Positions 1 to 64,000 of a stretch of DNA of 64,000 nt are shown piece by piece. Position numbers and translations under genes: made by a program. The DNA lies in contig NZ_VOHA01000004.1 in the NCBI RefSeq assembly GCF_007859315.1, positions 310,001 to 374,000 on the forward strand, in the 5' to 3' direction. Under the pieces are notes generated by a model that worked only from the letters and a program-made list of their open reading frames with translations, had not been told where the DNA came from and did no database searches. This DNA is from Reyranella sp. CPCC 100927 (GTDB lineage Bacteria > Pseudomonadota > Alphaproteobacteria > Reyranellales > Reyranellaceae). The stretch's first letter is position 1. Every line of letters starts with the position of its first letter.

Positions 1-793
1 CCTTGGCCTGCTCGATGCGTTCCTTCGAGGACGACACGAAGTTCCATTCGATAAAGCGCGGGCCCAGCGGCTCGCCGCCCAGCAGCATGACGGTTGCCGG
101 CGTCACGGCCGTGACCACAACCGGCGCACCGGGCTTGAAGACGAGCATGCGGCCGGCTTCGAAGGTTTGGCCGTCGACCTCGACGGTACCGGTTGCGACG
201 TAGGCAGCGCGTTCCGGGTATTCGGCCGGCAACGGCGCCTTGGCGCCCGGCTGCAGCGAGCAGTGCACGTAGAACATTGGCGAGTGGGTCTTGACTTTGG
301 CCTTGGCGCCGAAGGCTTCGCCCGCCACCAGCCGTGCCCACAGGCCGCCTTCGGTGAGCGTGGGCAGGTCAGCGGCGCTGTGGTGGATGAAGGCGGGATC
401 GGTTTCTTCCTCTGCCTGCGGCAGGGCGACCCAGGCCTGGATACCGTGCATGGAGTCGCCCTCGGCGCGCGCCCGCTCGAAGCGCTCCGAGTGCGTGATG
501 CCGCGGCCCGCCGTCATCCAGTTGACCTCGCCGGGTCGGATCGCCTGTTCGGAGCCGACGCTGTCGCGGTGCATGATCTCGCCGCTGAACAGGTAGGTGA
601 CCGTCGACAGGCCGATATGCGGGTGCGGCCGAACATCGACACTGCGCGGGATACCGCGGGCAAAGTCGACCGGCCCCATGTGGTCGAAGAAGACGAACGG
701 GCCCACCATCCGCCGCTGGGCGATCGGCAGTACGCGCCCCACCTCGAAACCACCGATGTCCCGGCGGCGCTGCTCGATGACGAGATCCAACAT
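1..793 (-). CDS. Pirin family protein (3' end outside window)
   Basis: Cupin-fold pirin-like protein, partial: it starts at the ATG complementary to 791-793 behind a GGAGGA site and reads without a stop to the window edge (about 264 codons seen). The N-terminal part has the pirin core: VGPFVFFDHMGP, then RPHPHIGLSTVTYLFSGEI, HRDSVGSEQ and WMTAGRGITHSER. The His/Glu residues in these motifs are the usual iron ligands of pirins, and some members have quercetinase-like activity. The C-terminal cupin (GAKAPLPAEYPERAAYV) is also present. No operon partner is evident; dps lies upstream on the same strand. Substrate unknown. Confidence 0.9.
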   Translation of the reverse strand, partial: MLDLVIEQRRRDIGGFEVGRVLPIAQRRMVGPFVFFDHMGPVDFARGIPRSVDVRPHPHIGLSTVTYLFSGEIMHRDSVGSEQAIRPGEVNWMTAGRGITHSERFERARAEGDSMHGIQAWVALPQAEEETDPAFIHHSAADLPTLTEGGLWARLVAGEAFGAKAKVKTHSPMFYVHCSLQPGAKAPLPAEYPERAAYVATGTVEVDGQTFEAGRMLVFKPGAPVVVTAVTPATVMLLGGEPLGPRFIEWNFVSSSKERIEQAK

Positions 794-813
794 GGCTTCC
801 TCCATTACGCATG

Positions 814-842
814 CCTTCTCCCCACCGCCGCGGGGAGCAAGG
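814..842. repeat. Short intergenic hairpin (CTCCCC/GGGGAG)
   Basis: CTCCCC at 818-823 pairs with GGGGAG at 832-837 around a GC-rich loop, and flanking CCTT/AAGG can extend the stem. It lies between the dps stop and the pirin start. It resembles a shortened form of the CTCCCCAC...GTGGGGAG palindromes seen at about 36.9 and 41.7 kb. It has no T-tract, so it is not a clear terminator. Confidence 0.4.
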
Positions 843-845
843 GAA

Positions 846-1355
846 CTAGCCTTGGCGGCCCGCCTCGAAGAGGAACCAGACCCGGCCTTCGGCCTCGTCG
901 ATCCAGTTCTCGATCAGGCTGGCCGTGGCGACATCACCGTGCTCGTCGCACAGCCCGTGGACCTCGCGCAGGCGCGTGCAGAGCTGGGTGTTGTCATCGC
1001 GCAGCTCGGCCAGCATGTCATCGGGCGTGACAAAGTCAGCGTCATTGTCCAGCACCCGCTGCAGTCGGCCGATATGGCCGACGGAGCGCACGGTGGTGCC
1101 GCCCAGCTTGCGGACGCGCTCGGCGATCGGGTCGGTCGTCGCCAGGATCTGGGTGGCCTGCTCGTCCAGCAACAGGTGGTAGTCGCGGAAGTACGGGCCC
1201 GAGACGTGCCAGTGGAAGTTCTTCGTCTTCACATACAGCGCGAACATGTCGGCGAGCAGCGCCGTGAGCGCGGCAGACAGATCCGTCGTGGCGTTGGAGG
1301 GGAGGGTGGTCGGGGTCTGCAGCGGGGCCGTCCGCCGCTTCTTGGCATCATTCAT
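846..1355 (-). CDS. dps: Dps family ferritin-like DNA-protection protein
   Basis: 169-residue Dps/ferritin-like protein that would form a dodecamer, oxidise and store Fe(II), and protect DNA in starvation or peroxide stress. The ferroxidase signature is clear: NFHWHVSGPYFRDYHLLLDEQ with the conserved His, Asp and Glu. A short basic N-terminal tail (MNDAKKRRTAP) precedes the four-helix bundle. The ATG at 1353-1355 has a GAAGG site 8 bases upstream; a longer frame to 1397 exists but lacks a good ribosome site. No neighbouring OxyR or Fur gene is visible. Confidence 0.92.
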   Translation of the reverse strand: MNDAKKRRTAPLQTPTTLPSNATTDLSAALTALLADMFALYVKTKNFHWHVSGPYFRDYHLLLDEQATQILATTDPIAERVRKLGGTTVRSVGHIGRLQRVLDNDADFVTPDDMLAELRDDNTQLCTRLREVHGLCDEHGDVATASLIENWIDEAEGRVWFLFEAGRQG

Positions 1356-1501
1356 GTCGCTACCTTCTGCCGGGATCCGGGGAGCGCGATTGTCCACCGC
1401 ACAGGATCAATAATAAAGCCGTGATATTGACGTCGGGATGAACGTGCACCGCTGCAGCATCATCGTTATGGTCGCCCGACGGATCGCTGTCGGGTGAGTC
1501 G

Positions 1502-2278
1502 ATGTCCAGGATGTCATGGCTTGTCAAAGGTTGCCTCGCCGCAGCAGTCGCGGGGTTCGCAGCAGGCTGCGCGCAGACGTCAACGCTGACGGCACCTGCC
1601 GTGCCGGCGGCGCAAGGCTCGACATCACTCCAGCCGGCAACGTGGAAGGCGCTGCTGGTCGCCGCCGACGATGCGCAGCCGGTTTTCAGCAACGCCGTCG
1701 ATGCGCTGCGCGAGCGGCTCATGGCCTTTGGTTTGTCAGCTGGCGATATCAGCGTGCTGAAGGCCGATTCGTCGGTCCGCGATGCGGTCGCCGACCGGCG
1801 GAATATCGAGCGCCAACGCGAACGGCTTGCCGGCCCTCCCGGAGCCGGTTGCTTCGTTTTCATCACTTCGCACGGTTATCCGCGCGGCGGCTTGGTCGTG
1901 GCGCGGTCGCGCGCCGTCATCGGGCCGGGTTACCTGGACCAGCTGCTCGACCAGGCGTGTGGCGAACGTCCGACCGTTGTCGTGGCGTCGGGGTGCTTTT
2001 CGGGTGTCTACACCGCCGACCGGGGCATGCGGCGGCCCAATCGGGTCATCCTGGCCGCCGCCCGGTCGGACCTGCCGTCCTTCGGGTGCGGCGCGCAGGA
2101 GCGCTATACCTACTACGATCGCTGTTTCCTGGAGTCACTCCGCCGCGGGGCGCCGTGGCAATCGATCGTCGACGGTATCCGGGTTTGCGTCGATGCCCAG
2201 GAAAGGCGTCGCGGCGATCCGGCGTCGCATCCCCAGGCATTCATTGGCGGTGGCGTGGCCCAGCTCACGGCTTTTTAG
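1502..2278 (+). CDS. C13-family (caspase-like) peptidase, lipoprotein
   Basis: 258-residue predicted lipoprotein: a hydrophobic signal ends in a lipobox at GFAAGC with the acylated Cys at residue 23. The rest looks like the bacterial peptidase C13 (legumain/caspase fold) family. A strand ending ITSHG gives the catalytic His124, and VVVASGCFSG gives the nucleophile Cys165. The following AAARSD and GCGAQERYTYYDRCFLESL segments match the substrate-pocket region of this family. Likely anchored in the cell envelope; substrate unknown. An internal ATG at 1511 is an alternative start. Confidence 0.8.
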   Translation: MSRMSWLVKGCLAAAVAGFAAGCAQTSTLTAPAVPAAQGSTSLQPATWKALLVAADDAQPVFSNAVDALRERLMAFGLSAGDISVLKADSSVRDAVADRRNIERQRERLAGPPGAGCFVFITSHGYPRGGLVVARSRAVIGPGYLDQLLDQACGERPTVVVASGCFSGVYTADRGMRRPNRVILAAARSDLPSFGCGAQERYTYYDRCFLESLRRGAPWQSIVDGIRVCVDAQERRRGDPASHPQAFIGGGVAQLTAF

Positions 2279-2300
2279 GGGCTGCGAGCCCACCCAGCTC

Positions 2301-2344
2301 TTGACGGTGAGTGTTTGCTCATATATTAAAGAGCAAATACTCAC
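2301..2344 (+). promoter_or_regulatory. Promoter with overlapping 14-bp inverted repeat operator
   Basis: TTGACG (2301-2306), 17 bases, then TATTAA (2324-2329) forms a good sigma70-type promoter. Overlaid on its spacer and start region is an inverted repeat: GTGAGTGTTTGCTC (2307-2320) and GAGCAAATACTCAC (2331-2344), one mismatch, 10-base AT-rich centre. A repressor bound here would block the promoter of the membrane protein at 2358. The arm length and spacing suit a dimeric repressor such as a TetR-type protein (inference). Confidence 0.65.
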
Positions 2345-2357
2345 TCCTGAGATCGTC

Positions 2358-2759
2358 ATGAGCTTCGCATCTGAACTGCGGCAGGTCCCGCCGTCATCCC
2401 AGGCCGGGGGCGGCGCTCCCGCGCGAAAGGGGGCCAGCCGCGCGCTCGCGGTGCCGACGTCACATCCGTTCGGCAAGGCGTTCGCGGCGGCCGGGATCAC
2501 CTACATCGTGGCGACGGCGATCCTGCTGCCGGCGGTGCTGCGGCAGCTGCCCGTCGACGCGTCGTCCTACGCGCTGGGGTATGCCACGGCCCGGGCGCTT
2601 GCTCAGTTCATCATTGCAGGCTTCGTGCCGGCTCTGATCACCGGCATGGTCGTCAGCCAGTCACCACGGCGCTGGCGTTTCCGGGACATCGCGTTCTCGG
2701 TGGCCGCCATGTTCTGCCTGGTGGCGAGCCTGCAGGCGGCAAGCGCCTTGCCGGGCTGA
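2358..2759 (+). CDS. Small integral membrane protein, unknown function
   Basis: 133 residues. A roughly 45-residue hydrophilic N-terminus rich in Ser, Ala and Pro is followed by about three membrane segments (AAAGITYIVATAILLPAVL; ALAQFIIAGFVPALITGMVV; IAFSVAAMFCLVASLQ). I do not recognise the family. The ATG at 2358 lies 14 bases after a strong palindromic promoter, so expression is probably repressor controlled. The same frame is open far upstream, but that part overlaps the peptidase gene and is not believed. Confidence 0.6.
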   Translation: MSFASELRQVPPSSQAGGGAPARKGASRALAVPTSHPFGKAFAAAGITYIVATAILLPAVLRQLPVDASSYALGYATARALAQFIIAGFVPALITGMVVSQSPRRWRFRDIAFSVAAMFCLVASLQAASALPG

Positions 2760-2859
2760 CGCCAGGGCGGGCTGACGCCGTCGCGGATTCGCTGGGCCAC
2801 CACCGGCACCCGTCGTAAACTGGGGCACCTGAAGAACCTGCCCCGGGGCGGAGGCGGAT

Positions 2860-3192
2860 ATGACCAAGGCTTGTGCGACCTATGCCGAGTTCTGGCCGTT
2901 CTATCTGCGCGAGCACGCCAAGCCGGCGACCCGTGCGATCCACTATGTCGGCACCATCCTGTCGATGGTCATCCTGGTCTGGGCGATCGCGACCCAGAGT
3001 TGGTGGTGGCTGCTCGCTGTGCCGCTGGCTGGTTATGGCGCCGCCTGGATCGGTCACTTCTTCATCGAGAAGAACCGGCCGGCAACCTTCACGTACCCGC
3101 TCTGGTCGCTGATCAGCGACTACAAGATGTGCTTCCTGTTCCTCACGGGCCAGCTGGGCCGTGAGTTGATGAAGCATCAGATCCGGGCCTGA
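2860..3192 (+). CDS. DUF962 / Mpo1-like membrane protein
   Basis: 110 residues with the DUF962 pattern: [23 protein letters not shown] at the N-terminus, two membrane helices, then [26 protein letters not shown]. The conserved His residues ([16 protein letters not shown]) are those thought to bind iron in yeast Mpo1, a 2-hydroxy fatty-acid dioxygenase. Bacterial members are mostly uncharacterised. The gene stands alone with a GGAGG-type site before the ATG. A role in lipid turnover is family-based inference. Confidence 0.85.
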
Positions 3193-3421
3193 GCGCCATG
3201 GAATACGCCTCATCCCATGAGTGTATTTCCCACAGTGCCAACGCGCCTGTTGCAGCACTGGGTCAGTCGCGTTACGATGATTGTAGGGGTTACGGGGAAT
3301 AACGTTCACAGTTCGGATCGCGGCAGGCGAATTGAGCCTGCGCGAAGCGTAGTCTGACGGCGTAAGGCTGTCGGAGCGGTAACGGGCGTTGGCGCCGGCA
3401 AAAGGCGTTGGGGCAACGGGG

Positions 3422-4324
3422 ATGACCAACAACTTTGTGTTGGGTCAAGCGGGTGCCGATGCGGGCCATCGGCACGCGCGGGCCTATGTCAGTCTCGACG
3501 GTGTCGAACTTGACACGGCCGCGTTGGTTAACCCGGCGATGCTGATGGATGACAGCATCGAGGCGTTGGGCGAACGCTTTCGCCAGGCCCAGCCGTTCAA
3601 GCATCTCGTCTTTGAGGGGCTGTTCGAGCCGCGGTTGCTGGAGCGTATCCACGACGAGTTTGAGTTCGTGAGCCGCGCCGACTGGGAGCGGTACGACAAT
3701 CGCAACGAGCGCAAGCTGGGCACCAAGCCTTCAGCTCGACTGGGACCGGCCGCACAACTTTACTTCGACACGATCTACTCGAAGCGTTTCGTTGATTTCC
3801 TGGGCCGCATTTCCGGCATCGATGGCCTGATCACCGACCCGATGCTGTACGGCGGCGGGCTGCACAAGATCCCGACCGGCGGCAAGTTCGCCCCGCACGT
3901 CGACTTCAACAAGCATCCCGTGACCAGGCTGGACAACAGGCTGGTCTTCCTGACCTATCTCAACAAGGACTGGAAGCCCGAGTACGGCGGCGCCCTGCAG
4001 TTGTGGGATGTCGACAGCGACCGGTGCACCGTCGAGGTCGTGCCCGAGTTCGGCCGCTCGATCCTGTTCTATCAGTCGTCCCGGAGCATCCACGGTCATC
4101 CCGATCCGGTGCGCGCGCCCAATGGGCGCGCGCGGCGGTCGGCGGCGGCATACTTCTACAGTAACGGCCGTGGTGACGAGTCGACGGATCATTACCACAC
4201 GACCATTATCCGCAAGCCGATCACGGTCGGGCCGTACGCCCGCCTGGCTCTGGGTGTGAAATACTGGACGCCGCCTGTCCTGATCGACGCCTTCCGTCTG
4301 ATCACCCGCCGTCAGTGGCCCTGA
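3422..4324 (+). CDS. 2OG-Fe(II) oxygenase family protein
   Basis: 300-residue dioxygenase of the prolyl-hydroxylase-like 2OG-Fe(II) superfamily. The iron site is visible: HVDFNKHP (His159, Asp161) and SIHGHPDP (His224 or His226), with a later Arg (RRSAAAYFYS) as 2-oxoglutarate ligand. YGGALQLWDVD between them is the usual strand of this family. The ATG at 3422 is preferred; an in-frame TTG at 3389 would add 11 residues. The substrate (protein side chain or small molecule) cannot be told. The neighbours do not form an operon with it. Confidence 0.82.
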   Translation: MTNNFVLGQAGADAGHRHARAYVSLDGVELDTAALVNPAMLMDDSIEALGERFRQAQPFKHLVFEGLFEPRLLERIHDEFEFVSRADWERYDNRNERKLGTKPSARLGPAAQLYFDTIYSKRFVDFLGRISGIDGLITDPMLYGGGLHKIPTGGKFAPHVDFNKHPVTRLDNRLVFLTYLNKDWKPEYGGALQLWDVDSDRCTVEVVPEFGRSILFYQSSRSIHGHPDPVRAPNGRARRSAAAYFYSNGRGDESTDHYHTTIIRKPITVGPYARLALGVKYWTPPVLIDAFRLITRRQWP

Positions 4325-4334
4325 GCGCGATCCG

Positions 4335-5273
4335 TCATACCGGTGAGACGGCGCCGCGACCGGAAAAGTGTCCCTGTACGTTGGCCAAGAACTGCTCGAA
4401 CTGAGCTTGTGTGGCCTCGGGTGACCACCCTGCGAGATGTGGCGTAATGATCATGTTTTGCAGGTCGATGAGCGCCTCGGGGCGGGCCGGCTCGCTCTCG
4501 TAGACATCGATTCCGGCACCCGCGATGGTGCCCTCGCGCAGAGCGGCGGCGAGAGCCGCGGTGTCCACAACACTGCCACGCCCGACATTCACCAGGAAGC
4601 CGTCGGGGCCAAGGGCGTCGAGTATGTCGGCGTCGACCAGGTGCCGGGTGGCGGCGCCGCCGGGGGCGGCACACACCAGGATGTCGCTCCACTGCGCCAG
4701 GTCCTTGAGGTTGGCGAAAAAACGATAGGGCACGGTCTCGTTTGGTTTTCGATTGTGATAGCCGATGGACATATCGAACGCGGTCGCGCGTTTCGCGATC
4801 TTCTCGCCGATGGCACCGAGGCCCAGGATCCCCAGGCGCTTGCCGGTAACGGTCGGTGGGTGCGGAATGGCCGTGCGCCACACACCTTCGCGACACAGAC
4901 GATCAAGCTGGCGGAGGTTGCGAACGATGGCGATCACCAGCCCGATGGCGTGATCGGCGACACAATCGTCGTTCGTGCCGCGCCCACTGGCCACCACGAT
5001 GCCCCGACCACGTGCGGCCTCGATGTCGACCCCCTCATAGCCACCGCCCATACAGCAGACCAGTTCCAGCGCCGGCATTGCGGCCATCTCCGCCGCCGTC
5101 AATCCGACCAGGCCGATGGTCAGTACGGCGCGAATGCGATCACCGGTCGCGACGATCGCAGCGCTGCGGTCGTGTGGCGTGGTGGCATAGGTGAGGTCGA
5201 AGGCTTCGGCGGCAGCCGCCCTGTGACCGGGCGAAAGATCGGTCAGGACGAGCAGGGGGATCTTGTCGGACAT
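4335..5273 (-). CDS. D-2-hydroxyacid dehydrogenase (NAD(P)-dependent)
   Basis: 312 residues. Rossmann motif GILGLGAIG (148-156) followed by YHNRKPN, whose Arg after the second strand favours NADP(H). The catalytic set of the family is complete: Arg232 (GRGS), Glu261 (YESEP) and His279 (TPHLAGWS). It would reduce a 2-oxoacid such as glyoxylate or hydroxypyruvate, or the reverse. It is the last gene of the 14.4-4.3 kb operon, after two enolase-superfamily dehydratase or racemase genes, so it may act on the keto acid they release (inference). Confidence 0.88.
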   Translation of the reverse strand: MSDKIPLLVLTDLSPGHRAAAAEAFDLTYATTPHDRSAAIVATGDRIRAVLTIGLVGLTAAEMAAMPALELVCCMGGGYEGVDIEAARGRGIVVASGRGTNDDCVADHAIGLVIAIVRNLRQLDRLCREGVWRTAIPHPPTVTGKRLGILGLGAIGEKIAKRATAFDMSIGYHNRKPNETVPYRFFANLKDLAQWSDILVCAAPGGAATRHLVDADILDALGPDGFLVNVGRGSVVDTAALAAALREGTIAGAGIDVYESEPARPEALIDLQNMIITPHLAGWSPEATQAQFEQFLANVQGHFSGRGAVSPV

Positions 5274-5338
5274 TCTGCTGGAACTCCTGGAGAAAAATGC
5301 GGAGCTGTCGGCGGTGACAGGGCCGCGGCGATGACGCG

Positions 5339-6439
5339 TCAGCGGTGAAAATTCTGATGGTGTTGCGTGTAGTGCCGCAGGCGCTCGTCATCCCACGCCA
5401 GACCAAAGCCGGGCCGGTCGGGAACGTCGACATGGCCGTTGGACAAACGCATCTTTTCGGTGAACAGGTCTTGGGCCCAATCCACGTATTCGAGATAGAT
5501 GCCCGTCGGCGCCGACGCCATGAGGTGGACGTTGAGTTCAGGCAGCAGGTGCGAGGTCAGGGGCAGGCGCGCGGCATCGGCCATGGCGGCACAGCGCGTC
5601 CAGCCGGTGACGCCGCCGGCGCGTTGCAGATCCACCATCAGGACGTCGGCGGCGTGAGCCGCGATGATTTTCTGCAAGCCCTGCGGGGTATACACTTTTT
5701 CGCCGAAACAGATGGGCGTGCGCGTGTCCCGCGCCAATGCTGCGTGGTCTTCGACATCCTCGTCGGCGATCGGGTCTTCGATCCAGAACAGCGCAAACGG
5801 TTCCAGCGCGTGCGCGAGCCGCGTCGCATAGGACCTCGACGGCGCCGAGCTGAAATCGACCATCAGGTCCACGGACGGGCCCACGACGTCGCGCACGGCG
5901 CGGACAGCAGCCACGTCCCGGTCGACGTCGCCGCGGCCCACGCGCATCTTCATCGCGCGAAACCCGTGCTCGAGGTGTACCGCCGCTTCGCGCGCGAGCT
6001 GCTGCAGATCGTCGGTGATCCACAGACCGCTGGCATAAACCGGTACGCGATCGAGTTTCCGGCCGAGCAGATTGGCCAGGGGCTGATTCGCCACGCAGCC
6101 GATCAGGTCCCAGGCGGCGGCGTCGATCGCACCCATGCCCATGATGGCCATTCCCCCATGACCCCACTGGATGGTTGCCTGCCACATGCGTGCCCACAGC
6201 TTCGTGGTGAAAAAAGGGTTCTCTCCCAGTACAACGGACGACAGGTGTTCGACGACGCCGCGCAACGTGTCGGCACCGGCTTTGTTGAAGCCCCAGATGT
6301 ACGAGCGGCCACGCGCACCCTGGTCGGTCTCCAGATCGACCACCAGAATCCAGATCGAGTCGATCCGGATGTTCCCCGTTATCATGAGGTCCCTGGTGGG
6401 AAGCTTGACGATTCGCGTCGTGATGTTCTCGATCTTCAT
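5339..6439 (-). CDS. Mandelate racemase/muconate lactonizing enzyme family protein (copy 2)
   Basis: 366-residue enolase-superfamily enzyme. N-terminal capping domain, then a barrel with KMRVG (Lys-x-Arg catalytic strand), metal ligands in VDFSSA (Asp), WIEDP (Glu) and FGEKV (Glu), and a His in TSHLLPELN. These define Mg-dependent abstraction of a proton alpha to a carboxylate, giving racemisation, dehydration or cycloisomerisation. The ATG at 6439 begins MKIENITTR; the frame is open upstream but that part is non-conserved. It differs clearly from the neighbouring copy, so the two probably act on different intermediates. Confidence 0.88.
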   Translation of the reverse strand: MKIENITTRIVKLPTRDLMITGNIRIDSIWILVVDLETDQGARGRSYIWGFNKAGADTLRGVVEHLSSVVLGENPFFTTKLWARMWQATIQWGHGGMAIMGMGAIDAAAWDLIGCVANQPLANLLGRKLDRVPVYASGLWITDDLQQLAREAAVHLEHGFRAMKMRVGRGDVDRDVAAVRAVRDVVGPSVDLMVDFSSAPSRSYATRLAHALEPFALFWIEDPIADEDVEDHAALARDTRTPICFGEKVYTPQGLQKIIAAHAADVLMVDLQRAGGVTGWTRCAAMADAARLPLTSHLLPELNVHLMASAPTGIYLEYVDWAQDLFTEKMRLSNGHVDVPDRPGFGLAWDDERLRHYTQHHQNFHR

Positions 6440-6486
6440 CGGTGGAAAACCCGTCCTGGTCCAAGGCATCCGCCGCGCACGCTGTG

Positions 6487-7593
6487 TCAGGCGGCGAGGA
6501 CGCGTTGCGCCAAGCAATGGCGCTGCAGCATATCTTCATTGAGTACGATCCCGAGGCCCGGCGCGCGGGGCAGCGAGATCGTGCCTTTCTTCGCTACCAA
6601 CGGCTCCTCGAGAACAGGGACATCGCCTGCCGGCAATTCCATCCAGTCTTTCTCCGGCAAAGTCGCCAGGACATGCGCTGTCGCGGCGAGACCGGGGCCG
6701 AAATAGAAGGAGTGTGGAACGAAGCGCGCGGACGCGGCGCGCGCCATCGCGGCGGTCGCTGTCATGGCCAGGATTCCCAACTTGGCGACGCTGGGTTGAA
6801 GAAAATCGGTCGCTCTGGCCTGGAGACACTGCTCGAAGCCCGCCAGTGAATATTCATTCTCGCCCAGAGAGATCGGAATGTCTGTCGAAGCCCTGACGCG
6901 CGCAATCGCCTTGTAGTCCTCGGGCGGCCAAACCGGCTCCTCAAGCCACGCCAGCCGTGCGGGTTCCAGCGCACGCGCCATGGTAACGGCTTCGTCCTCG
7001 GTCCATGCGCAATTGGTGTCGAGCATCAGATCGACGTTCTCGCCCAGTGCCTGGCGCACGGCGATTACGGACGCAACATCCGTCTGGTGCAGCTTCACGG
7101 CGGTGAAACCTTGGGTCGCCAGCCGGACCGACTCCGATGCCGCCGCTTGCGGCGTATCAAAGCGCGGCAGGCTGGCATAGGCGGGAAGTGCCGCATGTCG
7201 TGCGCCGCCCAGCAATTCATGAACGGGTACGCCTCGGGCCTTTCCGAGCAGGTCCCACAGCGCAATCTCGATCGCGGCAACGGCGAAAGCTGCGATACCG
7301 CTGCGACCGCAGATGCGTGTCGCCCGCGCCATCTGCTTGACTCTCTCGTCGATCGACGCCGCGTCCTGCTGAAGGACAACGGGAGCAAGTACGGTTTCGA
7401 TGACTTCCAGTGCCGCCTTGGGAGCGCCATAGGCGAAGCCCTCGCCAACGCCGTAGATGCCCTGCGAATGGAGCTTCACCAGCAATTGTGTCGAGTGTCT
7501 GCCGTACCAGCGCGCGCCTTCCGGAGGTGCATCGCTGGCCGGTATGGCCGTCACGATCACATCCATCCGCTCGATAGGAATTTCTTTCCGCAT
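6487..7593 (-). CDS. Mandelate racemase/muconate lactonizing enzyme family protein (copy 1)
   Basis: 368-residue enolase-superfamily enzyme. The second-strand motif is VKLHQTD (Lys-x-His), different from the Lys-x-Arg of the downstream copy. Metal ligands are seen in MLDTNCAW (Asp), WLEEPVWP (Glu) and LGENEYS (Glu), with a His in VPHSFYFGPG. The ATG at 7593 follows GAGGA; a TTG lies directly before it. The gene is 47 bases upstream of the second copy and 18 bases after the amidase, in one operon. Exact substrate unknown; acid sugar or amino-acid derivative is possible. Confidence 0.87.
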   Translation of the reverse strand: MRKEIPIERMDVIVTAIPASDAPPEGARWYGRHSTQLLVKLHSQGIYGVGEGFAYGAPKAALEVIETVLAPVVLQQDAASIDERVKQMARATRICGRSGIAAFAVAAIEIALWDLLGKARGVPVHELLGGARHAALPAYASLPRFDTPQAAASESVRLATQGFTAVKLHQTDVASVIAVRQALGENVDLMLDTNCAWTEDEAVTMARALEPARLAWLEEPVWPPEDYKAIARVRASTDIPISLGENEYSLAGFEQCLQARATDFLQPSVAKLGILAMTATAAMARAASARFVPHSFYFGPGLAATAHVLATLPEKDWMELPAGDVPVLEEPLVAKKGTISLPRAPGLGIVLNEDMLQRHCLAQRVLAA

Positions 7594-7611
7594 CAACCGA
7601 TCCTCGGGTGT

Positions 7612-8793
7612 TCAGCGAGCCGCAGCGTGTGCCAGGGCGATGAGCGATCTATCGGCGCCGGCCGGCCCCACCAGCGATATCCCCAAGGGCACGCCATCAC
7701 GACTGGCCAGCGGCATCGACACCTGGGGGACGCCCGCCAGACTGGCGATGCAGAGCATGCAGAGTGCCTTGTTCCGGTACGCTTCGAGGCTGTCGTCGCT
7801 GGTCGTCCGCAAGGGCGCGACGTCGGGAAGCGTCGGCATCAGCAGGACGCCATCGTCACCCAACAGGGACTTGAGCTTCTCGCGAAATCGCGCACGGAAC
7901 GCCCGTGCCGCACCCACCTGCTGGTCCGTGACCGTCCGCGACCAGGCAAAGCGCTCGGCGACACCGGGACCGAGCGGAGGTGCATAGCGCTCGATGACCG
8001 GTCCGTGGCTGAGCCACGCTTCGCGGCCCTGCACGTAGCGGAAGCCCCAATACATGGCGTCCCAGTCTTCCAAGGCGACTTGCGCGATGGGCAGGGCTTC
8101 GCCAATCGTGGCAGAGACCTTGCGGGCGGTGGCTTCCAGCGCCGGCCGCGCTGGTACTTCTACCAGCGACCAGACATCTTGCGGCCACAGCAAGCGAATG
8201 GTCTTGGGCAGCGGCGCCGGATCGGCATGCAGCAGAACCTCGCCAACGGCCGAGAATGTGTGTGCGTCACGCGCGAACCAGCCGAACGCGTCGAAGCTGG
8301 GCGCCAATTCCAGAGCGCCACCCAACGGCACGCGTCCATGCGTCACCCGTATCCCGAACAGGTTGCAGTGGCTGGCCGGTGCGCGGACCGAGCCGCCGGT
8401 GTCGCTTCCGATCGCGAAGTCGCATGCGCCGGATGAAACGGCGGATGCCGAGCCGCACGATGATCCGCCGGTGACACGGTCCTTCGCCGCGCCATTGATC
8501 GGCGCGCCGAAATGCGCGTTCTTGCCGTTCATCGAGAACGCGAACTCGTCGGTGACGGTCTTGCCGATGAAGCGCGCACCGGCATCGAGGAGTGTTTGTA
8601 CAGCCGGTGCCGTGTGCGTCTTGATGCCGGACATCGCCAGCAGGTGAGGGCTGCCACTACCCGTCGGGTATCCAGCCACGTCGTAGATATCCTTGACTCC
8701 GAAGCTGAGATCGGACAGCGGCCCCGTCGCCGCTCGTGCGACCGCGACATCAGGGTAGGGAACGAACGCCAGGCTGGGATCATGCAATGGCAT
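7612..8793 (-). CDS. Amidase signature family hydrolase
   Basis: 393-residue amidase-signature enzyme. The Ser-cisSer-Lys triad is readable: Lys34 in FGVKD, cis-Ser111 in the GGSSCGSASAVSSG block and nucleophile Ser135 in GSDTGGSVRAPA, with the normal 24-residue spacing. It would split an amide to acid and ammonia or amine. It has no signal peptide, so it is cytoplasmic. It lies directly after the ATPase gene of a peptide-type importer, so the imported compound is probably an amide that this enzyme opens first (inference). Confidence 0.9.
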   Translation of the reverse strand: MPLHDPSLAFVPYPDVAVARAATGPLSDLSFGVKDIYDVAGYPTGSGSPHLLAMSGIKTHTAPAVQTLLDAGARFIGKTVTDEFAFSMNGKNAHFGAPINGAAKDRVTGGSSCGSASAVSSGACDFAIGSDTGGSVRAPASHCNLFGIRVTHGRVPLGGALELAPSFDAFGWFARDAHTFSAVGEVLLHADPAPLPKTIRLLWPQDVWSLVEVPARPALEATARKVSATIGEALPIAQVALEDWDAMYWGFRYVQGREAWLSHGPVIERYAPPLGPGVAERFAWSRTVTDQQVGAARAFRARFREKLKSLLGDDGVLLMPTLPDVAPLRTTSDDSLEAYRNKALCMLCIASLAGVPQVSMPLASRDGVPLGISLVGPAGADRSLIALAHAAAR

Positions 8794-8818
8794 GCTGTGC
8801 CTCTTCTTGCGGATGGGT

Positions 8819-9832
8819 TCAGATACGTGCCGTCGCGGCGGTCATGCCGGTGTGAATGCAGCGCACGCGATGGTCGGGTTCGACGTCGAATGCGAGCGGT
8901 TGCGCCGCCCGGCAGTCGTCTGTTGCGCGCGAGCAGCGGGCAGCGAAGGCGCAGCCGGGCGGCAGCGCGGCGAGGTCCGGCGGCGCGCCACCGATCGTTT
9001 CGAGGCGCGTGCCGCGCTGCTCGGCGGCGTGACGGCGGCTGTTCAACAAGGCGATGGTGTAGGGGTGGCGCGGGGCCGAGATCAAAGCCCGTGTCGAGCC
9101 CTCTTCAACGATGCGCCCGGCATACATGACGGCGATGCGATCGGCCACCTCGACCGCCGCTGCAATGTCATGTGTGACGAATATCACCGACAAGCCGAGG
9201 TCGCGCTGCAGCTCGCGCAGCAGCAGCAGGATCTGGATCTGGACGGTGGCATCGAGTGCCGTGGTTGGTTCGTCCGCCAACAGCACTTTCGGATGGCAGG
9301 CGAGGGCAAGCGCGATCATCGCGCGCTGGCGCATGCCGCCCGACAGCTCATGAGGATAAGCAGCCAGGCGCCGCTGCGGACTGGGGATGCAGACCTTCTC
9401 GAACAGCGCCAAGGCACGGGCAGCCGCATCCCTTGCGGTGATGCGTTCGTGCCGCCGGATGGTTTCCGCGATCTGGTTGCCGATCGTGTACGCCGGATCA
9501 AGTGCCAGCAGAGGCTCCTGGAAGACCATGGCGACGTCCTTGCCGCGCATGGCCGCCAGCGCCCGGGAGGACATGCCGAGCACGTCCTTGCCATTGACGC
9601 TCAGCGTGCCGGACATGCAGGTGCCGCGTTCGTCGAGCAACCGCATGATCGCGCGCAACGTCACACTTTTTCCGGAACCCGATTCGCCGATGAGCGCCAC
9701 GACCTCGCCTTGGCGCAGCAGCAGATCGACGCCGTTCACGGCATTGATCTGCTTGCCAGGCATCGTGAAACTGACGTGCAGGTCGCGCAGCATCACGGCA
9801 GGGGGCGACAAGGGCAGGTTGGCGTCAGGCAT
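8819..9832 (-). CDS. Peptide-type ABC transporter ATP-binding protein (DppD/OppD-like)
   Basis: 337 residues. Walker [10 protein letters not shown]-loop MVFQEP, signature LSGGMRQR, Walker [13 protein letters not shown] and the switch His in FVTHD. The C-terminal oligopeptide-transporter extension with a Cys cluster ([17 protein letters not shown]...RCIH) is typical of DppD/OppD, where it may hold an Fe-S cluster. The ATG at 9832 overlaps the end of the preceding ATPase gene by 8 bases. It powers uptake with the partner ATPase and the two permeases. Confidence 0.92.
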
Positions 9833-10895
9833 GCGACACCTCGACGGTCCTGATGGGCGGCAGTCCGCCGATGTCCGACGCAGGCGAATAGCCAGAGCCG
9901 GATTGCCACCGCAGGCAGGCCACGGCATGTCGATCGCCACAGTCGGTCAACGACGGTACCGCTCGGCTGCACACCGGCTGCGCAACGACGCATCGTGGGT
10001 GGAAGCGACAGCCGGAAGGCGGCTCGATCGGGTTTGGCGGGTCACCCGAAAGCGGCGGCGCGTCGAGGCGGCGCAACGGGTCGCCGCTGGGCACCGAGCG
10101 CAGCAATGCCTTTGTATAGGGGTGTCGCGGGCTGTCGAAAACCTCCGCCGCAGGGCCTATCTCGACGACCTGACCGAGATACATCACGATGACGCGGTCA
10201 CACAGGTAACGGACTACGTTCAGGTCGTGGCTGATGAACAGGTAGGTCAGCGCCAACTCACGCTTGAGGTCCTCGAGCAGGTTGAGAACCTGGGCCTCGA
10301 CGGATTTGTCGAGCGCCGACACCGCCTCGTCGAGAATGACGAGCTGTGGTTCGACGGCGAGCGCACGTGCGATGTTCACGCGCTGCCGCTGGCCGCCCGA
10401 TAGTTCATGAGGGTATCGTCCGGCAAAACGGGCCGGTGCGAGGCCCACACGAGCGAGCAGAGCATGCGAGCGATCGAGCGCCTTGGCAGGAGTCGTGCCA
10501 TGGACGATCGGACCAAAGGCGATGGAGTCCTCGATCGTCATGCGCGGATTGAGAGAGGCGTAGCTATCCTGGAACACCATTTGCGCCTGCCGGCGGAAAG
10601 CCTGCAGGGGAAGTGTCCGGTCACCCACTGTCCGGCCGTCGAAGACCACCTCGCCGCTGTCCTGCCGGATGAGCTGCATCAAAACGCGCGCCATGGTCGA
10701 CTTGCCACAGCCCGATTCGCCCACGACACCCAGCGTTTCGCCCTTCATGACGTCGAAGCTGATGCCGTCGACGGCGCGCACGGAAGAGCGGCCAAGACCG
10801 ATCGCCCGTCGCCTGAGCGGGAAATGCTTCATCAGGTTCCGGACGCGCATCAGTGGTCGAGGCAAATTGCCAGTTCCTGCCATGGTGGCGCTCAC
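9825..10895 (-). CDS. Peptide-type ABC transporter ATP-binding protein (DppF/OppF-like)
   Basis: 356 residues. Walker A GESGCGKS, Q-loop MVFQDSYASLNPR, signature LSGGQRQR, Walker B LVILDEAVSALD (Ala where Pro is usual), and FISHD. The C-terminal GCRFHPRCVVAQPVC motif marks the oligopeptide subfamily. A GTG start at 10895 shares GTGA with the permease stop and has GGAGG 7 bases upstream. An ATG four codons later has worse spacing. Partner of the DppD-like ATPase downstream. Confidence 0.92.
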   Translation of the reverse strand: MSATMAGTGNLPRPLMRVRNLMKHFPLRRRAIGLGRSSVRAVDGISFDVMKGETLGVVGESGCGKSTMARVLMQLIRQDSGEVVFDGRTVGDRTLPLQAFRRQAQMVFQDSYASLNPRMTIEDSIAFGPIVHGTTPAKALDRSHALLARVGLAPARFAGRYPHELSGGQRQRVNIARALAVEPQLVILDEAVSALDKSVEAQVLNLLEDLKRELALTYLFISHDLNVVRYLCDRVIVMYLGQVVEIGPAAEVFDSPRHPYTKALLRSVPSGDPLRRLDAPPLSGDPPNPIEPPSGCRFHPRCVVAQPVCSRAVPSLTDCGDRHAVACLRWQSGSGYSPASDIGGLPPIRTVEVSHA

Positions 10896-11809
10896 TGTTT
10901 CACCTCCATGGCCATCCGCAGGCTGTCGGCCAGCAGGTTGAAGGATATCGAGGTCAGGAAAATCAGGACCCCGGGGAGCGCGGCGACGATCGGCTGGCCG
11001 TAGATGGCAGCGCGCAGGCTGTTGAGCATCAGGCCCCATTCGGGTTCCGGTGGCTTGACGCCCAGGCCGAGAAAGGAGAGGCCCGACGCCAGGATCATGG
11101 AGACCGAGATCAGGCTGGTCGCATAGACGAAGATCGGACCCGTGACGTTTCTGAGGACGTGTTGCCAGACGATGATCGTGGCGGACGCTCCCGATGCACG
11201 TGCCGCCTCGACGTAGTCGCTTCGTCGTGCCTGCGTGGTCACGCTTTCCGCAACGCGCGCGATCTGGGGCACGAATACGGCAGTCAGCGATATCAGGGCA
11301 TTCGTGATGCCCGCACCCAGCGCGCCCGAGAGCGCAATCGCCAGCAGAACGGAGGGGAAGGCATAGAACACATCGATGCACCGCATGATCAGCATGTTGA
11401 TGCGGCCGCCGGCGTAGCCGGCCAGGATGCCGATGGCGCTGCCGATGACGAATGCCATCACCACCGGTGCGATGCCCATGAACAGCGAGAGCCGGCCGCC
11501 GAGCATGAGCCGCGAAAGCATGTCGCGCCCGAGTTCGTCCGACCCGAGCAGATAGCCGGGCGTGCCCACGGGGCGCAGCCGTTTCAGCATCGATGTCGCA
11601 AATGGGTCGGCGGGCATGAGCCAGGGCGCGCAGATGGCGGCGACAATGAGGGCGAGGATAATCGCGCTGGCCATCATGGCGATCGGGTCGCGGGCCAGCC
11701 GACGCATGACTCTGGCGCGATGGCTGGGCGAGCGTACTGCCATGGCGTCCAAGCGCGGCAGCAGGCCGGCGTCGCCGTGAGGTTGAGAAACAGCGGACAC
11801 TGAGGTCAT
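10892..11809 (-). CDS. Peptide-type ABC transporter permease (DppC-like)
   Basis: 305 residues: a cytoplasmic N-terminus, a first membrane helix (AMMASAIILALIVAAICAPWL), the LLGSDELGRDMLSRLMLGGRLSL motif of DppC/OppC, then five more helices. The EAA-type loop, EAARASGASATIIVWQHVLRN, contacts the ATPases. It overlaps the upstream permease by ATGA and the downstream ATPase by GTGA, implying translational coupling and equal expression. Confidence 0.92.
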   Translation of the reverse strand: MTSVSAVSQPHGDAGLLPRLDAMAVRSPSHRARVMRRLARDPIAMMASAIILALIVAAICAPWLMPADPFATSMLKRLRPVGTPGYLLGSDELGRDMLSRLMLGGRLSLFMGIAPVVMAFVIGSAIGILAGYAGGRINMLIMRCIDVFYAFPSVLLAIALSGALGAGITNALISLTAVFVPQIARVAESVTTQARRSDYVEAARASGASATIIVWQHVLRNVTGPIFVYATSLISVSMILASGLSFLGLGVKPPEPEWGLMLNSLRAAIYGQPIVAALPGVLIFLTSISFNLLADSLRMAMEVKQ

Positions 11810-12759
11810 GTCCTTTCAATGCGGGGATCGAGCAGCATCTGCAGGACGTCGACCGCCAGGTTGAGGCCGACGAAAAAGAGCGCGAGTATCAGGATCACGC
11901 CCTGCAGCAGCGGCAGGTCGCGCTGGAAGATGGCCTGGTTCAGCAGAAAACCCGTCCCCGGCCAGGAGAAGACCGTCTCGATGAGGATCGATCCACCCAG
12001 CAGATAGCCGAGCTGCAGGCCCATGACGGCCAGCGCCGTGGGGGCGCAATTCTTGACGACATGCCTGAATACGCCGAATTCACCCAGGCCGCGCGCACGC
12101 AAACCAACGACGAACTCCTGGGCCAGGATATCGCCAACAAGCGCGCGGACGGTGCGGGCAACGATGCCCATCGGAATGAACGACATGGTGAAGGCGGGCA
12201 GCAGCAAGTATTTCACATGCGCCACATCCCACTGCCATTGACCGGATCCGCTGGGACCCGCCCCGCTTGGCGGCAGCCACATCAGCTGCACGGAGAAGAT
12301 GATCACCAGCACCATGCCGATCCAGTAGTGCGGCAGGCTGACTCCGATCACGGAGACAACAGACGCGGCGCGATCCATCCAGGAATTGCGGAAATATCCG
12401 CCGACGAAACCGAACAGCGATCCGACCGTGAAACCGATCAGCGTCGCGAGCGTCGCCAGGATGAAGGTGTTGCCCACGGCATTGAACACCTCGTGGACGA
12501 CCGGACGCGCCGTCGCGATGGATGTCCCGAGATCGCCCTGCAGGGCGCGCCATACCCAGTGTCCGAACTGCACCGGCAAGGGCCTGTCGAAGCCATAGAG
12601 CCGCATCAATTGCTTCTGCAGATCAGCCGAGGCATCGGGTGGGAGGATCGACACCAATGGATCGCCGGGCGCGAGGTGAACCAGCATGAAGCAGAGGAAG
12701 GCAACGCCGAGCATGGTGGGCAGCGCATAGCCGACGCGGCGCAGCAGATAGGCGATCAT
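11806..12759 (-). CDS. Peptide-type ABC transporter permease (DppB-like)
   Basis: 317 residues. The N-terminal MIAYLLRRVGYALPTMLGVAFLCFMLVHLAPGDP is diagnostic of DppB/OppB permeases, and further membrane helices and the coupling loop (GLRARGLGEFGVFRHVVKN) follow. It lies 27 bases after the solute-binding protein gene and overlaps the DppC-like gene by four bases. It forms the inner-membrane pore with DppC. Confidence 0.93.
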   Translation of the reverse strand: MIAYLLRRVGYALPTMLGVAFLCFMLVHLAPGDPLVSILPPDASADLQKQLMRLYGFDRPLPVQFGHWVWRALQGDLGTSIATARPVVHEVFNAVGNTFILATLATLIGFTVGSLFGFVGGYFRNSWMDRAASVVSVIGVSLPHYWIGMVLVIIFSVQLMWLPPSGAGPSGSGQWQWDVAHVKYLLLPAFTMSFIPMGIVARTVRALVGDILAQEFVVGLRARGLGEFGVFRHVVKNCAPTALAVMGLQLGYLLGGSILIETVFSWPGTGFLLNQAIFQRDLPLLQGVILILALFFVGLNLAVDVLQMLLDPRIERT

Positions 12760-12786
12760 CAGTGTGCCTCCGGACCGGCTCGCCAG

Positions 12787-14442
12787 TCAGTCGACGGACA
12801 TCGTCGTGAAGTCGATGAACCAGCTCCGCGGCTGCACGACGCCTTTGATCTTCGGGGAGAGTGCCCGCGGACTGACGTCGTGTGCGATGAAAAGGAACGG
12901 TGCCTCATCGACGATGCGTGCGTGCAGCACGGCAAGCGCACGATCGCGCTGTTCCGGTTCGAAAGCCGTCCGCGCCTTTGCGAGGAGGACATCAATGTCG
13001 GGATTGCTGAAATAGCCCCAGTTGTTCGACACCGGCGGAAAGGCCTTGCTGCTGACGAAGCGCGCCATCGCGAGGAAGGGGTCGGTGGTTGCGATACTGA
13101 CATTGATGGCGGCGGCGCCATTGGCGCTGGGGTCCTTGGCACCCAGGCGCCAATTGGAGAAGAGCGTGTTCCATTCCATGACGTCGAACTGCACGTCGAA
13201 GAAGCAGGCCTTCAGGTTCTGCTGGATGAATTCATTCATCGGCAGCGGCTGCATCTGGCCTGAGCCGGACGCCGAGATCTGGACTCTGATCCTGGCCGGT
13301 TTGACCTGGGCGTAGCCGGCCTCGATCATCAGCTTCCGGGCGGCCGCCGGATCATACCTGACCTGGAATGTCGGCTCGCCGCGCCAGGGATGCCCAGGAC
13401 TCACAATGCCCGTTGATTCAGCCATCAAGCCGCTAAGCAGTTCCTTGAGGGCGGCGCGATCGACGCAGAGATTGGCGGCATGGCGCAGCCTTCTGTCGGC
13501 GAAGGGTGAACCGGGCTGCATGGCGAATTGCCAGGGCCAGAGATGCGGCTGCAGATTCGTGTAGAGCGTGAAGCCACGTTTCTTGATGGCGTCGACCGCA
13601 TCCGGCGCCGGCGCCTCGATCCAGTCGACCTGACCGGAGAGCAGGGCGGCCGTGCGCGCGCTGCTCTCCGGCAAGGGCAGCATCACGAGGCGGTCAACTT
13701 TCGGGCGTCGCGTCGCGTCCCAGTATTCGGGGTTGCGGACGATCTCCAAGCGTTCGCGCGGCACGAACTTGGCTGCCCTGAACGGGCCAGTACCGGAAAA
13801 GTCGGCTGCGAAGGCCGTCCAGGCAGCTTTGCTGCGTTCGGCCTTGTCGGTGATGCCAGCGGGCACAGCGGCGAACTTCTTTTCCCAGTGAGCAGGCGAT
13901 GCCATGTAGAGGTTGATGAGGTTGATCGGCAGGAACGAGTCCGGCTCGGACGTCGTGATCTCGACAGTCAGATCGTCGATCTTCCGTGCCGAACGAAGCG
14001 TCGGCATCCGCGAGAGCGTGGCACCGATCTGTGCCGGGTCGTACTGGGGCGCATCCTTGCGCAGCACCTTGTCAACGTTCCAGACCACGGCATCGGCATC
14101 GAAGGCTGAACCGTCGTGGAACCGGACGCCGGGGCGCAGGGTGAAAATCCATTTCGTGGGATCGGTCGGGTCGACGTTCCAAGTCAGCGCCAGGCCGGGG
14201 ATCATCTCGCTGGCCTTGCTGGTCGAGCTTAGATCCCACTGCGTGAGGCTGTCGTAGATCGTGATGCCGGTGAAGCGATTGCCTTCATATCCCTGGTCGG
14301 GCTGGCCCGACGTGCGCGGAATATCGGCCGCCGTCATGCCGATCCGTATGACTTTCTCCTGAGCGAACGCCGCCGTACTGAGCGATGACAGCAGTGCCAT
14401 TCGAAAGACTGCCAGCAGGGATGACCGGATCTTGAGTCGCAC
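12787..14442 (-). CDS. Peptide-type ABC transporter substrate-binding protein (SBP_bac_5)
   Basis: 551 residues, first gene of the operon. GTG start at 14442 behind GGGAGG; a signal peptide (VRLKIRSSLLAVFRMALLSSLSTAAFA) is cleaved before QE. The mature part is a family 5 extracellular solute-binding protein: GYEGNRFTGITIYDSLTQWD near the N-terminus, then FHDGSAFDADAVVWNVDKV and RHAANLCVDRAALKELLSG. It is periplasmic and captures the ligand for the DppBCDF-like complex. Ligand unknown: the family binds peptides, opines, glutathione and nickel complexes. Divergent LysR gene 121 bases away. Confidence 0.9.
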   Translation of the reverse strand: MRLKIRSSLLAVFRMALLSSLSTAAFAQEKVIRIGMTAADIPRTSGQPDQGYEGNRFTGITIYDSLTQWDLSSTSKASEMIPGLALTWNVDPTDPTKWIFTLRPGVRFHDGSAFDADAVVWNVDKVLRKDAPQYDPAQIGATLSRMPTLRSARKIDDLTVEITTSEPDSFLPINLINLYMASPAHWEKKFAAVPAGITDKAERSKAAWTAFAADFSGTGPFRAAKFVPRERLEIVRNPEYWDATRRPKVDRLVMLPLPESSARTAALLSGQVDWIEAPAPDAVDAIKKRGFTLYTNLQPHLWPWQFAMQPGSPFADRRLRHAANLCVDRAALKELLSGLMAESTGIVSPGHPWRGEPTFQVRYDPAAARKLMIEAGYAQVKPARIRVQISASGSGQMQPLPMNEFIQQNLKACFFDVQFDVMEWNTLFSNWRLGAKDPSANGAAAINVSIATTDPFLAMARFVSSKAFPPVSNNWGYFSNPDIDVLLAKARTAFEPEQRDRALAVLHARIVDEAPFLFIAHDVSPRALSPKIKGVVQPRSWFIDFTTMSVD

Positions 14443-14518
14443 GTTTCTGCCTCCCTTGATGCGCTTCTCGTGTGCGCTGGCCGCTGACGTAGCGACCGCG
14501 TCATTCGCGAACAATCAA

Positions 14519-14538
14519 AATAATGAATGGGAATTATT
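14519..14538. promoter_or_regulatory. Candidate LysR operator, AATAAT-N8-ATTATT
   Basis: A perfect 6-base inverted repeat with an 8-base centre lies in the 121-bp region between the divergent binding-protein and LysR genes, about 25 bases before the LysR ATG. AT-rich dyads in this position are typical LysR-type regulator sites. A second AT-rich stretch (CATAATG) follows at about 14550. Confidence 0.45.
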
Positions 14539-14563
14539 CGGAAAAACTGCATAATGAGGGACC

Positions 14564-15490
14564 ATGCAGATCAACTTCAATCTCCTGCGTACGTTCCTGC
14601 TTGTCGCTGACAACGGCAGCTTCCGGGACGCCTCGGAAATGGTTCATCGGTCCCAATCGGCCGTCAGCGCGCAGATCAAATTGCTGGAGCGGCAAGTCGG
14701 CGCGGAGCTGTTTCACAGGACCACGCGCAGCGTGAAGCTCACGCGGGCCGGGCAACAGTTGTTCGATTCAGCGCGACGCGGATTGCGTGAAGTCGACGCA
14801 GGAATCCGCGAGATCCAGGAAACGATCGCCATGCAGATCGGTCGTGTATCGCTGGCCTCGACGCCTGTCGCGGCGGCAACGCTGCTGCCACCGGTTCTCG
14901 CGGCATTTGAGAAGGACTACCCCGCCGTCCGGATATTCGTGAAGGAACTGCCCTCGACGGACCTTTACGCCAGCGTGCTGCGGGGCGATGTCGATTTCGG
15001 GATCGCACCGCAAGTCGAGGCACAGGACTTCGACTTCGAGCCGGTGCTGCAGGAGGATATCATTGCCCTGGTCCCGCGCAGCCTGATGCCGGCCGATACG
15101 GACAGGATCGGACTCAAGGATCTTTCGAAGATGCCGGTCTTGATGCAGGACAACGCGACGTCGCTGCGCTTGCTGTTGGACCAGGCCGCGGAACGCGCCG
15201 GAATCACGCTGACATCGAAATATGAATGTTTCCAGGCCCAGACTCTGATCGCGATGGTAGACATGCAACTGGGAGCGGCGATCCTGCCGAAGTCCATCGT
15301 ACCGTCGAAGCCGTCCAAGAGAATGCAGGCACTGCGGATCGTATCGCCAACGCTCACGCGAACGGTCGGACTGGTCACAGTGCGAGGGCAAAGGTTTTCG
15401 CCCACTGCCGACCGCCTGGCACAAGTGGTCCGGGCTGTTGCGCCGCGTGCGCTGTCGCGGGCTGCCCGCGCCCATCAAAGCCGTGAATAA
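14564..15490 (+). CDS. LysR family transcriptional regulator
   Basis: 308 residues. N-terminal winged helix-turn-helix (FNLLRTFLLVADNGSFRDASEMVHRSQSAVSAQIKLLERQVGAELFHRTTRSVKLT) and a C-terminal periplasmic-binding-like effector domain. It is divergent from the nine-gene importer/amidase/enolase operon and most probably controls it, with a pathway intermediate as coinducer. The shared 121-bp region contains an AT-rich dyad. Confidence 0.92.
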   Translation: MQINFNLLRTFLLVADNGSFRDASEMVHRSQSAVSAQIKLLERQVGAELFHRTTRSVKLTRAGQQLFDSARRGLREVDAGIREIQETIAMQIGRVSLASTPVAAATLLPPVLAAFEKDYPAVRIFVKELPSTDLYASVLRGDVDFGIAPQVEAQDFDFEPVLQEDIIALVPRSLMPADTDRIGLKDLSKMPVLMQDNATSLRLLLDQAAERAGITLTSKYECFQAQTLIAMVDMQLGAAILPKSIVPSKPSKRMQALRIVSPTLTRTVGLVTVRGQRFSPTADRLAQVVRAVAPRALSRAARAHQSRE

Positions 15491-15553
15491 TTTATACGTT
15501 CGCTTTTCCGGCCAGCGCCGCCAGAATGCCGGCCTGTTTCGGGTGGGCGTGGC

Positions 15554-16474
15554 ATGCGGTTGTTGCTGACAGGATCCTCGGGGTGGCTGGGCCAGACGCT
15601 GGCGCCGCGGCTGCAGGCGTTGGGCCATGACGTCGTCGGTCTCGACCCGGTACCGTCGGCCCACACAGCAATCGTCGGGTCCGTCGCCGACCGTGAGGTC
15701 GTGCGGTCGGCCTTTGGCGGGGGCCGGATCCAGGCCGTCATTCACGCCGGCGCCCTGCACAAACCGCACATCGAGCGTTATACGGCCAGCGATTTCATCG
15801 CCACCAATGTCACGGGCACCTTGAACCTGCTGGAAGAGTCGATCGCGCACGGCGTCGAGCGCTTCGTCTTCACCTCCACGACGTCATTGATGATCTCGAG
15901 GCGCATCCGGGCTGGCCGGGCAGGGGGCGCGCGTCAGGCCGAGTGGATGACGGAGGAGATGTCGCCGCAGCCGCGCAACATCTACGGCGTCAGCAAGCTC
16001 TCGGCCGAACACCTCTGCCGCCTCTACCACGAGCAGTCGAAGCTGCCTGTCGTCGTGCTGCGGACCGGTCGATTTTTCCCCGAAGCCGACGACATGGCAC
16101 ATGTAATCAAGCAATCGGACGCCAACACCAAAGCCAACGAGCTGCTGTTCCGGCGCCTGACTGTCGCCGATGCCGCGGAGGCGCATGTCGTCGCGCTCGA
16201 CAAAGCGCCAGACGTCGGCTTCGACATCTTCATCATTTCGGCGCCGCCGCCATTCTCGCGCGACGATCGCGCGGCGCTGATCGACGACGCGCCCGCCGTG
16301 GTGGCACGCTACTTCCCCGACTATCCGCAGATATACGCTCGGCTGGGCTGGACGATGTTCGACAGCATCGACCGCATCTACGACCCGTCGCACGCCGCAC
16401 GGCGCCTGGGGTTCACCTGCCGCACCAGCTTCAGCGAACTGCTCGCGGAACTGCGGGCTACGGGACAGGGGTGA
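15554..16474 (+). CDS. NAD-dependent epimerase/dehydratase (extended SDR)
   Basis: 306 residues. TGSSGWLG at the N-terminus is the extended-SDR nucleotide-binding motif, Asp at the end of the second strand (VVGLDPVP) favours NAD, and YGVSK supplies the catalytic Tyr and Lys. FVFTSTTSLM is the strand with the active-site Ser/Thr. Substrate (often a nucleotide sugar) is not evident. It follows the LysR gene by 63 bases but is probably independent. The C-terminus (RRLGFTCRTSFSELLAEL) is typical of the family. Confidence 0.87.
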   Translation: MRLLLTGSSGWLGQTLAPRLQALGHDVVGLDPVPSAHTAIVGSVADREVVRSAFGGGRIQAVIHAGALHKPHIERYTASDFIATNVTGTLNLLEESIAHGVERFVFTSTTSLMISRRIRAGRAGGARQAEWMTEEMSPQPRNIYGVSKLSAEHLCRLYHEQSKLPVVVLRTGRFFPEADDMAHVIKQSDANTKANELLFRRLTVADAAEAHVVALDKAPDVGFDIFIISAPPPFSRDDRAALIDDAPAVVARYFPDYPQIYARLGWTMFDSIDRIYDPSHAARRLGFTCRTSFSELLAELRATGQG

Positions 16475-16504
16475 GAGAGGGGCCCGCCCTGCTCCTGCCG
16501 GACG

Positions 16505-17239
16505 CTACTGGCAGTCGAAGCGGAAGAAGCGGGCGGCTGTACCCTCCTGGAGTTGCGCCAGGCGCAGCGTCTTGGTCTGCAGGTCAAGGTGCCATTGGCC
16601 GTCGCGGGCATCCACCGCCTTGCCCCAGGCCAGCGTGCCGCCGAAGCGCTCACCCTGGGGGCCCATCATCTGCCAGATCATGGCCGGTGCGACCGGACCA
16701 GCCGATTCGGGTGCCGATGGCTTGACGGTGATCGTCACCTGCATCGTTTCGCGTGGCGGATAGCTCTGGTGCGTTACCGCGCCGTCCGGCTCGACTTTGA
16801 CAATCACGGCGCCGGCTGCCGTACAGGTGAACGCGAGGCTGCCGGCCTCTGTTGGCGGTGGTGATGGCGGCGGTGACGACGATTGCGGCAGTGGCACAGC
16901 GGTGGCCGCTGGTGCTGTCGCCTCGGCGTCCGCTTTCAGGAAGCGGCCGGAGACCCAGCCTTCGACGCTCTTGTAGCGGATGCGGCACCAGCGCTGCCGT
17001 GGGGTCTCGCCGCGACAGCCCAGGTTGACCAAGCCGCGGGCATCGTGCGGCACCGTGCCCACGGGTTCGCCGGCGCTCGAGGGCTGATCGCGCACAGTCA
17101 GTGTCTTGCCGGCGCTGACACCGGAAACTGTCCAGCGCTCCGGGTTGGTGCCCTGGGCCACGGCCGGCACCGGCGCGCTGGCGGCGACCGCCGCAAGCAC
17201 GCAAGAAATCAGGGCGATCGGGAAGGGACGATACCGCAT
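16505..17239 (-). CDS. Secreted SH3-domain protein, paralogue A
   Basis: 244 residues. Signal peptide (MRYRPFPIALISCVLAAVAASAPVPAVAQ), then an SH3b-like domain (KTLTVRDQPSSAGEPVGTVPHDARGLVNLGC...RWCRIRYKSVEGWVSGRFL). A Pro/Ser/Ala-rich linker (PLPQSSSPPPSPPPTE) follows, then a C-terminal domain of about 105 residues with no family I know, ending ARFFRFDCQ. It is clearly paralogous to the protein at 21850-22740. Both genes share GGTAATGACG 5 bases before the ATG, which supports this start. Periplasmic role unknown; SH3b domains often bind cell wall. Confidence 0.75.
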   Translation of the reverse strand: MRYRPFPIALISCVLAAVAASAPVPAVAQGTNPERWTVSGVSAGKTLTVRDQPSSAGEPVGTVPHDARGLVNLGCRGETPRQRWCRIRYKSVEGWVSGRFLKADAEATAPAATAVPLPQSSSPPPSPPPTEAGSLAFTCTAAGAVIVKVEPDGAVTHQSYPPRETMQVTITVKPSAPESAGPVAPAMIWQMMGPQGERFGGTLAWGKAVDARDGQWHLDLQTKTLRLAQLQEGTAARFFRFDCQ

Positions 17240-17360
17240 GCATTCGTCATTACCGCATTGCCGGCGCAACGTCATGGGGTCACCGCCTGTCCTTCAAGTG
17301 AAGGACGCGGTGCTCCTCCCGGCGCTTTAGCATGTGTGACGCATCGATCCGGAGGCGACG

Positions 17361-18326
17361 ATGGCTCACTTGGTTCCTAATCCTCCTCCCAGGGACTATC
17401 ATGTCCCGAGGCTGACACACTTTACGGTCGCATCGAGGCTCGGCGTCGCGACCGTCCTGGCGTGGGGCCTTCCTGCGGATGCGACAGATGCTCAGTATGC
17501 GGTCGGTCCGTCGACATCCGATGGGATGGCGTATTGGACGGAGTCCTCGATTGCCAATGGACCGTACCCCAATCTGAAGAAATTCACTGTAAAGGGGCTG
17601 TCCAAAAACGACCAGATCGCCCTTTTCATCAAAGGCGGTACACCTAACGAGCCCAAATGGGTTCGGTTTTCTGAGTTCGTCAAGATTGACGCGATATCAA
17701 GCGACCATTGGGCCGAACGACAGCGCTTGGGGCGTTTGGACTCTTACAAAGGCAACAGTTACATCCAGTTCTATCCGTTTGGCTCACTGCAGCGGCAGAC
17801 CCCTCTCTCTGAAGACGCCTGGCAGGCCGGCGTCATCGAGGCACTCGACAAGATGAGCAAGGTCATCGTGGGAGGTGGACTTCTGGCCCTGATCGACAAG
17901 CCGGTGATCATTTATCCTTGGATACCGTCGCACAAGAACGCGAACTCCGCGGTGCGCTTCACGGCGCAGGATTGGACAGGCGACAATCCAGGCGAAAGCG
18001 CCGACGAAGTCATCTTTCACGAACTGGCCCACGTGGTGGAAAATCGTCAAACGCCATACGTCGATTTGCAGGGATTCAAGTTCAGCGAGACCGACTTTCT
18101 GTCGGTGAACGCGACCAACGTGTACTCATGCCTGCGAGGACGAGGCCTGAGGAAAGATCACCGCGATATCAATGACAACTACCTGCCAGAAAAATACTTC
18201 AAGGCCCCAAAGTTGCACTATGACGACTTCAAAGCCAACTATGTAATAGCCAAGGCAAATAGTATTAATCTTTACAGTATCCTTGCAAGGAACTCCAAGC
18301 TGTGGAACCCTTTTATCTTCTCGTGA
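17361..18326 (+). CDS. Putative zinc metalloprotease (HExxH), possibly M91/effector-like
   Basis: 321 residues. HELAH at 220-224 (EVIFHELAHVVEN) is a zincin zinc-binding motif. About 20 residues later comes ETDFLSVNATNVY, then LRKDH, a layout like metalloprotease domains of polymorphic toxins and NleD-type (M91) effectors; the third ligand may be Asp245 or Glu243. A hydrophobic stretch lies near residue 30 (LGVATVLAWGLP), but no clean signal peptide is seen. The gene is visibly poorer in GC than its neighbours, notably in its last 150 bases, which suggests acquisition by transfer. The start ATG follows GGAGG. Confidence 0.6.
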   Translation: MAHLVPNPPPRDYHVPRLTHFTVASRLGVATVLAWGLPADATDAQYAVGPSTSDGMAYWTESSIANGPYPNLKKFTVKGLSKNDQIALFIKGGTPNEPKWVRFSEFVKIDAISSDHWAERQRLGRLDSYKGNSYIQFYPFGSLQRQTPLSEDAWQAGVIEALDKMSKVIVGGGLLALIDKPVIIYPWIPSHKNANSAVRFTAQDWTGDNPGESADEVIFHELAHVVENRQTPYVDLQGFKFSETDFLSVNATNVYSCLRGRGLRKDHRDINDNYLPEKYFKAPKLHYDDFKANYVIAKANSINLYSILARNSKLWNPFIFS

Positions 18327-18939
18327 GGTCGCTCCCAGCGCCCCTGCTGCTCTGGGAGCGCAGGCCGTCGAGCAGGGCGTTCAGCGCACGCACTGCCTTC
18401 TTCGAGGCGCCGACGGGGTCATCGGCATGAGCAATCCACTGCGCGGCGTGTACCGTGGCGCCGTTGATCAGCCGGGCCGCGGCCTCGGGATCGATGGCGA
18501 TGAGGGCGTCTTGATCGATCAGCTGCTGCAGGCTGGCGGTCATCGAGCGGATGCAGGCACTTTGCGTCGGCCATTGCCAGGGATCACCCAGGGCGGCCGG
18601 GCCGTCGCGCAACACGATACGCTGGATTTCCGGCTCCAGCGCCATCTCGATATAGGCGGTGCATTCATCGACGAAACCCTGCCAGGGATTGGCGGCCCGT
18701 GCTGAAACGGCACTCAGCCGTATCGACATCTCGGCATCGATCTGGGCGATGACGGCCTCCAGCAGGCCCTTCTTGTCGCCGAAATGATGGTAGAGGGCAC
18801 CGCGGGTCAGGCCGGCGGCGGCCGTGAAATCGTCCATCGATGCAGCGGCGTAACCGACCGTGCCGAAGGCCTGCCGCGCGGCGGCCAGCAGCTTGGCGCG
18901 GGTTTCGACGATCATCTCGCTGCGCGGTTTGCGCGCCAT
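18313..18939 (-). CDS. TetR family transcriptional repressor
   Basis: 208 residues. N-terminal helix-turn-helix ETRAKLLAAARQAFGTVGYAAASMDDFTAAAGLTRGALYHHFGDKKGLLEAVI is classic TetR; the C-terminal ligand domain is divergent. The ATG at 18939 follows AAGGAAGG. It is divergent from an MFS exporter, and the 111-bp gap carries three CATACG-N3-CGTATG palindromes that overlap both promoters, so it probably represses itself and the exporter until an inducing compound binds. Its stop overlaps the end of the metalloprotease gene by 14 bases (convergent). Confidence 0.93.
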   Translation of the reverse strand: MARKPRSEMIVETRAKLLAAARQAFGTVGYAAASMDDFTAAAGLTRGALYHHFGDKKGLLEAVIAQIDAEMSIRLSAVSARAANPWQGFVDECTAYIEMALEPEIQRIVLRDGPAALGDPWQWPTQSACIRSMTASLQQLIDQDALIAIDPEAAARLINGATVHAAQWIAHADDPVGASKKAVRALNALLDGLRSQSSRGAGSDLTRR

Positions 18940-18953
18940 GCACCTTCCTTTCA

Positions 18954-19022
18954 CATACGTCCCGTATGCTACTTGACATACGCGGCGTATGCAATTACCT
19001 GCACACACATACGTTGCGTATG
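18954..19022. promoter_or_regulatory. Triple TetR operator, CATACG-N3-CGTATG x3
   Basis: Three perfect 15-bp palindromes: 18954-18968 (centre TCC), 18977-18991 (centre CGG) and 19008-19022 (centre TTG). Start-to-start spacings are 23 and 31 bases. The middle site lies in both promoters: a leftward TTGCAT-N17-TAGCAT box pair (18994 to 18966) for the repressor gene and a rightward TTGACA (18973-18978) for the exporter. Identical half-sites with variable centres point to one dimeric repressor binding all three. Confidence 0.85.
18966..18994 (-). promoter_or_regulatory. Promoter of the tetR-type gene
   Basis: On the minus strand, TTGCAT (18994-18989) and TAGCAT (18971-18966) are spaced by exactly 17 bases, 27 bases before the ATG. 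The -10 overlaps operator 1 and the -35 overlaps operator 2, consistent with autorepression. Confidence 0.55.
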
Positions 19023-19050
19023 TCAGTGAATCAAGAGCAGGAGCGCCCCG

Positions 19051-20310
19051 GTGCCCAACCCCTATGGCGAGATCTTCAAGGCTCCCGGCGCCAAGCGCTT
19101 CTCCGCCGCCGGCTTTGTCGCCCGCATGCCGCTGTCGATGACAACGATCGGCATCGTCACCATGTTGTCCCAGACGCACGGCGAGTACTGGCTGGCGGGC
19201 GCCGTCTCGGCGACGTTTGCCCTCGCCAACGCCGCGCTGGCGCCGCAGATTTCCCGCCTGGTCGACCGCTACGGGCAGAGCCGGGTCCTGGTGCCGGCGA
19301 CGGTCATTGCCGTGGCTGGCTTGGTAGCGCTCATGCTGGCGACCCGGTACCGCCTGCCATCGCCGATCTTGTTCCTGACCGCGGCCGTCGCGGGCGTCAT
19401 GCCCAGCATGGTCGCCATGGTGCGCGCCCGCTGGGTGGCGCTCTACCGTGACACACCCCAGTTGCGCACCGCATTTGCCTTCGAGTCGGTGGTGGACGAG
19501 GTCATCTTCATCCTCGGCCCCATCACCGCGATCGGGCTGAGCGTTGCGGTGTTTCCCGAGGCGGGGCCGCTGGCTGCCACGGTGTTGCTGACGGTCGGTA
19601 CAGCCCTGTTTGCGGCCCAGAGGGCGACCGAGCCGCCGATCCACCCACCGCGGACGGCTGGCGGCGGCGCCGTCATCGGCCTGGGTGCGGTGCAGACGGT
19701 GGCGCTGGCCTTCGCGGCGATGGGCTCGATCTTCGGCACGGCGGAGGTGACCGCTGTCGCTTTCGCCGAGGCGCACGGCGAGAAGGCGGCGGCCAGCCTC
19801 GTGCTGGCTGCCTACGCTGCCGGCTCGATGATTGCCGGCCTGGTCTTCGGTACGCTGACGATCACGCTGCCGCTGGCACGCCAGTTCTTCGCTGCCATCA
19901 CGCTGGCCGCGGTGATGACCTGGCCGCTGCTGATGGTCGACAGCATCCCGACATTGGCGCTGGTGCTGTTTCTCAACGGCGCCAGCATCGCGCCCATGGT
20001 CATCATCATGATGGGGTTGATCGAGCGTCTGGTGCCGGCATCACAGCTCACCGAAGGCATGACCTGGGGCATGACCGGCGTCGGCATCGGCCTCGCCATC
20101 GGCTCCTCCGTGTCCGGCTGGGTGATCGACAACTTCGGCGCTGCCAACGGCTTCTGGGTGTCGGTGGCGTCGGGCATGGCGGCGCTGGCCGTGGCCGTGA
20201 TCGGCTACCGCACGCTCAACGTGCCGGCGGCCGCGGCGGAGCGCCCGGTCGCGGCTCCAGGTCATTCCGCGCGTGCGACGGGCGATGCCGTTCAGCGGTG
20301 CTCGGGTTGA
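19051..20310 (+). CDS. MFS transporter (probable drug or metabolite exporter)
   Basis: 419 residues with about 12 membrane helices and the MFS loop motif SRLVDRYGQSRV between helices 2 and 3. A duplicated half begins near residue 210. GTG start behind AGGAG. Divergently paired with a TetR gene and preceded by its operators, the standard layout of a substrate-induced efflux pump. The substrate is not readable. The C-terminal tail (ERPVAAPGHSARATG) is hydrophilic. Confidence 0.88.
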   Translation: MPNPYGEIFKAPGAKRFSAAGFVARMPLSMTTIGIVTMLSQTHGEYWLAGAVSATFALANAALAPQISRLVDRYGQSRVLVPATVIAVAGLVALMLATRYRLPSPILFLTAAVAGVMPSMVAMVRARWVALYRDTPQLRTAFAFESVVDEVIFILGPITAIGLSVAVFPEAGPLAATVLLTVGTALFAAQRATEPPIHPPRTAGGGAVIGLGAVQTVALAFAAMGSIFGTAEVTAVAFAEAHGEKAAASLVLAAYAAGSMIAGLVFGTLTITLPLARQFFAAITLAAVMTWPLLMVDSIPTLALVLFLNGASIAPMVIIMMGLIERLVPASQLTEGMTWGMTGVGIGLAIGSSVSGWVIDNFGAANGFWVSVASGMAALAVAVIGYRTLNVPAAAAERPVAAPGHSARATGDAVQRCSG

Positions 20311-20320
20311 ACGCTCTGGA

Positions 20321-21304
20321 CTACGGGATCACCACCTCGGTGAGGTTGTAGTGGCGGTGGTGGTGTTTGAATGCCATCGAGACCAGCCCGGACAGGCGTA
20401 CGTTGACCGTATGCTTTTGCGCCACGTGGCTGGCGGTGAACAGCAGAGCACTTACCGTCGGCATACCGAGAGTCATGTCGATGAATGACCTGGGCGCCTG
20501 TCGGTTGAAGGCCGTCGCTAGCGCTTTTCCGAAGCCGGTCCATGCCATCGTGCGCCGCGCGCGGGCGACGGGCAGGGTGCCGAGCTGCTGTAGTGCGCGG
20601 GTGAAGATATCGGTGCGTTGCACGCGGCTGACGGGAGCAAGCGGCGGCGGCGCATTGAACGGTTTCACCTGGCCAAGAGCAGCTGCGATGCGGTCGCTCA
20701 GTGCGGTGGAGCCGGCCGCCGCCTCGCTTTCAAGATCCTTGAACATCCGGTCGGCATCACGGTCACGGTCCGGCGCTGCGATGTCGAATTCACGTAGCAA
20801 ACAGATCATTCCCTTGGCCTGCTGCACGAGCTTGTTGGCCAACCCGCTGGCGAAGGGCGGCGCGTGCTTGAAGCGGCGAACGTCGATCATGCCCAGCAGG
20901 GACAGCTGCGGATCCCACGGCAGGATGAACTCGCCGGCGTCGAACTCGATGTTCAGGGCTCCCGGCGATGCGAAGCGTGACGGCGGAAGGACGAACTGCT
21001 GAACAGGTTTCTCGTGCCGCTCGCCCGTGTAGGGGTTGACCAGCCGCACCGTGAAGGGATTTGCGATCAGGTTGACGCCGCCGGTAACGACGACCTCGAA
21101 CGTGCCATCGTCCTTGGTGAGGGCACTGGCTACAAGCGATGTCGCTCCGGGCCCCGAGGGCAGTTGAAGATGGATTTCGACGAGTGTTTCGCGCGGCGCG
21201 GGGAACGCGTAGCCCGAGCCGTCCGGCAGACAGCGCGCCCGGCCTTTGACGACCCACGTAATCTGAGGACGCGGTCCGGTCTGAACCCTGGGATCTATGA
21301 CCAA
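20321..21304 (-). CDS. Conserved-looking protein of unknown function
   Basis: About 327 residues from a TTG start at 21304; the frame stays open to an ATG at 21427, but that extension is Arg-rich and looks non-coding, so the start is uncertain. The N-terminal 120 residues read as a beta-rich domain (ITWVVKGRARCLPDGSGYAFPAPRETLVEIHLQLPSGP...DDGTFEVVVTGGVN), like a carboxypeptidase-regulatory or SpaA-type fold (inference). The rest is mixed helical, ending KHHHRHYNLTEVVIP. No signal peptide, transmembrane segment or known catalytic motif is seen. Confidence 0.5.
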   Translation of the reverse strand: MVIDPRVQTGPRPQITWVVKGRARCLPDGSGYAFPAPRETLVEIHLQLPSGPGATSLVASALTKDDGTFEVVVTGGVNLIANPFTVRLVNPYTGERHEKPVQQFVLPPSRFASPGALNIEFDAGEFILPWDPQLSLLGMIDVRRFKHAPPFASGLANKLVQQAKGMICLLREFDIAAPDRDRDADRMFKDLESEAAAGSTALSDRIAAALGQVKPFNAPPPLAPVSRVQRTDIFTRALQQLGTLPVARARRTMAWTGFGKALATAFNRQAPRSFIDMTLGMPTVSALLFTASHVAQKHTVNVRLSGLVSMAFKHHHRHYNLTEVVIP

Positions 21305-21447
21305 TCGGCTTCTCGTGTCGTGAGGCCTGAACCCATCATGTCGATCATCATATTCGGTGCCGGCCGTGCTGGCGCATAAGTCTTGCTGATCAGCTCGATA
21401 AGGTGTCCTTTGAGGAACACGGCGCAAACCTGCGTACAGAGGTGTCC

Positions 21448-21840
21448 ATGATCGATCGCATTGACCATCTCGTCATGAATTGCCGCGACGTCGAGACCAT
21501 GGCGTCGTGGTACGAACGGGCACTCGGCTTCGAGCGCGAAGCGTACGGATCGGACGGCCGGCTGGCGCTGAAATTCGGGCGTCAGAAAATCAATCTGCGT
21601 CCGACAGGAACGGCTGGTTGGATAACGGGCGCGGTGGATGCACCGGGCTCCCTCGACTTCTGTTTCATCACCGAGGGCGAACTTGATCCTGTCGTTTCAC
21701 GCTGGCGGCAGGCCGGAATTGCGATCATGGAGGGACCGGTCACACGAACCGGCGCGCTGGGGCCGATGACCTCGATCTATTGTCGTGATCCCGACGGCAA
21801 TCTGGTCGAAGTTTCGACCTACACGAGCGCACGGCGCTGA
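21448..21840 (+). CDS. VOC family protein (glyoxalase/dioxygenase fold)
   Basis: 130 residues with one VOC module pair: DHLVMNCRDVETMASWYERALGFE at the N-terminus and SIYCRDPDGNLVEVSTY at the C-terminus. His7 and Glu near the end of the last strand are the expected metal ligands. Members include glyoxalase I, fosfomycin/bleomycin resistance and extradiol dioxygenase proteins; the role here is not determined. ATG at 21448 follows AGAGG. Confidence 0.88.
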   Translation: MIDRIDHLVMNCRDVETMASWYERALGFEREAYGSDGRLALKFGRQKINLRPTGTAGWITGAVDAPGSLDFCFITEGELDPVVSRWRQAGIAIMEGPVTRTGALGPMTSIYCRDPDGNLVEVSTYTSARR

Positions 21841-21849
21841 ACGGCGACG

Positions 21850-22740
21850 TCACTCGCAATCGAAGCGGAAGAAGCGGGCAGCGATGCCTTCCTGCGGCTG
21901 CACCATGCGCAGCGTCTTGTTTTCCAGATCAAGGCGCCAATGACCCTCGCGCGCATCGACAGCTTTGCCCCACACGAGCGTGCCGTCGAAACGCTCGCCC
22001 TGCTGGCCTACCATCTGCGAGACCGTGGCGGTTGTCGCCGGGCCGGCCGACTCGGGTGCGGCCGGTTTGACGGTGATCGTCAACCGTGTCTTGTCGCGCG
22101 CCGGATAGCTCTGGTTGGCGATGGTGCCGTCCTTGTCGACCGTGATGATGATCGTGCTCACCGCCGCACACGTGAAGACAAGGGCATCTGAGCCGGTTGG
22201 TGCCTTGGATGTCGGCGGTGGTGATGCCGGGGCGGCATTTGCCACCGGCTCGGCGGGCGCCGCGGGACCCGGTGGCGACCGTGGTATCGCAGGGGCAGCT
22301 TCGGTTGCTGGTGCGGGAGTTGCCGCTGCCGCGGGTGGCGTGGTGGGAGACGCGGGCGCGGCGGGGGGCTCGGATGGAGCGGATGGCCTTGCCGGTGTTG
22401 GCGCCGCAGCCTGTTGCTCGGGGTCTTCCTTCAGGAAACTGGCAGAGACCCAGCCCTCGATCTTCTTGTAGCGCACGCGACACCAACGCCGCTGTTCGGC
22501 CGGTTTGTCAGGATCCTCGCGACACTCGAGGCTGGCCAGACCGCGCGCGTCGCCCGGGATGACGCCGACCGCTTTTCCCCTGGGTGATGGTTGGGCCCGC
22601 ATCACCAGGGTCTTGCCGGCGTTGACGCCAGTGACAGCCCAGCGTTCGGGAGCACTACCTTGGGCCACTGCCGGTGAAGCCATGCAGAACAGCACGCCGG
22701 CGTATGCAACAAGTGGGGGAGCGATCGGAAAGGCACGCAT
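21850..22740 (-). CDS. Secreted SH3-domain protein, paralogue B
   Basis: 296 residues, same architecture as the protein at 16505-17239: signal peptide (MRAFPIAPPLVAYAGVLFCMASPAVAQ), SH3b-like domain (KTLVMRAQPSPRGKAVGVIPGDARGLASLEC...RWCRVRYKKIEGWVSASFL), linker and C-terminal domain ending ARFFRFDCE. The linker is longer here, about 85 residues of Pro, Ala and Thr. The C-terminal domain keeps the pattern VTITVKP-type strand, GERF-GTL-WGKAVDAR and LDL-KTLR. The shared upstream GGTAATGACG supports the ATG at 22740. Confidence 0.75.
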   Translation of the reverse strand: MRAFPIAPPLVAYAGVLFCMASPAVAQGSAPERWAVTGVNAGKTLVMRAQPSPRGKAVGVIPGDARGLASLECREDPDKPAEQRRWCRVRYKKIEGWVSASFLKEDPEQQAAAPTPARPSAPSEPPAAPASPTTPPAAAATPAPATEAAPAIPRSPPGPAAPAEPVANAAPASPPPTSKAPTGSDALVFTCAAVSTIIITVDKDGTIANQSYPARDKTRLTITVKPAAPESAGPATTATVSQMVGQQGERFDGTLVWGKAVDAREGHWRLDLENKTLRMVQPQEGIAARFFRFDCE

Positions 22741-22863
22741 GGAAACGTCATTACCTGATGATGCGGCTTCGGGTCGAGGAATCCTGTCCTTGGTCTTAAG
22801 GATTTCTAATTTGTCGATCACGGATCAACCCGCCAGCTTCTGCCGCCGCGCAGGGGTGCCCAG

Positions 22864-23964
22864 ATGGAGGATATGGAGTTGGTGACGCCACGGATGCGCT
22901 TCGGGATCTGGGCCCTGGTTCATGGCAGTCGCGCCGCGCTGCAGGATCCGGACGAACCCTATGATGCATCGTGGGTGCGCAATCGCGATCTCATCCTCGA
23001 GGCGGAAGCGCTGGGTTTCGATTCGACGCTGGTGGCGCAGCACACGATCAATCCGCACAAGCCCGATCTCGCCCAGCTCGAGGCCTGGACGGCATCGGCC
23101 GCGATCGCTGCGCTCACCAGTCGGATCGAAATCATCACCGCCATCAAGCCGCTTCTGTACCATCCGGCAGTGCTGGCCAAGATGGCCATGCAGATCGAGG
23201 AAATCAGCGGCGGCCGGTTCGCCATCAACCTGGTGAACGCCTGGAACAAGCCGGAGCTGGAACGTGCCGGCATACCGTTTCCACCCCACGACGAGCGCTA
23301 TGCCTATGGCCACGAATGGCTGCAGGTGGTGGAACCGCTGCTGCGTGGCGAAGCCGTCACTTTCGAAGGCCGGCATTTCCAGTTGGACGGTTATGCCTTG
23401 CGTCCGGCCGGCATCCATCGATCGCGGCCGCGGATCTATGTTGGCGGCGAATCGGAGCCGGCGCGTGCCTTGGTCGCTGACAAGGGTGATGTCTGGTTCA
23501 TCAACGGGCAGCCGCTGGCTGATGTGCAGGCCCTGATTGCTGACGTCGCCCGGCGGCCGCGTGATGGGGCACCGCCGCTGCGTTTCGGCCTGTCCGCTTT
23601 CGTGATCGCGCGCCCGACGGACGAGGAAGCCCACGCGGCACTGCAGCACCTTGCCGCGCTGGCCGAGAAGGATACGGCACTGCGTGCCGTGCAGAAAACC
23701 AACACCGATCCGGAGTCGGTGATGGCCAAGACCATGGCGAGATTCCCGCGCGTCGGCAGCAACGGGGGCACCGGCGCCGGACTGGTGGGCAGCTACGACA
23801 CTGTTGCTTCCCGCATTCTTGCCTTCCACGACGCCGGCATTGAAACGTTCATGCTCCAGTTCCAGCCGTTCGAAGCGGAGATGCGTCGCTTCGCCGCCGA
23901 GATCATGCCGCGGGTCCGGCCCTCGGTGGCCGCACCGCGACGCGTGCGGCGGGCTCGGTCATAG
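22864..23964 (+). CDS. LLM class flavin-dependent monooxygenase (SsuD/SfnG-like)
   Basis: 366-residue bacterial luciferase-like TIM barrel: MRFGIWALVHG, AEALGFDSTLVAQH, then the central HPAVLAKMAMQIEEISGGRFAINLVNAW motif and RPRIYVGGESEPARALVADKGDVWF. It would use reduced flavin and O2 to cleave a carbon-sulfur or similar bond. It precedes an SsuCBA-like importer on the same strand, pointing to alkanesulfonate or sulfone use as a sulfur source. A flavin reductase gene (ssuE) is not in the window. Confidence 0.88.
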   Translation: MEDMELVTPRMRFGIWALVHGSRAALQDPDEPYDASWVRNRDLILEAEALGFDSTLVAQHTINPHKPDLAQLEAWTASAAIAALTSRIEIITAIKPLLYHPAVLAKMAMQIEEISGGRFAINLVNAWNKPELERAGIPFPPHDERYAYGHEWLQVVEPLLRGEAVTFEGRHFQLDGYALRPAGIHRSRPRIYVGGESEPARALVADKGDVWFINGQPLADVQALIADVARRPRDGAPPLRFGLSAFVIARPTDEEAHAALQHLAALAEKDTALRAVQKTNTDPESVMAKTMARFPRVGSNGGTGAGLVGSYDTVASRILAFHDAGIETFMLQFQPFEAEMRRFAAEIMPRVRPSVAAPRRVRRARS

Positions 23965-23978
23965 ATGAGATCACCACC

Positions 23979-24004
23979 GTCATCTCGAGGGCAGCAAGGA
24001 TGAC
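23979..24004. repeat. Degenerate REP-like hairpin
   Basis: GTCATC (23979-23984) and GATGAC (23999-24004) form a small stem within the 219-base gap between the monooxygenase and permease genes. The arms match the outer bases of the larger GTCATCCCGAGC-type elements at 43.8 kb, so this may be a decayed copy. The rest of the gap shows nothing else I can name. Confidence 0.3.
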
Positions 24005-24183
24005 AGTGGCGGCCCTTAAGAAATACTAGAGCGGCACGTCAGAAATTCTTGGTTGTCCGGCATTGACGTCTTCACGAGATTGCCTGTCGTCGCGACGCGC
24101 GGCGGCAATCGTTCGGTCGTGCCCCTCATTTGCTCGCGATCTGGGGCGATCTGGCGCGGTGTGATTGTGAGGAGAGTGCGAGC

Positions 24184-25056
24184 ATGTCCAGTGGAGCAAC
24201 AGGCGCGGTTGTCGCGGTGCGCACGCCGGTGGGGGCGGCGACTGCCGGCCGCCAGCCACGGGTTGGTGTGCGCACGCTGGCACTGAGCCGGCGTGCGCTG
24301 ATCCTGATCTCGTGGATCGTGCCGTTTGTCGTGGTCGGCCTGTGGGAGATCCTGGCCCGTTCCGGTGTGCTGTCGGCGCACGTGCTGCCAGCACCCAGCA
24401 AGGTGCTGGGCACGGCTGTCGGCCTCGTTCGTGATGGCAAACTGATCGGCGACATGGGCATCAGCCTGCTGCGGGCCGCCACGGGCTTTGCGATCGGTGG
24501 CAGCATCGGTTTTGCGCTCGGTACGCTGGTCGGCTTCTCACGGCTGGCCGAAGCGTTTCTCGACCGCACCATCCAGATGATCCGTGCCATTCCGTTTCTC
24601 GCCATCCTGCCGCTGGTCATCGTGTGGTTCGGTGTCGACGAGGGCGGCAAGATCTTCCTCGTTTCGCTGGGCGTGATGTTCCCGATCTACATCAACACCG
24701 TTCTGGGTATTCGCCAGGTCGATCCCAAGCTGGTCGAACTGGGTCGCGTCGCCGGCCTTAGCGATTGGGGTGTGGTGCGCCATATCATCCTGCCCGGGGC
24801 GCTGCCGTCCATACTGGCCGGTATCCGTTACGCGCTGGCGATTTCATGGCTTGCCCTTGTGGTGGCCGAGACGATCGCCACCAGCTCCGGCATCGGGTTC
24901 CTGGCCATGGATGCGCGTGAGTTCCTGCGCATCGACGTGATCGTGCTGGCGATCGTGATTTATGCCGGAGTCGGCGTGCTGTCCGATGCCATCGCCCGCG
25001 CACTCGAGCGCCGGCTGTTGTCATGGCACCCCAACTATGCAGGAGCCAAGCGGTGA
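24184..25056 (+). CDS. ABC transporter permease (SsuC/TauC-like)
   Basis: 290 residues, about six membrane helices. The N-terminal segment ALILISWIVPFVVVGLWEILARSGVLSAHVLPAPSKV and the coupling loop GRVAGLSDWGVVRHIILPGALPSILAGIRYALAISW are typical of the nitrate/sulfonate/taurine permease family. The ATG at 24184 follows GAGGAG. The stop overlaps the ATPase GTG start. Inner-membrane pore for the system encoded with the ATPase and binding protein downstream. Confidence 0.9.
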   Translation: MSSGATGAVVAVRTPVGAATAGRQPRVGVRTLALSRRALILISWIVPFVVVGLWEILARSGVLSAHVLPAPSKVLGTAVGLVRDGKLIGDMGISLLRAATGFAIGGSIGFALGTLVGFSRLAEAFLDRTIQMIRAIPFLAILPLVIVWFGVDEGGKIFLVSLGVMFPIYINTVLGIRQVDPKLVELGRVAGLSDWGVVRHIILPGALPSILAGIRYALAISWLALVVAETIATSSGIGFLAMDAREFLRIDVIVLAIVIYAGVGVLSDAIARALERRLLSWHPNYAGAKR

Positions 25057-25802
25057 GTGCTGTCGACATAACTGCTGATGCACCCGCGGTCGTCGTGAGC
25101 GGTCTGCGGCGCGCCTATGGCGAGCGCGTGGTGATCGACGGGCTTGACCTGCGCATCCACCGTGGTGAGTTCGTAGCACTGCTGGGCGAAAGCGGCTGTG
25201 GCAAGACCACTTTGCTGCGGGCGCTCGCCGGCCTCGACGCCGTCGACAGCGGCCAGATCGATGGACCGGCGCAGCCGGCTGTCGTGTTCCAGGAACACCG
25301 CCTGCTGCCGTGGTACTCGCTCTGGCGCAATGTCGCGCTGGGGTTGGATGACACGGCTGGACGCGCCGCGGCCCAGGCGGCGCTCAGCGAGGTTGGCCTC
25401 GGCGATCGTCTGGAAGACTGGCCGCGTAACCTGTCGGGTGGCCAGGCCCAGCGCGTGGCGCTGGCCCGTGCGCTGGTACGCGAGCCGCGCCTGTTGCTGC
25501 TGGACGAGCCATTCGCTGCGCTCGATGCGCTGACGCGGATCCGGATGCATGATCTGGTCAAGCAGCTGGTGGCGACGCATCGGCCGGGTGTGCTGCTGGT
25601 CACGCATGACGTCGATGAGGCCATCGCCTTGGCGCATCGCGCGCTGGTCATGCGCGACGGTGTGATCGCCCGCGAGTATGCGGTGTCCCGCGCCGCCAAT
25701 ACCAATCGCTCGCATCCCGAGGCTGTCGCTTTGCGCGATACCCTGCTGGCCGACCTCGGTGTTGCCTCGGGTGATGCACACACGCGGGCACGGGCTGCCT
25801 GA
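25053..25802 (+). CDS. ABC transporter ATP-binding protein (SsuB-like)
   Basis: 249 residues: Walker A GESGCGKT, Q-loop VVFQEHRLLPWYSLWRNVALGL, signature LSGGQAQR, Walker B LLLLDEPFAALDALTR and switch LLVTHDVDEA. This is the SsuB/TauB pattern. GTG start at 25053 in the GTGA overlap with the permease, with GGAG upstream. It energises import of a sulfonate-type ligand. Confidence 0.92.
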   Translation: MSAVDITADAPAVVVSGLRRAYGERVVIDGLDLRIHRGEFVALLGESGCGKTTLLRALAGLDAVDSGQIDGPAQPAVVFQEHRLLPWYSLWRNVALGLDDTAGRAAAQAALSEVGLGDRLEDWPRNLSGGQAQRVALARALVREPRLLLLDEPFAALDALTRIRMHDLVKQLVATHRPGVLLVTHDVDEAIALAHRALVMRDGVIAREYAVSRAANTNRSHPEAVALRDTLLADLGVASGDAHTRARAA

Positions 25803-25867
25803 TGACAGGGATGACGGGGCGCACGGGCAGGGCGCTCCGATCTCGTGAAAAATTCAAGGGGTGTTTC

Positions 25868-26869
25868 ATGTCTGACTTCGCGCTGTCTCGCCGTCGTTTC
25901 CTCGCCACGTCAGCCGTTGCCGCTGGCGGCGCCGGCGCCTTCACCGCGCAGGCCCAGACGCCGCCGGCCAAGGGCAAAAGCCGGACCACCGATACCGTAC
26001 GCCTGACCTATGGTCGTGGTGGGTTGCCACTGCAGGCCAAGGAGCGCGGCGCGTTCGAGAAGATCCTGGCGCAGGACGGCATCAAGGTGCAGTGGATCGG
26101 GCCGTTCCCCAACCATGCACCGTCATTGCAGGCGGTGACAGGCGGCAGTGCCGATTTCGGGTTCTGGGGCAGCTCGACGCCGGCGCTGGCCGCCATCATC
26201 GCCGGCTCGCCACTGATCTTCACGCATTTTGCGCTCTACGAGCCGCGCAGCACGGCGATCATCGCCAAGGACGATTCCGGTATCCACGCGGTCAAGGACC
26301 TTGTCGGCAAGTCGGTGGCGGTGAACCGGTCGGGCCTCGGCGAGTTCCTGCTGGTGGCGGCACTCGAGAAGCACGGCATCGACCGCAAGAAGGTGAAGTT
26401 CGTCTATCTCAACCCGCCTGACGCCGGGCCGGCTTTCGCGCAGGGCAAGATCGATGCCTGGTCGATGTGGTCGCCGGGCGTCGACATCGCGCGCACCGAG
26501 TACAAGGCCCACGACATCTTCTTCGAAGGCAGGGACCTCGATTTCTTCATCGACTTCTCATCGCTGCTCACCACCCGCAAGTTCAGCGAGGAGAACGCCG
26601 ACCTCGTGCGCGCCGTGATTGCTGCCTACGCCGCGGAGGCGAAATGGGTGACCGACAACCCGTTCGAGGCCGAGGTGATCGCCCAGAAAGAGGCCAACTA
26701 CAGCGACAAGGTGCGCGACCATCTGGTATCATACAAGCGGCGCTACCAACTTTATGACGTGTACGACGAGAAGTTCCTGAAGGACTTCCAGTTCGCCGCC
26801 GACTGGCTGTCGGAACGCAACATCCTGCCGCAGAAGGTCAAGGTCACCGACTACCTCGCCCGGCTCTGA
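25868..26869 (+). CDS. ABC transporter substrate-binding protein (SsuA-like), Tat-exported
   Basis: 333 residues. The N-terminus SRRRFLATSAVAAGGAGAF is a twin-arginine signal, so the protein may be exported folded. The mature part matches aliphatic-sulfonate binding proteins: RLTYGRGGLPLQAKERGAFEKIL, GSADFGFWGSSTPALAAII, KSVAVNRSGLGEFLLVAALEKHGI and WSMWSPGVDIA. ATG at 25868 after AGGGG. Last gene of the monooxygenase-importer unit. Confidence 0.9.
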   Translation: MSDFALSRRRFLATSAVAAGGAGAFTAQAQTPPAKGKSRTTDTVRLTYGRGGLPLQAKERGAFEKILAQDGIKVQWIGPFPNHAPSLQAVTGGSADFGFWGSSTPALAAIIAGSPLIFTHFALYEPRSTAIIAKDDSGIHAVKDLVGKSVAVNRSGLGEFLLVAALEKHGIDRKKVKFVYLNPPDAGPAFAQGKIDAWSMWSPGVDIARTEYKAHDIFFEGRDLDFFIDFSSLLTTRKFSEENADLVRAVIAAYAAEAKWVTDNPFEAEVIAQKEANYSDKVRDHLVSYKRRYQLYDVYDEKFLKDFQFAADWLSERNILPQKVKVTDYLARL

Positions 26870-26898
26870 TAGAGGAACCGGTATGTCGACCGTTCACG

Positions 26899-27408
26899 TT
26901 ACTGGATGTACTTGAGCGGAAGGCTGGTCGTATATTTGATCTGATCCAGCGCATAGCTCGAGCGAATGCGCGCGATGCCGGGAATGCCGGTGATATGGTC
27001 CAGCAGGAACTGGCGATAGGTCGGCAGGTCGGGCAGTACCATGTGCAGCAGATAGTCAGCATCAGATCCCGTGATCAGGTAGCACTCGATCACCTCCGGC
27101 AGGTCGACAACGGCAGCTTCGAAGGCCTTCAGGGAGGCTTCGTTCTGCCGCTCCAGCGAGATGATCGTGAAGATGTTCAGGCGCAGCCCGAGCGCCTGCG
27201 GATCGAGCAGGGCGACCGTGCGCCGAATCGGTCCTTCCTCATGCAAGCGGTGGACGCGGCGCAAGCATGGCGACGGCGACAAGCCGATATGCTCCGCCAA
27301 CTCCGCATTGGTCTCTGCCGCGTTGCGCTGCAGCCGCTCCAGAATCTTGCGATCGAATTCGTCCAGCCCGTTTCCGAGCGGGTCGCGTTTGGGCTTACCT
27401 GAAAGCAT
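26899..27408 (-). CDS. Lrp/AsnC family transcriptional regulator
   Basis: 169 residues. N-terminal helix-turn-helix (LDEFDRKILERLQRNAAETNAELAEHIGLSPSPCLRRVHRLHEEGPIRRTVALLD) and C-terminal RAM/AsnC ligand domain (DLPEVIECYLITGSDADYLLHMVLPDLPTYRQFLLDHI). Such proteins sense amino acids. It is divergent from the operon at 27634-32712, and the 225-base gap contains palindromes, so it most likely controls that operon. Confidence 0.92.
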   Translation of the reverse strand: MLSGKPKRDPLGNGLDEFDRKILERLQRNAAETNAELAEHIGLSPSPCLRRVHRLHEEGPIRRTVALLDPQALGLRLNIFTIISLERQNEASLKAFEAAVVDLPEVIECYLITGSDADYLLHMVLPDLPTYRQFLLDHITGIPGIARIRSSYALDQIKYTTSLPLKYIQ

Positions 27409-27535
27409 CAGTACCTCGCAATTTTGGTCTCACACGACGCCTCGTCGCGACACAGGATTGCGCTCCGTGCACCATTTGAAGGTCAGAACGCACGGATTAT
27501 TCTAGAGCCATATCATATAATTGCTGCAACCAAAA

Positions 27536-27553
27536 GATGCATTTCGATGCATC
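27536..27553. promoter_or_regulatory. Palindrome GATGCAT-TTCG-ATGCATC, candidate Lrp site
   Basis: Perfect 7-base arms (27536-27542, 27547-27553) with a TTCG centre lie midway between the Lrp gene and the operon start at 27634. An ATCAAC-GG-GTTGAT dyad lies about 60 bases further on, just before the ribosome site. In DNA these are candidate operators. In RNA the first would be a stable UUCG tetraloop hairpin in the 5' leader, so a post-transcriptional role is also possible. Confidence 0.45.
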
Positions 27554-27633
27554 GTGGTTCGGCATTTCGCAACCAACCGACGCAATTCGGTGCCGATTCA
27601 TCATGACGATCAACGGGTTGATGAGGATTCGCT

Positions 27634-28356
27634 ATGACAACTCTTGCGAGCAGACTGCAGGCCATCCGCAGCCACCGTGCCGTCAACAATCCTTTCTATG
27701 ATGCCTGGACGTCCAAACGTTTTACCGGAGAGCAGCTTCGGGTGTTCGCCGCGAATTACGGGTCCTGGGTGCGCTCGTTTCCTGACAGCCTGGCGGCCCT
27801 GGTTCAGGCGACGTCGGATATAGAAGCCAAAGTCGAGTACAGCAAAACGCTGCACTCGGAACTGGGTTACGGCAATCCAACCAAGGCGCACTCCGTTCTG
27901 CTCGACGCTTTCCTGATCGCGCTGGCCAAACGCCTGGGCGTTGAGGATGACGTCAGACAGGCACTGGCCGGCTCCGGCGCGCTGCCATCCACGCAAGCCC
28001 TGATCGATGGCGAACTGCGGCTCTATGGGCACGCCGATCGGCGGCTGGCGGTCGGTGCGCAGCTTGCGCTGGAGTGGCAGGCGTACACCATGCTGCGCAA
28101 GCTCTACGAAGGGGCACGCAACTACGCGCAGCTATGGCAAGACGAGGACGAGTTCCACGAGGACTGTGAATATTTCTATGCGCATATCGGAGCAGCGGAG
28201 AAGGATCACAAGGTCGAGTCACTGCGTGGCGCCGAGAAATACATGTCGCGTGAGGGTGATCTCGACCACGTCCTGGCGGGTTACGACGAACATCTGACGC
28301 TCATTGCCGATCTGTGGTTCGGCATTGCCGACAAGGCCGGCGTGTATCGGCATTGA
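27634..28356 (+). CDS. Haem-oxygenase-like diiron protein (PqqC/TenA fold, HDO family)
   Basis: 240-residue helical protein of the iron-containing redox enzyme (haem-oxygenase-like) family. Candidate metal ligands: Glu76 (LHSELGYG), His86 (TKAHSVLLDAF), Glu147 (LALEWQAY), His184 (YFYAHIGAAEKDH), Glu189 or Asp191, and His192. Related HDO enzymes oxidise or fragment amino acids, fatty acids or hydrazine precursors with O2. It is the first gene of a five-gene operon with two transporters, an amidohydrolase and a LeuA-type regulatory domain. An amino-acid-like substrate fits the divergent Lrp gene (inference). Confidence 0.75.
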   Translation: MTTLASRLQAIRSHRAVNNPFYDAWTSKRFTGEQLRVFAANYGSWVRSFPDSLAALVQATSDIEAKVEYSKTLHSELGYGNPTKAHSVLLDAFLIALAKRLGVEDDVRQALAGSGALPSTQALIDGELRLYGHADRRLAVGAQLALEWQAYTMLRKLYEGARNYAQLWQDEDEFHEDCEYFYAHIGAAEKDHKVESLRGAEKYMSREGDLDHVLAGYDEHLTLIADLWFGIADKAGVYRH

Positions 28357-28376
28357 GTTCAGAGCCAACTCCCTCC

Positions 28377-29333
28377 ATGACCGGGCCGACGCCGTTTTAC
28401 GTCGGCCCGCTGTTGGTGGGGGGTGCCGCCATTCTCTGGGGCACGGTCGGCATCGCCTCCAAGACGCTCTACGGTCTCGACAACATCAGCCCGCTCGCTC
28501 TGGGCTTCTTTCGTTTGGCGATATCCGTGCCGTTGCTGCTGGTGTGGCGCTGGCGTGCTTTCGAGAAATGGCCGTTCGGCTTTCACGGCCGGGATGCCGT
28601 CATTCTCGTTTCGATCGGTGTCGCCATGGCAGCATATCAGATCTGCTATTTTCAAGCTGTTGCCGAGATTGGCGTCGTCCTTACGACGTTCATGACGATC
28701 TGTTCCGCACCGGTCCTGATCGCGGCGCTGTCGATCGTCGTTCTGGGGGAGCGGCTGACGGGCCCGGCCGCGATCGCTCTGTGTCTTGGCTTGGCCGGCA
28801 CAGCGCTGCTGATCGACGTTCGCGGGGATCGGCTCGTGAATGCCAACACGGCCGGCATGGCGTGGGCGGCAGGTTCTGCGTTGGCGTACTCGCTCTTCGT
28901 GTTGCTGAGCCGGGCACTGGCCAGACACGATCCGGCGAAGATCATCGTCCTGGCCTTTGGCATGGGCGCGCTGGCGCTCCTGCCATTCGCGGCCGGCGCC
29001 GGATTGGCGCTCGACTGGTCCGCGTCAGCCTGGGGACTGGTCTTCTATATCGGCCTTATACCGACGGCGGCAGCGTACATGCTCTACTTTCGCGGCATGC
29101 GCGACACGCGCGCCATGTCGGCTGGGATCATTGCCTTGCTGGAGCCGATGACGGCCACGGTACTGGCACTTCTGCTGTTCGACGAGCGTGTCAGCAGCGC
29201 CGGTGTTGCGGGCATCGGTCTGCTCATCGTGGCCATGCTGATTCTTGCCATCATGCGCTTCAAGCAACCGGCACCGGTCCAAGAACCGGCGGCGGCCGCA
29301 AAGACACCGTCCCGATCGATCGAGCAGCAATGA
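28377..29333 (+). CDS. EamA/DMT family transporter
   Basis: 318 residues, ten membrane helices in two EamA repeats: GGAAILWGTVGIASKTLYG opens the first and MAWAAGSALAYSLFVLLSRALA the second, with GLIPTAAAYMLYFRGM and ALLEPMTATVLALLLFDE typical of drug/metabolite exporters. ATG at 28377; an in-frame TTG at 28353 overlaps the stop of the diiron gene and is an alternative. It probably exports the product or a toxic intermediate of the operon. Confidence 0.87.
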   Translation: MTGPTPFYVGPLLVGGAAILWGTVGIASKTLYGLDNISPLALGFFRLAISVPLLLVWRWRAFEKWPFGFHGRDAVILVSIGVAMAAYQICYFQAVAEIGVVLTTFMTICSAPVLIAALSIVVLGERLTGPAAIALCLGLAGTALLIDVRGDRLVNANTAGMAWAAGSALAYSLFVLLSRALARHDPAKIIVLAFGMGALALLPFAAGAGLALDWSASAWGLVFYIGLIPTAAAYMLYFRGMRDTRAMSAGIIALLEPMTATVLALLLFDERVSSAGVAGIGLLIVAMLILAIMRFKQPAPVQEPAAAAKTPSRSIEQQ

Positions 29334-30577
29334 TGTCGCACCGTATCCTGATCCGGAACGCACGCCTGCTGGACGTCCGTTGGGAGGCTCCCATTCCCAA
29401 CGGTGACGTGCTGATCGAGGATGGCGTCATCCGCGAGATATCGCATCGACCGCTCTCCGCCGGCAATGGCGCCGTCATCGACCTCGGTCGGCGGACGCTG
29501 ATGCCTGGCCTGATCGATGCGCATGTCCATTGCGTTGCGACAACGGTCGATCTCGGGCGCAATGCATGTCTGCCGCATACGCAGGTTGCCCTGTCTGCCG
29601 CCAAAATTCTCAAAGGGATGCTGGGCCGTGGTTTTACCACGGTGCGCGATGCCGGTGGCGCCGATTGGCCGATGGTGCAGGCGGTCGAAACCGGTCTCAT
29701 CGAGGGACCACGTCTATTCATTTCCGGACGGGCGCTGAGCCAGACAGGCGGCCACGGCGATTTTCGCGGCCGACAGGTGGGCGGCGAGCAGGGCTGTTTG
29801 TGCTGCCAGTCGTTGGGCAACATTGCGCGGATATGCGATGGGGTCGACGCCGTGCGCGTGGCAGCGCGCGACGAACTGCGCAAGGGCGCGCACCAGATCA
29901 AGGTGATGGCCTCTGGTGGCGTCGCATCGCCAACCGATCCGATCGACGGCGTTCAGTATTCCCAGGACGAATTGCAGGCGGTCGTCGACGAGGCGCGATC
30001 GGCGAACACGTACGTCATGGCGCATGCCTATACCGGGCGCGCCATAACACGTGCCATCGAAAGCGGCGTTCGAACGATCGAGCACGGCAACCTGATCGAC
30101 GCGGACGCGGCGCGGATCGTTCGTGAACGCGGCGCTTTTGTGGTGCCGACGCTGGTGACTTACGATGCCATCGCGCGTCGCGGCGCGGCACTGGGCTTTC
30201 CCGAGGCCAGTATCGCCAAGCTCGACGATGTCCGGCATGCCGGGCAGGGCGCCATCGATATGCTGCGGAGCCTTGGCGTGAAGATGGGCTTCGGGACCGA
30301 TCTTCTGGGCGACCTCCACACTGAACAGAATCGCGAGTTCACGCTGCGTGCCGAAGTGTTGCCGGCACGCGACATCATCGCCTCCGCCACCGTCGTGAAT
30401 GCCGAGATCCTCGGTGTCGGGGCAAAGCTCGGTGTGCTGGAAGTCGGCGCCCATGCCGACCTGATCGGCGTCAGCGGTGATCCGCTCGAGGACATCACCG
30501 TGCTGTCCCGGCCCAACGAGACGCTCGCACTCATCATGCGGGGTGGCCGGATCATCAAGAACCAATGCAGCGGATGA
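29330..30577 (+). CDS. Amidohydrolase (Xaa-Pro/Xaa-Arg dipeptidase-like, metal-dependent)
   Basis: 415 residues. All ligands of the amidohydrolase superfamily are present: His65 and His67 (DAHVHC), carboxylated Lys191 (IKVMASGG), His232 (MAHAY), His252 (IEHGN) and Asp324 (GTDLLG). SQTGGHGDF supplies a further conserved His of the dipeptidase/imidazolonepropionase-like branch. ATG at 29330 overlaps the transporter stop (ATGA). It would hydrolyse an N-acyl amino acid, dipeptide or cyclic amide. Cytoplasmic. Confidence 0.9.
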   Translation: MMSHRILIRNARLLDVRWEAPIPNGDVLIEDGVIREISHRPLSAGNGAVIDLGRRTLMPGLIDAHVHCVATTVDLGRNACLPHTQVALSAAKILKGMLGRGFTTVRDAGGADWPMVQAVETGLIEGPRLFISGRALSQTGGHGDFRGRQVGGEQGCLCCQSLGNIARICDGVDAVRVAARDELRKGAHQIKVMASGGVASPTDPIDGVQYSQDELQAVVDEARSANTYVMAHAYTGRAITRAIESGVRTIEHGNLIDADAARIVRERGAFVVPTLVTYDAIARRGAALGFPEASIAKLDDVRHAGQGAIDMLRSLGVKMGFGTDLLGDLHTEQNREFTLRAEVLPARDIIASATVVNAEILGVGAKLGVLEVGAHADLIGVSGDPLEDITVLSRPNETLALIMRGGRIIKNQCSG

Positions 30578-30593
30578 TGCAGGGAGGCATGCC

Positions 30594-32018
30594 GTGACAG
30601 CCATTTCAAGTCGCCTGGAGCGATTACCGTTCTCACGCCCCCATCGGCGTTTGCTCGCCATGGGGGGACTTGGATACAGCTTCGATGCCATGGATGGCGC
30701 GGTGATTGCCTTCGTGCTGCCGATCCTGACGGCGATGTGGTCGTTGACCAGTGTCGAGACGGGCGTCCTCGCCAGCGCCACCTACATCGGATACCTCTTT
30801 GGCTCGTTCGCGGCGGGAACAGCGGGCGACCTGATCGGACGGCGCGTGGTGATGATGTGGGCACTGGCGATATATTCGCTGGCGTCGCTGGCCAGCGCCT
30901 TTGCCGAGTCCTGGTCGTCATTCTTCTGGCTGAGAGTGATCGCCGGCGTCGGCATCGGGGCGGAAAGTTCGATTATCGCGCCATACCTGGCCGAGTTCGT
31001 TGCGGCACGCTACCGCGGCCGCTTTCTGGGCGCGCTGGCCGGCTTCTTCTCGTTTGGCTATGTTGCCGCCGCCTTGCTGGGCTATGCGCTGGTTCCCGCG
31101 GCGCCGTGGGGTTGGCAGTTGGTCCTGGTGATCACCGCATTGCCCATCGGCATGCTGCTCTGGTGGCGTCGCTCGCTGCCGGAGTCGCCGCGCTGGCTGG
31201 AGATACGTGGCCGCCATGCCGAAGCGGCCGCGGTGGTCGATAAGCTGGAGGCTGAGACACGCCGCGCCGGCGATCAGCCGTCGAGCGAGCCGCCGCAACC
31301 GGCCACCGTCGACACGTCCGCGGATGCATCGCCCGGTGTGCGGCCCGCATCCATCATGACCAACCTGGCCGCCTTGTGGTCGGCGGGACTGGCGCGCGTC
31401 ACGGCGATGATGTGGGTCACTTGGGCCGTGTTCATCTTTTCGTACTACAGCTTCTTCACCTGGATCCCCAGCCTGCTCGTGCAGAGTGGGCTCACGGTGA
31501 CGCGCAGCTTCACCTATGCGCTTGCCATCTATTGCGCCCAGATCCCCGGATACTTCTCAGGTGCCTATCTCAACGAGCGCATCGGGCGGCGCGCGACGAT
31601 CGTGACGGGCATGCTTCTGGGCGCGTTGTCGGCTTTGGCACTGTCATTTGCCAGATCGGATGCCCAGGTGACCATTTCCGGCGTCCTGCTGTCGTTGTTC
31701 ATGAACATGGCGGCTGCCGGTCTCTATGCCTACACGCCCGAGGTCTTTCCAACCTTTGTGCGAGCGACCGGCACCGGTACCGCATCATCGATCGGTCGCA
31801 TCGGTGCAATATCGGCGCCGATCTTTGTCGGATTCATCTACCCGCTTTACGGGTTTGCCGGCGTTTTTGGCATGACGACGGCTCTCCTGACCATCGGCGC
31901 CTTGGCGATTCTGCTGTTCGGACCGAAGACGTTGGGCAAACCGCTGGAGGAGATCGAGCAGGAGGAACTCTCAGCAGATCCGAAAGGCGTGTCGTCCGGC
32001 GTCGGCAAAGTGGCGTGA
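30594..32018 (+). CDS. MFS transporter (sugar/organic-acid porter type)
   Basis: 474 residues, 12 membrane helices. GTAGDLIGRRVVMMWALAIYS is the helix 2-3 motif, LPESPRWLEIRGR the mid-protein porter motif, and YLNERIGRRATIVTGM its repeat in the second half. A 60-residue hydrophilic loop lies between the halves. GTG start behind GGGAGG. Its place between the amidohydrolase and the LeuA-type domain suggests uptake of the substrate (inference). Confidence 0.88.
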   Translation: MTAISSRLERLPFSRPHRRLLAMGGLGYSFDAMDGAVIAFVLPILTAMWSLTSVETGVLASATYIGYLFGSFAAGTAGDLIGRRVVMMWALAIYSLASLASAFAESWSSFFWLRVIAGVGIGAESSIIAPYLAEFVAARYRGRFLGALAGFFSFGYVAAALLGYALVPAAPWGWQLVLVITALPIGMLLWWRRSLPESPRWLEIRGRHAEAAAVVDKLEAETRRAGDQPSSEPPQPATVDTSADASPGVRPASIMTNLAALWSAGLARVTAMMWVTWAVFIFSYYSFFTWIPSLLVQSGLTVTRSFTYALAIYCAQIPGYFSGAYLNERIGRRATIVTGMLLGALSALALSFARSDAQVTISGVLLSLFMNMAAAGLYAYTPEVFPTFVRATGTGTASSIGRIGAISAPIFVGFIYPLYGFAGVFGMTTALLTIGALAILLFGPKTLGKPLEEIEQEELSADPKGVSSGVGKVA

Positions 32019-32025
32019 GGTGGCG

Positions 32026-32712
32026 ATGGTCAACACATCAGAACAAAACAGCGAAGCCGGTGATGATGATGTGAAACGCCGGTGTGCAGGCGGCGACAAC
32101 CCATCGAGTCTGAGGCGCGTGCTCGACCGGATCGGTGTCGGTTTGCGGCCGGACGATGTCACCAGGCTTTTGAGCCTGATCAGGGTGCGCGAGGCCGAGG
32201 GCCGCGACTATGACGTGGCCGACGCCTCGCTGGAACTTCTGGCGCGTCGCGAATTGCGCGTGGTGTCCGACTACTTCATGCTGCACAGCTTCCGGGTGAT
32301 GACCGAACGGCGGTGGAACAGCGGGGGCGAACCCTTCACTGTCTCGGAGGCGACGGTGAAGATCGAGGTTGCCGGGCAGCGCGTGATCGGCGTCAGCGAG
32401 GGCAGTGGACCCGTTCACGCGATCGACGCGGCGCTGCGAAAGGCGTTGCTGCCGTACTATGACGCGCTGACGGACATGATCCTCACCGATTTCAGGGTCG
32501 GCATCGTCGATTCGAGAGATGGTGCCGCTGCCGTCACACGTGTTCTTGTCGAGAGCGTCGATGGCGCCGGTAACCGCTGGACGACGGTGGGTATCTCGCC
32601 CAACGTCATCGACGCCTCGTTCGAGGCGCTGCACGACGCCATCCTCTACAAGCTGTCGCGCGACAATGTAGGGCCGGCCGAAGCATCGGATCAGCGCTTG
32701 AGCCGCGCATAG
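32026..32712 (+). CDS. Free-standing LeuA/CimA regulatory (LeuA_dimer) domain protein
   Basis: 228 residues. It matches the C-terminal third of citramalate synthase and 2-isopropylmalate synthase: a linker-like helix (LRRVLDRIGVGL...EAEGRDYDVADASLELLARR), then ATVKIEVAGQRVIGVSEGSGPVHAIDAALRKALL, ILTDFRVGIVDSRDGAAAVTRVLVESVD and GNRWTTVGISPNVIDASFEALHDAILYKL. No catalytic TIM barrel is encoded here. In the full enzymes this part binds leucine or isoleucine and dimerises. It starts 8 bases after the MFS stop. Its stop region overlaps the convergent CbbO-like gene by 22 bases. Confidence 0.85.
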   Translation: MVNTSEQNSEAGDDDVKRRCAGGDNPSSLRRVLDRIGVGLRPDDVTRLLSLIRVREAEGRDYDVADASLELLARRELRVVSDYFMLHSFRVMTERRWNSGGEPFTVSEATVKIEVAGQRVIGVSEGSGPVHAIDAALRKALLPYYDALTDMILTDFRVGIVDSRDGAAAVTRVLVESVDGAGNRWTTVGISPNVIDASFEALHDAILYKLSRDNVGPAEASDQRLSRA

Positions 32713-34988
32713 AGTTGCATGAGCTGCGAGGGCAGGGCGACGATGTGCGGGACGCGCAGCGCATATCGCGGGCCGAAGATGCGATCGAGATGCACGCCAT
32801 CACCCACGCCGAAGGCGAATACGTCCAGGCCCGTGGCACGCAAAGCCTGCGTGGCGCGGCGGGCATCCTCGACCAGGTAGTCCGCATCGAAGATATCGAT
32901 ATCGGCCGGCTCGCCATCGGTCAGTACCAGCAGCACGCGCCGAAACGCACGGCGGGTGGTGAGGCATGCCCCGGCGTGACGCATGGCGGCGCCCAGCCGC
33001 GTGGAGAAGCCACCCCGCGCGCCGGCCAGCCGGGCGCGTACCGGTAGATCGAACGGCTCGTCAAAGTCCTTGATCGGCGTGTAGAAAACCTTGTGCCTCC
33101 CGTCGGAGCAGAACCCGTGGACGGCGAGCGCGTCGCCGGCGACATCGATGGCGCTGGCGATGACTTCGGCAGTGTCCTTCTCGGCCATCAAGGCGGTGTG
33201 GCCATCGCCGTCGGCGTCGTTGGTTGATTCCGAGAGATCGAGCAGCAACAACAGCGCCAGGTCGCGGGGCCCAGGGATGTGGCGCAGGTAGACCCGATGA
33301 TCCAGCGGCTGGCGGGCCCGGCGATTGATGACGGCAGCGATGCAGGCATCGATGTCGAGGTTTTCACCGTCGCTGCGGCGCTTCTCGCGGATGCGCCGGC
33401 CGATCGATGCGGCACGGGCGAGCGCGTCGGCGCGACGTGCCACGTCATCATTCGCCGCCGGTGACGGTGCCAATACGCCCGCCGGTGCGGGCGGCACCTC
33501 GACAATGGTCGTCCAGTCCGAGCGGTCGCGTGCCAGCACATGGTCCCATTCGGGGTAGGTTGCGACCGGAATACCCTCCATGCTGGCGGTCGCGGCCGCG
33601 CGCGTGCGCCCCACATCGTCGGGCTCCTGTGCTTGATCCGGTGTCGGATCGGGGGCAGGCTCTTCACGGCGCTCGATGCGCGCCGTGTCGACCATCAGGG
33701 CGATGTCCTCGATGGCCGCGTCGGGCGCATCGGGAAAATCCCACAGCCCCGTGTTGTCATCGCGATAGACCGGCTCGACGATATGGGTACGGGGATTGAA
33801 CTGCACGCGCATCTGGCCCAGGTCGTTGCCCAGCAGGCCACCCAAGCTGCGGCTGATCTCCGCGCGGTGCCACTGGTCCTGTGCCTGAGTAAACAAGGTG
33901 CGGCCCTTTACGACCCAGCCGTGCTCGTCGTCATAGGCGGGATCAAAGAGCGCACGCGCCAGCCGTGCCATCAACACAGGCGCCGTACCGCCTTGCGGGG
34001 ATGCCACGTGAAAGGGGTTCCAGAAATGCCGCAGGCCTGGCATGGCGCGCATGGCCAACGCCTCGACCCGCGCGTCCTCGATCAGGGAGACGAGGACGAC
34101 CTGCAGGGGCTTCAGCGTGCCGATGGCAAAGCGATGGCGCGTATGGGTGAGATGCGCACCCAGATGGGCACCGGCGGCGCGGTACAGTGCCGCGACCGTA
34201 TCGGCAGGTGCGCCCGCGTATCGCTCCGGGAAGCGCAGCAGCGTGCCGGCAAAAGACGTGCGGCGCTGAGGTGCTGCGCCGGGCGAGAGTGGGGCAGGCC
34301 GAATCGGCACCCGCAGACCCCAGAGCGCCGTCATTTGCGCGGCGAGGCGAGGTTCCAGGCAGCGAAAGTCCGATATTGCATCGCCCCGCGCCAGCATCTG
34401 CTGTGACAGTGGGTCGTCGAGCGAGAAGTAAGCGCGACGGCGGCTGCGATCTTCGGCCGTCGCACGCAGGCCGCTCATCATCCAGGCGTTGAAGCCGTCG
34501 ATATCGACGACCGCTAGCAGGTGTTCGAGCCGCGGTGCCAGGAGCGCGACGGTGTCTGGTGCGTCGCGTGACAGCCGTTCCAGCGAGGCCAGCAGTCGGG
34601 TGACATCCTGCGAATCGCCGGCGCGCCGGATCCAGGCCGGCAAGGTCGCCAAAAGGTATCGCGCGGCTGAACCGCCCGCCTCGCGACCGATTGCGGCGAT
34701 GGAGCGGCCGGCCATGGCCAGTTGCGTGACAGGACGTTCGTGCGGCCATGTTTCGGAGAGTCGCAGGAATGCCAACAGGGTGGGCTTGCCGAGATTGCTC
34801 TCGACCAGGCCAAGCAAGGCCTCTTCCCAGGCGCCGTGCTCAAGGGCGCCGCCGCGCGCGTCCAGCGATCGTTCAGCGGCTTCGTGGGCGCGAGCAAGAT
34901 CGGGACGACTGTCGAATAGTGCCGTGATGCGACGCGCGGCGCGTACGCCGCTCAATGAGGCAATGCCCGCGGTGCTCCGTCGCGTCAT
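32691..34988 (-). CDS. CbbO/NorD-like protein with C-terminal von Willebrand factor A domain
   Basis: 765 residues. The last 220 residues form a VWA domain with the MIDAS sequence DLSES ([14 protein letters not shown]), a further Thr/Asp site and [14 protein letters not shown]. The N-terminal 450 residues are helical and typical of CbbO/NorD. These proteins act as adaptors for CbbQ-type AAA+ ATPases that remodel or activate metalloenzymes such as Rubisco or NO reductase. It overlaps the CbbQ-like gene by ATGA. The client is unknown here; no Rubisco or nor genes are in the window. Confidence 0.85.
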
Positions 34989-35785
34989 GCGGCGCAGGCC
35001 AGGACCGCGTCGCGCAGAGCTTCGCGCAACTGCGCATCATCGGTCAGGGGGACGACGAGCGCGGCATCGCATGCCTGCGAGAGGGGGATGCCGCGACCCA
35101 TCAACCGCGCGGCATTGACCAGCATGCGGGTCGAGGCGCCCTCATCCAGGCCGTGGCCCTTGAGATGGCGACTGCGCTCGGCGATGGCAACCAGGGTCAT
35201 TGCGATTTCGGCCGCGATCCGGGCTTCGCGGCCCACGATCTCGGCCTCGACGTCGGGTGCCGGATAGCGGAAGTCGATGGCGGCGAAACGCTGCTTGGTC
35301 GATTCCTTGAGATCCTTGATGACGCTCTGGTAGCCCGGGTTGTACGAGATCACCAGCTGGAAGTCGGGATGGGCCGGGATCAGCTCGCCGCGCTTCTCCA
35401 GGGGCAGGATGCGCCTGTCATCCGTCAGCGGGTGGATGACGACTGTCGTGTCCTGGCGCGCCTCGACAATTTCGTCGAGATAGCAGATCGCGCCGGCTCG
35501 TACGGCGGTGGCCAGCGGCCCGTCATGCCAGGTCGTACCGTCGGCATCGAGCAGCCAGCGGCCGACCAGATCAGACGCCGTCATGTCCTCATGGCAGGCG
35601 ACGGTGATCAGGGGTTGTTTCAAGCGCCAGGCCATGTGCTCGACAAAGCGCGTCTTGCCGCACCCGGTCGGCCCTTTTAGCATCATCGGCATGCGCGTGG
35701 CGTACGCAGCGTCAAACAGCGCGATCTCGTCACCGAGCGGCCGGTAGTAGGGCTCGGTCGTGATGCGATAAGCGTCGAGCGTCAT
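34985..35785 (-). CDS. CbbQ/NirQ/NorQ-like MoxR-type AAA+ ATPase
   Basis: 266 residues. Walker A GPTGCGKT (38-45), Walker B with [10 protein letters not shown], sensor region [28 protein letters not shown], and the C-terminal CbbQ_C segment ([34 protein letters not shown]). It would form a ring with the VWA partner encoded immediately downstream and use ATP to remodel a client enzyme. Located 45 bases after the MetX-like hydrolase gene in the amide operon. Confidence 0.9.
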
Positions 35786-35830
35786 GGAGTGTACTCCACT
35801 ACAGACCCTTCCCTTGGGGAGGGGAATTAC

Positions 35831-36850
35831 TCAACCTGCAAGCAGTTCCTTCAGCTTGCCGTCGATGAAGGCGACATCCTTGGGATTCGTACCCGGGCCG
35901 CCGGCGAAATGCCCCCAGATCGACGGCACCGGCACGAACGTCGCGTTCGGCATATGCTCTACCTCGAAAGCACTGTCTTCAGGCGGGAAATAGAGATCCG
36001 TCTGGCCTGGCATGACATAGGCCTTGGCCTTGATCGCGGCCAACGCTTTCTTGAAATCGCCGCCATAGAGTTCGTTGTCGCTGATGTCGCCGTTCTGCCA
36101 GGTCCACAGCATGGTCAGCAGATTATTGGCATCCTTGGGCAGGAAAAAGCCCTCCCAGAATGCGACCAGGAAGTCCTCGAGCGAGGAGTAACCCATGGCC
36201 TCGAGATCCAGCTTCTCGCGGTAGAAGGCTTGAGAGAAACCCCAGCCGGCGTAGACGCGCGCCGCGGCGCGCAGGCCCTTGGCGGGTTTCTCGTTGTACC
36301 AGCCATCAAGGAAGTGCGCATCGGCGGTCAGCGCCGCCTTGACACCCTCTAGGAATACGAAGTTATGGCGCGAACATTTCGCCGAACCGCAGAACGGCGC
36401 CAGCAGGTCCATCATGTCCGGGTACAGCGCACCCCAATGGAAAGTTTGCAGCGCGCCCATTGACCAGCCTGTCACCAACCGGATGTGCTTGACGCCGAAC
36501 TTCTCCGTCACAAGGCGGTGCTGAACGCGGACGTTGTCATAGGCGGTGACATGAGGGAAACGCGGCCCGTTGTACGGCTCGGGCGTGTTGCTGGGCGACG
36601 ACGACAGGCCATTGCCCAGCATGTTGGGAATGATGATGAAGTACTTCTGTGGATCCAGCGCCATGCCATCGCCGACCAGCCACTCGTTGTCATAGTGCTG
36701 GCCTGAGTACCAGGTCGGATAGACGATGGCGTTGTCCTTTTGGGCGTTGAGCTGGCCGAAGGTCTTGTAGGCCAGCTTGCAGCCTCGCAAGGTCGCGCCG
36801 CGCTGCAGGCGCACATCGCCGAGGTCGAAGACTTCGTAGTCTGCGGGCAT
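35831..36850 (-). CDS. Alpha/beta hydrolase, MetX/homoserine acetyltransferase-like
   Basis: 339 residues. Nucleophile elbow GWSMGALQTFHWGALYPDMM, preceded by the MetX-like N-terminal pattern LAYKTFGQLNAQKDNAIVYPTWYSGQH and IIPNMLGNGLSSSPSNTP. The acid (PGQTDLYFPPED) and His (IWGHFAGGPG) regions follow. Such proteins transfer acyl groups or hydrolyse esters and amides. Its place right after amiE suggests handling of an acyl compound or a related amide (inference). The ATG at 36850 follows GGAG; the upstream open frame is repeat DNA. Confidence 0.85.
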   Translation of the reverse strand: MPADYEVFDLGDVRLQRGATLRGCKLAYKTFGQLNAQKDNAIVYPTWYSGQHYDNEWLVGDGMALDPQKYFIIIPNMLGNGLSSSPSNTPEPYNGPRFPHVTAYDNVRVQHRLVTEKFGVKHIRLVTGWSMGALQTFHWGALYPDMMDLLAPFCGSAKCSRHNFVFLEGVKAALTADAHFLDGWYNEKPAKGLRAAARVYAGWGFSQAFYREKLDLEAMGYSSLEDFLVAFWEGFFLPKDANNLLTMLWTWQNGDISDNELYGGDFKKALAAIKAKAYVMPGQTDLYFPPEDSAFEVEHMPNATFVPVPSIWGHFAGGPGTNPKDVAFIDGKLKELLAG

Positions 36851-36870
36851 GATGGTGTACTCCGGGAAAA

Positions 36871-36993
36871 TCCTCCCCACGTAGTGGGGGAGGTGGCCGA
36901 AGGCCGGAGGGGGACCCGACGTAGTGGATCTATCGAGAGACCACGTTGGGTCCCCTCCGCCCCTTCGGGGCACCTCCCCACGGCGTGGGGAGG
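36871..36993. repeat. Intergenic mosaic inverted repeat (CCTCCCCAC...GTGGGGAGG type)
   Basis: A 123-base nested palindrome fills the amiE-hydrolase gap. The outer arms TCCTCCCCACG (from 36871) and CGTGGGGAGGA (to 36993) each fold on themselves. Inner arms GGAGGGGGACCC and GGGTCCCCTCC and the ends of CGACGT/ACGTTG pair across a short centre. It resembles a REP/BIME-type element and may act as an mRNA stabiliser or processing site within the operon. Confidence 0.75.
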
Positions 36994-36999
36994 AAATCA

Positions 37000-38037
37000 C
37001 TACCGATGCGTGGCGCGGCGGTTGGGGATGCCTTCGATCGGGCATTCGTCGGTGCCGACGGTCGGCCGCGTGATGGCCTCGACCATCTCGCGCGTGCCCT
37101 CGGGATCGGTGATCCAGTTCTTGTAGAACTCGTACGGGCAGATGGCGTGCCCGCGCACATCGTCACCGGAATTGATCGTGCCGGTGTAGCCGCGATGCAA
37201 CAGCTTGAAGAGGTGGTTCTGCGACTGCATGTTGCGGCGCGCGTCGCGGATCAGCGATACCGAGAGCTGGGCATACTGGATGCCCATCTCTTCCTCGCCA
37301 CATTCACCCAAGGTACGGCCGTCGAAGCCGACGATCGCCGAGTGGCCGAAGTAGGAGTAGACGCCGTCGAAGCCGGCAGCATTGGCGACCGCGACGTAGA
37401 CGTTGTTGGCCCACGCCATCGCCTTTGCCATCAGGACCTGCTGTTCCTTCGCGGGATACATGTACCCCTGGCAGCGCACGATCAGCTCGGCACCGCGCAT
37501 GGCGCAATCGCGCCATATCTCCGGGAAGTTGCCGTCATCGCAGATGATCAGGCTGACCTTGAGGCCCTTGGGGCCGTCGGAGACGTAGGTGCAGTTGCCG
37601 GGATACCAGCCCTCGATCGGCACCCAGGGCATGATCTTGCGGTACTTCTGGACGATCTCGCCCTTGTCGTTCATCAGGATCAGGGTGTTGTAGGGCGCCT
37701 TGTTAGGGTGCTCTTCGTGGCGTTCGCCGGTGAGCGAGAACACACCCCAGACCTTGGCGTTGCGACAGGCCTGGGCGAAGATTTCGGTTTCTTCGCCGGG
37801 AATGGTCGACGCCGTCTCGTACATCTCCTTGTTGTCGTACATGATCCCGTGCGTCGAATATTCCGGGAAGATGACCAGATCCATGCCGGGCAGGCCGGTC
37901 TTCATGCCTTCGAGCATGCGCGCGATCTTGCGAGCATTGTCCAGGACCTCGGCCTTGGTGTGCAGGCGCGGCATCTTGTAATTGACGACAGCCACGCCGA
38001 CGGTGTCTTTGCTGCTGGAGATATCGCCGTGCAACAT
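37000..38037 (-). CDS. amiE: Aliphatic amidase AmiE
   Basis: 345-residue nitrilase-superfamily amidase, closely resembling the Pseudomonas aeruginosa enzyme from the first residues ([20 protein letters not shown]). Catalytic Glu59 (FPEYS), Lys in KYRKIMPW and Cys in SLIICDDGN are all present, as is [14 protein letters not shown]. It converts short aliphatic amides to carboxylate and ammonia in the cytoplasm. Excellent ribosome site AAGGAG. It lies after the Urt-type importer and is part of the AmiC/AmiR-controlled unit. Confidence 0.96.
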
Positions 38038-38073
38038 GTGTTGGACTCCTTGTCGGATACATGTCCTGACCGG

Positions 38074-38769
38074 CTAAACGGTCATGTATCGCTGGACGAG
38101 ATCGTCCGTCAGTTTGTCGACGGACCCTTCCGCGACGACGCGCCCCTTCTCCATCAGAAGAAAGCTGGTTGAGGCGCGGCGTGCGAATGCGACGTTCTGT
38201 TCGACCAGAATCACGGTGATGCCGTGTTCGCGGTTCAGGCGGGTGATGACCTCCTCGATCTGCTCGACAATGTTGGGCTGGATGCCTTCGGTCGGCTCGT
38301 CGAGCAGGATGACCTTGGGCTGTGCCAGCAGCGCGCGGGCAATCGCCAGCTGCTGCTGCTGGCCGCCGGAAAGATTGCCGCCGCGCCGCGTCAGGTGATC
38401 CTTCAGGACGGGAAACAGCTCGAAGATCCAATCGTCGATCTGTCCCTGGCGGCCGCTGGCGGCGAAGGTGCCGAGGATCAGGTTCTCGCGCACAGTGAAC
38501 TTCGGCAGAATGCCGCGGCCTTGCGGTACGTAGGCGATACCGGCCTTGGCACGCTCGTGCGTGCGCCGGCTCGCGAGATCCCTGCCGTCCAGGCGGATGG
38601 CGCCGGTGACGCGGTCCATCTGGCCGAGAACAGCGCGCAGCAGGGTCGTCTTGCCGACACCGTTGCGGCCCAGCACCGACAGAAAGTCACCCTTGCCGGC
38701 GTGGAAGCTGATGCCCTGCAACGCGCGACTGTTACCGTAGAAGGCATCGACGTTGGTGAGCTCAAGCAC
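38074..38769 (-). CDS. Urea/amide-type ABC transporter ATP-binding protein UrtE-like
   Basis: 231 residues of the branched-chain amino acid/urea ABC class: Walker A GRNGVGKT, signature LSGGQQQQ, Walker B VILLDEPTEGIQPNIVEQI and ILVEQN. The EGIQP sequence after Walker B is typical of UrtE. It overlaps the UrtD-like gene by 8 bases. In this locus the ligand is more likely a short amide than urea, because amiE follows and no urease genes are seen. Confidence 0.9.
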   Translation of the reverse strand: MLELTNVDAFYGNSRALQGISFHAGKGDFLSVLGRNGVGKTTLLRAVLGQMDRVTGAIRLDGRDLASRRTHERAKAGIAYVPQGRGILPKFTVRENLILGTFAASGRQGQIDDWIFELFPVLKDHLTRRGGNLSGGQQQQLAIARALLAQPKVILLDEPTEGIQPNIVEQIEEVITRLNREHGITVILVEQNVAFARRASTSFLLMEKGRVVAEGSVDKLTDDLVQRYMTV

Positions 38770-39514
38770 CGGTGATCCCTCCCGAACCGAGATAGGCGCG
38801 CCGCACTTCCTCGTTGCGCTCGACTTCGGCCGCCGTGCCCTCGGCCAGCAGGCGGCCCTGGTGCATCACCGAGATGACGTCGCCGATCGCCTTGACGAAG
38901 CCCATGTCGTGCTCGACCACCAGCAAGGTGTGCTTGCCCTTCAACCGGTTGAAGAGATCGGCCGTTTTCAGCGTCTCCTGTGCCGTCATGCCTGCGGTGG
39001 GCTCATCCATCAGGATCAGTTCGGTGTCCTGTGCCACCAGCATGCCGATCTCGAGCCATTGGGTCTGGCCGTGCGACAGGTAGGCCGCCGGCTTGTCGAG
39101 CGCATTCTCCAGTCCGACGAGCTGAGCCAGCATGTCCAGCCCATCGGTCTCCTCGCCGCGGCAACTGCGCATGACATTGGCGAACACGCCGGTTCGCTTG
39201 GAGTAGGCAACCTGCAGGTTCTCGCGGACCGTGAGTTCCTTGAAGACACTGGGCACCTGGAATTTGCGGCCGACGCCGGCACGGGCGATCTGGTGTTCCT
39301 CGAGCGCGGTGAGCTCGGTGTTGCGCAACGTGATGGAGCCCGCCGTAGGCTTGATCTTGCCGCAGATCAGGTCGAGCGCCGTGGTCTTGCCGGCGCCGTT
39401 GGGACCGATCAGGCACCGCAGTTCGCCCTTGCCGACCGCGAGATTCAGCGCATTGACGGCGACGAACCCGTTGAAGCTGACGCTGACGTCGGAGAGCTGC
39501 AGATGCGCGGTCAT
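38762..39514 (-). CDS. Urea/amide-type ABC transporter ATP-binding protein UrtD-like
   Basis: 250 residues: Walker A GPNGAGKT, the LivG/UrtD-type insertion (VGRKFQVPSVFKELTVRENLQVAYSKRTGVFANV), signature-region LSHGQTQWLEIGMLV, Walker B LILMDEPTAGMT and VVEHD. The His in LSHGQ is usual for UrtD. The ATG at 39514 is directly downstream of an inverted-repeat element; upstream open sequence is repeat-derived. Confidence 0.9.
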   Translation of the reverse strand: MTAHLQLSDVSVSFNGFVAVNALNLAVGKGELRCLIGPNGAGKTTALDLICGKIKPTAGSITLRNTELTALEEHQIARAGVGRKFQVPSVFKELTVRENLQVAYSKRTGVFANVMRSCRGEETDGLDMLAQLVGLENALDKPAAYLSHGQTQWLEIGMLVAQDTELILMDEPTAGMTAQETLKTADLFNRLKGKHTLLVVEHDMGFVKAIGDVISVMHQGRLLAEGTAAEVERNEEVRRAYLGSGGITGA

Positions 39515-39519
39515 CTCTT

Positions 39520-39643
39520 GTCGTCCTGAGCGAAGCGAAGGACCTTGCGGTGGTAGTGACAGCGGCGATCCTTCTGGTGATTCACCAGCGCTGCCGTCGT
39601 CTCGAAGCAGCACCGCAGGGTCCTTCGCTTCGCTCAGGACGAC
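39520..39643. repeat. Long inverted repeat in the urtC-urtD gap
   Basis: 33-base arms (39520-39552 and 39611-39643) with one mismatch flank a 58-base centre. The arms start GTCGTCCTGAGCGAAGCGAA, a common intergenic-repeat core, and continue to GCGGTG. The whole 140-base gap is this element. It can form a long hairpin in the operon mRNA. Confidence 0.85.
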
Positions 39644-39654
39644 GTCGAGCGCCT

Positions 39655-40812
39655 TCACGGCCCGACCTCGGTCGGCTTGGGTTCCGCGACAGTTGCGTTC
39701 CGGCGTTGCCGCAGGCGGGCGATACGCACGCTCAGCAGCTCAGCGATGCCGGCCAGGCCCTTGGGCAGGAACAGGACAACGATGACGAACAGGCCGCCCA
39801 TCACCAGGGTCCAGGTTTCCAGGAACGTCTTGGATTCGGAGAGGGCGCCCTGCATGCCGGCGACCAGAACGGCGCCGAGGAAAGCGCCGACGAGGCTTTG
39901 GCGGCCACCGACCGCACACCACACCACCACCGACAGTGAGAGCGGCACGCCGAGGAATGTCGGCGAGGCAAACTCCATCACGACGGTGTAGAGCATGCCG
40001 GCAAGACCGGCGATCGCGGCCGAGAGCGAGAAGGCGAAGATCTTGTAGGCCGCGACGTCGTAGCCGAAGTACCGCACCCGGTTCTCATGGTCGCGGATCG
40101 CCTGGATGATCAGGCCGGCCTTGGTCTTGGTGACGGCCAGTGCCAGGAACAGGCTGGCTGTGAGACAGCAGGCGACGAGGTAGTAGGTGGATCGGCCGTA
40201 GGCATCGAAGGTGATGTCGAACAGCTTGAGTTGAGCCAGGTCGGTGATGCCGTTGAAACCGCCCGTGAAACGCTGCTGATCGATGATCACGAGGTTCACC
40301 ACCACCATGGCGGCCAGGGTGATGATGGCGACGTAGACGCCGGTGACACGGCCGCGGAACATGAACCAGCCCAAGGCGGCCGCGGCACAGACCGGAACGA
40401 TGATGCCGGCAGCGATGGCGAAGCCCAGTGAATGGAACGGCTCCCAGAACCACGGCAGGCTGGGGACGTTGTTCCAGACCATGAAATCCGGCAAGCCTTC
40501 CGGGCCAGTGTGCACCGGCACGGTCTTGAGTTTCAGCGCCATGGCCATGGCGTAGGAGCCGAGGCCGAAGCTCATCGCCTGGCCCAGATTGAGGATGCCG
40601 GCATAGCCCCACGACAGCGCCAACGACATCGCCAGCATGCCCAGCACGATGTAACGCGCGATCTTGTTCAGCAGGAAGTCGCTGTCGATCAGCAAGGGAA
40701 TGACGAACACGGCAAGGCAAACGAAGGCGTAAAGCAGCACCTGCGTGCGCGTCCGGCCCGCCGCTTGGCGGGTGCGGTGCGCCGGTGCCGGCAGAACCAG
40801 CGGCGCCGTCAT
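39655..40812 (-). CDS. Urea/amide-type ABC transporter permease UrtC-like
   Basis: 385 residues with about ten membrane helices. IARYIVLGMLAMSLALSWGYAGILNLGQAMSFGLGSYAMAM is the LivM/UrtC signature, and a UrtC-type insertion (VPVHTGPEGLPDFMVWNNVPSLPWFWEPF) follows. QAIRDHENRVRYFGYDVAAYKIFAFSLSAAIAGLAG is the coupling region. It overlaps the UrtB-like gene by ATGA and forms the membrane pore with it. Confidence 0.92.
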   Translation of the reverse strand: MTAPLVLPAPAHRTRQAAGRTRTQVLLYAFVCLAVFVIPLLIDSDFLLNKIARYIVLGMLAMSLALSWGYAGILNLGQAMSFGLGSYAMAMALKLKTVPVHTGPEGLPDFMVWNNVPSLPWFWEPFHSLGFAIAAGIIVPVCAAAALGWFMFRGRVTGVYVAIITLAAMVVVNLVIIDQQRFTGGFNGITDLAQLKLFDITFDAYGRSTYYLVACCLTASLFLALAVTKTKAGLIIQAIRDHENRVRYFGYDVAAYKIFAFSLSAAIAGLAGMLYTVVMEFASPTFLGVPLSLSVVVWCAVGGRQSLVGAFLGAVLVAGMQGALSESKTFLETWTLVMGGLFVIVVLFLPKGLAGIAELLSVRIARLRQRRNATVAEPKPTEVGP

Positions 40813-41678
40813 GCGCGCACCCGGGCCGTGAACAGTCCTTCGGGGCGGAAGCGGATCAGCACGATGATGGCGAGGAAGACCAGGGCCTTGGCGATCGTGT
40901 CGTTCTGCAGGAAGGCGATGACGCCGCTCAGTTCGCCCAGCACGAAAGCGCTGGCGACCGTACCGACCAGACTTTGCACGCCGCCCAGCACTACCACCAT
41001 GAACGCATCCACGACATAGCCGGTCCCCATCTCGGGCGAGACGCTCTTCAGGGGCGAGACCAAAGCGCCAGCCAGTCCGGCGAGGCCCGCTCCGTAAGCG
41101 AAGGTGATGCCGTAGACTTGGCCGGGGTTGATACCGAAGGCGGAGGATATGCTGCGATCCTGGATGACGGCGCGCAGCTTCACGCCGAACGTGGTGCGGT
41201 TCATCAGGAACCAGGTCAGTGCGAAGAGCGCCAGTGCCGCCGCGAACAGGAAGAGGCGATAGACCGATACCGGCACGCCTGCGATGTCGATGCTGTGCGA
41301 CAGGTCGACCGGCATCTGCACATAGCGCAGCTCACCGCCGGCCAACAGCCGCACGGCCTGCTGCAGCATGACGCCGATACCCCAGGTGGCGAGAATGGTG
41401 TCGAGCGGCCGGGCGTAGAGGAAGCGCAGGACGAAGTGCTCGATCAGCCAGCCGAACAATGCAACCAGAAGGAAGATCGGGATCAGGCTGGCGAACAGGC
41501 CGATCTGCAATTGGGTCTGCAGGGCCCAGGCGGCATAGGCGCCCAGCATCACGAACTCGCCGTGCGCCAGGTTGATGATGCCCATGGCGCCGTAGATGAT
41601 CGACAGGCCCAGCGCCACCAGCAGCAGGATGGAAGCGATGCTGAGGCCAGTGATGAACTGCTGCAGTGCGTCGTCCAT
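40809..41678 (-). CDS. Urea/amide-type ABC transporter permease UrtB-like
   Basis: 289 residues, LivH/UrtB family: LLVALGLSIIYGAMGIINLAHGEFVMLGAYAAW, ATWGIGVMLQQAVRLL, and VIQDRSISSAFGINPGQVYGITFAYGAGLAGLAGAL. Start ATG at 41678; the open frame upstream is inverted-repeat DNA. Inner-membrane subunit of the importer. Confidence 0.92.
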   Translation of the reverse strand: MDDALQQFITGLSIASILLLVALGLSIIYGAMGIINLAHGEFVMLGAYAAWALQTQLQIGLFASLIPIFLLVALFGWLIEHFVLRFLYARPLDTILATWGIGVMLQQAVRLLAGGELRYVQMPVDLSHSIDIAGVPVSVYRLFLFAAALALFALTWFLMNRTTFGVKLRAVIQDRSISSAFGINPGQVYGITFAYGAGLAGLAGALVSPLKSVSPEMGTGYVVDAFMVVVLGGVQSLVGTVASAFVLGELSGVIAFLQNDTIAKALVFLAIIVLIRFRPEGLFTARVRA

Positions 41679-41690
41679 GGGTACCGTCTT

Positions 41691-41795
41691 CTCCTCCCCA
41701 CGCTGTGGGGAGGTATTTCCTGGGAGCGCGGGCGTCCCGCCCGCATCGGCGCATGGCGTCGACACAAGAGCGGGCGGGACGCCCGCGCTCCCAGG
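41691..41795. repeat. Compound inverted repeat in the urtA-urtB gap
   Basis: Two elements in tandem. First, a small palindrome CTCCTCCCCAC-GCT-GTGGGGAGG (41691-41712), the same family as at 36.9 kb. Then perfect 26-base arms (41719-41744 and 41770-41795, beginning CCTGGGAGCGCGGGCGTCCC) around a 25-base centre. Together they fill most of the 127-base gap. Confidence 0.85.
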
Positions 41796-41805
41796 AGGAG
41801 AGACA

Positions 41806-43053
41806 TCAGCTCTGGGTCAGACCCTTCTCAGTGCAGTTCTGGCCGGGGTAGGCGGCGTACGGCACCGGCTTCTGCCACTGCGCCGAGTCGACGAGTACCT
41901 CGAACTGGCCGTCCGGCTTGGCGCGCGCGATCTTGGGCCATAACCAGGTGTGGAGGTTCTCCCGCTCGATGCGCACCTTGCCTTGCGGCGCCGTCATCTC
42001 GGCACCCTTGACGGCTTCGCGGATCGTGTTGGGCGAGATGTCCTTGCCGCCGAGCTTCTCCACCGCCTGCTTGAACAGGTAGACCTGGAAATAGGAGGGC
42101 TCGGAGACGAAGTGCGTGACCTTGTCGGCGCCCCAGCGCTTCTTGTAGGCGGCGACGAACTTCTCGTTCTCGGGCGACTTGTGCACCATGAAGTAGGGCG
42201 CCGAGGTGAAGTGCCCGGCTGCGGCGTCGCCACCCATGGCGGCAATCTCGTTCTCCGACGTGGTCAGGCTCGCCATCGGCATCTTCTCCGGGTCCAGGCC
42301 GGCGGCGCGGTATTGGCGGTGCAAGGCCACCACCGAGTCGCCCACGACCGTGGAGAAGATCACGTTGGGCTGCGTCGACCGGAACTTGTTGATCACCGAG
42401 GAGAACTCGGAGTGACCCAGCGGCACGTACTCCTCGTTGACGACCTCACCGCCGTATTTTTCCAGCAGCTTCTTGCAGTAATTGTTCTCTTCCTTCGGAT
42501 AGATGTAGTTGGAGCCGATCAGATAGAATTTCTTGCCGAATTTCTTGACCAGCCACGGAATGAACTCATCCTGCTGCTGGTTCGGCACGGCGCCCGTGTA
42601 GATCACGTTTTTCGAGCATTCGCGGCCTTCATATAGCGTCGGATACCAGTAGAGATTGTTCTGGCGCTCGAACACCGGCAGCACCGCCTTGCGGCTGGCC
42701 GACGTGTAGGAGCCGAAGACGCTGACGCATTTGTCGCCGACGACCAGCTTGCGCGCCTTCTCGGAGAAGGTGGCAGGGTCGGATGCTGGATCCTCGACCA
42801 CGGGCACGATCTTCATGCCCTTGATGCCGCCTGCGGCGTTGATCTCCTCGATGGCGAGAATCGTGGCTTTGTTCAGCGATTCCTCGATGATCGCCGTGGT
42901 GCCGGTGAGGGAAAACAGCACGCCGACCTTGATCTCGCCGTTGGCGGCGATCGCCAGTCCGCTGTTCTTGATCCAGATGTGAGGGAATCCCGCACTGGCG
43001 CCGGCACCAAGAGCGGCCGCGCCGTGAAGCAGAGAACGACGTGTCAGGGCCAT
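41806..43053 (-). CDS. Urea/amide-type ABC transporter substrate-binding protein UrtA-like
   Basis: 415 residues. A Tat-like signal (MALTRRSLLHGAAALGAGASAG) precedes a type-I periplasmic-binding fold: IKVGVLFSLTGTTAIIEESLNKATILAIEEINAAGGI, FGSYTSASRKAVLPVFERQNNLYWYPTLYEGRECSKNVIYTGAVPNQQ. It is periplasmic and captures the ligand. It is similar to the AmiC-like protein encoded upstream, so sensor and transporter likely bind related amides. GGAGG 7 bases before the ATG; the leader carries a terminator. Confidence 0.92.
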   Translation of the reverse strand: MALTRRSLLHGAAALGAGASAGFPHIWIKNSGLAIAANGEIKVGVLFSLTGTTAIIEESLNKATILAIEEINAAGGIKGMKIVPVVEDPASDPATFSEKARKLVVGDKCVSVFGSYTSASRKAVLPVFERQNNLYWYPTLYEGRECSKNVIYTGAVPNQQQDEFIPWLVKKFGKKFYLIGSNYIYPKEENNYCKKLLEKYGGEVVNEEYVPLGHSEFSSVINKFRSTQPNVIFSTVVGDSVVALHRQYRAAGLDPEKMPMASLTTSENEIAAMGGDAAAGHFTSAPYFMVHKSPENEKFVAAYKKRWGADKVTHFVSEPSYFQVYLFKQAVEKLGGKDISPNTIREAVKGAEMTAPQGKVRIERENLHTWLWPKIARAKPDGQFEVLVDSAQWQKPVPYAAYPGQNCTEKGLTQS

Positions 43054-43072
43054 GGCCCACCTCCCCATTTTG

Positions 43073-43124
43073 AAAACAAAAAAGCCCTCCCGATGCGCGC
43101 GGTTCGCGAGCATTGAGAAGGCTT
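43073..43124 (-). terminator. Intrinsic terminator in the urtA leader (attenuator)
   Basis: Read on the minus strand, AAGCCTTCTC (43124-43115) pairs with GGGAGGGCTT (43091-43082; 8 of 10 positions) and is followed directly by TTTTGTTTT. It sits between amiR and urtA, inside a co-directional operon, where a terminator only makes sense if it can be suppressed. An ANTAR-domain antiterminator is encoded just upstream. Confidence 0.75.
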
Positions 43125-43143
43125 TGTCGCCGATGTCGAAATG

Positions 43144-43179
43144 GGCGGCGCTGTTGCCGCCGGTTCCCAACCTTGGGAA
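43144..43179 (-). promoter_or_regulatory. Tandem hairpins of an ANTAR-type leader RNA
   Basis: Hairpin P1 (43179-43164) is TTCCC-AAGGTT-GGGAA with a six-base loop that has A at position 1 and G at position 4, as in known ANTAR target RNAs. It begins at the base after the amiR stop codon. Hairpin P2 (43161-43144) is GGCGGC-AACAGC-GCCGCC, also a hexaloop beginning with A, though position 4 is A and not G. Both precede the terminator at 43124-43073. Likely binding site of the AmiR-like protein. Confidence 0.65.
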
Positions 43180-43821
43180 TTACTGTTTCAAATCGTAGCC
43201 GAGCAGTTCAAACGAGTCAACGATCGCCGCCGCGACCGCGCTGACCGGCACGCGTCGGTCCATCGCCTGACGACGGATGAAGCCATAGGCTTCATCTTCA
43301 GCGACACGACGCGTGGTCATGATGATGGCTTTGGCGCGCTCGACGGTGCGCATCGAGCGAATGGTCTCGTCGAGCTTCTCGACCTTGCCGCGCAGGCGCA
43401 TTTCGTAACGGAACTGGCTTTGCGCGCTGACCAGGCTTGCCAGCACAGCGTTGGCAGTAAACGGCCGCGCCAGGATCGCATCCGGTGTGGCGTTGGTGAG
43501 CGCCTCGGGGTCGATCGGATCGGACGCCGGCAGGATGACGACCAACGCCGCCAGCGCATCGCCGGGAATCCATGGCAGTCGTCCAGCCAGATCCGGTGCG
43601 TAGTCGCAATAGACGACGTCGGCATCCGACGGCATGCGTTCCGGCGCCGGCCACAAGTGGCGTGTTCTGACCCGCAGCCGCTGCAACTCGCGCACCAGGA
43701 AGACGCCCTGATCATCACGCGCCGTGACGATCGCAACGTCCAGGCCGGCCAACTCCGCGAGAACGGAACGGCGCGTCGGTGCTTCCTTGCGAAGGTCGGA
43801 TTTCGATGGCGGCTCGTTCAT
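43180..43821 (-). CDS. amiR: AmiR-like ANTAR-domain transcription antiterminator
   Basis: 213 residues: an N-terminal pseudo-receiver domain (GLDVAIVTARDDQGVFLVRELQRLRVRTRHLWP; no clear phosphorylation site), a coiled-coil (RYEMRLRGKVEKLDETIRSMR) and a C-terminal ANTAR domain (VERAKAIIMTTRRVAEDEAYGFIRRQAMDRRVPVSAVAAAIVDS). In Pseudomonas AmiR is held by AmiC and freed by amides, then binds leader RNA and prevents termination. Here it lies between amiC and a hairpin-terminator leader, a matching arrangement. Confidence 0.9.
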   Translation of the reverse strand: MNEPPSKSDLRKEAPTRRSVLAELAGLDVAIVTARDDQGVFLVRELQRLRVRTRHLWPAPERMPSDADVVYCDYAPDLAGRLPWIPGDALAALVVILPASDPIDPEALTNATPDAILARPFTANAVLASLVSAQSQFRYEMRLRGKVEKLDETIRSMRTVERAKAIIMTTRRVAEDEAYGFIRRQAMDRRVPVSAVAAAIVDSFELLGYDLKQ

Positions 43822-43830
43822 GTGTGAGTT

Positions 43831-43913
43831 CCGTCATCCCGAGCGTAGCGAGGGATCTTTCGGGAATGGAGTCTCCGCCCGCAGGAGATCCCTCGCTGCG
43901 CTCGGGATGACGG
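43831..43913. repeat. Inverted repeat, GTCATCCCGAGCG type, in the amiC-amiR gap
   Basis: 28-base arms (43831-43858 and 43886-43913) with a single mismatch surround a 27-base centre. The arms begin CCGTCATCCCGAGCG and end GAGGGATCT. It belongs to a class of dispersed intergenic elements; a weaker relative lies at 60.3 kb. No transposase is near. Confidence 0.85.
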
Positions 43914-43933
43914 TCTGGTCCGGCGTCCGCATG

Positions 43934-45109
43934 TCACCCCCGCGCGGTGGCGCGGCCGTAGCCGACCAGGAACGGATCGGCGCGGACCGCGGCGGGCGAT
44001 TGCCGGATGATGTCGAATTGGCCGCGGCGATTGGCGCGCCCGATGCGCGTCCACAAATCGGTGTGGCTCGACGTCGAGTTGATCGTGACCTGTCCCTGCG
44101 GTGCCTGGAAGCTGGCACCGAGCACCATGGTCCGCAGCGTGTCGGTATCGAGCGAATCGGCCTGCTCGAGCGCCTTGGCGAACATGTGAACCTGAAAGTA
44201 GGCTGCCTCGACGCACATGTTGGTGGGCTCGTCGTCACCGTAGCGCTTCTTGTAGCGCGCCACGAACGAGGCGCTGACCTCACTCTCGACGCCTTCGAAG
44301 TAAGGCGCCGCCGTAATGTGGCCTTCACCGACGTCGAAACCCATGGCGCGGATCTCGGCTTCGGTGGTCGTCAGGCTGGCGATGGGCATGGTGCGCGGGT
44401 CGAGCCCACTGTCGGTGTAGGCCTGGTAGAAATAGATCGTGCCGTCGCCCACCACGGTGGAGAAGATGACGTCGGGGCGGGTGCTGCGCAGGTCCTGGAT
44501 GATGGGCAGGAAATCCTGCGGCCGCGCCCGCAGGTTCAGATAGCGCTCGCCCACGACTGAGCCGCCGTTGGCGGCCAGCAGCTCGCGCATGATGCGATTG
44601 GATTCGCGGGGATAGATGTAGTCGGAGCCGACGAAATAGAAGCGTGAGCCATAGGTCTCGATCAGGAACCGACACAACTCGACGCTGTTCTGGTTGGGCG
44701 CGGCACCGGTGTAGATGATGTTGGGCGAGAACTCGAAGCCTTCGTAGAGCGTCGGGTACCACAGTAACCCGTTGAGACGCTCCACCACCGGCAGCACGGC
44801 CTTGCGGCTCGAGGACGTGTAGCAGCCGAAGATCGTGGTGATGCGATCCTCGATCATCAGCCGCTTGGCGTAGTGCCCGAAGGCGGCTGATTCGGAGGCC
44901 GGATCGTAGGCCACCGGCACGACTTCGCGGCCGTTGATGCCGCCTGAGGCATTGATTTCCTCGATCGCCAGCATGGTACCGTGGAGCTGGGTCTCCTCGA
45001 TCACCGACATGAAGCCGGAGTGGGAGAACAGGACACCAACCCGCCACGGCGCGCCCGTTTTGCGGGGAGTCTGGGGTAAGACACTCCTCCTTGTGGGAGC
45101 AATCGTCAT
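43934..45109 (-). CDS. amiC: AmiC-like amide sensor / negative regulator
   Basis: 391 residues with the type-I periplasmic-binding fold of AmiC and UrtA (VGVLFSHSGFMSVIEETQLHGTMLAIEEINASGGINGREVV; FGCYTSSSRKAVLPVVERLNGLLWYPTLYEGFEFSPNIIYTGAAPNQN). Unlike the UrtA-like paralogue, the ATG at 45109 gives a short Arg-containing N-terminus without a hydrophobic signal, so it is probably cytoplasmic, as AmiC is. It would sequester AmiR until a short amide binds. First gene of the regulon. Confidence 0.87.
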   Translation of the reverse strand: MTIAPTRRSVLPQTPRKTGAPWRVGVLFSHSGFMSVIEETQLHGTMLAIEEINASGGINGREVVPVAYDPASESAAFGHYAKRLMIEDRITTIFGCYTSSSRKAVLPVVERLNGLLWYPTLYEGFEFSPNIIYTGAAPNQNSVELCRFLIETYGSRFYFVGSDYIYPRESNRIMRELLAANGGSVVGERYLNLRARPQDFLPIIQDLRSTRPDVIFSTVVGDGTIYFYQAYTDSGLDPRTMPIASLTTTEAEIRAMGFDVGEGHITAAPYFEGVESEVSASFVARYKKRYGDDEPTNMCVEAAYFQVHMFAKALEQADSLDTDTLRTMVLGASFQAPQGQVTINSTSSHTDLWTRIGRANRRGQFDIIRQSPAAVRADPFLVGYGRATARG

Positions 45110-45308
45110 GGCATTCTCCCAGGCATCTTGTTTTGGCTTGGCACGCGGTAGGCCAAACAACCGTTGAGGAACCGCCTTACGGGATGGGTATTGCAAGAAT
45201 CGTGACACGGAACGCGTGCCGGGCGCAAGACGGGCGTGGGTTGGTCAGATGCCTAAAGAACGGTCGAGGTGAGCGGCAACTTGGCAGGCGTCGCGACGCC
45301 AGGCGGGT

Positions 45309-45803
45309 CTAGGCCCAACCCTCCTGGACGAATGTGTTCTTCACGCGTTTGGACACCATGAAGTAGGGAATCCAGATAATGGCAGAGACCAGGGACCGGC
45401 CGAGGTCGCGAACATCGGCACCGGTCGGCGGACTGCCCAGCAACCCCGCCGCACCGACGACGTCCGCGACCTGCGCCAGAAACGTCGCCACGAGCCAGGT
45501 GATGAACAGTCCCGGGACGCGCCGCGCCTTGGTGAAGAAAAGATAGATGAGCCACAGGGTGAAAACGAACAGGGCGACATTGACCACGCACTCGGCGATG
45601 ATGAATGGCCTGAACCAGGCGTGGCGATCCGGCGAACTGACATAGTCCCAGCCCTGAGCGGAGAACAGCACCGGGACAAAGGACAAGTAGAATTCAATCG
45701 CCATGCGGACCGGCGTCACGAGCAGACCCAGCATCGGCAGGATCAGCCAACCACCGATTCCGGACGGCGATGGTGCCTCGGTCGAGGGATTGGACTCAGT
45801 CAC
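45309..45803 (-). CDS. DUF2569-like membrane protein
   Basis: 164 residues with four membrane helices. The N-terminal GIGGWLILPMLGLLVTPVRMAIEFY is the DUF2569 signature; later helices include CVVNVALFVFTLWLIYLFF and LFITWLVATFLAQVADVV, and it ends SAIIWIPYFMVSKRVKNTFV. GTG start at 45803, 12 bases after the exporter gene stop, so the two may be cotranscribed. Function unknown. The 199 bases between its stop and the amiC start contain a GGCGTC-GC-GACGCC palindrome (45287-45300) and presumably the amiC promoter. Confidence 0.8.
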   Translation of the reverse strand: MTESNPSTEAPSPSGIGGWLILPMLGLLVTPVRMAIEFYLSFVPVLFSAQGWDYVSSPDRHAWFRPFIIAECVVNVALFVFTLWLIYLFFTKARRVPGLFITWLVATFLAQVADVVGAAGLLGSPPTGADVRDLGRSLVSAIIWIPYFMVSKRVKNTFVQEGWA

Positions 45804-45815
45804 GGCAGCACGCGC

Positions 45816-46718
45816 CTACGCTTGCGTCTTGGCGCGCCGCCACAGGTCGCGACCGGCAAGAACAGCACCGCCGACCACCAACGCCGCGGCCAGCAGAAGA
45901 GAAGGACTGGCTGCGGCGCGGCCCGTCGCGATCAGCAGGGCGGTCGACAGGATCGGCGTAGCGTAGCTGAGCGCACCCAGCGCCCGGATGTCGCCGCGCT
46001 TCATGCCGACATCCCACACATAGAAGGCGGCGCCGACCGGGAAGATACCCAGCGCCACCACCGCCAGCCAGGCGCCTGAAGTTGACGGCCATACCGTGGT
46101 TTCGACGGCCACATGGCACAGGGCGGCCAGCACGGAAGACGCCGCGCAGAACGCGGCGACCGCATCGGTCGGCACCTCGCCGAAACGCCGGCTGGTCACC
46201 GAGTAGACCGACCACACCACCGCGCAGCCCAGCGCCGCCAGGTAACCCGGCCAATGGGCGCCCGCGAACCCGACCTCGCCGCGCCCCAGGGTCAGCACGA
46301 TGATGCCGGCCAGCCCCAGAGCGGCACCGCCCAGGTGCCAGCCGTGCAGGGGCTCGCCGGCGATCGGCGCCGACAGCAGCACGATCAGCAGCGGCCAGAG
46401 GTAGTTGATCAGGTTCGCCTCTGCCGCCGGCGCCTGGCGCAGGGCGATGAAGTAGAGCAGGTGGTAGCCAAACAGGCCGCCGACGCCGAGCAGCCACACG
46501 CGTGGCGGCCAGGCGACGGCATCCCGCAGCGAGCGGCCCTGCGCCACGATCCAGATGCCGCCGACCGTAGCGCCGATGGCGAAGGTCATCGCTGCGAGCT
46601 GAAAGGGCGGAATGGTGCCGGTCGACACCGTGAGCAGCGCCAGCGCCGACCACATCAGGATCGAGAGAGCGCCCAGTGCCGTCGCCCGGCGTCGGTCGGA
46701 CGGGCCCGTCACCGGCAT
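45816..46718 (-). CDS. EamA family transporter, YddG-like (aromatic amino acid exporter type)
   Basis: 300 residues, about ten membrane helices in two EamA repeats. RQAPAAEANLINYLWPLLIVLLSAPI is characteristic of YddG-like exporters, as is the C-terminal WDVGMKRGDIRALGALSYATPILSTALLI. The ATG at 46718 follows GGGGGTGG; a GTG two codons earlier is possible. Inner membrane; substrate unproven. Confidence 0.87.
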   Translation of the reverse strand: MPVTGPSDRRRATALGALSILMWSALALLTVSTGTIPPFQLAAMTFAIGATVGGIWIVAQGRSLRDAVAWPPRVWLLGVGGLFGYHLLYFIALRQAPAAEANLINYLWPLLIVLLSAPIAGEPLHGWHLGGAALGLAGIIVLTLGRGEVGFAGAHWPGYLAALGCAVVWSVYSVTSRRFGEVPTDAVAAFCAASSVLAALCHVAVETTVWPSTSGAWLAVVALGIFPVGAAFYVWDVGMKRGDIRALGALSYATPILSTALLIATGRAAASPSLLLAAALVVGGAVLAGRDLWRRAKTQA

Positions 46719-46833
46719 GGCCACCCCCGGCCTTCAATCTCGATACCATGTGCACATAAGCGCAAAAACGCGTAGACGCTGTTACTTTTTCTATTTATCG
46801 TTTGCCCCGTTGGGCTATCCAAGGTGTGTCTCC

Positions 46834-49497
46834 ATGACCAGCGCCGCGTGCGTGGTGTGTCGACAAGAAATCACATCCGGATCGATCGATCCAGCCACCT
46901 GTAGCATCGACCCGGAGGGCCGCCAGCACGGCAGCGTCCGCAGTCTACTCTGTGTCATCACAGTGCTTCTCTGGGCGCTGGCTGGATTGGTAGCGCCTGC
47001 TCATGCCAATCCTGTCGACGAGGCGGTTGCGGCATATCGTAAGAACGACTTTGCCACTGCCATACGCCTCTTACGGCCGTTGGCCGAACGCGGGGACGCC
47101 GTTGCCCAGAATACCCTGGGCGTGTTCTACCAGAATGCGCCCGGCGCACTGGAGGATCATGCGGAGGCGTTGAAGTGGTACCGCTTGGCGGCAGACCAAG
47201 GAATGGTCGAGGCGATGGTGAATATCGCAGTCACCTACGCCAACGGCACGGGCGTTGACAAAAATTACACCGAAGCCGCGGCGTGGTATCGGAAGGCCGC
47301 CGACAAGGGCATTGCTGTCGCGCAGACCAGTCTGGGCATTCTGTACATCAACGGTGCGGGCGTGCCGCGCGACTATGGCGAGGCGGTAAAGTGGTTGCGC
47401 CTGGCAGCTGATCAGGACGATGTCAGGGCCACACTGGAGTTGGGCAGGCTCTACGGCAATGGCGAGGGCGTATCGCAAGACTACGCTACAGCGTTGAAGC
47501 TATTCTTCAAAGCTGCGGCCGCGCGAGATCCTGAGGGGCAGACTCTTCTCGGCATTGCTTACGACGAAGGCTTGGGGGTTTCCCAAAACGCTGCCGAAGC
47601 GATCAAATGGTATCGTTTGGCGGTAGAGCAAGGCTACGCGAGGGCCCAGCTCCGTCTGGGCGTCATGCATGGCGAGGGCAGAGGCGTGGCCCAGGATCAT
47701 GCCGAGGCGGCGCGTTGGTTCCGGCTGGCGGCGGAGCAGGGGAATGCCGAGGCGCAGTACAGGTTGGCGGAGAGTTACCGTCTCGGCCATGGTGTGGCCA
47801 CGGACGTCAATATCGCACTAACTTGGACACGGAAGGCTGCGGAACACGGTTACGACGTCGCACAAGCCGCGCTCGGTACGTACTACCTCGGCGAGCACGG
47901 CGTCCCGGAGGATCTGGTCGAATCGACGAAATGGTTCTGCCGGGCTGCGGAACAAGGTCTTGCCGATGCGCAATACCGAGTCGGGTCAGCCTACTTCATA
48001 GGTCAGGGCGTCAGCCAAGACTATGTGGAAGCGGTTCGGTGGTGGCGGCAGGCCGCGGCGCAGGATCACACTGAGGCGTTGTATATGCTCGGTGTGATGC
48101 AAAGCAGCGGCTATGGCGTGGACAGGGACGAGGTGGAAGGCGCCCGCCTTATTCGCACAGCGGCCGATGCGGGCTTGGCCGCCGCCCAATTCCATCTCGG
48201 TGATCTGTATATCGATGGGAAGGGTGTACCCAAAGACGCTGCCGAAGCGATCGTCTGGTACCGCAAGGCCGCGGAACAAGACAACGCTGACGCGCTTTAT
48301 CAGCTCGGCTTGATGTACGCAGCCGGCCGAGGCGTAACACAAGATCATACAGAGGCAGCCAAACTCTTTCGTCGCGCCGCCGAGCGCGGTCGCGCCAGTG
48401 CGCAGTACGCGCTTGGAAGTTTGTATATCCAAGGTCTTGGCATCGACAAGGACGAGGCCGAAGCGGCGCTATGGTATCGAAGGGCTGCTGATCAGGGCGA
48501 CGCCGAAGCGCAACTAAAGCTTGGACTGATGTTAGCGGACGGTTTGCAGGGAGCCAAGGATGAAGCGGAAGCCGCTCGCTACTATCGGCTCGCGGCCGAA
48601 CAGGGCCACGCCGGTGCCCAGTTTTTCCTGGGCGCCGCATTCTACTATGGGCAAGGCGTCACACGAAGTTTCGAAGAGGCCGCCGGCTGGTTCCGCAAGG
48701 CCGCCGACCAGGGTGACGATCGCGCACAGTACATGCTCGGCGCGCAGTACGTTCACGGCCAGGGCGTTGATAAAGACTATGTCGAGGCTGTCAGGTGGTT
48801 TCGCAAGGGCGCCGCACAGGGCAACGCCTGGGCTCAGCACAGTCTGGGTGTCGCCTACGATACGGGCGTTGGTGTACTGCAAAACAGCGATGAAGCCGTG
48901 CGATGGTTTCGCGCCGCGGCTGACCAAGATCACACTACAGCTCAGATGGACCTCGGCATTAAGTACATGCTCGGCCGTGGCGTCACGATCGATTACGAAG
49001 AGGCAGTACGGCTGCTTCGTCCAGCGGCGGACAAAGGAATGGCGTCGGCGCAGTATGCTGTGGGCGGCCTGTACTTGTCGGGGCGGGGGCTGCCTCAGGA
49101 TGCAGCAGAGGCGGCCAAGTGGTTCCGGAAGGCTGCTGAACGCGGTCATATCGATGCTCAGTTTGAACTCGCCAGTCTCTATGGTCATGGTAGCGGCGTG
49201 CGGCAAAACTATGAGGAAGCCGCCAAGTGGTACCTTGGTGCCGCCAACCAGGGCCATGCCACGGCACAATACGGTTTGGGCGTGCTGTATCAGACAGGCC
49301 GGGGCGTAAAGCGTGATGACGTGGAGGCCTACAGCTGGTTCGACCTGGCCGCGACTGCCTTTGCTGAAAGGGATCCGGTTTGGCGTGACAAGGCGGTGAA
49401 GGAGCGTGATGTGATCGCCACCCGCATGACGCCAGCCCAGATCACTCAGGCCCGCAAGCGCATTGCAGATTTCAAGCCGGTACGGGTCGCACAGTAG
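46834..49497 (+). CDS. Exported protein with 21 Sel1-like repeats
   Basis: 887 residues. An N-terminal stretch of about 36 residues with several Cys precedes a signal-like segment (SLLCVITVLLWALAGLVAPAHA). Then come 21 consecutive 36-residue Sel1 (TPR-like) units, each of the form A-AQ-LG-Y--G-GV--D--EA--WYRKAA-QG, forming a long right-handed solenoid for protein binding. The tail (ITQARKRIADFKPVRVAQ) is hydrophilic. The true start may be inside the first 36 codons. The upstream gap (46719-46833) is a divergent promoter region. Target unknown; related proteins link to envelope stress or signalling. Confidence 0.8.
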   Translation: MTSAACVVCRQEITSGSIDPATCSIDPEGRQHGSVRSLLCVITVLLWALAGLVAPAHANPVDEAVAAYRKNDFATAIRLLRPLAERGDAVAQNTLGVFYQNAPGALEDHAEALKWYRLAADQGMVEAMVNIAVTYANGTGVDKNYTEAAAWYRKAADKGIAVAQTSLGILYINGAGVPRDYGEAVKWLRLAADQDDVRATLELGRLYGNGEGVSQDYATALKLFFKAAAARDPEGQTLLGIAYDEGLGVSQNAAEAIKWYRLAVEQGYARAQLRLGVMHGEGRGVAQDHAEAARWFRLAAEQGNAEAQYRLAESYRLGHGVATDVNIALTWTRKAAEHGYDVAQAALGTYYLGEHGVPEDLVESTKWFCRAAEQGLADAQYRVGSAYFIGQGVSQDYVEAVRWWRQAAAQDHTEALYMLGVMQSSGYGVDRDEVEGARLIRTAADAGLAAAQFHLGDLYIDGKGVPKDAAEAIVWYRKAAEQDNADALYQLGLMYAAGRGVTQDHTEAAKLFRRAAERGRASAQYALGSLYIQGLGIDKDEAEAALWYRRAADQGDAEAQLKLGLMLADGLQGAKDEAEAARYYRLAAEQGHAGAQFFLGAAFYYGQGVTRSFEEAAGWFRKAADQGDDRAQYMLGAQYVHGQGVDKDYVEAVRWFRKGAAQGNAWAQHSLGVAYDTGVGVLQNSDEAVRWFRAAADQDHTTAQMDLGIKYMLGRGVTIDYEEAVRLLRPAADKGMASAQYAVGGLYLSGRGLPQDAAEAAKWFRKAAERGHIDAQFELASLYGHGSGVRQNYEEAAKWYLGAANQGHATAQYGLGVLYQTGRGVKRDDVEAYSWFDLAATAFAERDPVWRDKAVKERDVIATRMTPAQITQARKRIADFKPVRVAQ

Positions 49498-49556
49498 TCG
49501 AACGGCCGCGGTTGCACGGGGTGTCGGCGCCCTTCGTGTTGGTCGGAATACATCTA

Positions 49557-49588
49557 TAGATTGTGGAAAAATGTAGATAATCAATCTA
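49557..49588. promoter_or_regulatory. AT-rich dyad TAGATTG-N18-CAATCTA
   Basis: Perfect 7-base arms (49557-49563 and 49582-49588) lie in the 151-base gap before the second Sel1 gene, in DNA much richer in A and T than the surroundings. It is a candidate promoter/operator region; no clear -35/-10 pair stands out. Confidence 0.35.
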
Positions 49589-49648
49589 AGATGACTGGCA
49601 TCAAGACCCGATGGCTGTGTAGGGCGCCATCGCAGGGAGGTTGATGCC

Positions 49649-50617
49649 ATGAACAAAGACTGTCGGACCCACACAGCACGGTTTGCTTTCTTTCTGTTGC
49701 TCTCGCTGGTGGCGTCGTCGGCCGCCGCTCAGCTTCATGCCGGCTTCAGCATCGATATTGGGCAGGGCGTGCCAGTTGGTGATGTCGCCGCGATGGCCTC
49801 AACCCGCAACGCTGCCGAGCAGGGATATGCCAAGGCGCAATTCCAGCTTGGCATCGCTCACCTCGCCGGCCGCGATCTGCTCCCAGACGCCGCTGGGGCA
49901 GTGACCTGGTTCCGCAAGGCCGCAGACCAGGGACATGCGGAGGCGCAGTTCGAGCTCGGGAACCTCTACCTGCAGGGCCGCGGCATGGCGCGCGACGATA
50001 CGCAAGGCGTGCGATGGCTTGGTCAATCCGCCGCGCAGGGGTTTGCACCGGCGCAATTCGGGCTCGCAAGTCTCTATCGTGTCGGCCAGGGTGTGAAGCG
50101 CGATGACGCGACGGCGGCCGGCTGGCTCGAGAAAGCTGCTGCGCAGGGCCACGTCTTGGCCCGTACCATGCTGGGGACGATGTACGCCAATGGTTGGGGC
50201 GTCAACGTGGACCTGCCGCGCGCGGCGCGGCTCTTCCGTCTGGCCGCCATGCAGGGGAACGTGGAGGCGCAGTTCTATCTTGGCATGATGTATGTCAGCG
50301 GCCAGGGCGTGACTGCCGACTGGGATGCGGCAGAACAATGGCTGCGGCGGGCTGCGGAACAGGGCCATGTCATCGCGCAATTCAACCTGGGCACGGTCTA
50401 TATCGGCGGCGCATTGCGCGCATCGGACTATGTACGGGCCTACGCCTGGTATGAGGTGGCTGCCCTGTTCGCCACCGATCCCGAGTGGCGCGATCGGGCG
50501 CGGACACTGCGCGACTGGGTGGCGGCACGCCTGAGTCCGGTGCAGACGACAGAAGCGCGACGGCACGCCGTGGAACTCGGCGCAGCGGTTTTGTCGACGC
50601 AATCGGCGCGGCGATAG
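49649..50617 (+). CDS. Secreted Sel1-repeat protein
   Basis: 322 residues. Signal peptide (TARFAFFLLLSLVASSAAAQ), then six Sel1 units from about residue 53 (AAEQGYAKAQFQLGIAHLAGRDLLPDAAGAVTWFRKAADQGH onward). The C-terminal helix (VAALFATDPEWRDRARTLRDWVAARLSPVQTTEARRHAVEL) resembles that of the larger Sel1 protein next door (FAERDPVWRDKAVKERDVIATRMTPAQITQARKRI). The two are therefore related by duplication with different repeat numbers. Confidence 0.85.
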   Translation: MNKDCRTHTARFAFFLLLSLVASSAAAQLHAGFSIDIGQGVPVGDVAAMASTRNAAEQGYAKAQFQLGIAHLAGRDLLPDAAGAVTWFRKAADQGHAEAQFELGNLYLQGRGMARDDTQGVRWLGQSAAQGFAPAQFGLASLYRVGQGVKRDDATAAGWLEKAAAQGHVLARTMLGTMYANGWGVNVDLPRAARLFRLAAMQGNVEAQFYLGMMYVSGQGVTADWDAAEQWLRRAAEQGHVIAQFNLGTVYIGGALRASDYVRAYAWYEVAALFATDPEWRDRARTLRDWVAARLSPVQTTEARRHAVELGAAVLSTQSARR

Positions 50618-50700
50618 GCTTCCTGAGGACCACGCGCTGTTGGGACGACGGCACGAATGATGAGATACGGGCAGAGGTATCTCGTGCTAGATATGCGGGG

Positions 50701-51240
50701 ATGGCGTGGTGGCGACGGCTGAGTACGCGGTTATTCCGGCGATGTCCTGTGGCGGTGCAGAGCATGGCCGTGGCGATGCTGGCCGCAATGCCCGCCTATG
50801 CCGGCGAATGGTCCGGCGTTCCCCTGGTGATCGACGGCGGCACGATCGTCATCAACGGACAACGGCTGCGCCTGGCCGGCCTCGATGCCCCCGACAATGC
50901 GCAGATTTGCCAGGGCCCGGATAACATCGCCTACGATTGCGGTGTCGAAGCACGCCGGGCATTGGCCGTCATCATCGCCAGCCGCGACGTGCGCTGCAGC
51001 GGTGATCGTCGCGACCGCTACCGTCGACCATTGGTCACATGTCAGATCGGCGAGACGGATATCGGACGAGAGTTGGTCCGATTGGGCTGGGCCATGGCGG
51101 CACAGTCATCCGACTATGGTGTGGAAGAGGATGATGCGCGCGCGCAAGGGCGCGGCTTGTGGCAGGGACCGTTTCAGCGGCCTGACGACTGGCGCCGTGC
51201 ACGCGCCATGCTGCCGTCTGGCGTAGCGCCGAAGGAATGA
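50701..51240 (+). CDS. Secreted thermonuclease-like (SNase fold) protein
   Basis: 179 residues: signal segment (VAVQSMAVAMLAAMPAYAGEW), then an SNase-like OB fold: VIDGGTIVINGQRLRLAGLDAPDNAQICQ, CGVEARRALAVIIASRDVRC, RDRYRRPLVTCQIGETDIGRELVRLGWAMA and EEDDARAQGRGLWQGPFQRPDDWR. The usual Asp/Arg/Glu active-site pattern is only partly kept (LDAPD in place of DAPE), so nuclease activity is uncertain. Start at 50701 lacks a strong ribosome site. The 264-base gap after it is AT-rich near 51410-51480, with no gene seen. Confidence 0.75.
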   Translation: MAWWRRLSTRLFRRCPVAVQSMAVAMLAAMPAYAGEWSGVPLVIDGGTIVINGQRLRLAGLDAPDNAQICQGPDNIAYDCGVEARRALAVIIASRDVRCSGDRRDRYRRPLVTCQIGETDIGRELVRLGWAMAAQSSDYGVEEDDARAQGRGLWQGPFQRPDDWRRARAMLPSGVAPKE

Positions 51241-51504
51241 CGTCTTGGCGTCGGCCAGTACGCCGACTGTGGAAGCTTACCCGTCCATCTCTCAGCGTCG
51301 TGCTGCCACACAGGTGGAGCCTCCTCGCGGGAGCCCCTTCCAGGTGCGACATCTCGGTCCTTATTTGTACCAACCAAGTTGACGTGGCTTATGGACTGAT
51401 TTCATTCCCTTGTTCTTGATATGTTTATTTTCTCTTGACTTTTGAGTTTGAATAGAGCACAAATACGCCCATTCCAACATCGGCAGACTTGCGAAGGAGC
51501 GGAC

Positions 51505-51669
51505 ATGAAGCGTCCACTGCACGCGCCCCGTATTGGTCCGGGCTTCTCGGCCGGCGCCAAGCCACCTCATGTGACGAAGGGCTGCGGACCGCATCCCAAG
51601 GCCAGTTCCGGCCACAAATCCGGCACCCGGCGTGCCGGCGACAAGCACACGGCGACGAGCAGCAAATGA
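51505..51669 (+). CDS. Small basic protein at the head of the phage module
   Basis: 54 residues, rich in Lys, His, Gly and Pro (MKRPLHAPRIGPGFSAGAKPPHV), no known family. Good GGAG site before the ATG at 51505, and its stop overlaps the next ATG (ATGA), so it is probably translated with the terminase genes. Confidence 0.6.
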   Translation: MKRPLHAPRIGPGFSAGAKPPHVTKGCGPHPKASSGHKSGTRRAGDKHTATSSK

Positions 51670-51992
51670 GCGCCACGGGCAAGCCGGCAGCCGACGCACG
51701 CGCGTTGGCACGCGATCATACGCAGGCGGCGATCGACGCACTGGTCAGCGTGGTGAACGACACGGATGCCTCGCCGTCGGCCCGCACCTCGGCCGCCGAG
51801 GCGCTGCTCAATCGCGGCTGGGGCCGATCCGCATCGGTCACGCATCAGAACATGCAGGACGACTTTGCAGACATCCTCGCCGACGCTGCCGCCATCCGCG
51901 CCGCCCGCGGACATACCGGCGAACATGACGACGGACGCCCTGCAGCGGCTGATCGCGGAGTGGGCGGCAAAGCCGCTGCTGTTCGTCACTGA
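51666..51992 (+). CDS. Putative phage terminase small subunit-like protein
   Basis: 108 residues. The N-terminal half is helical and alanine-rich (ADARALARDHTQAAIDALVSVVNDTDASPSARTSAAEALLNRGWGR), the pattern found in proteins encoded just before large terminases. The ATG overlaps the previous stop, and the gene overlaps the large terminase start by 68 bases. The assignment rests on position and pattern. Confidence 0.6.
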   Translation: MSATGKPAADARALARDHTQAAIDALVSVVNDTDASPSARTSAAEALLNRGWGRSASVTHQNMQDDFADILADAAAIRAARGHTGEHDDGRPAAADRGVGGKAAAVRH

Positions 51993-53343
51993 GGCGCTCG
52001 GCGCCGAGCCCTATCCGTGGCAGCACGAAGTACTGCAATGGCTGGGCGAAGGCGAGAAACGGATATCGGTGCGCTCGGGCCACGGCGTTGGCAAGACGAC
52101 GCTGGAAGCGTGGCTGGCGTTGTGGTTCCCGCTGACGCGTGGTGATGCCAAGGTCGGGATCACAGCGCCGGCCGGCCCGCAGCTCGAGGTCAACCTCTGG
52201 CCCGAGATCCGCAAATGGGCACCACGACTGCGCGACAGGACGCGGGTTGGCGCGTGGCTCGCCTCGCGCTTGCAGATCAACGAGTTGGAGATCGTGTTCG
52301 TGAACGAGAACCTCGTGCGCGCCCGCACAGCGCGGCCGGATCAGCCCGAGGCTTTGCAGGGCCTGCATGCCGGCAACGTGCTGATCCTGATCGACGAGGC
52401 CAGCGGCATCGACGAGCGCATGTACGAGGCCAACATCGGTGCGCTGTCCACCGAAGGTGCCATCCAGGCGATCTTCAGCAATCCCACGCGCAATTCGGGC
52501 TACTTCCACCGCACCCAGCACGAGCAGGCCGACCGTTGGAAGACGCTGGTCGTTTCGTCGCTCGACGTGCCCAACGCGCAGGGGCATGTCGAGGACGTGG
52601 TGCGCCACTACGGCCGCGACTCCAACCAGTACCGGGTGCGTGTGCTGGGCGAGTTTCCGCTGGAGGGCGACGATGCCGTGATCCCGTTGCAGGCCATCGA
52701 TGCGGCGATGGCGCGTGTCGGCCAGGTGGCGCGGGTCGAGGGCATTGCGCCGGTCTGGGGCGTCGATGTCGCCTGGATGGGTGGCGATCGCAGTGCGCTG
52801 GCCAAGCGCTGCGGCAACGAGCTGCTGGAGCCCGTGACGTGGTGGTCGGGCAACGATCCCCACCAGACGGCGCTGCGGATCTTCGAGCATTGGGAACGCA
52901 CCGACGCCAATCAGCGGCCAGCCGCCATCATGGTCGACGCCATCGGCATGGGAGCGGCCACCTACCTGAAGCTGCGGGAGCTTGGGCTGCCGGCCCGCAT
53001 GGTCAACGTCGGTGAGGCCGCCGCGGCGAATGAGCGCTACATGCGGTTGCGCGACGAACTGTGGTTCCGTGGCCGCGCCTGGCTGCAGGACGGCACTGCC
53101 ATCCTGCCGCGCGACAACGCGCTGAAAGCCGAACTGGTATCCGTCACCTACGCCATGATGCCGACCGGCAAGATCAAGGTCGAGTCGAAGGATGACATGC
53201 GCCGGCGCGGGCTGCGCTCACCCGACCTGGCCGACGCCCTCCTGCTGACATTTGCCGGCGGCGAGCACAAGCGCCAGCCGGCCTCGGGACCCACACGCTA
53301 CGCCCCGCGCCGTAAGGATCCCGGCTCCTGGATGAGTTCGTAA
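51925..53343 (+). CDS. Phage terminase large subunit
   Basis: 472 residues. ATPase domain with Walker A SGHGVGKT (51-58) and Walker B VLILIDEASGI. The C-terminal RNase-H-like nuclease shows WGVDVAWMGGD (first Asp), IMVDAIGMG and PDLADALLLTF (last Asp). It packages DNA into proheads using ATP and makes the termination cut. Intact by length and motifs. Followed by the portal gene. Confidence 0.92.
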   Translation: MTTDALQRLIAEWAAKPLLFVTEALGAEPYPWQHEVLQWLGEGEKRISVRSGHGVGKTTLEAWLALWFPLTRGDAKVGITAPAGPQLEVNLWPEIRKWAPRLRDRTRVGAWLASRLQINELEIVFVNENLVRARTARPDQPEALQGLHAGNVLILIDEASGIDERMYEANIGALSTEGAIQAIFSNPTRNSGYFHRTQHEQADRWKTLVVSSLDVPNAQGHVEDVVRHYGRDSNQYRVRVLGEFPLEGDDAVIPLQAIDAAMARVGQVARVEGIAPVWGVDVAWMGGDRSALAKRCGNELLEPVTWWSGNDPHQTALRIFEHWERTDANQRPAAIMVDAIGMGAATYLKLRELGLPARMVNVGEAAAANERYMRLRDELWFRGRAWLQDGTAILPRDNALKAELVSVTYAMMPTGKIKVESKDDMRRRGLRSPDLADALLLTFAGGEHKRQPASGPTRYAPRRKDPGSWMSS

Positions 53344-53461
53344 ACGGATTCCTTTCTCGCGCAGCACAGCTCCGGAGAAACGCATGGCGAGCACAGGTGA
53401 ATGCTCCGCATTCACCAGGTCGAACCATGCGGCACGGGGAGGGACCGGAAGGAGGTCGATC

Positions 53462-55717
53462 TTGGCTGACGATACGTCGCTGCTGGCGGAAATCGAGGCG
53501 CGTTACGAGGCGGCGCGCGACCATGCCTCGCGCTGGCGCGAGGAGGCTCGCGAGGCGTTTCGCTTCTATGCCGGCGAGCAGTGGGACGATGCCGATGTCG
53601 CCAAGATGGAGGAGCAGCAGCGGCCGGTGGTGACGTTCAACCGCGTCATGCGGCTGGTCAATGCCGTGATCGGCCACGAGGCCAACAACCGGGCTGAAGT
53701 GCGCTATGTCCCCCGTACGCTGGGCGATGCCCGGGTCAACGAGCTGTTGACCAGCGCCAGTGCCTATTTCCGCGATGCTTGTGACGCCGAGTTCGAGGAG
53801 TCCGATGCCTTCCGCGACATGATCGTGAGCGGCATGGGCTGGACCAACGACCGGTTGAGCGATACGAGCAATCCGGACTACGATCTCATTGAAGAACGCG
53901 TCGATCCGCTTGAGATGCTATGGGATCCATCGAGCCAGAAACCTAACCTCGCCGACGCCCGCTATCTCTTCCGCCGCAAGCGCTACGCCGAAAAGGAAAT
54001 CAAGGCGATCTGGCCCGATTTTACCGGCCCGTTCGGCGGTGGTTTCGATGACGACATCGACGACGAGGGCGAGCCCGTCGATCGCTCGCCGCGGTCGAGC
54101 TATCGCGGCGATGGGGATAGCCGGGACATCCGGCCCGACATCCTCGTGCTCGAGTACCAGTACAAGGAGCGCGAGGCCTACTATGTGGTCAGCCAGCCGG
54201 GTGTGGCCGAGACCGTCGAGATCGCAGCCGACGACTTGAATGAAGAACTGCGCGACAGGTTGAAGGAACGCGGCATTCCGTTCGTGATGAAGCGGCGCAC
54301 GGTCGCACGCCGCTGCTTCGTGATCGGCCGCACGATCGTGCAGGGGCCGGATGTCGTTTGTCCGCACGATTTTACCTACCACTGCATGACAGGCTTCCGC
54401 GACCGTGAGCATCATCATTGGTTCGGTATCGTGCGCATGCTGAAGGATCCGCAGCGCTGGTCCAACAAGTGGCTGGCGCAGATCATGCATATCCTCAACA
54501 GCAATGCCAAAGGCGGCCTGATGGCGGAGGAGAGCGCCGTCGCCGACCGCCACGAGTTCGAGGCGAGCTGGGCCGATCCGGCGGCGGTGACTTGGTTCGC
54601 CGACGGCGCGCTGAAGAACAACATGGTGCAGCCCAAGCCGCCGCCGACCTGGCCGGCCGGCGTCGAGCGCCTGCTGCAGTATGCCAACGCCAGCTTCAAC
54701 GATGTCAGCGGAGTCAACCAGGAATTGCTCGGCCTCGCCGATCGCGAACAGCCGGGTGTACTGGAGTGGCAACGCAAGCAGAGTGCCGTGACCTTGCTGG
54801 CACCGCTGTTCGATTCGCTGCGCCGCTTTCGCAAGATGCAGGGCCGTTGCTGGCTTTACATGATGCAGCGCTATGTCAGCGACGGGCGCATCATCCGCAT
54901 CACGCAGGACAACGGCCAGGTGGCCGGCGTTCCATTCGGCGGATCGCCGGAAACGCAGGCGCCCCTGCCACCGCAGTGGAAGCTGCCCGAAACGGCCGAC
55001 TACGACGTCATCGTCGACCAGGCCGCGACGGCGCCGAATCAGAAGGAGCAGACCTGGGCGGTGCTGAGCCAGCTCTTTCCGCTGCTCGGGAACATCCTGC
55101 CGCCGCAGATGATGATGCTGGCTGTCGAATACTCGCCGCTGCCGGAATCCTTCGTCGCCAAACTCAAGGAAATGCAGAAGCAGCTCGAGTCGCAGGGACC
55201 ACCGCCCAATCCGGGGATGGTCCAGATGCAGGCACAGATGCAGGCCCAGCAAGCCGAGTTGCAGATGCGACGGCAGGAAGCGGAAGCCCAAATGCAGCTC
55301 GATCGGGCCCGAGCCCAGAACGATATGGAGATCCAGCGTCAGAAGCTGCAGGCGCAGATCGAGCTGGATCGCCAACGCGCTCAGTCCGAGGCAATGCTGA
55401 GTGCCGAGAAGCTGGCTCAAGAGGCTCATACGGCAGAGCAACGCCAGGCACTGGAAGCCGAAGCCCAGGGCCTGAAGCTTGAGCTCGCGAGCGCGGCAGC
55501 CGATGGTCGAGGACCGATCACACGTCTGTTCGAGGGACTGTCGGAGCGACAGGATCAGGCGCTGGCAGCGCTGGCGGAGAGCAACATGCGCAGCTCTTCG
55601 GCGCTGGCTGCCGGCCTTGCCGATCTGGCCAGGGCGTTGATGGCCGACAACGAACTGGTGCGCGATCCACGGACCGGCCGCGCCATCGGAACGCGCCGCG
55701 TGGCGCGTTCGGCCTGA
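53462..55717 (+). CDS. Phage portal protein (P22-like)
   Basis: 751 residues. The N-terminal half follows the P22 portal pattern: EIEARYEAARDHASRWREEAREAFRFYAGEQWDD, QQRPVVTFNRVMRLVNAVIGHEANNRAEVRYVPR, DPLEMLWDPSSQKPNLADARYLFRRK. The last 200 residues are a Gln/Ala-rich coiled coil (about residues 575-680). It would form the dodecameric DNA gate of the head. A TTG start at 53462 with AAGGAGGT is chosen; an ATG at 53384 with GGAG would add 26 unlikely residues. Confidence 0.9.
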   Translation: MADDTSLLAEIEARYEAARDHASRWREEAREAFRFYAGEQWDDADVAKMEEQQRPVVTFNRVMRLVNAVIGHEANNRAEVRYVPRTLGDARVNELLTSASAYFRDACDAEFEESDAFRDMIVSGMGWTNDRLSDTSNPDYDLIEERVDPLEMLWDPSSQKPNLADARYLFRRKRYAEKEIKAIWPDFTGPFGGGFDDDIDDEGEPVDRSPRSSYRGDGDSRDIRPDILVLEYQYKEREAYYVVSQPGVAETVEIAADDLNEELRDRLKERGIPFVMKRRTVARRCFVIGRTIVQGPDVVCPHDFTYHCMTGFRDREHHHWFGIVRMLKDPQRWSNKWLAQIMHILNSNAKGGLMAEESAVADRHEFEASWADPAAVTWFADGALKNNMVQPKPPPTWPAGVERLLQYANASFNDVSGVNQELLGLADREQPGVLEWQRKQSAVTLLAPLFDSLRRFRKMQGRCWLYMMQRYVSDGRIIRITQDNGQVAGVPFGGSPETQAPLPPQWKLPETADYDVIVDQAATAPNQKEQTWAVLSQLFPLLGNILPPQMMMLAVEYSPLPESFVAKLKEMQKQLESQGPPPNPGMVQMQAQMQAQQAELQMRRQEAEAQMQLDRARAQNDMEIQRQKLQAQIELDRQRAQSEAMLSAEKLAQEAHTAEQRQALEAEAQGLKLELASAAADGRGPITRLFEGLSERQDQALAALAESNMRSSSALAAGLADLARALMADNELVRDPRTGRAIGTRRVARSA

Positions 55718-55752
55718 GAAACACCGTTCCGAACTCTCTTCCGGGTGACGAT

Positions 55753-56160
55753 ATGACGGTTCAGCTCTCCACGTCTGTTCGCAATGCCGAGCTCGACGCC
55801 ATCGAGACGGCGATCGGTACCTCAGCCGTCCTGAAGATCCGCACCGGCGCGCAGCCTGCCACGTGTGCGACGGCCGACAGCGGCACGGTGCTCGCGACCT
55901 GTAGTCTGCCCAGCGACTGGATGACACCAGCGTCGGGTGGCAGCAAGGCGCTGAGCGGCACCTGGCAGGACGCCAGCGCCGATAATTCGGGCACAGCAGC
56001 TCATTGGCGGCTCTACGCCAGCGACGGCGCAACCTGCCATGCCCAGGGCACGATCACGCTGACGGGTGGCGGCGGTGACATGACGGTCGACGCCGTCAAT
56101 TTCACGGCCGGGCAACAGTTCACCGTGACGGCCTTCACGCTGACGGCGGGTAATGCCTGA
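55753..56160 (+). CDS. Small phage structural-type protein
   Basis: 135 residues, beta-rich: SVRNAELDAIETAIGTSAVLKIRTG, DASADNSGTAAHWRLYASDG and GTITLTGGGGDMTVDAVNFTAGQQFTVTAFTLT. Proteins of this pattern occur in the head/neck gene sets of many tailed phages, but I know no defined function. Its stop shares a base with the next ATG (TGATG). Confidence 0.65.
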   Translation: MTVQLSTSVRNAELDAIETAIGTSAVLKIRTGAQPATCATADSGTVLATCSLPSDWMTPASGGSKALSGTWQDASADNSGTAAHWRLYASDGATCHAQGTITLTGGGGDMTVDAVNFTAGQQFTVTAFTLTAGNA

Positions 56161-56933
56161 TGGCCGACCAGAAGCTTTCCCAGCTCGCGGCTCGCGAGGC
56201 CACCGTCGGCGATCCGTTCAACGACCTGCTGTACTACGTCGTGGCGGAAGGCGCGACCGGCGCCGACAAGCAGCGCAAGACCACGCCATTTGATCTGTTG
56301 ATCGGCTGCTTCCGGCGGATGTCGTTCTTCTTTGCCGACTTCCACAGCTTCACTGATATGAACACGTTCGGCCGAATCGAGACGTCGAATCAGGTCGACA
56401 CATCGCATCAGGGTGTCGTCGAAGTCCGCATTACCAACGTCGACGATGTCGGCGGCGTGTGGGGTGTCTATCGTGGCGTCAATATGGGCGACGGCGCGCT
56501 CCGTTTTGTCGCTTGCGTCAAGATCGGCGATGATCTCAGCACCCCCACCGATCGCTATCAGGCACTCGTCGGCATGCCCATGGAAGGTGATGCCCAGGCC
56601 GACCAAGCCGGTATCTATCTCCGCTATAGCGACGACGTGAACGGCGGCAAGTGGCAGTTGGTGACGGGCAACGTGAACAGCGGGACGACGGTAGTCGATA
56701 CGGGCGTACTCGTCGAGGCTGCCACATGGTATCGGATACAGATCGACGTCGCGGCCGATTTGTCGTCATGCAGCGCCAGCGTGAACGGCAGCGTGCCGGT
56801 GGCGGCGACGACGAATGTTCACGATCGCGACGCGACGCTGGGCATCAACGCGCGCAAGATTACCGGCACCGATGAGCGGCGACTGATCATCGACTATTTG
56901 GCGTTCGTAAAACATCTCGCAACGGCCAGGTGA
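56160..56933 (+). CDS. Phage-module protein, predicted beta-sandwich (adhesin/lectin-like)
   Basis: 257 residues. The N-terminus MADQKLSQLAAREATVGDPFNDLLYYVV resembles the head-binding start of phage fibre-type proteins. The rest looks like a jelly-roll carbohydrate-binding or concanavalin-like fold (GVVEVRITNVDDVGGVWGVYRG; IYLRYSDDVNGGKWQLVTGN; WYRIQIDVAADLSSCSASVNG). Could be a decoration or receptor-binding protein; inference from pattern only. Confidence 0.6.
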   Translation: MADQKLSQLAAREATVGDPFNDLLYYVVAEGATGADKQRKTTPFDLLIGCFRRMSFFFADFHSFTDMNTFGRIETSNQVDTSHQGVVEVRITNVDDVGGVWGVYRGVNMGDGALRFVACVKIGDDLSTPTDRYQALVGMPMEGDAQADQAGIYLRYSDDVNGGKWQLVTGNVNSGTTVVDTGVLVEAATWYRIQIDVAADLSSCSASVNGSVPVAATTNVHDRDATLGINARKITGTDERRLIIDYLAFVKHLATAR

Positions 56934-56937
56934 GGCG

Positions 56938-57113
56938 ATGAACCACGAACGCAAGGCGCAACGTGACATCGAACGGATCACGGGCGCCGGGCAGGATGGC
57001 GAGCCACTCGTCCAGGATCTGGTTCGCAAGCGATCCTGGTGGTTTTCTGGGATCAGAATGAAGCGTTGCGAGAGCGTATCGCAACGTTTGGCCGTGTGAT
57101 GGCGCAGCGCTGA
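56938..57113 (+). pseudogene. Small phage-module gene with an apparent -1 frameshift
   Basis: ATG at 56938 opens a frame (MNHERKAQRDIERITGAGQD, then EPLVQDLVRK) that ends at a TGA at 57097-57099. From about 57030 the -1 frame reads AILVVFWDQNEALRERIATF then GRVMAQR, stopping at 57111-57113, where TGATG overlaps the next start. The second stop copies the junction style of the previous gene pair, so the intact protein probably had about 58 residues. Either a real disruption, a sequencing error, or programmed slippage; no canonical slippery heptamer is seen. Confidence 0.5.
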
Positions 57114-57838
57114 TGGCCAATTTCCTTCGTCTCGAAACAAGTGATCGTCTGCTGCTGGAGGCAGGGGACGGGCTGCTGCTTGAAGATCAGGCCGGTGCGG
57201 CAAACACCGGCGCGGCTGCCGTGACACTCGATGCTGCGACCGTTGTGGGCACAGCAGGACTCGCGGTCAAAGGTAACGCATCGGTTGCACTCGGCGCGGT
57301 CAGCACCGCTGCTATCGGCACCGGCGTTGTCAAGGCGACAGGGACCATCGGACTTGCGCCGGTCACCGCGACGGCCCGCGGCACGCTGGCACTCAAAGGA
57401 AGCACGGCAGTCTCATTGGCGGCCACCGCTGTTGCCGCCACCGGCGGCCAGGGCGGGACCGCGGCGGCTCTCATCGGGCTTGCCGATGCGGGCTTGGTTG
57501 CCACGGCGATGATTTCCGGAACGGCCACGACATCGCCGTCAGGTCAACGCGGCGGTGGCTGGTCGGCGCACGAGTTTGCCCGCCTGCGCCACAAGCTCGC
57601 GCGTAAGAAGAAGCGGCTGCATCAGGTGGCGGCTGCGACGCTTGAGAGCCTGCCGCCGGACGACAGCAACGCCGATGCAATCGCTTCCATCGTTCGCCGG
57701 ATCGAAGCGGCGGTGGCGCAGTTGCAAGCCGCGACGACCATGGCGGCGCTGCGCGATGTTCAAGGGCGCCTTTATGCCGCCCGGGCATCGATCGAAGCGG
57801 AAATCGACGATGAGGACATCCTTTTACTGACTGCTTAG
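57113..57838 (+). CDS. Phage-module protein with Ala/Gly/Thr/Val repeats
   Basis: 241 residues. After MANFLRLETSDRLLLEAGDGLLLED come about 110 residues of loosely repeated 15-25-residue units (AVTLDAATVVGTAGLAVKG, SVALGAVSTAAIGTGVVKATG, TIGLAPVTATARGTLALKG), suggesting a beta-structured stalk. The C-terminal 90 residues are helical and charged (FARLRHKLARKKKRLHQVAA ... IVRRIEAAVAQLQ). Structural role likely; family unknown. TGATG overlap with the preceding frame. Confidence 0.6.
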   Translation: MANFLRLETSDRLLLEAGDGLLLEDQAGAANTGAAAVTLDAATVVGTAGLAVKGNASVALGAVSTAAIGTGVVKATGTIGLAPVTATARGTLALKGSTAVSLAATAVAATGGQGGTAAALIGLADAGLVATAMISGTATTSPSGQRGGGWSAHEFARLRHKLARKKKRLHQVAAATLESLPPDDSNADAIASIVRRIEAAVAQLQAATTMAALRDVQGRLYAARASIEAEIDDEDILLLTA

Positions 57839-57846
57839 GAGAGCTC

Positions 57847-58731
57847 ATGAGCATGTTTGATCAGAAACCCGGCGGCGAGCCCAGCGCCGAAGCCGAGCTG
57901 GCGACCCTGCAGGCCGAGGCGACGCAACAACCGGAACCTGGGTCGGACTCCGCGCAGCACGACGGAAGCGCCGCGGCACCCGATGCCGTCGAGCCAGAAG
58001 CGGGCAACGATGGTGATCCGGGTGACGACACACGTCAGGTACCTCTGAGCGCACTCAAGCTGGAACGCAGCAAGCGGCGTGCGCTGGAGGAGCGGCTGAC
58101 GGCGTTCAACGAACAGATGGAAGCGCTGGCGCACCAGCATCAGCAGGCGCAAATGCAGCCGCCGCAGGAGGGCCCGCCCGATCCCGAGCACGACCCGATC
58201 GGTGCGCTGCGCTACGAGCGGCAACAGCGCGAGCACTTGCAGCACTACCTGCAATCCCAGGCGCTCGAGCAGCGCGTGGCGCAGGACTACGTTGCCGATG
58301 CACAGCGTTTCGCGGCGCAGACGCCCGACTTCGCGGATGCCTACAACCATCTCTTCGCCGGCCGGGTTGCCGAACTGCGGGCCCAGGGTTGGCACGATGA
58401 CGCCATCCGTGGCCAGGTCCAACGCGAGGAATTCAACATCGCGCTGGGTGCGCTGCGCGCCGGCCGCAGCCCGGCGCAGCAGGCCTATGAACTCGCCAAG
58501 GCACGGGGATATGCGCGCGGTGCGGGACGGGCAGCGTCGGCATCAACCGATCCGACGCTGGCGGCACTGAAGGCGCGTGCAGCCGCCTCGATCAGCGAAG
58601 GGGGCACACCGCCGCGTTCCAACCTGTCGTTGGAGGAGATCGGCCGGCTCAGCGGTCCGGCATTCGATGCGGCATTCGAGCGCTATACGCGCGCCCAGGG
58701 CAAGCGGTCGAGCCTGTTCCGGAACGACTAG
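57847..58731 (+). CDS. Phage scaffolding-like protein
   Basis: 294 residues, acidic and Gln/Glu/Ala-rich at the N-terminus, a central coiled coil (QVPLSALKLERSKRRALEERLTAFNEQMEALAHQHQQ), then helical (ALEQRVAQDYVADAQRFAAQTPDFADAYNHLFAGR), ending with LSLEEIGRLSGPAFDAAFERYTRAQGK. This layout is typical of head scaffolding proteins, normally followed by the major capsid gene; here the module ends and an unrelated minus-strand gene follows. AGGAG before the ATG. Confidence 0.7.
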   Translation: MSMFDQKPGGEPSAEAELATLQAEATQQPEPGSDSAQHDGSAAAPDAVEPEAGNDGDPGDDTRQVPLSALKLERSKRRALEERLTAFNEQMEALAHQHQQAQMQPPQEGPPDPEHDPIGALRYERQQREHLQHYLQSQALEQRVAQDYVADAQRFAAQTPDFADAYNHLFAGRVAELRAQGWHDDAIRGQVQREEFNIALGALRAGRSPAQQAYELAKARGYARGAGRAASASTDPTLAALKARAAASISEGGTPPRSNLSLEEIGRLSGPAFDAAFERYTRAQGKRSSLFRND

Positions 58732-58732
58732 G

Positions 58733-59260
58733 CTACTGTTGCTCCGGCGCTGGTGATCGCGAGCCGGCGGCGACCAGCTGCTGCTTCACGCATTCGGTCA
58801 GGCGGGTGAGGGCCGCATCGGTGCCGGCGAGTGGGAAGGAGGCTCGCCGGCGCAGGACAGACACGGTGAGCATATTGCCCTGCCGGAATTGATTGAACAG
58901 CTCGGCCTGCTTGGGCAGTTCCGCCATCACAAGGGTCGGATTGCGGGCACGTCCCATCAACGGCTGCGGTGGCAGGTTGTCGACCTTGACCATGACGGGC
59001 ATGGTTTCGTCCGGGGTCAATGACCAGTCCTCGAAATTCCAGCCGACGCGCCAGGACCAGTTGCCGGATACGGCGAAGTACATGGTGCCGTTGCCGTATT
59101 GCGCGTTCATGGCGCAATGGGAGAAGCGTCCGTTGCGGTCATGGGCCGAGCCGTACCAGTTCCCCGATTCGAACGTTGCGCCCAGGATCTGCTGGGCGTC
59201 AGCCGGCCCCACCGTCACAGCGGCGGCGAGCAGGAGAGTGGCATAAATCCTGCGTTTCAT
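58733..59260 (-). CDS. Secreted protein of unknown function
   Basis: 175 residues from ATG 59260. Signal peptide (MKRRIYATLLLAAAVTVGPADA), then a small domain: GATFESGNWYGSAHDRNGRFSHCAMNAQYGNGTMYFAVSGNWSWRVGWNFEDWSL and a Cys near the C-terminus (LTECVKQQL) that may form a disulfide with the first. Aromatic-rich and periplasmic. Not recognised. It ends two bases after the scaffold gene on the other strand, so it marks the edge of the phage module. Confidence 0.6.
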   Translation of the reverse strand: MKRRIYATLLLAAAVTVGPADAQQILGATFESGNWYGSAHDRNGRFSHCAMNAQYGNGTMYFAVSGNWSWRVGWNFEDWSLTPDETMPVMVKVDNLPPQPLMGRARNPTLVMAELPKQAELFNQFRQGNMLTVSVLRRRASFPLAGTDAALTRLTECVKQQLVAAGSRSPAPEQQ

Positions 59261-59347
59261 GATTGTCTGCATATACCCGGTGGGTACACTTGACTAGACC
59301 GGGCGGGTAGGGCAATCGCCGCGGACAGAATACGGGGGAGAACAGCC

Positions 59348-60298
59348 ATGAAAGCATCCTGGACCGCGGCGGCCGTCGCTGTCGCCGCGCTGTCGCTGTC
59401 GACCGCTGCGGCGGCGCAGGAGACCAAGGTCGCCATCGGGATCAGCGGTTGGACCGGATTTGCGCCGCTGACACTGGCCAAGGAGGCCGGTATCTTCAAG
59501 AAGAACGGCCTTGACGTCACGATCAAGAAGGTACCGCAGGCCAGCCGTCACCTGGCCATCGGCTCCGGTGACATCCAGTGTGCAGCAACCACGGTCGAAA
59601 CCTGGATCGTCTGGAACGCCAACGGAATTGCCACCAAGCAGATCTTCCAGCTCGACAAGTCCTACGGCGCCGATGGCATGGTCGTGCGCAATGACGTCCA
59701 GAAGATCGCCGACCTGAAGGGCAAGAAGGTGGCGGCCTCGGCCCCCGGTACGGCGCCCTATTTCACGCTGGCCTGGTTCCTCAAGAAGAACGGGCTGAGC
59801 GTCAAGGACGTCACGGTCGTCAACATGGAGCCAGGGCCGGCGGCACAGGCCTTCATCGCCGGCCAGAACGATGCCGCGATGACGTATGAACCTTACCTGT
59901 CATCGGTGCGATCGGCCCCTCAGGCCGGCAAGATCATCGCCACGACGTTGGACTACCCGATGATCATGGACACGTTCGGCTGCACGCCGAAATTCCTCGA
60001 TGACAATCCCAAGGCGGCCAAGGCGTTTACCGACAGCTACTTCGAGGCGCTCGCGATGATCGAAAAGGACCAGGCCAAGGCCTACGAGATCATGGGCGCC
60101 GACGTGAAGCAAACCGGCGAGCAGTTCGGCAACTCCGCCAAGTACCTGCGCTGGCAGGGCCGGGAGGCCAACAAGAAGTTCTTTGCCGGGGAACTGCAGG
60201 CCTTCTCCGCCGAATCGGCGGCTCTGTTGCTCGAGGTCGGTATCATCAAGCAGGCACCCGATATCGCCACGATCATCGACACGCGCTTCCAGCAGTGA
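59348..60298 (+). CDS. ABC transporter substrate-binding protein (NMT1/SsuA-like)
   Basis: 316 residues. Signal peptide (MKASWTAAAVAVAALSLSTAAAAQ) and a mature NMT1/THI5-like domain: VAIGISGWTGFAPLTLAKEAGIFKKNGLDVTI, RHLAIGSGDIQCAATTVETWIVWN and AASAPGTAPYFTLAWFLKKNGL. Binds a nitrate-, sulfonate-, taurine- or pyrimidine-like ligand in the periplasm. GGGAG before the ATG. First gene of a three-gene importer, separated from the permease by a hairpin element. Confidence 0.88.
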   Translation: MKASWTAAAVAVAALSLSTAAAAQETKVAIGISGWTGFAPLTLAKEAGIFKKNGLDVTIKKVPQASRHLAIGSGDIQCAATTVETWIVWNANGIATKQIFQLDKSYGADGMVVRNDVQKIADLKGKKVAASAPGTAPYFTLAWFLKKNGLSVKDVTVVNMEPGPAAQAFIAGQNDAAMTYEPYLSSVRSAPQAGKIIATTLDYPMIMDTFGCTPKFLDDNPKAAKAFTDSYFEALAMIEKDQAKAYEIMGADVKQTGEQFGNSAKYLRWQGREANKKFFAGELQAFSAESAALLLEVGIIKQAPDIATIIDTRFQQ

Positions 60299-60306
60299 GG
60301 GCCTTT

Positions 60307-60353
60307 GTCGTTCCGGGCGCAGCTCAAGGATCCTTCGCTGCGCCTGGGATGAC
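60307..60353. repeat. Inverted repeat between importer genes (REP-like)
   Basis: 17-base arms (60307-60323 and 60337-60353) with three mismatches and a 13-base centre; the right arm read in reverse is GTCATCCCAGGCGCAGC. It lies 8 bases after the binding-protein stop, where such hairpins often protect the upstream mRNA and raise the level of binding protein over membrane subunits. Confidence 0.7.
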
Positions 60354-60370
60354 AGCCGCGGAACAAACGA

Positions 60371-61147
60371 ATGCCTCGTCCTCTTGAGCCTGTCGGCCGC
60401 GCCGCGCGTGTCGGGCTGGGAATCGCCTTCTTCGTGGTCTTCGTCGCCGTGTGGGCGGCGGCGACCCTGGGCGGTTTCGTCTCCAAGACCTTCCTGGCCG
60501 ATCCGCTCACCATGCTGGCGGACGGCTGGACCCTGCTGACCCGTTTCGGCTTCGCTTACGATATCGCCGTGACCGTCTGGCGCGTGGTGGGCGGGTTTGT
60601 CCTGGCGGCCCTGGTCGCGATGCCGTTGGGCATCCTGATGGGCGCTTACAAGCCCGTGGAGGCCTTCCTCGAACCGTTCGTATCCTTCGCACGCTATCTG
60701 CCGGCATCCGCCTTCGTGCCGCTGTTGATCCTGTGGGCCGGCATCGGCGAGACCCAGAAGCTGCTGGTGATCTTCATCGGCTCGGTCTTCCAGATCATCC
60801 TGATGGTGGCCGTCAGCGTCGGCCAGACCCGGCGTGACCTGGTCGAGGCTGCCTACACATTGGGATGCGGCGACCGCTCGGTGGTCAGCCGCGTGCTGAT
60901 TCCGTCCAGCGCCCCCGACATTGCCGAGATCCTGCGGCTGGTTCTGGGCTGGGCATGGACGTACGTGATCGTCGCCGAACTGATCGGTTCGTCATCCGGC
61001 ATCGGCCACATGATCATCGATAGCCAGGCCCTGCTGGCCACCGGGCAGATGATCTTCGGCATCATCATCATCGGCCTGATCGGCCTGGTCTCCGATTTCC
61101 TCTTCAAGGCCGGCAATCGGGCGTTGTTCCCGTGGAGGGCGGCGTGA
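60371..61147 (+). CDS. ABC transporter permease (nitrate/sulfonate/taurine type)
   Basis: 258 residues, about six helices ([20 protein letters not shown] first) and the coupling loop [50 protein letters not shown] at 60371. Its stop overlaps the GTG start of the ATPase. Inner-membrane component of the importer encoded with 59348 and 61144. Confidence 0.9.
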
Positions 61148-61929
61148 CCAAGCTGCTCGTGGACGGCGTCTCGCGCGTCTTTCCGGGAGTGCATGGCGGT
61201 GCGCCGACGCGGGCGCTGGAGCCCACGAACCTCAGCGTCGCCGCCAACGACTTCATCGCCATTCTCGGTCCGTCGGGCTGCGGCAAGTCCACGCTGCTGC
61301 GCATTGTGGCGGGACTGGACCGGCCGACCACGGGCCGCGTGCTGCTTGATCAACGTGAGGTACGGGGTCCGGGCGCCGACCGCGGCATGGTCTTCCAGTC
61401 CTACACGCTCTTCCCGTGGCTGAACGTCGCCCAGAACATTGCCTTCGGCCTGCGCGAGCGGCGCTTGCCGGCGGCCGAGCAGCAGGCGATCGTTGCGCAA
61501 TACATCGAGCGCGTGGGCCTGCGGGGCTTCGAGAAGCACTGGCCCAAGCAACTGTCCGGCGGCATGCAGCAACGCACCGCCATCGCCCGGGCACTGGCCA
61601 ACAATCCCGAGATCATGCTGCTGGACGAACCGTTCGGCGCCCTCGATACCCAGACGCGGGCCCTGATGCAGGAGCTGCTGCTGGGCATCTGGGAACGTGA
61701 CCGCAAGACCGTGCTGTTCGTGACGCATGACATCGAGGAGGCGATCTTCGTCGCTTCGCGCGTCGTGGTCATGACGGCGCGCCCCGGCCGGATCAAGGCC
61801 GACATCGCGATCGACCTGCCACACCCGCGGCACTACACGGTGAAGACGACACCGGCATTTTCCGAGCTGAAGGCACGCCTGACGGAGGAGATCCGCGCCG
61901 AAGCCGTGCAGGCGGCAGGGGAGCATTGA
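61144..61929 (+). CDS. ABC transporter ATP-binding protein (nitrate/sulfonate/taurine type)
   Basis: 261 residues: Walker [10 protein letters not shown]-loop [22 protein letters not shown], signature LSGGMQQR, Walker [17 protein letters not shown] and [11 protein letters not shown], with the MTARPGRI tail motif of the TauB/NrtD/SsuB family. GTG at 61144 (GTGA overlap) behind GGAGG. Confidence 0.92.
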
Positions 61930-62023
61930 CCGATCAGCCCTGGATTTCAGGGCATGATGGGGCTATCGACGGGCCCGCGCATCGCACCTCGGTGTCGGAT
62001 CGCCTTGCCCCGGAAAGCGCCTG

Positions 62024-63382
62024 ATGCCCGCGACACCGACGCCACTGCCGCTCTGGAAAAGATTCGTGGTCCTGCTCGTACCGATGATGGCGAGCAACAT
62101 CCTGCAGGCGCTCTCCGGCACGCTCAACAGCGTCTATCTGGGCCACATGGTGGGGGTTGACGCTGTTGCTGCCGCGTCAGCGGTCTTTCCGATCTCGTTC
62201 TTCTTCATCGCCTTCGTCATGGGCGTCAGCAGTGGCGCCATGGTGCTGATCGGGCAGGCATGGGGCGCCGGGGACGGCGACCGGGCCAAGGCGGTCACCG
62301 GTGCCACGCTGGCGGCGACGGTCGTCGTCGGGATCGTCATCGCGATCTTTGGCGGCATCTTCGCCCGACAGCTGATGGCGATGCTGGGCACGCCGGCCAA
62401 CGTGCTGGCCGAGGCGGTCGCCTATGCCCGCGTCGTGCTGATCTCCATGCCGATCCTGTTTCTTTTTCTGGTATCGACGGTGCTGCTGCGGGGTGTCGGC
62501 GACACGGTAACGCCACTATGGGCGCTATGCCTGTCAACGCTCATAGGCTTGGCGGTCACGCCGGCGCTGATCCGCGGCTGGCTCGGCCTGCCGCCGTTGG
62601 GGGCGGCGAGCGCCGCCGTGGCGGGCCTGGTCGCCTTTATCGTCGCCCTGGCCTGGTTGGCGGTCCATCTGCGCCGGCGCCATCACCCGCTGGCTCCGGA
62701 TGCGGTGCTGCTGCGGCACCTGCGCCTGGATGGCGCCATCCTGCGCACGGTCCTGCGCATCGGACTGCCCAGCGGCGTGCAGATGGTGATCATCGCGCTG
62801 GCCGAGATGGTGTTGCTGGGCCTGGTGAACCAGTTCGGCTCCAACGCGACGGCGGCCTATGGCGCCGTCAACCAGGTCCTGGCCTATGTGCAGTTCCCGG
62901 CCATGTCGGTCGCCATCACCGTGTCGATCCTCGGTGCCCAGGCCATCGGCGCCGGCCGGATCGAGCGGCTGTGGCCGATCACCCGTACCGGGCTGCTGAT
63001 CAATCTCGTCTTCACGGGTGGGCTGATCGCGATCGCCTACTTGCTGTCGCGCACGATCCTGGGGTTCTTCTTCACCGACCCCGCGGTGATCGAGCTTGCC
63101 CAGCAGCTGCTGCACATCGTGCTGTGGAGCATCATCCCGTTCGGCATGGGCGGCGTCCTGGCCGGCATGATGCGCGCCAGTGGCACCGTGCTGGCGCCCA
63201 CGGCAATATCGATCATCACCATCATCGGCGTCGAGGTTCCAGTCGCCTGGATTCTCAGCGACCGCATCGGCGTGGAGGGTGTCTGGATCGCCTATCCGGC
63301 AACGTTCGTGACGATGCTGTTGCTGCAGGCGGCGTACTACACGTTCGTCTGGCGCCGCAAAGCAATCCAGCGGATCGTCTGA
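62024..63382 (+). CDS. MATE family efflux transporter
   Basis: 452 residues with 12 membrane helices in two six-helix halves. FVVLLVPMMASNILQALSGTLNSVYLGHMVGVDAVAAASAVFPISFFF and GAMVLIGQAWGAGDGDRAKAVTGATL are typical MATE segments, and the second half repeats them (LRIGLPSGVQMVIIALAEMVLLGLVNQFGSNATAAYGAVNQVL). Exports cationic drugs or metabolites by Na+ or H+ antiport. Stands alone, 95 bases after the importer operon. Confidence 0.92.
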   Translation: MPATPTPLPLWKRFVVLLVPMMASNILQALSGTLNSVYLGHMVGVDAVAAASAVFPISFFFIAFVMGVSSGAMVLIGQAWGAGDGDRAKAVTGATLAATVVVGIVIAIFGGIFARQLMAMLGTPANVLAEAVAYARVVLISMPILFLFLVSTVLLRGVGDTVTPLWALCLSTLIGLAVTPALIRGWLGLPPLGAASAAVAGLVAFIVALAWLAVHLRRRHHPLAPDAVLLRHLRLDGAILRTVLRIGLPSGVQMVIIALAEMVLLGLVNQFGSNATAAYGAVNQVLAYVQFPAMSVAITVSILGAQAIGAGRIERLWPITRTGLLINLVFTGGLIAIAYLLSRTILGFFFTDPAVIELAQQLLHIVLWSIIPFGMGGVLAGMMRASGTVLAPTAISIITIIGVEVPVAWILSDRIGVEGVWIAYPATFVTMLLLQAAYYTFVWRRKAIQRIV

Positions 63383-63412
63383 AGACGACAGAGAAGCGAT
63401 CCGATTCGGCGA

Positions 63413-63745
63413 TCAGGATTGATCGTCGATTGACGCGCCGGGGGCGTTGCTCTTCACCGACGCGATACCGTTGTCGCGCGCGGCGGCGCTCGAATAGGTC
63501 TCGCTGGTGCCGATGATCTGGTGGTTGGCGGCCTTCAAATTGAACATGTCCTTGCCGCTGGCGGACGTCTTGCGTTCGTAGCGGGCGTCGTTGGGCGCGT
63601 TTTCCTTGACTGACGCGATACCGTTCTCGGCCGAGGCCTTGGTCGAATACCGCTCGCTGCTCAGGATGGTCTCCCCGTTGCCGGCCTGCAGACGGAAATA
63701 GTACTCGCCGTTCGATGCCTTCTTGATGATGAACTTGCCAGCCAT
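63413..63745 (-). CDS. YegP-like DUF1508 protein, two tandem repeats
   Basis: 110 residues made of two DUF1508 units: FIIKKASNGEYYFRLQAGNGETILSSERYSTKASAENGIASVKENA and YERKTSASGKDMFNLKAANHQIIGTSETYSSAAARDNGIASVKSNA. Each unit is a small alpha/beta fold; two make a pseudo-dimer as in Escherichia coli YegP. Excellent AAGGGAG site before the ATG. Small cytoplasmic protein of unknown role. Confidence 0.92.
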   Translation of the reverse strand: MAGKFIIKKASNGEYYFRLQAGNGETILSSERYSTKASAENGIASVKENAPNDARYERKTSASGKDMFNLKAANHQIIGTSETYSSAAARDNGIASVKSNAPGASIDDQS

Positions 63746-63877
63746 GACGATCTCCCTTCAGCAGCCGGGCCTGAATCCTACCATGCCTCGACAGGCATTG
63801 GTGCCCACACTGGCGTGGATACTGTGGATTCCCAAGGTTGCCGTGCGTCGTGCATCGCTACCGACCCTGCGGCGAAA

Positions 63878-64000
63878 ATGTTTGTTTTTGTACCGCTTGT
63901 CGCAACCCTGGCGGTCGCGTATTTAACGCACAAGAGCACAGCGTTCCTGCCGCCGGGGTCAACGGGCGTATCGCCGGCCGGGCGTTTAAGCGGCATGCCG
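63878..64000 (+). CDS. Possible small membrane protein, cut by window end
   Basis: An ATG at 63878 opens a frame that runs off the window: MFVFVPLVATLAVAYLTHKS, then TAFLPPGSTGVSPAGRLSGMP. The first 16 residues could be a membrane segment or signal, but there is no clear ribosome site and the frame is short. The rest of the 63746-64000 stretch shows no other gene. Confidence 0.25.
   Translation, partial: MFVFVPLVATLAVAYLTHKSTAFLPPGSTGVSPAGRLSGMP

Follow-up and report, generated by a model that had tools for sequence, protein, structure and literature searches.

Gene content and layout of the locus

The analyzed stretch, hereafter the window, comprises 64,000 nucleotides (NZ_VOHA01000004.1, 310,001-374,000), and all coordinates are positions within it. 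Six genes lie at the locus: five are co-directional on the plus strand, and a gene for an Lrp regulator is divergent on the minus strand. We use HDO for the haem-oxygenase-like dimetal oxidase/oxygenase, DMT for the EamA exporter and AHS for the amidohydrolase.

26899-27408, minus strand: divergent Lrp/AsnC-family regulator (helix-turn-helix domain PF13404 62.1 bits, ligand domain PF01037 69.9 bits, both above cut-off)
27409-27633, no strand: divergent intergenic region of 225 bp, containing an inverted repeat
27634-28356, plus strand: HDO, putative metal ligands E76, H86, E147, H184, E189 and H192
28377-29333, plus strand: EamA/DMT-family transporter, presumed exporter (PF00892 111.7 bits)
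29330-30577, plus strand: amidohydrolase, cog1228 prolidase-like (Xaa-Pro / N-acyl-Pro; PDB 3mkv 460 bits)
30594-32018, plus strand: MFS transporter, presumed importer (PF07690 149 bits)
32020-32712, plus strand: C-terminal (LeuA-dimer) domain standing alone, citramalate-synthase type, lacking the TIM barrel (PF08502 85.9 bits)

The gaps between consecutive genes were +20 (HDO/DMT), -4 (DMT/AHS), +16 (AHS/MFS) and +1 (MFS/LeuA-dimer), the last becoming +7 if the LeuA-dimer start is taken as ATG 32026. The preliminary description had given one tight five-gene unit with a divergent Lrp gene, and the genes were found as it stated, with gaps from -4 to +20; the five are predicted to be co-transcribed. 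The inverted repeat, GATGCAT-4nt-ATGCATC, lies at 27536-27553 between the Lrp and HDO genes. A sigma-70 scan of the region revealed no promoter-like site. Profile searches against Pfam and NCBIfam confirmed all six family assignments. Two points of the preliminary description were amended: the lone domain is of the citramalate synthase (CimA) type and not LeuA-type proper, and the amidohydrolase comes closest to solved cog1228 prolidases.

The EamA protein exceeded the PF00892 gathering score of 28.2 bits. The MFS protein scored 250.2 bits against TIGR00895 (aromatic acid/H+ symporters), below the cut-off of 418.55, and appears to lie near that subfamily. It was up to 63% identical to Burkholderiaceae MFS proteins adjoining the same amidohydrolase family. 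The direction of transport, import by the MFS protein and export by the EamA protein, is a predicted one. The regulator scored 117.2 bits against the leucine-responsive Lrp equivalog, below its cut-off of 233.

The putative dimetal enzyme and the amidohydrolase

The HDO has the seven-helix haem-oxygenase-like fold. Residues E76, H86, E147, H184, E189 and H192 were invariant in all 12 aligned sequences and aligned with the BesC residues, forming a putative set of 3 His / 3 carboxylate ligands on core helices. The protein is a putative O2-dependent dimetal enzyme. It scored 43.7 bits against the BesC equivalog (NCBIfam cut-off, 500) and 44 bits against the CADD subfamily (cut-off, 200), and its identity to BesC was 24% over 211 residues (VIA-align). 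The third helix reads H-x4-E-x2-H in 13 of 13 members of its subfamily, whereas BesC has H-x3-E-x2-H; the latter motif also occurs in the B. glumae and Pantoea HDO relatives, and a Vibrio relative has neither. The gene partners of BesC, CADD/pABA synthase, HrmI, FlcD and PolF differ from those in the window. Membership of the PolF subfamily was tentatively set aside, there being no sequence match to PolF among the matches listed. We found no characterized member of the window HDO's subfamily, and no proline-acting HDO in the literature searched.

About a dozen HDOs have been validated so far, according to the available part of PMC13108848. The available part of PMC13185094 describes a substrate ligand at Fe1 in AetD, UndA, HrmI, PolF and MboA, so that free amino or imino acids count as a usual kind of HDO ligand. 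The same text describes the mangotoxin mbo cluster, where the HDO MboA likewise has an amino-acid or peptide substrate in a small operon; the mbo cluster contains ATP-grasp ligases, whereas the five genes of the window include those for a hydrolase and a presumed importer but none for a ligase.

The neighbors of HDO relatives were typed in part by Pfam. One HDO branch (L009, L010 and L011) adjoins proline-hydroxylase-like enzymes; the neighbor at L010 scored 276 bits against L-proline cis-4-hydroxylase (4p7w), and that at L009 scored 127 bits. Further branches adjoin NRPSs. The NRPS adenylation code at L004 is presumably valine-like, and we take the codes at L005, L006 and L008 to be only partly proline-like, with other codes in further modules. 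These mixed hints from the NRPS-linked relatives count against an imino-acid substrate. The L009 genome encodes four AHS relatives, none of them near its HDO. An EamA gene beside a distant HDO in Pantoea (L023) was considered and set aside as no close relative of the window DMT.

The best solved homologues of the amidohydrolase were the cog1228 prolidases Sgx9260b/c (3mkv, 459.9 bits over 410 residues; 3feq/3n2c, 455.7 bits), which it matches over nearly the full length with the catalytic residues kept; what sets it apart is that its gene stands with those for an oxygenase and a presumed exporter. H65, H67, H142, K191, H232, Y234, H252 and D324 were invariant in five aligned homologues. By the residue list and spacing in the available part of PMC10781821, from which catalytic roles were assigned, they match the metal ligands (4 His, Lys, Asp), the oxyanion His and the carboxylate-binding Tyr. 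The 3mkv/3feq prolidases cleave Xaa-Pro and N-acyl-prolines (PMC11511702, part available), and relatives such as PmAcy, 33% identical to 3MKV, cut other N-acyl amino acids (PMC10781821, part available). An enzyme cutting dipeptides or N-acyl amino acids had been proposed, and homology to 3mkv/3feq and the hydroxyproline-linked AHS regions narrow its predicted substrate to imino-acid (proline-like) conjugates.

Alternatively, an environmental N-acyl or amide compound may be assimilated or detoxified, with the freed acid not proline-like and the HDO degrading or detoxifying it. The position of the MFS protein nearest the aromatic acid/H+ symporters, though below the cut-off, is consistent with this, as are hydrolase relatives, which include ochratoxinase among the solved ones (150 bits) and N-acyl-amino-acid acylases among those described. 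However, the prolidases lead the solved homologues clearly (460 bits against 183 for the next group) and hydroxyproline genes recur near the AHS family, and we regard this alternative as very unlikely.

Recurrence and history of the gene set

A four-gene core of HDO, EamA/DMT, AHS and MFS recurs in Rhizobium sp. LCM 4573 (locus L003) in the permuted order HDO-TetR-AHS-MFS-DMT, with identities to the window of 66% (HDO), 51% (AHS), 57% (MFS) and 55.7% (DMT). The presence of all four side by side in this genome suggests more than chance. At L003 a TetR gene stands within the cluster, and there is neither a lone LeuA domain nor an Lrp homologue at E 1e-4; support for the proposed operon thus extends to four genes. 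The Lrp and LeuA-domain genes are not conserved with the core at the one other core locus compared. Besides the window, the core was found at 1 of 10 HDO loci in one set and 1 of 13 compared. The expectation that the five families would co-occur in the given order across alphaproteobacteria failed at all 13 compared HDO loci; that of conserved neighbors held for the four genes in a second lineage and not for the LeuA-domain and Lrp genes, which are absent there.

HDO matches were rare in genome samples that overlap one another. The window's own genome was the only one hit among 146 relatives (E 1e-10) and among 398 phylum genomes (E 1e-25), and it was joined by G161 alone among 385 class genomes (E 1e-30). 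In the L003 family the L003 genome was the single hit among 346 (E 1e-25), as was the L009 genome among 190 in its family (E 1e-30). With one of the two class-level genomes being the window's own, an alphaproteobacteria-wide set was not borne out, and a widespread operon in the class was rejected on the rarity of the HDO. No relative was found in the viral contigs searched, and a DMT search of plasmids gave no match at 1e-40.

The AHS pairs with the same MFS family on Burkholderiaceae and Pantoea plasmids. The two genes were at most 0.6 kb apart in five of the six plasmid regions opened; in the sixth, B. cenocepacia L077, they share one cluster with a hydroxyproline epimerase. No epimerase was found in the other MFS-linked plasmid regions (L074-L076, L078 and L079). 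The adjacent Burkholderiaceae pairs (L074-L076, L078) showed identities to the window of 53-55% for AHS and 58-63% for MFS; these Burkholderiaceae and hydroxyproline regions contained no HDO, DMT or LeuA-domain gene at E 1e-8. Hydroxyproline epimerase also occurred in 5 of 20 class-level AHS regions fetched, once as a fragment at the region edge, and three of the five (L063, L066 and L068) belong to the same family as the window. None of these five epimerase-linked AHS falls within the tentative fork (85/89) uniting the window AHS with the MFS-linked rows; the L077 AHS does.

In the HDO tree, the window and L003 proteins paired (89/97), and a branch set the two apart from the rows of the other named groups in 100% of 200 bootstrap trees. 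Pairing of the two HDO-linked AHS was rejected (p-AU 1e-5), so AHS of different lineages adjoin the paired HDOs, and a single AHS-HDO union inherited unchanged in both genomes was rejected; AHS replacement after one union is possible. The two HDO-linked MFS paired in 0% of bootstraps of a poorly resolved tree.

These observations bear on a looser arrangement, in which a ready-made AHS-MFS uptake pair shares a transcription unit with an HDO-DMT pair and the two have no common substrate. The rarity of the core, the occurrence of AHS-MFS without an HDO in all six plasmid regions, and the failure of the HDO-linked AHS, and in that poorly resolved tree the MFS, to pair are all consistent with it. 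The presence of all four members together in two lineages, with order permuted, and the tight spacing in the window, including the 4-base DMT/AHS overlap, argue against it, and we consider it rather unlikely.

The free-standing domain and a possible imino-acid pathway

The lone domain exceeded the PF08502 gathering score (24.9 bits). It scored 159.6 bits against positions 353-522 of TIGR00977 (citramalate synthase), below the whole-enzyme cut-off of 450, and 30 bits or less against 2-isopropylmalate synthase profiles; the far better score to TIGR00977 marks it as a CimA-type C-terminal piece. Over 186 residues it shared 61% identity with the C-terminal end of the full-length CimA that this genome encodes at C9, from which it differs in being free-standing and without the catalytic barrel. 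A survey of 190 genomes gave 111 LeuA-domain matches in 109 genomes, and the lone domain was the only clear free-standing copy among the frames opened, three further matches being frames of 337-440 aa. The idea that such free domains are common was rejected: in G188, the short frame that came next, of 245 aa, was the second half of a CimA split in two frames. Nothing relevant on free LeuA domains was found in the literature. Feedback sensing by this domain, as proposed, gained no comparative support, the domain being absent from the only other core locus. The Lrp gene and the free domain are probably local, regulatory additions, and any role of the two proteins is a predicted one.

The CimA-type domain and the Lrp-family regulator would also fit an HDO that makes a proline-like acid. 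PolF turns L-Ile and L-Val into azetidine acids (PMC12614342, part available), and the window HDO might likewise convert Ile or Val to an azetidine or dehydro amino acid, with the DMT exporting it, the AHS-MFS pair recovering or disarming its dipeptides, and the Lrp regulator and CimA domain sensing branched-chain supply. An imino-acid product would explain the prolidase and the proline-hydroxylase neighbors equally, and the presumed valine-like NRPS code at L004 points the same way. We consider this route unlikely.

We favor, with a probability of roughly 0.4, the core as a four-gene imino-acid processing module, and infer its substrate class, reaction and order of steps as follows. The MFS protein would import a proline-type compound in amidated form, either an Xaa-Pro dipeptide or a molecule resembling an N-acyl-proline, and the cog1228 amidohydrolase would free the cyclic imino acid. 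The HDO would bind the imino acid at its two-iron centre and oxidize it with O2 by desaturation, N-oxygenation or C-C cleavage, and the EamA protein would send the product out. The import-hydrolysis-oxidation-export scheme of the preliminary description fits the four genes recurring in a second lineage; its LeuA sensing part does not.

Prolidase homology, the hydroxyproline-linked AHS and the proline-hydroxylase-linked HDO branch speak for an imino acid. Against it speak the occurrence of the core at one other locus only, the place of the five class-level epimerase-linked AHS outside the tentative fork of the window AHS, the lack of an epimerase in five MFS-linked plasmid regions, the distance between HDO and AHS relatives in the L009 genome, and the other N-acyl amino acids cut by relatives of the hydrolase; the free CimA domain would rather suggest branched-chain amino acids.

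The locus could also represent a new type of HDO pathway, import-deconjugate-oxidize-export, in which the HDO acts on a free cyclic imino acid from a dedicated prolidase and a detached CimA domain, acting in trans, either senses a metabolite or binds and retunes the cell's CimA; we hold this to be improbable. If functional, a free CimA regulatory domain would be a case of allosteric control by a domain detached from its enzyme. Unusual amino-acid chemistry has a large and mostly uncharacterized source in the HDOs, and the gene partners described here suggest cyclic imino acids as a substrate class for the whole HDO subfamily, a hint that covers the proline-hydroxylase-linked branch and perhaps the NRPS-linked ones.

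Organization of the gene set

We confirmed the families of six genes by Pfam and NCBIfam searches. The preliminary description of a five-gene operon with a divergent Lrp gene held for the positions and for the spacings (+20, -4, +16 and +1), and the divergent gap between the Lrp and HDO genes was 225 bp.

26899-27408 (-), Lrp regulator
27634-28356 (+), haem-oxygenase-like dimetal oxidase/oxygenase (HDO)
28377-29333 (+), EamA-family presumed exporter (DMT)
29330-30577 (+), cog1228 prolidase-like amidohydrolase (AHS)
30594-32018 (+), presumed importer (MFS)
32020-32712 (+), free-standing CimA-type piece

The last gene had been labelled LeuA-type. It is indeed a lone domain, better described as the C-terminus of citramalate synthase (CimA) than as LeuA proper: it matched positions 353-522 of TIGR00977 with 159.6 bits, and 2-isopropylmalate synthase models gave 30 bits or less. 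The full-length CimA of the host genome (contig C9, 537-aa frame) was 61% identical to it over 186 residues. A survey of 190 class genomes listed 111 matches in 109 genomes, among which the window's piece was the only clear free-standing copy; the listed matches also include three frames of 337-440 aa. A 245-aa frame in class genome G188 was rejected as a second copy: there, CimA is broken into two frames, and this is one of the halves. At a guess, the piece might sense a metabolite or act as a CimA partner.

The Lrp gene converges with the genes of a sulfonate-type ABC transporter (24130-26869; permease, ATPase and TAT-signal NMT1 binding protein), for which no homologue was found beside HDO in L003, the Rhizobium sp. 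LCM 4573 locus. The 3' end of a gene at 32691-34988 (-) overlaps that of the CimA-type gene by 22 bp, and this gene is matched in the relative genome G001 as two adjacent pieces.

Distribution and neighbours of HDO

A scan of genome contigs from 84,980 species, which detects close relatives only, gave ten HDO loci (L003-L012). HDO was sparse in whole-genome searches, and more distant members were present in six plasmid records. Neighbourhoods of 13 relatives (L003-L014 and L019) were compared by tblastn, some on short contigs (6.3 kb in L004; 462 bases upstream in L007), and AHS, MFS and DMT homologues lay beside HDO in L003 alone. The expected co-occurrence of five families in order was found in part: four families are together in L003, in a different order (HDO, TetR, AHS, MFS, DMT), and the single CimA-domain match of that genome lies within a 546-aa frame. 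One further MFS (32% identity) was located about 8 kb from HDO in L009.

The HDO tree paired the window with L003 (89/97) and grouped the rows linked to proline-hydroxylase-like genes (91/68); no strict group uniting the NRPS-linked rows was obtained (2 changes). A proline-hydroxylase-like Fe/2OG enzyme adjoins HDO in the three loci L009-L011, from Burkholderia sp. Leaf177, Bradyrhizobium semiaridum and Ca. Burkholderia humilis. Against L-proline cis-4-hydroxylase (4p7w), the L010 enzyme scored strongly (276 bits) and that of L009 more weakly (127 bits); the L011 enzyme was 73% identical to that of L009, and both were about 31% identical to that of L010. A conserved protein of about 390 aa adjoins these genes in L009 (11707-12879; no Pfam match at E 5) and L011 (11643-12926; two frames).

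Five acidobacterial HDO loci carried NRPS genes (L004 by Pfam, the others by similarity to L004), four of the five with aminotransferases and L006 with a halogenase-family gene. With positions set by eye, the adenylation code by motif was DAFWLGGTF in L004, which we take to be valine-like, and D(V/I)QHMGHV(V/I/M) in L005, L006 and L008, presumably partly proline-like; other modules in these loci had different codes. Small proteins near the clusters in L008 (10887-11234; tRNA_bind domain by Pfam) and L006 (12454-12801) were 78% identical.

Two distant loci were also observed. On a plasmid of Streptomyces sp. NBC_01717 (L013, 4830-15707), an HDO relative accompanies LysE, DAP decarboxylase, aminotransferase, short nitroreductase, two ATP-grasp ligase, MFS, methyltransferase and isochorismatase-family genes, which looks like a peptide-type biosynthetic cluster. 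In L019 (G161, contig C258), the neighbours of HDO are genes for MFS, for glutathione-synthetase-like and L-amino-acid-ligase-like ATP-grasp proteins and for a DUF1989 protein; an ABC transporter of the branched-chain amino acid type is encoded close by.

The amidohydrolase and a possible proline-related pathway

Among solved structures, AHS best matched 3mkv (460 bits) and 3feq (456 bits; next best 183), and its catalytic residues were conserved. A review (PMC11511702) gives Xaa-Pro dipeptides and N-acyl-prolines as the substrates that these enzymes hydrolyse. AHS relatives at E 1e-90 or better occurred in 38 of 318 genomes in the class survey. The 20 AHS regions retrieved (18 genomes; some regions truncated where a contig ended) contained no MFS, DMT, HDO or LeuA homologue at 1e-8. 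Five regions (L054, L063, L068, L069 and, as a fragment at the edge, L066) contained a hydroxyproline epimerase, and in four of the five a DapA-family gene was present as well. This hydroxyproline link calls for caution because L063, L066 and L068 are from the window's own family and the AHS of all five lie outside the tree fork containing the window's AHS. The same epimerase queries had no match in the window, HDO loci L003, L009-L014 and L019, or plasmid regions L074-L076, L078 and L079. The host genome itself encodes two further prolidase-like amidohydrolases on contig C1 (815073 and 833948; regions L066 and L070); for one of them, a hydroxyproline-epimerase fragment lies about 8 kb away, where the retrieved region ends.

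MFS relatives at 1e-60 were found in 18 plasmid records. AHS lay within 0.6 kb of MFS in five of six plasmid regions opened; in the sixth, B. cenocepacia L077, about 9 kb separated them within a single cluster that also included a hydroxyproline epimerase, an FAD oxidoreductase and a DapA-family gene. The AHS-MFS pair therefore occurs without HDO. A plasmid search for DMT at 1e-40 gave no match.

As our preferred reading, we tentatively propose, with a probability of about 0.4, that a proline-type acid would be imported, hydrolysed from a conjugate, oxidised and then exported. We infer the HDO step and its substrate from the gene neighbours only. Neither an HDO operon with a prolidase nor an HDO acting on proline was found in the portions of the open-licence literature searched.

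Assembly history

HDO was not found in G001. In this genome, sequence matching the window ends at window position 17178 and resumes exactly at window position 32691; between them, G001 has 1.7 kb of other sequence versus 15.5 kb in the window, the exception being a second match, by the same G001 piece, to 21.8-22.6 kb of the window. The G+C content of HDO (60.2%) was somewhat below that of four flanking genes (63.6-67.9%). The gap and the G+C content fit acquisition of a block, short of proof.

The genes may also be neighbours by chance, without a functional link. The DMTs of the window and L003 were 55.7% identical and the HDOs of the two loci pair, whereas forcing their AHS together in the AHS tree cost 92.8 log-likelihood units (p-AU 1e-5). 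Judged from these sequences, AHS would have been either recruited twice or replaced once. Both histories would point to a functional link, double recruitment more strongly.
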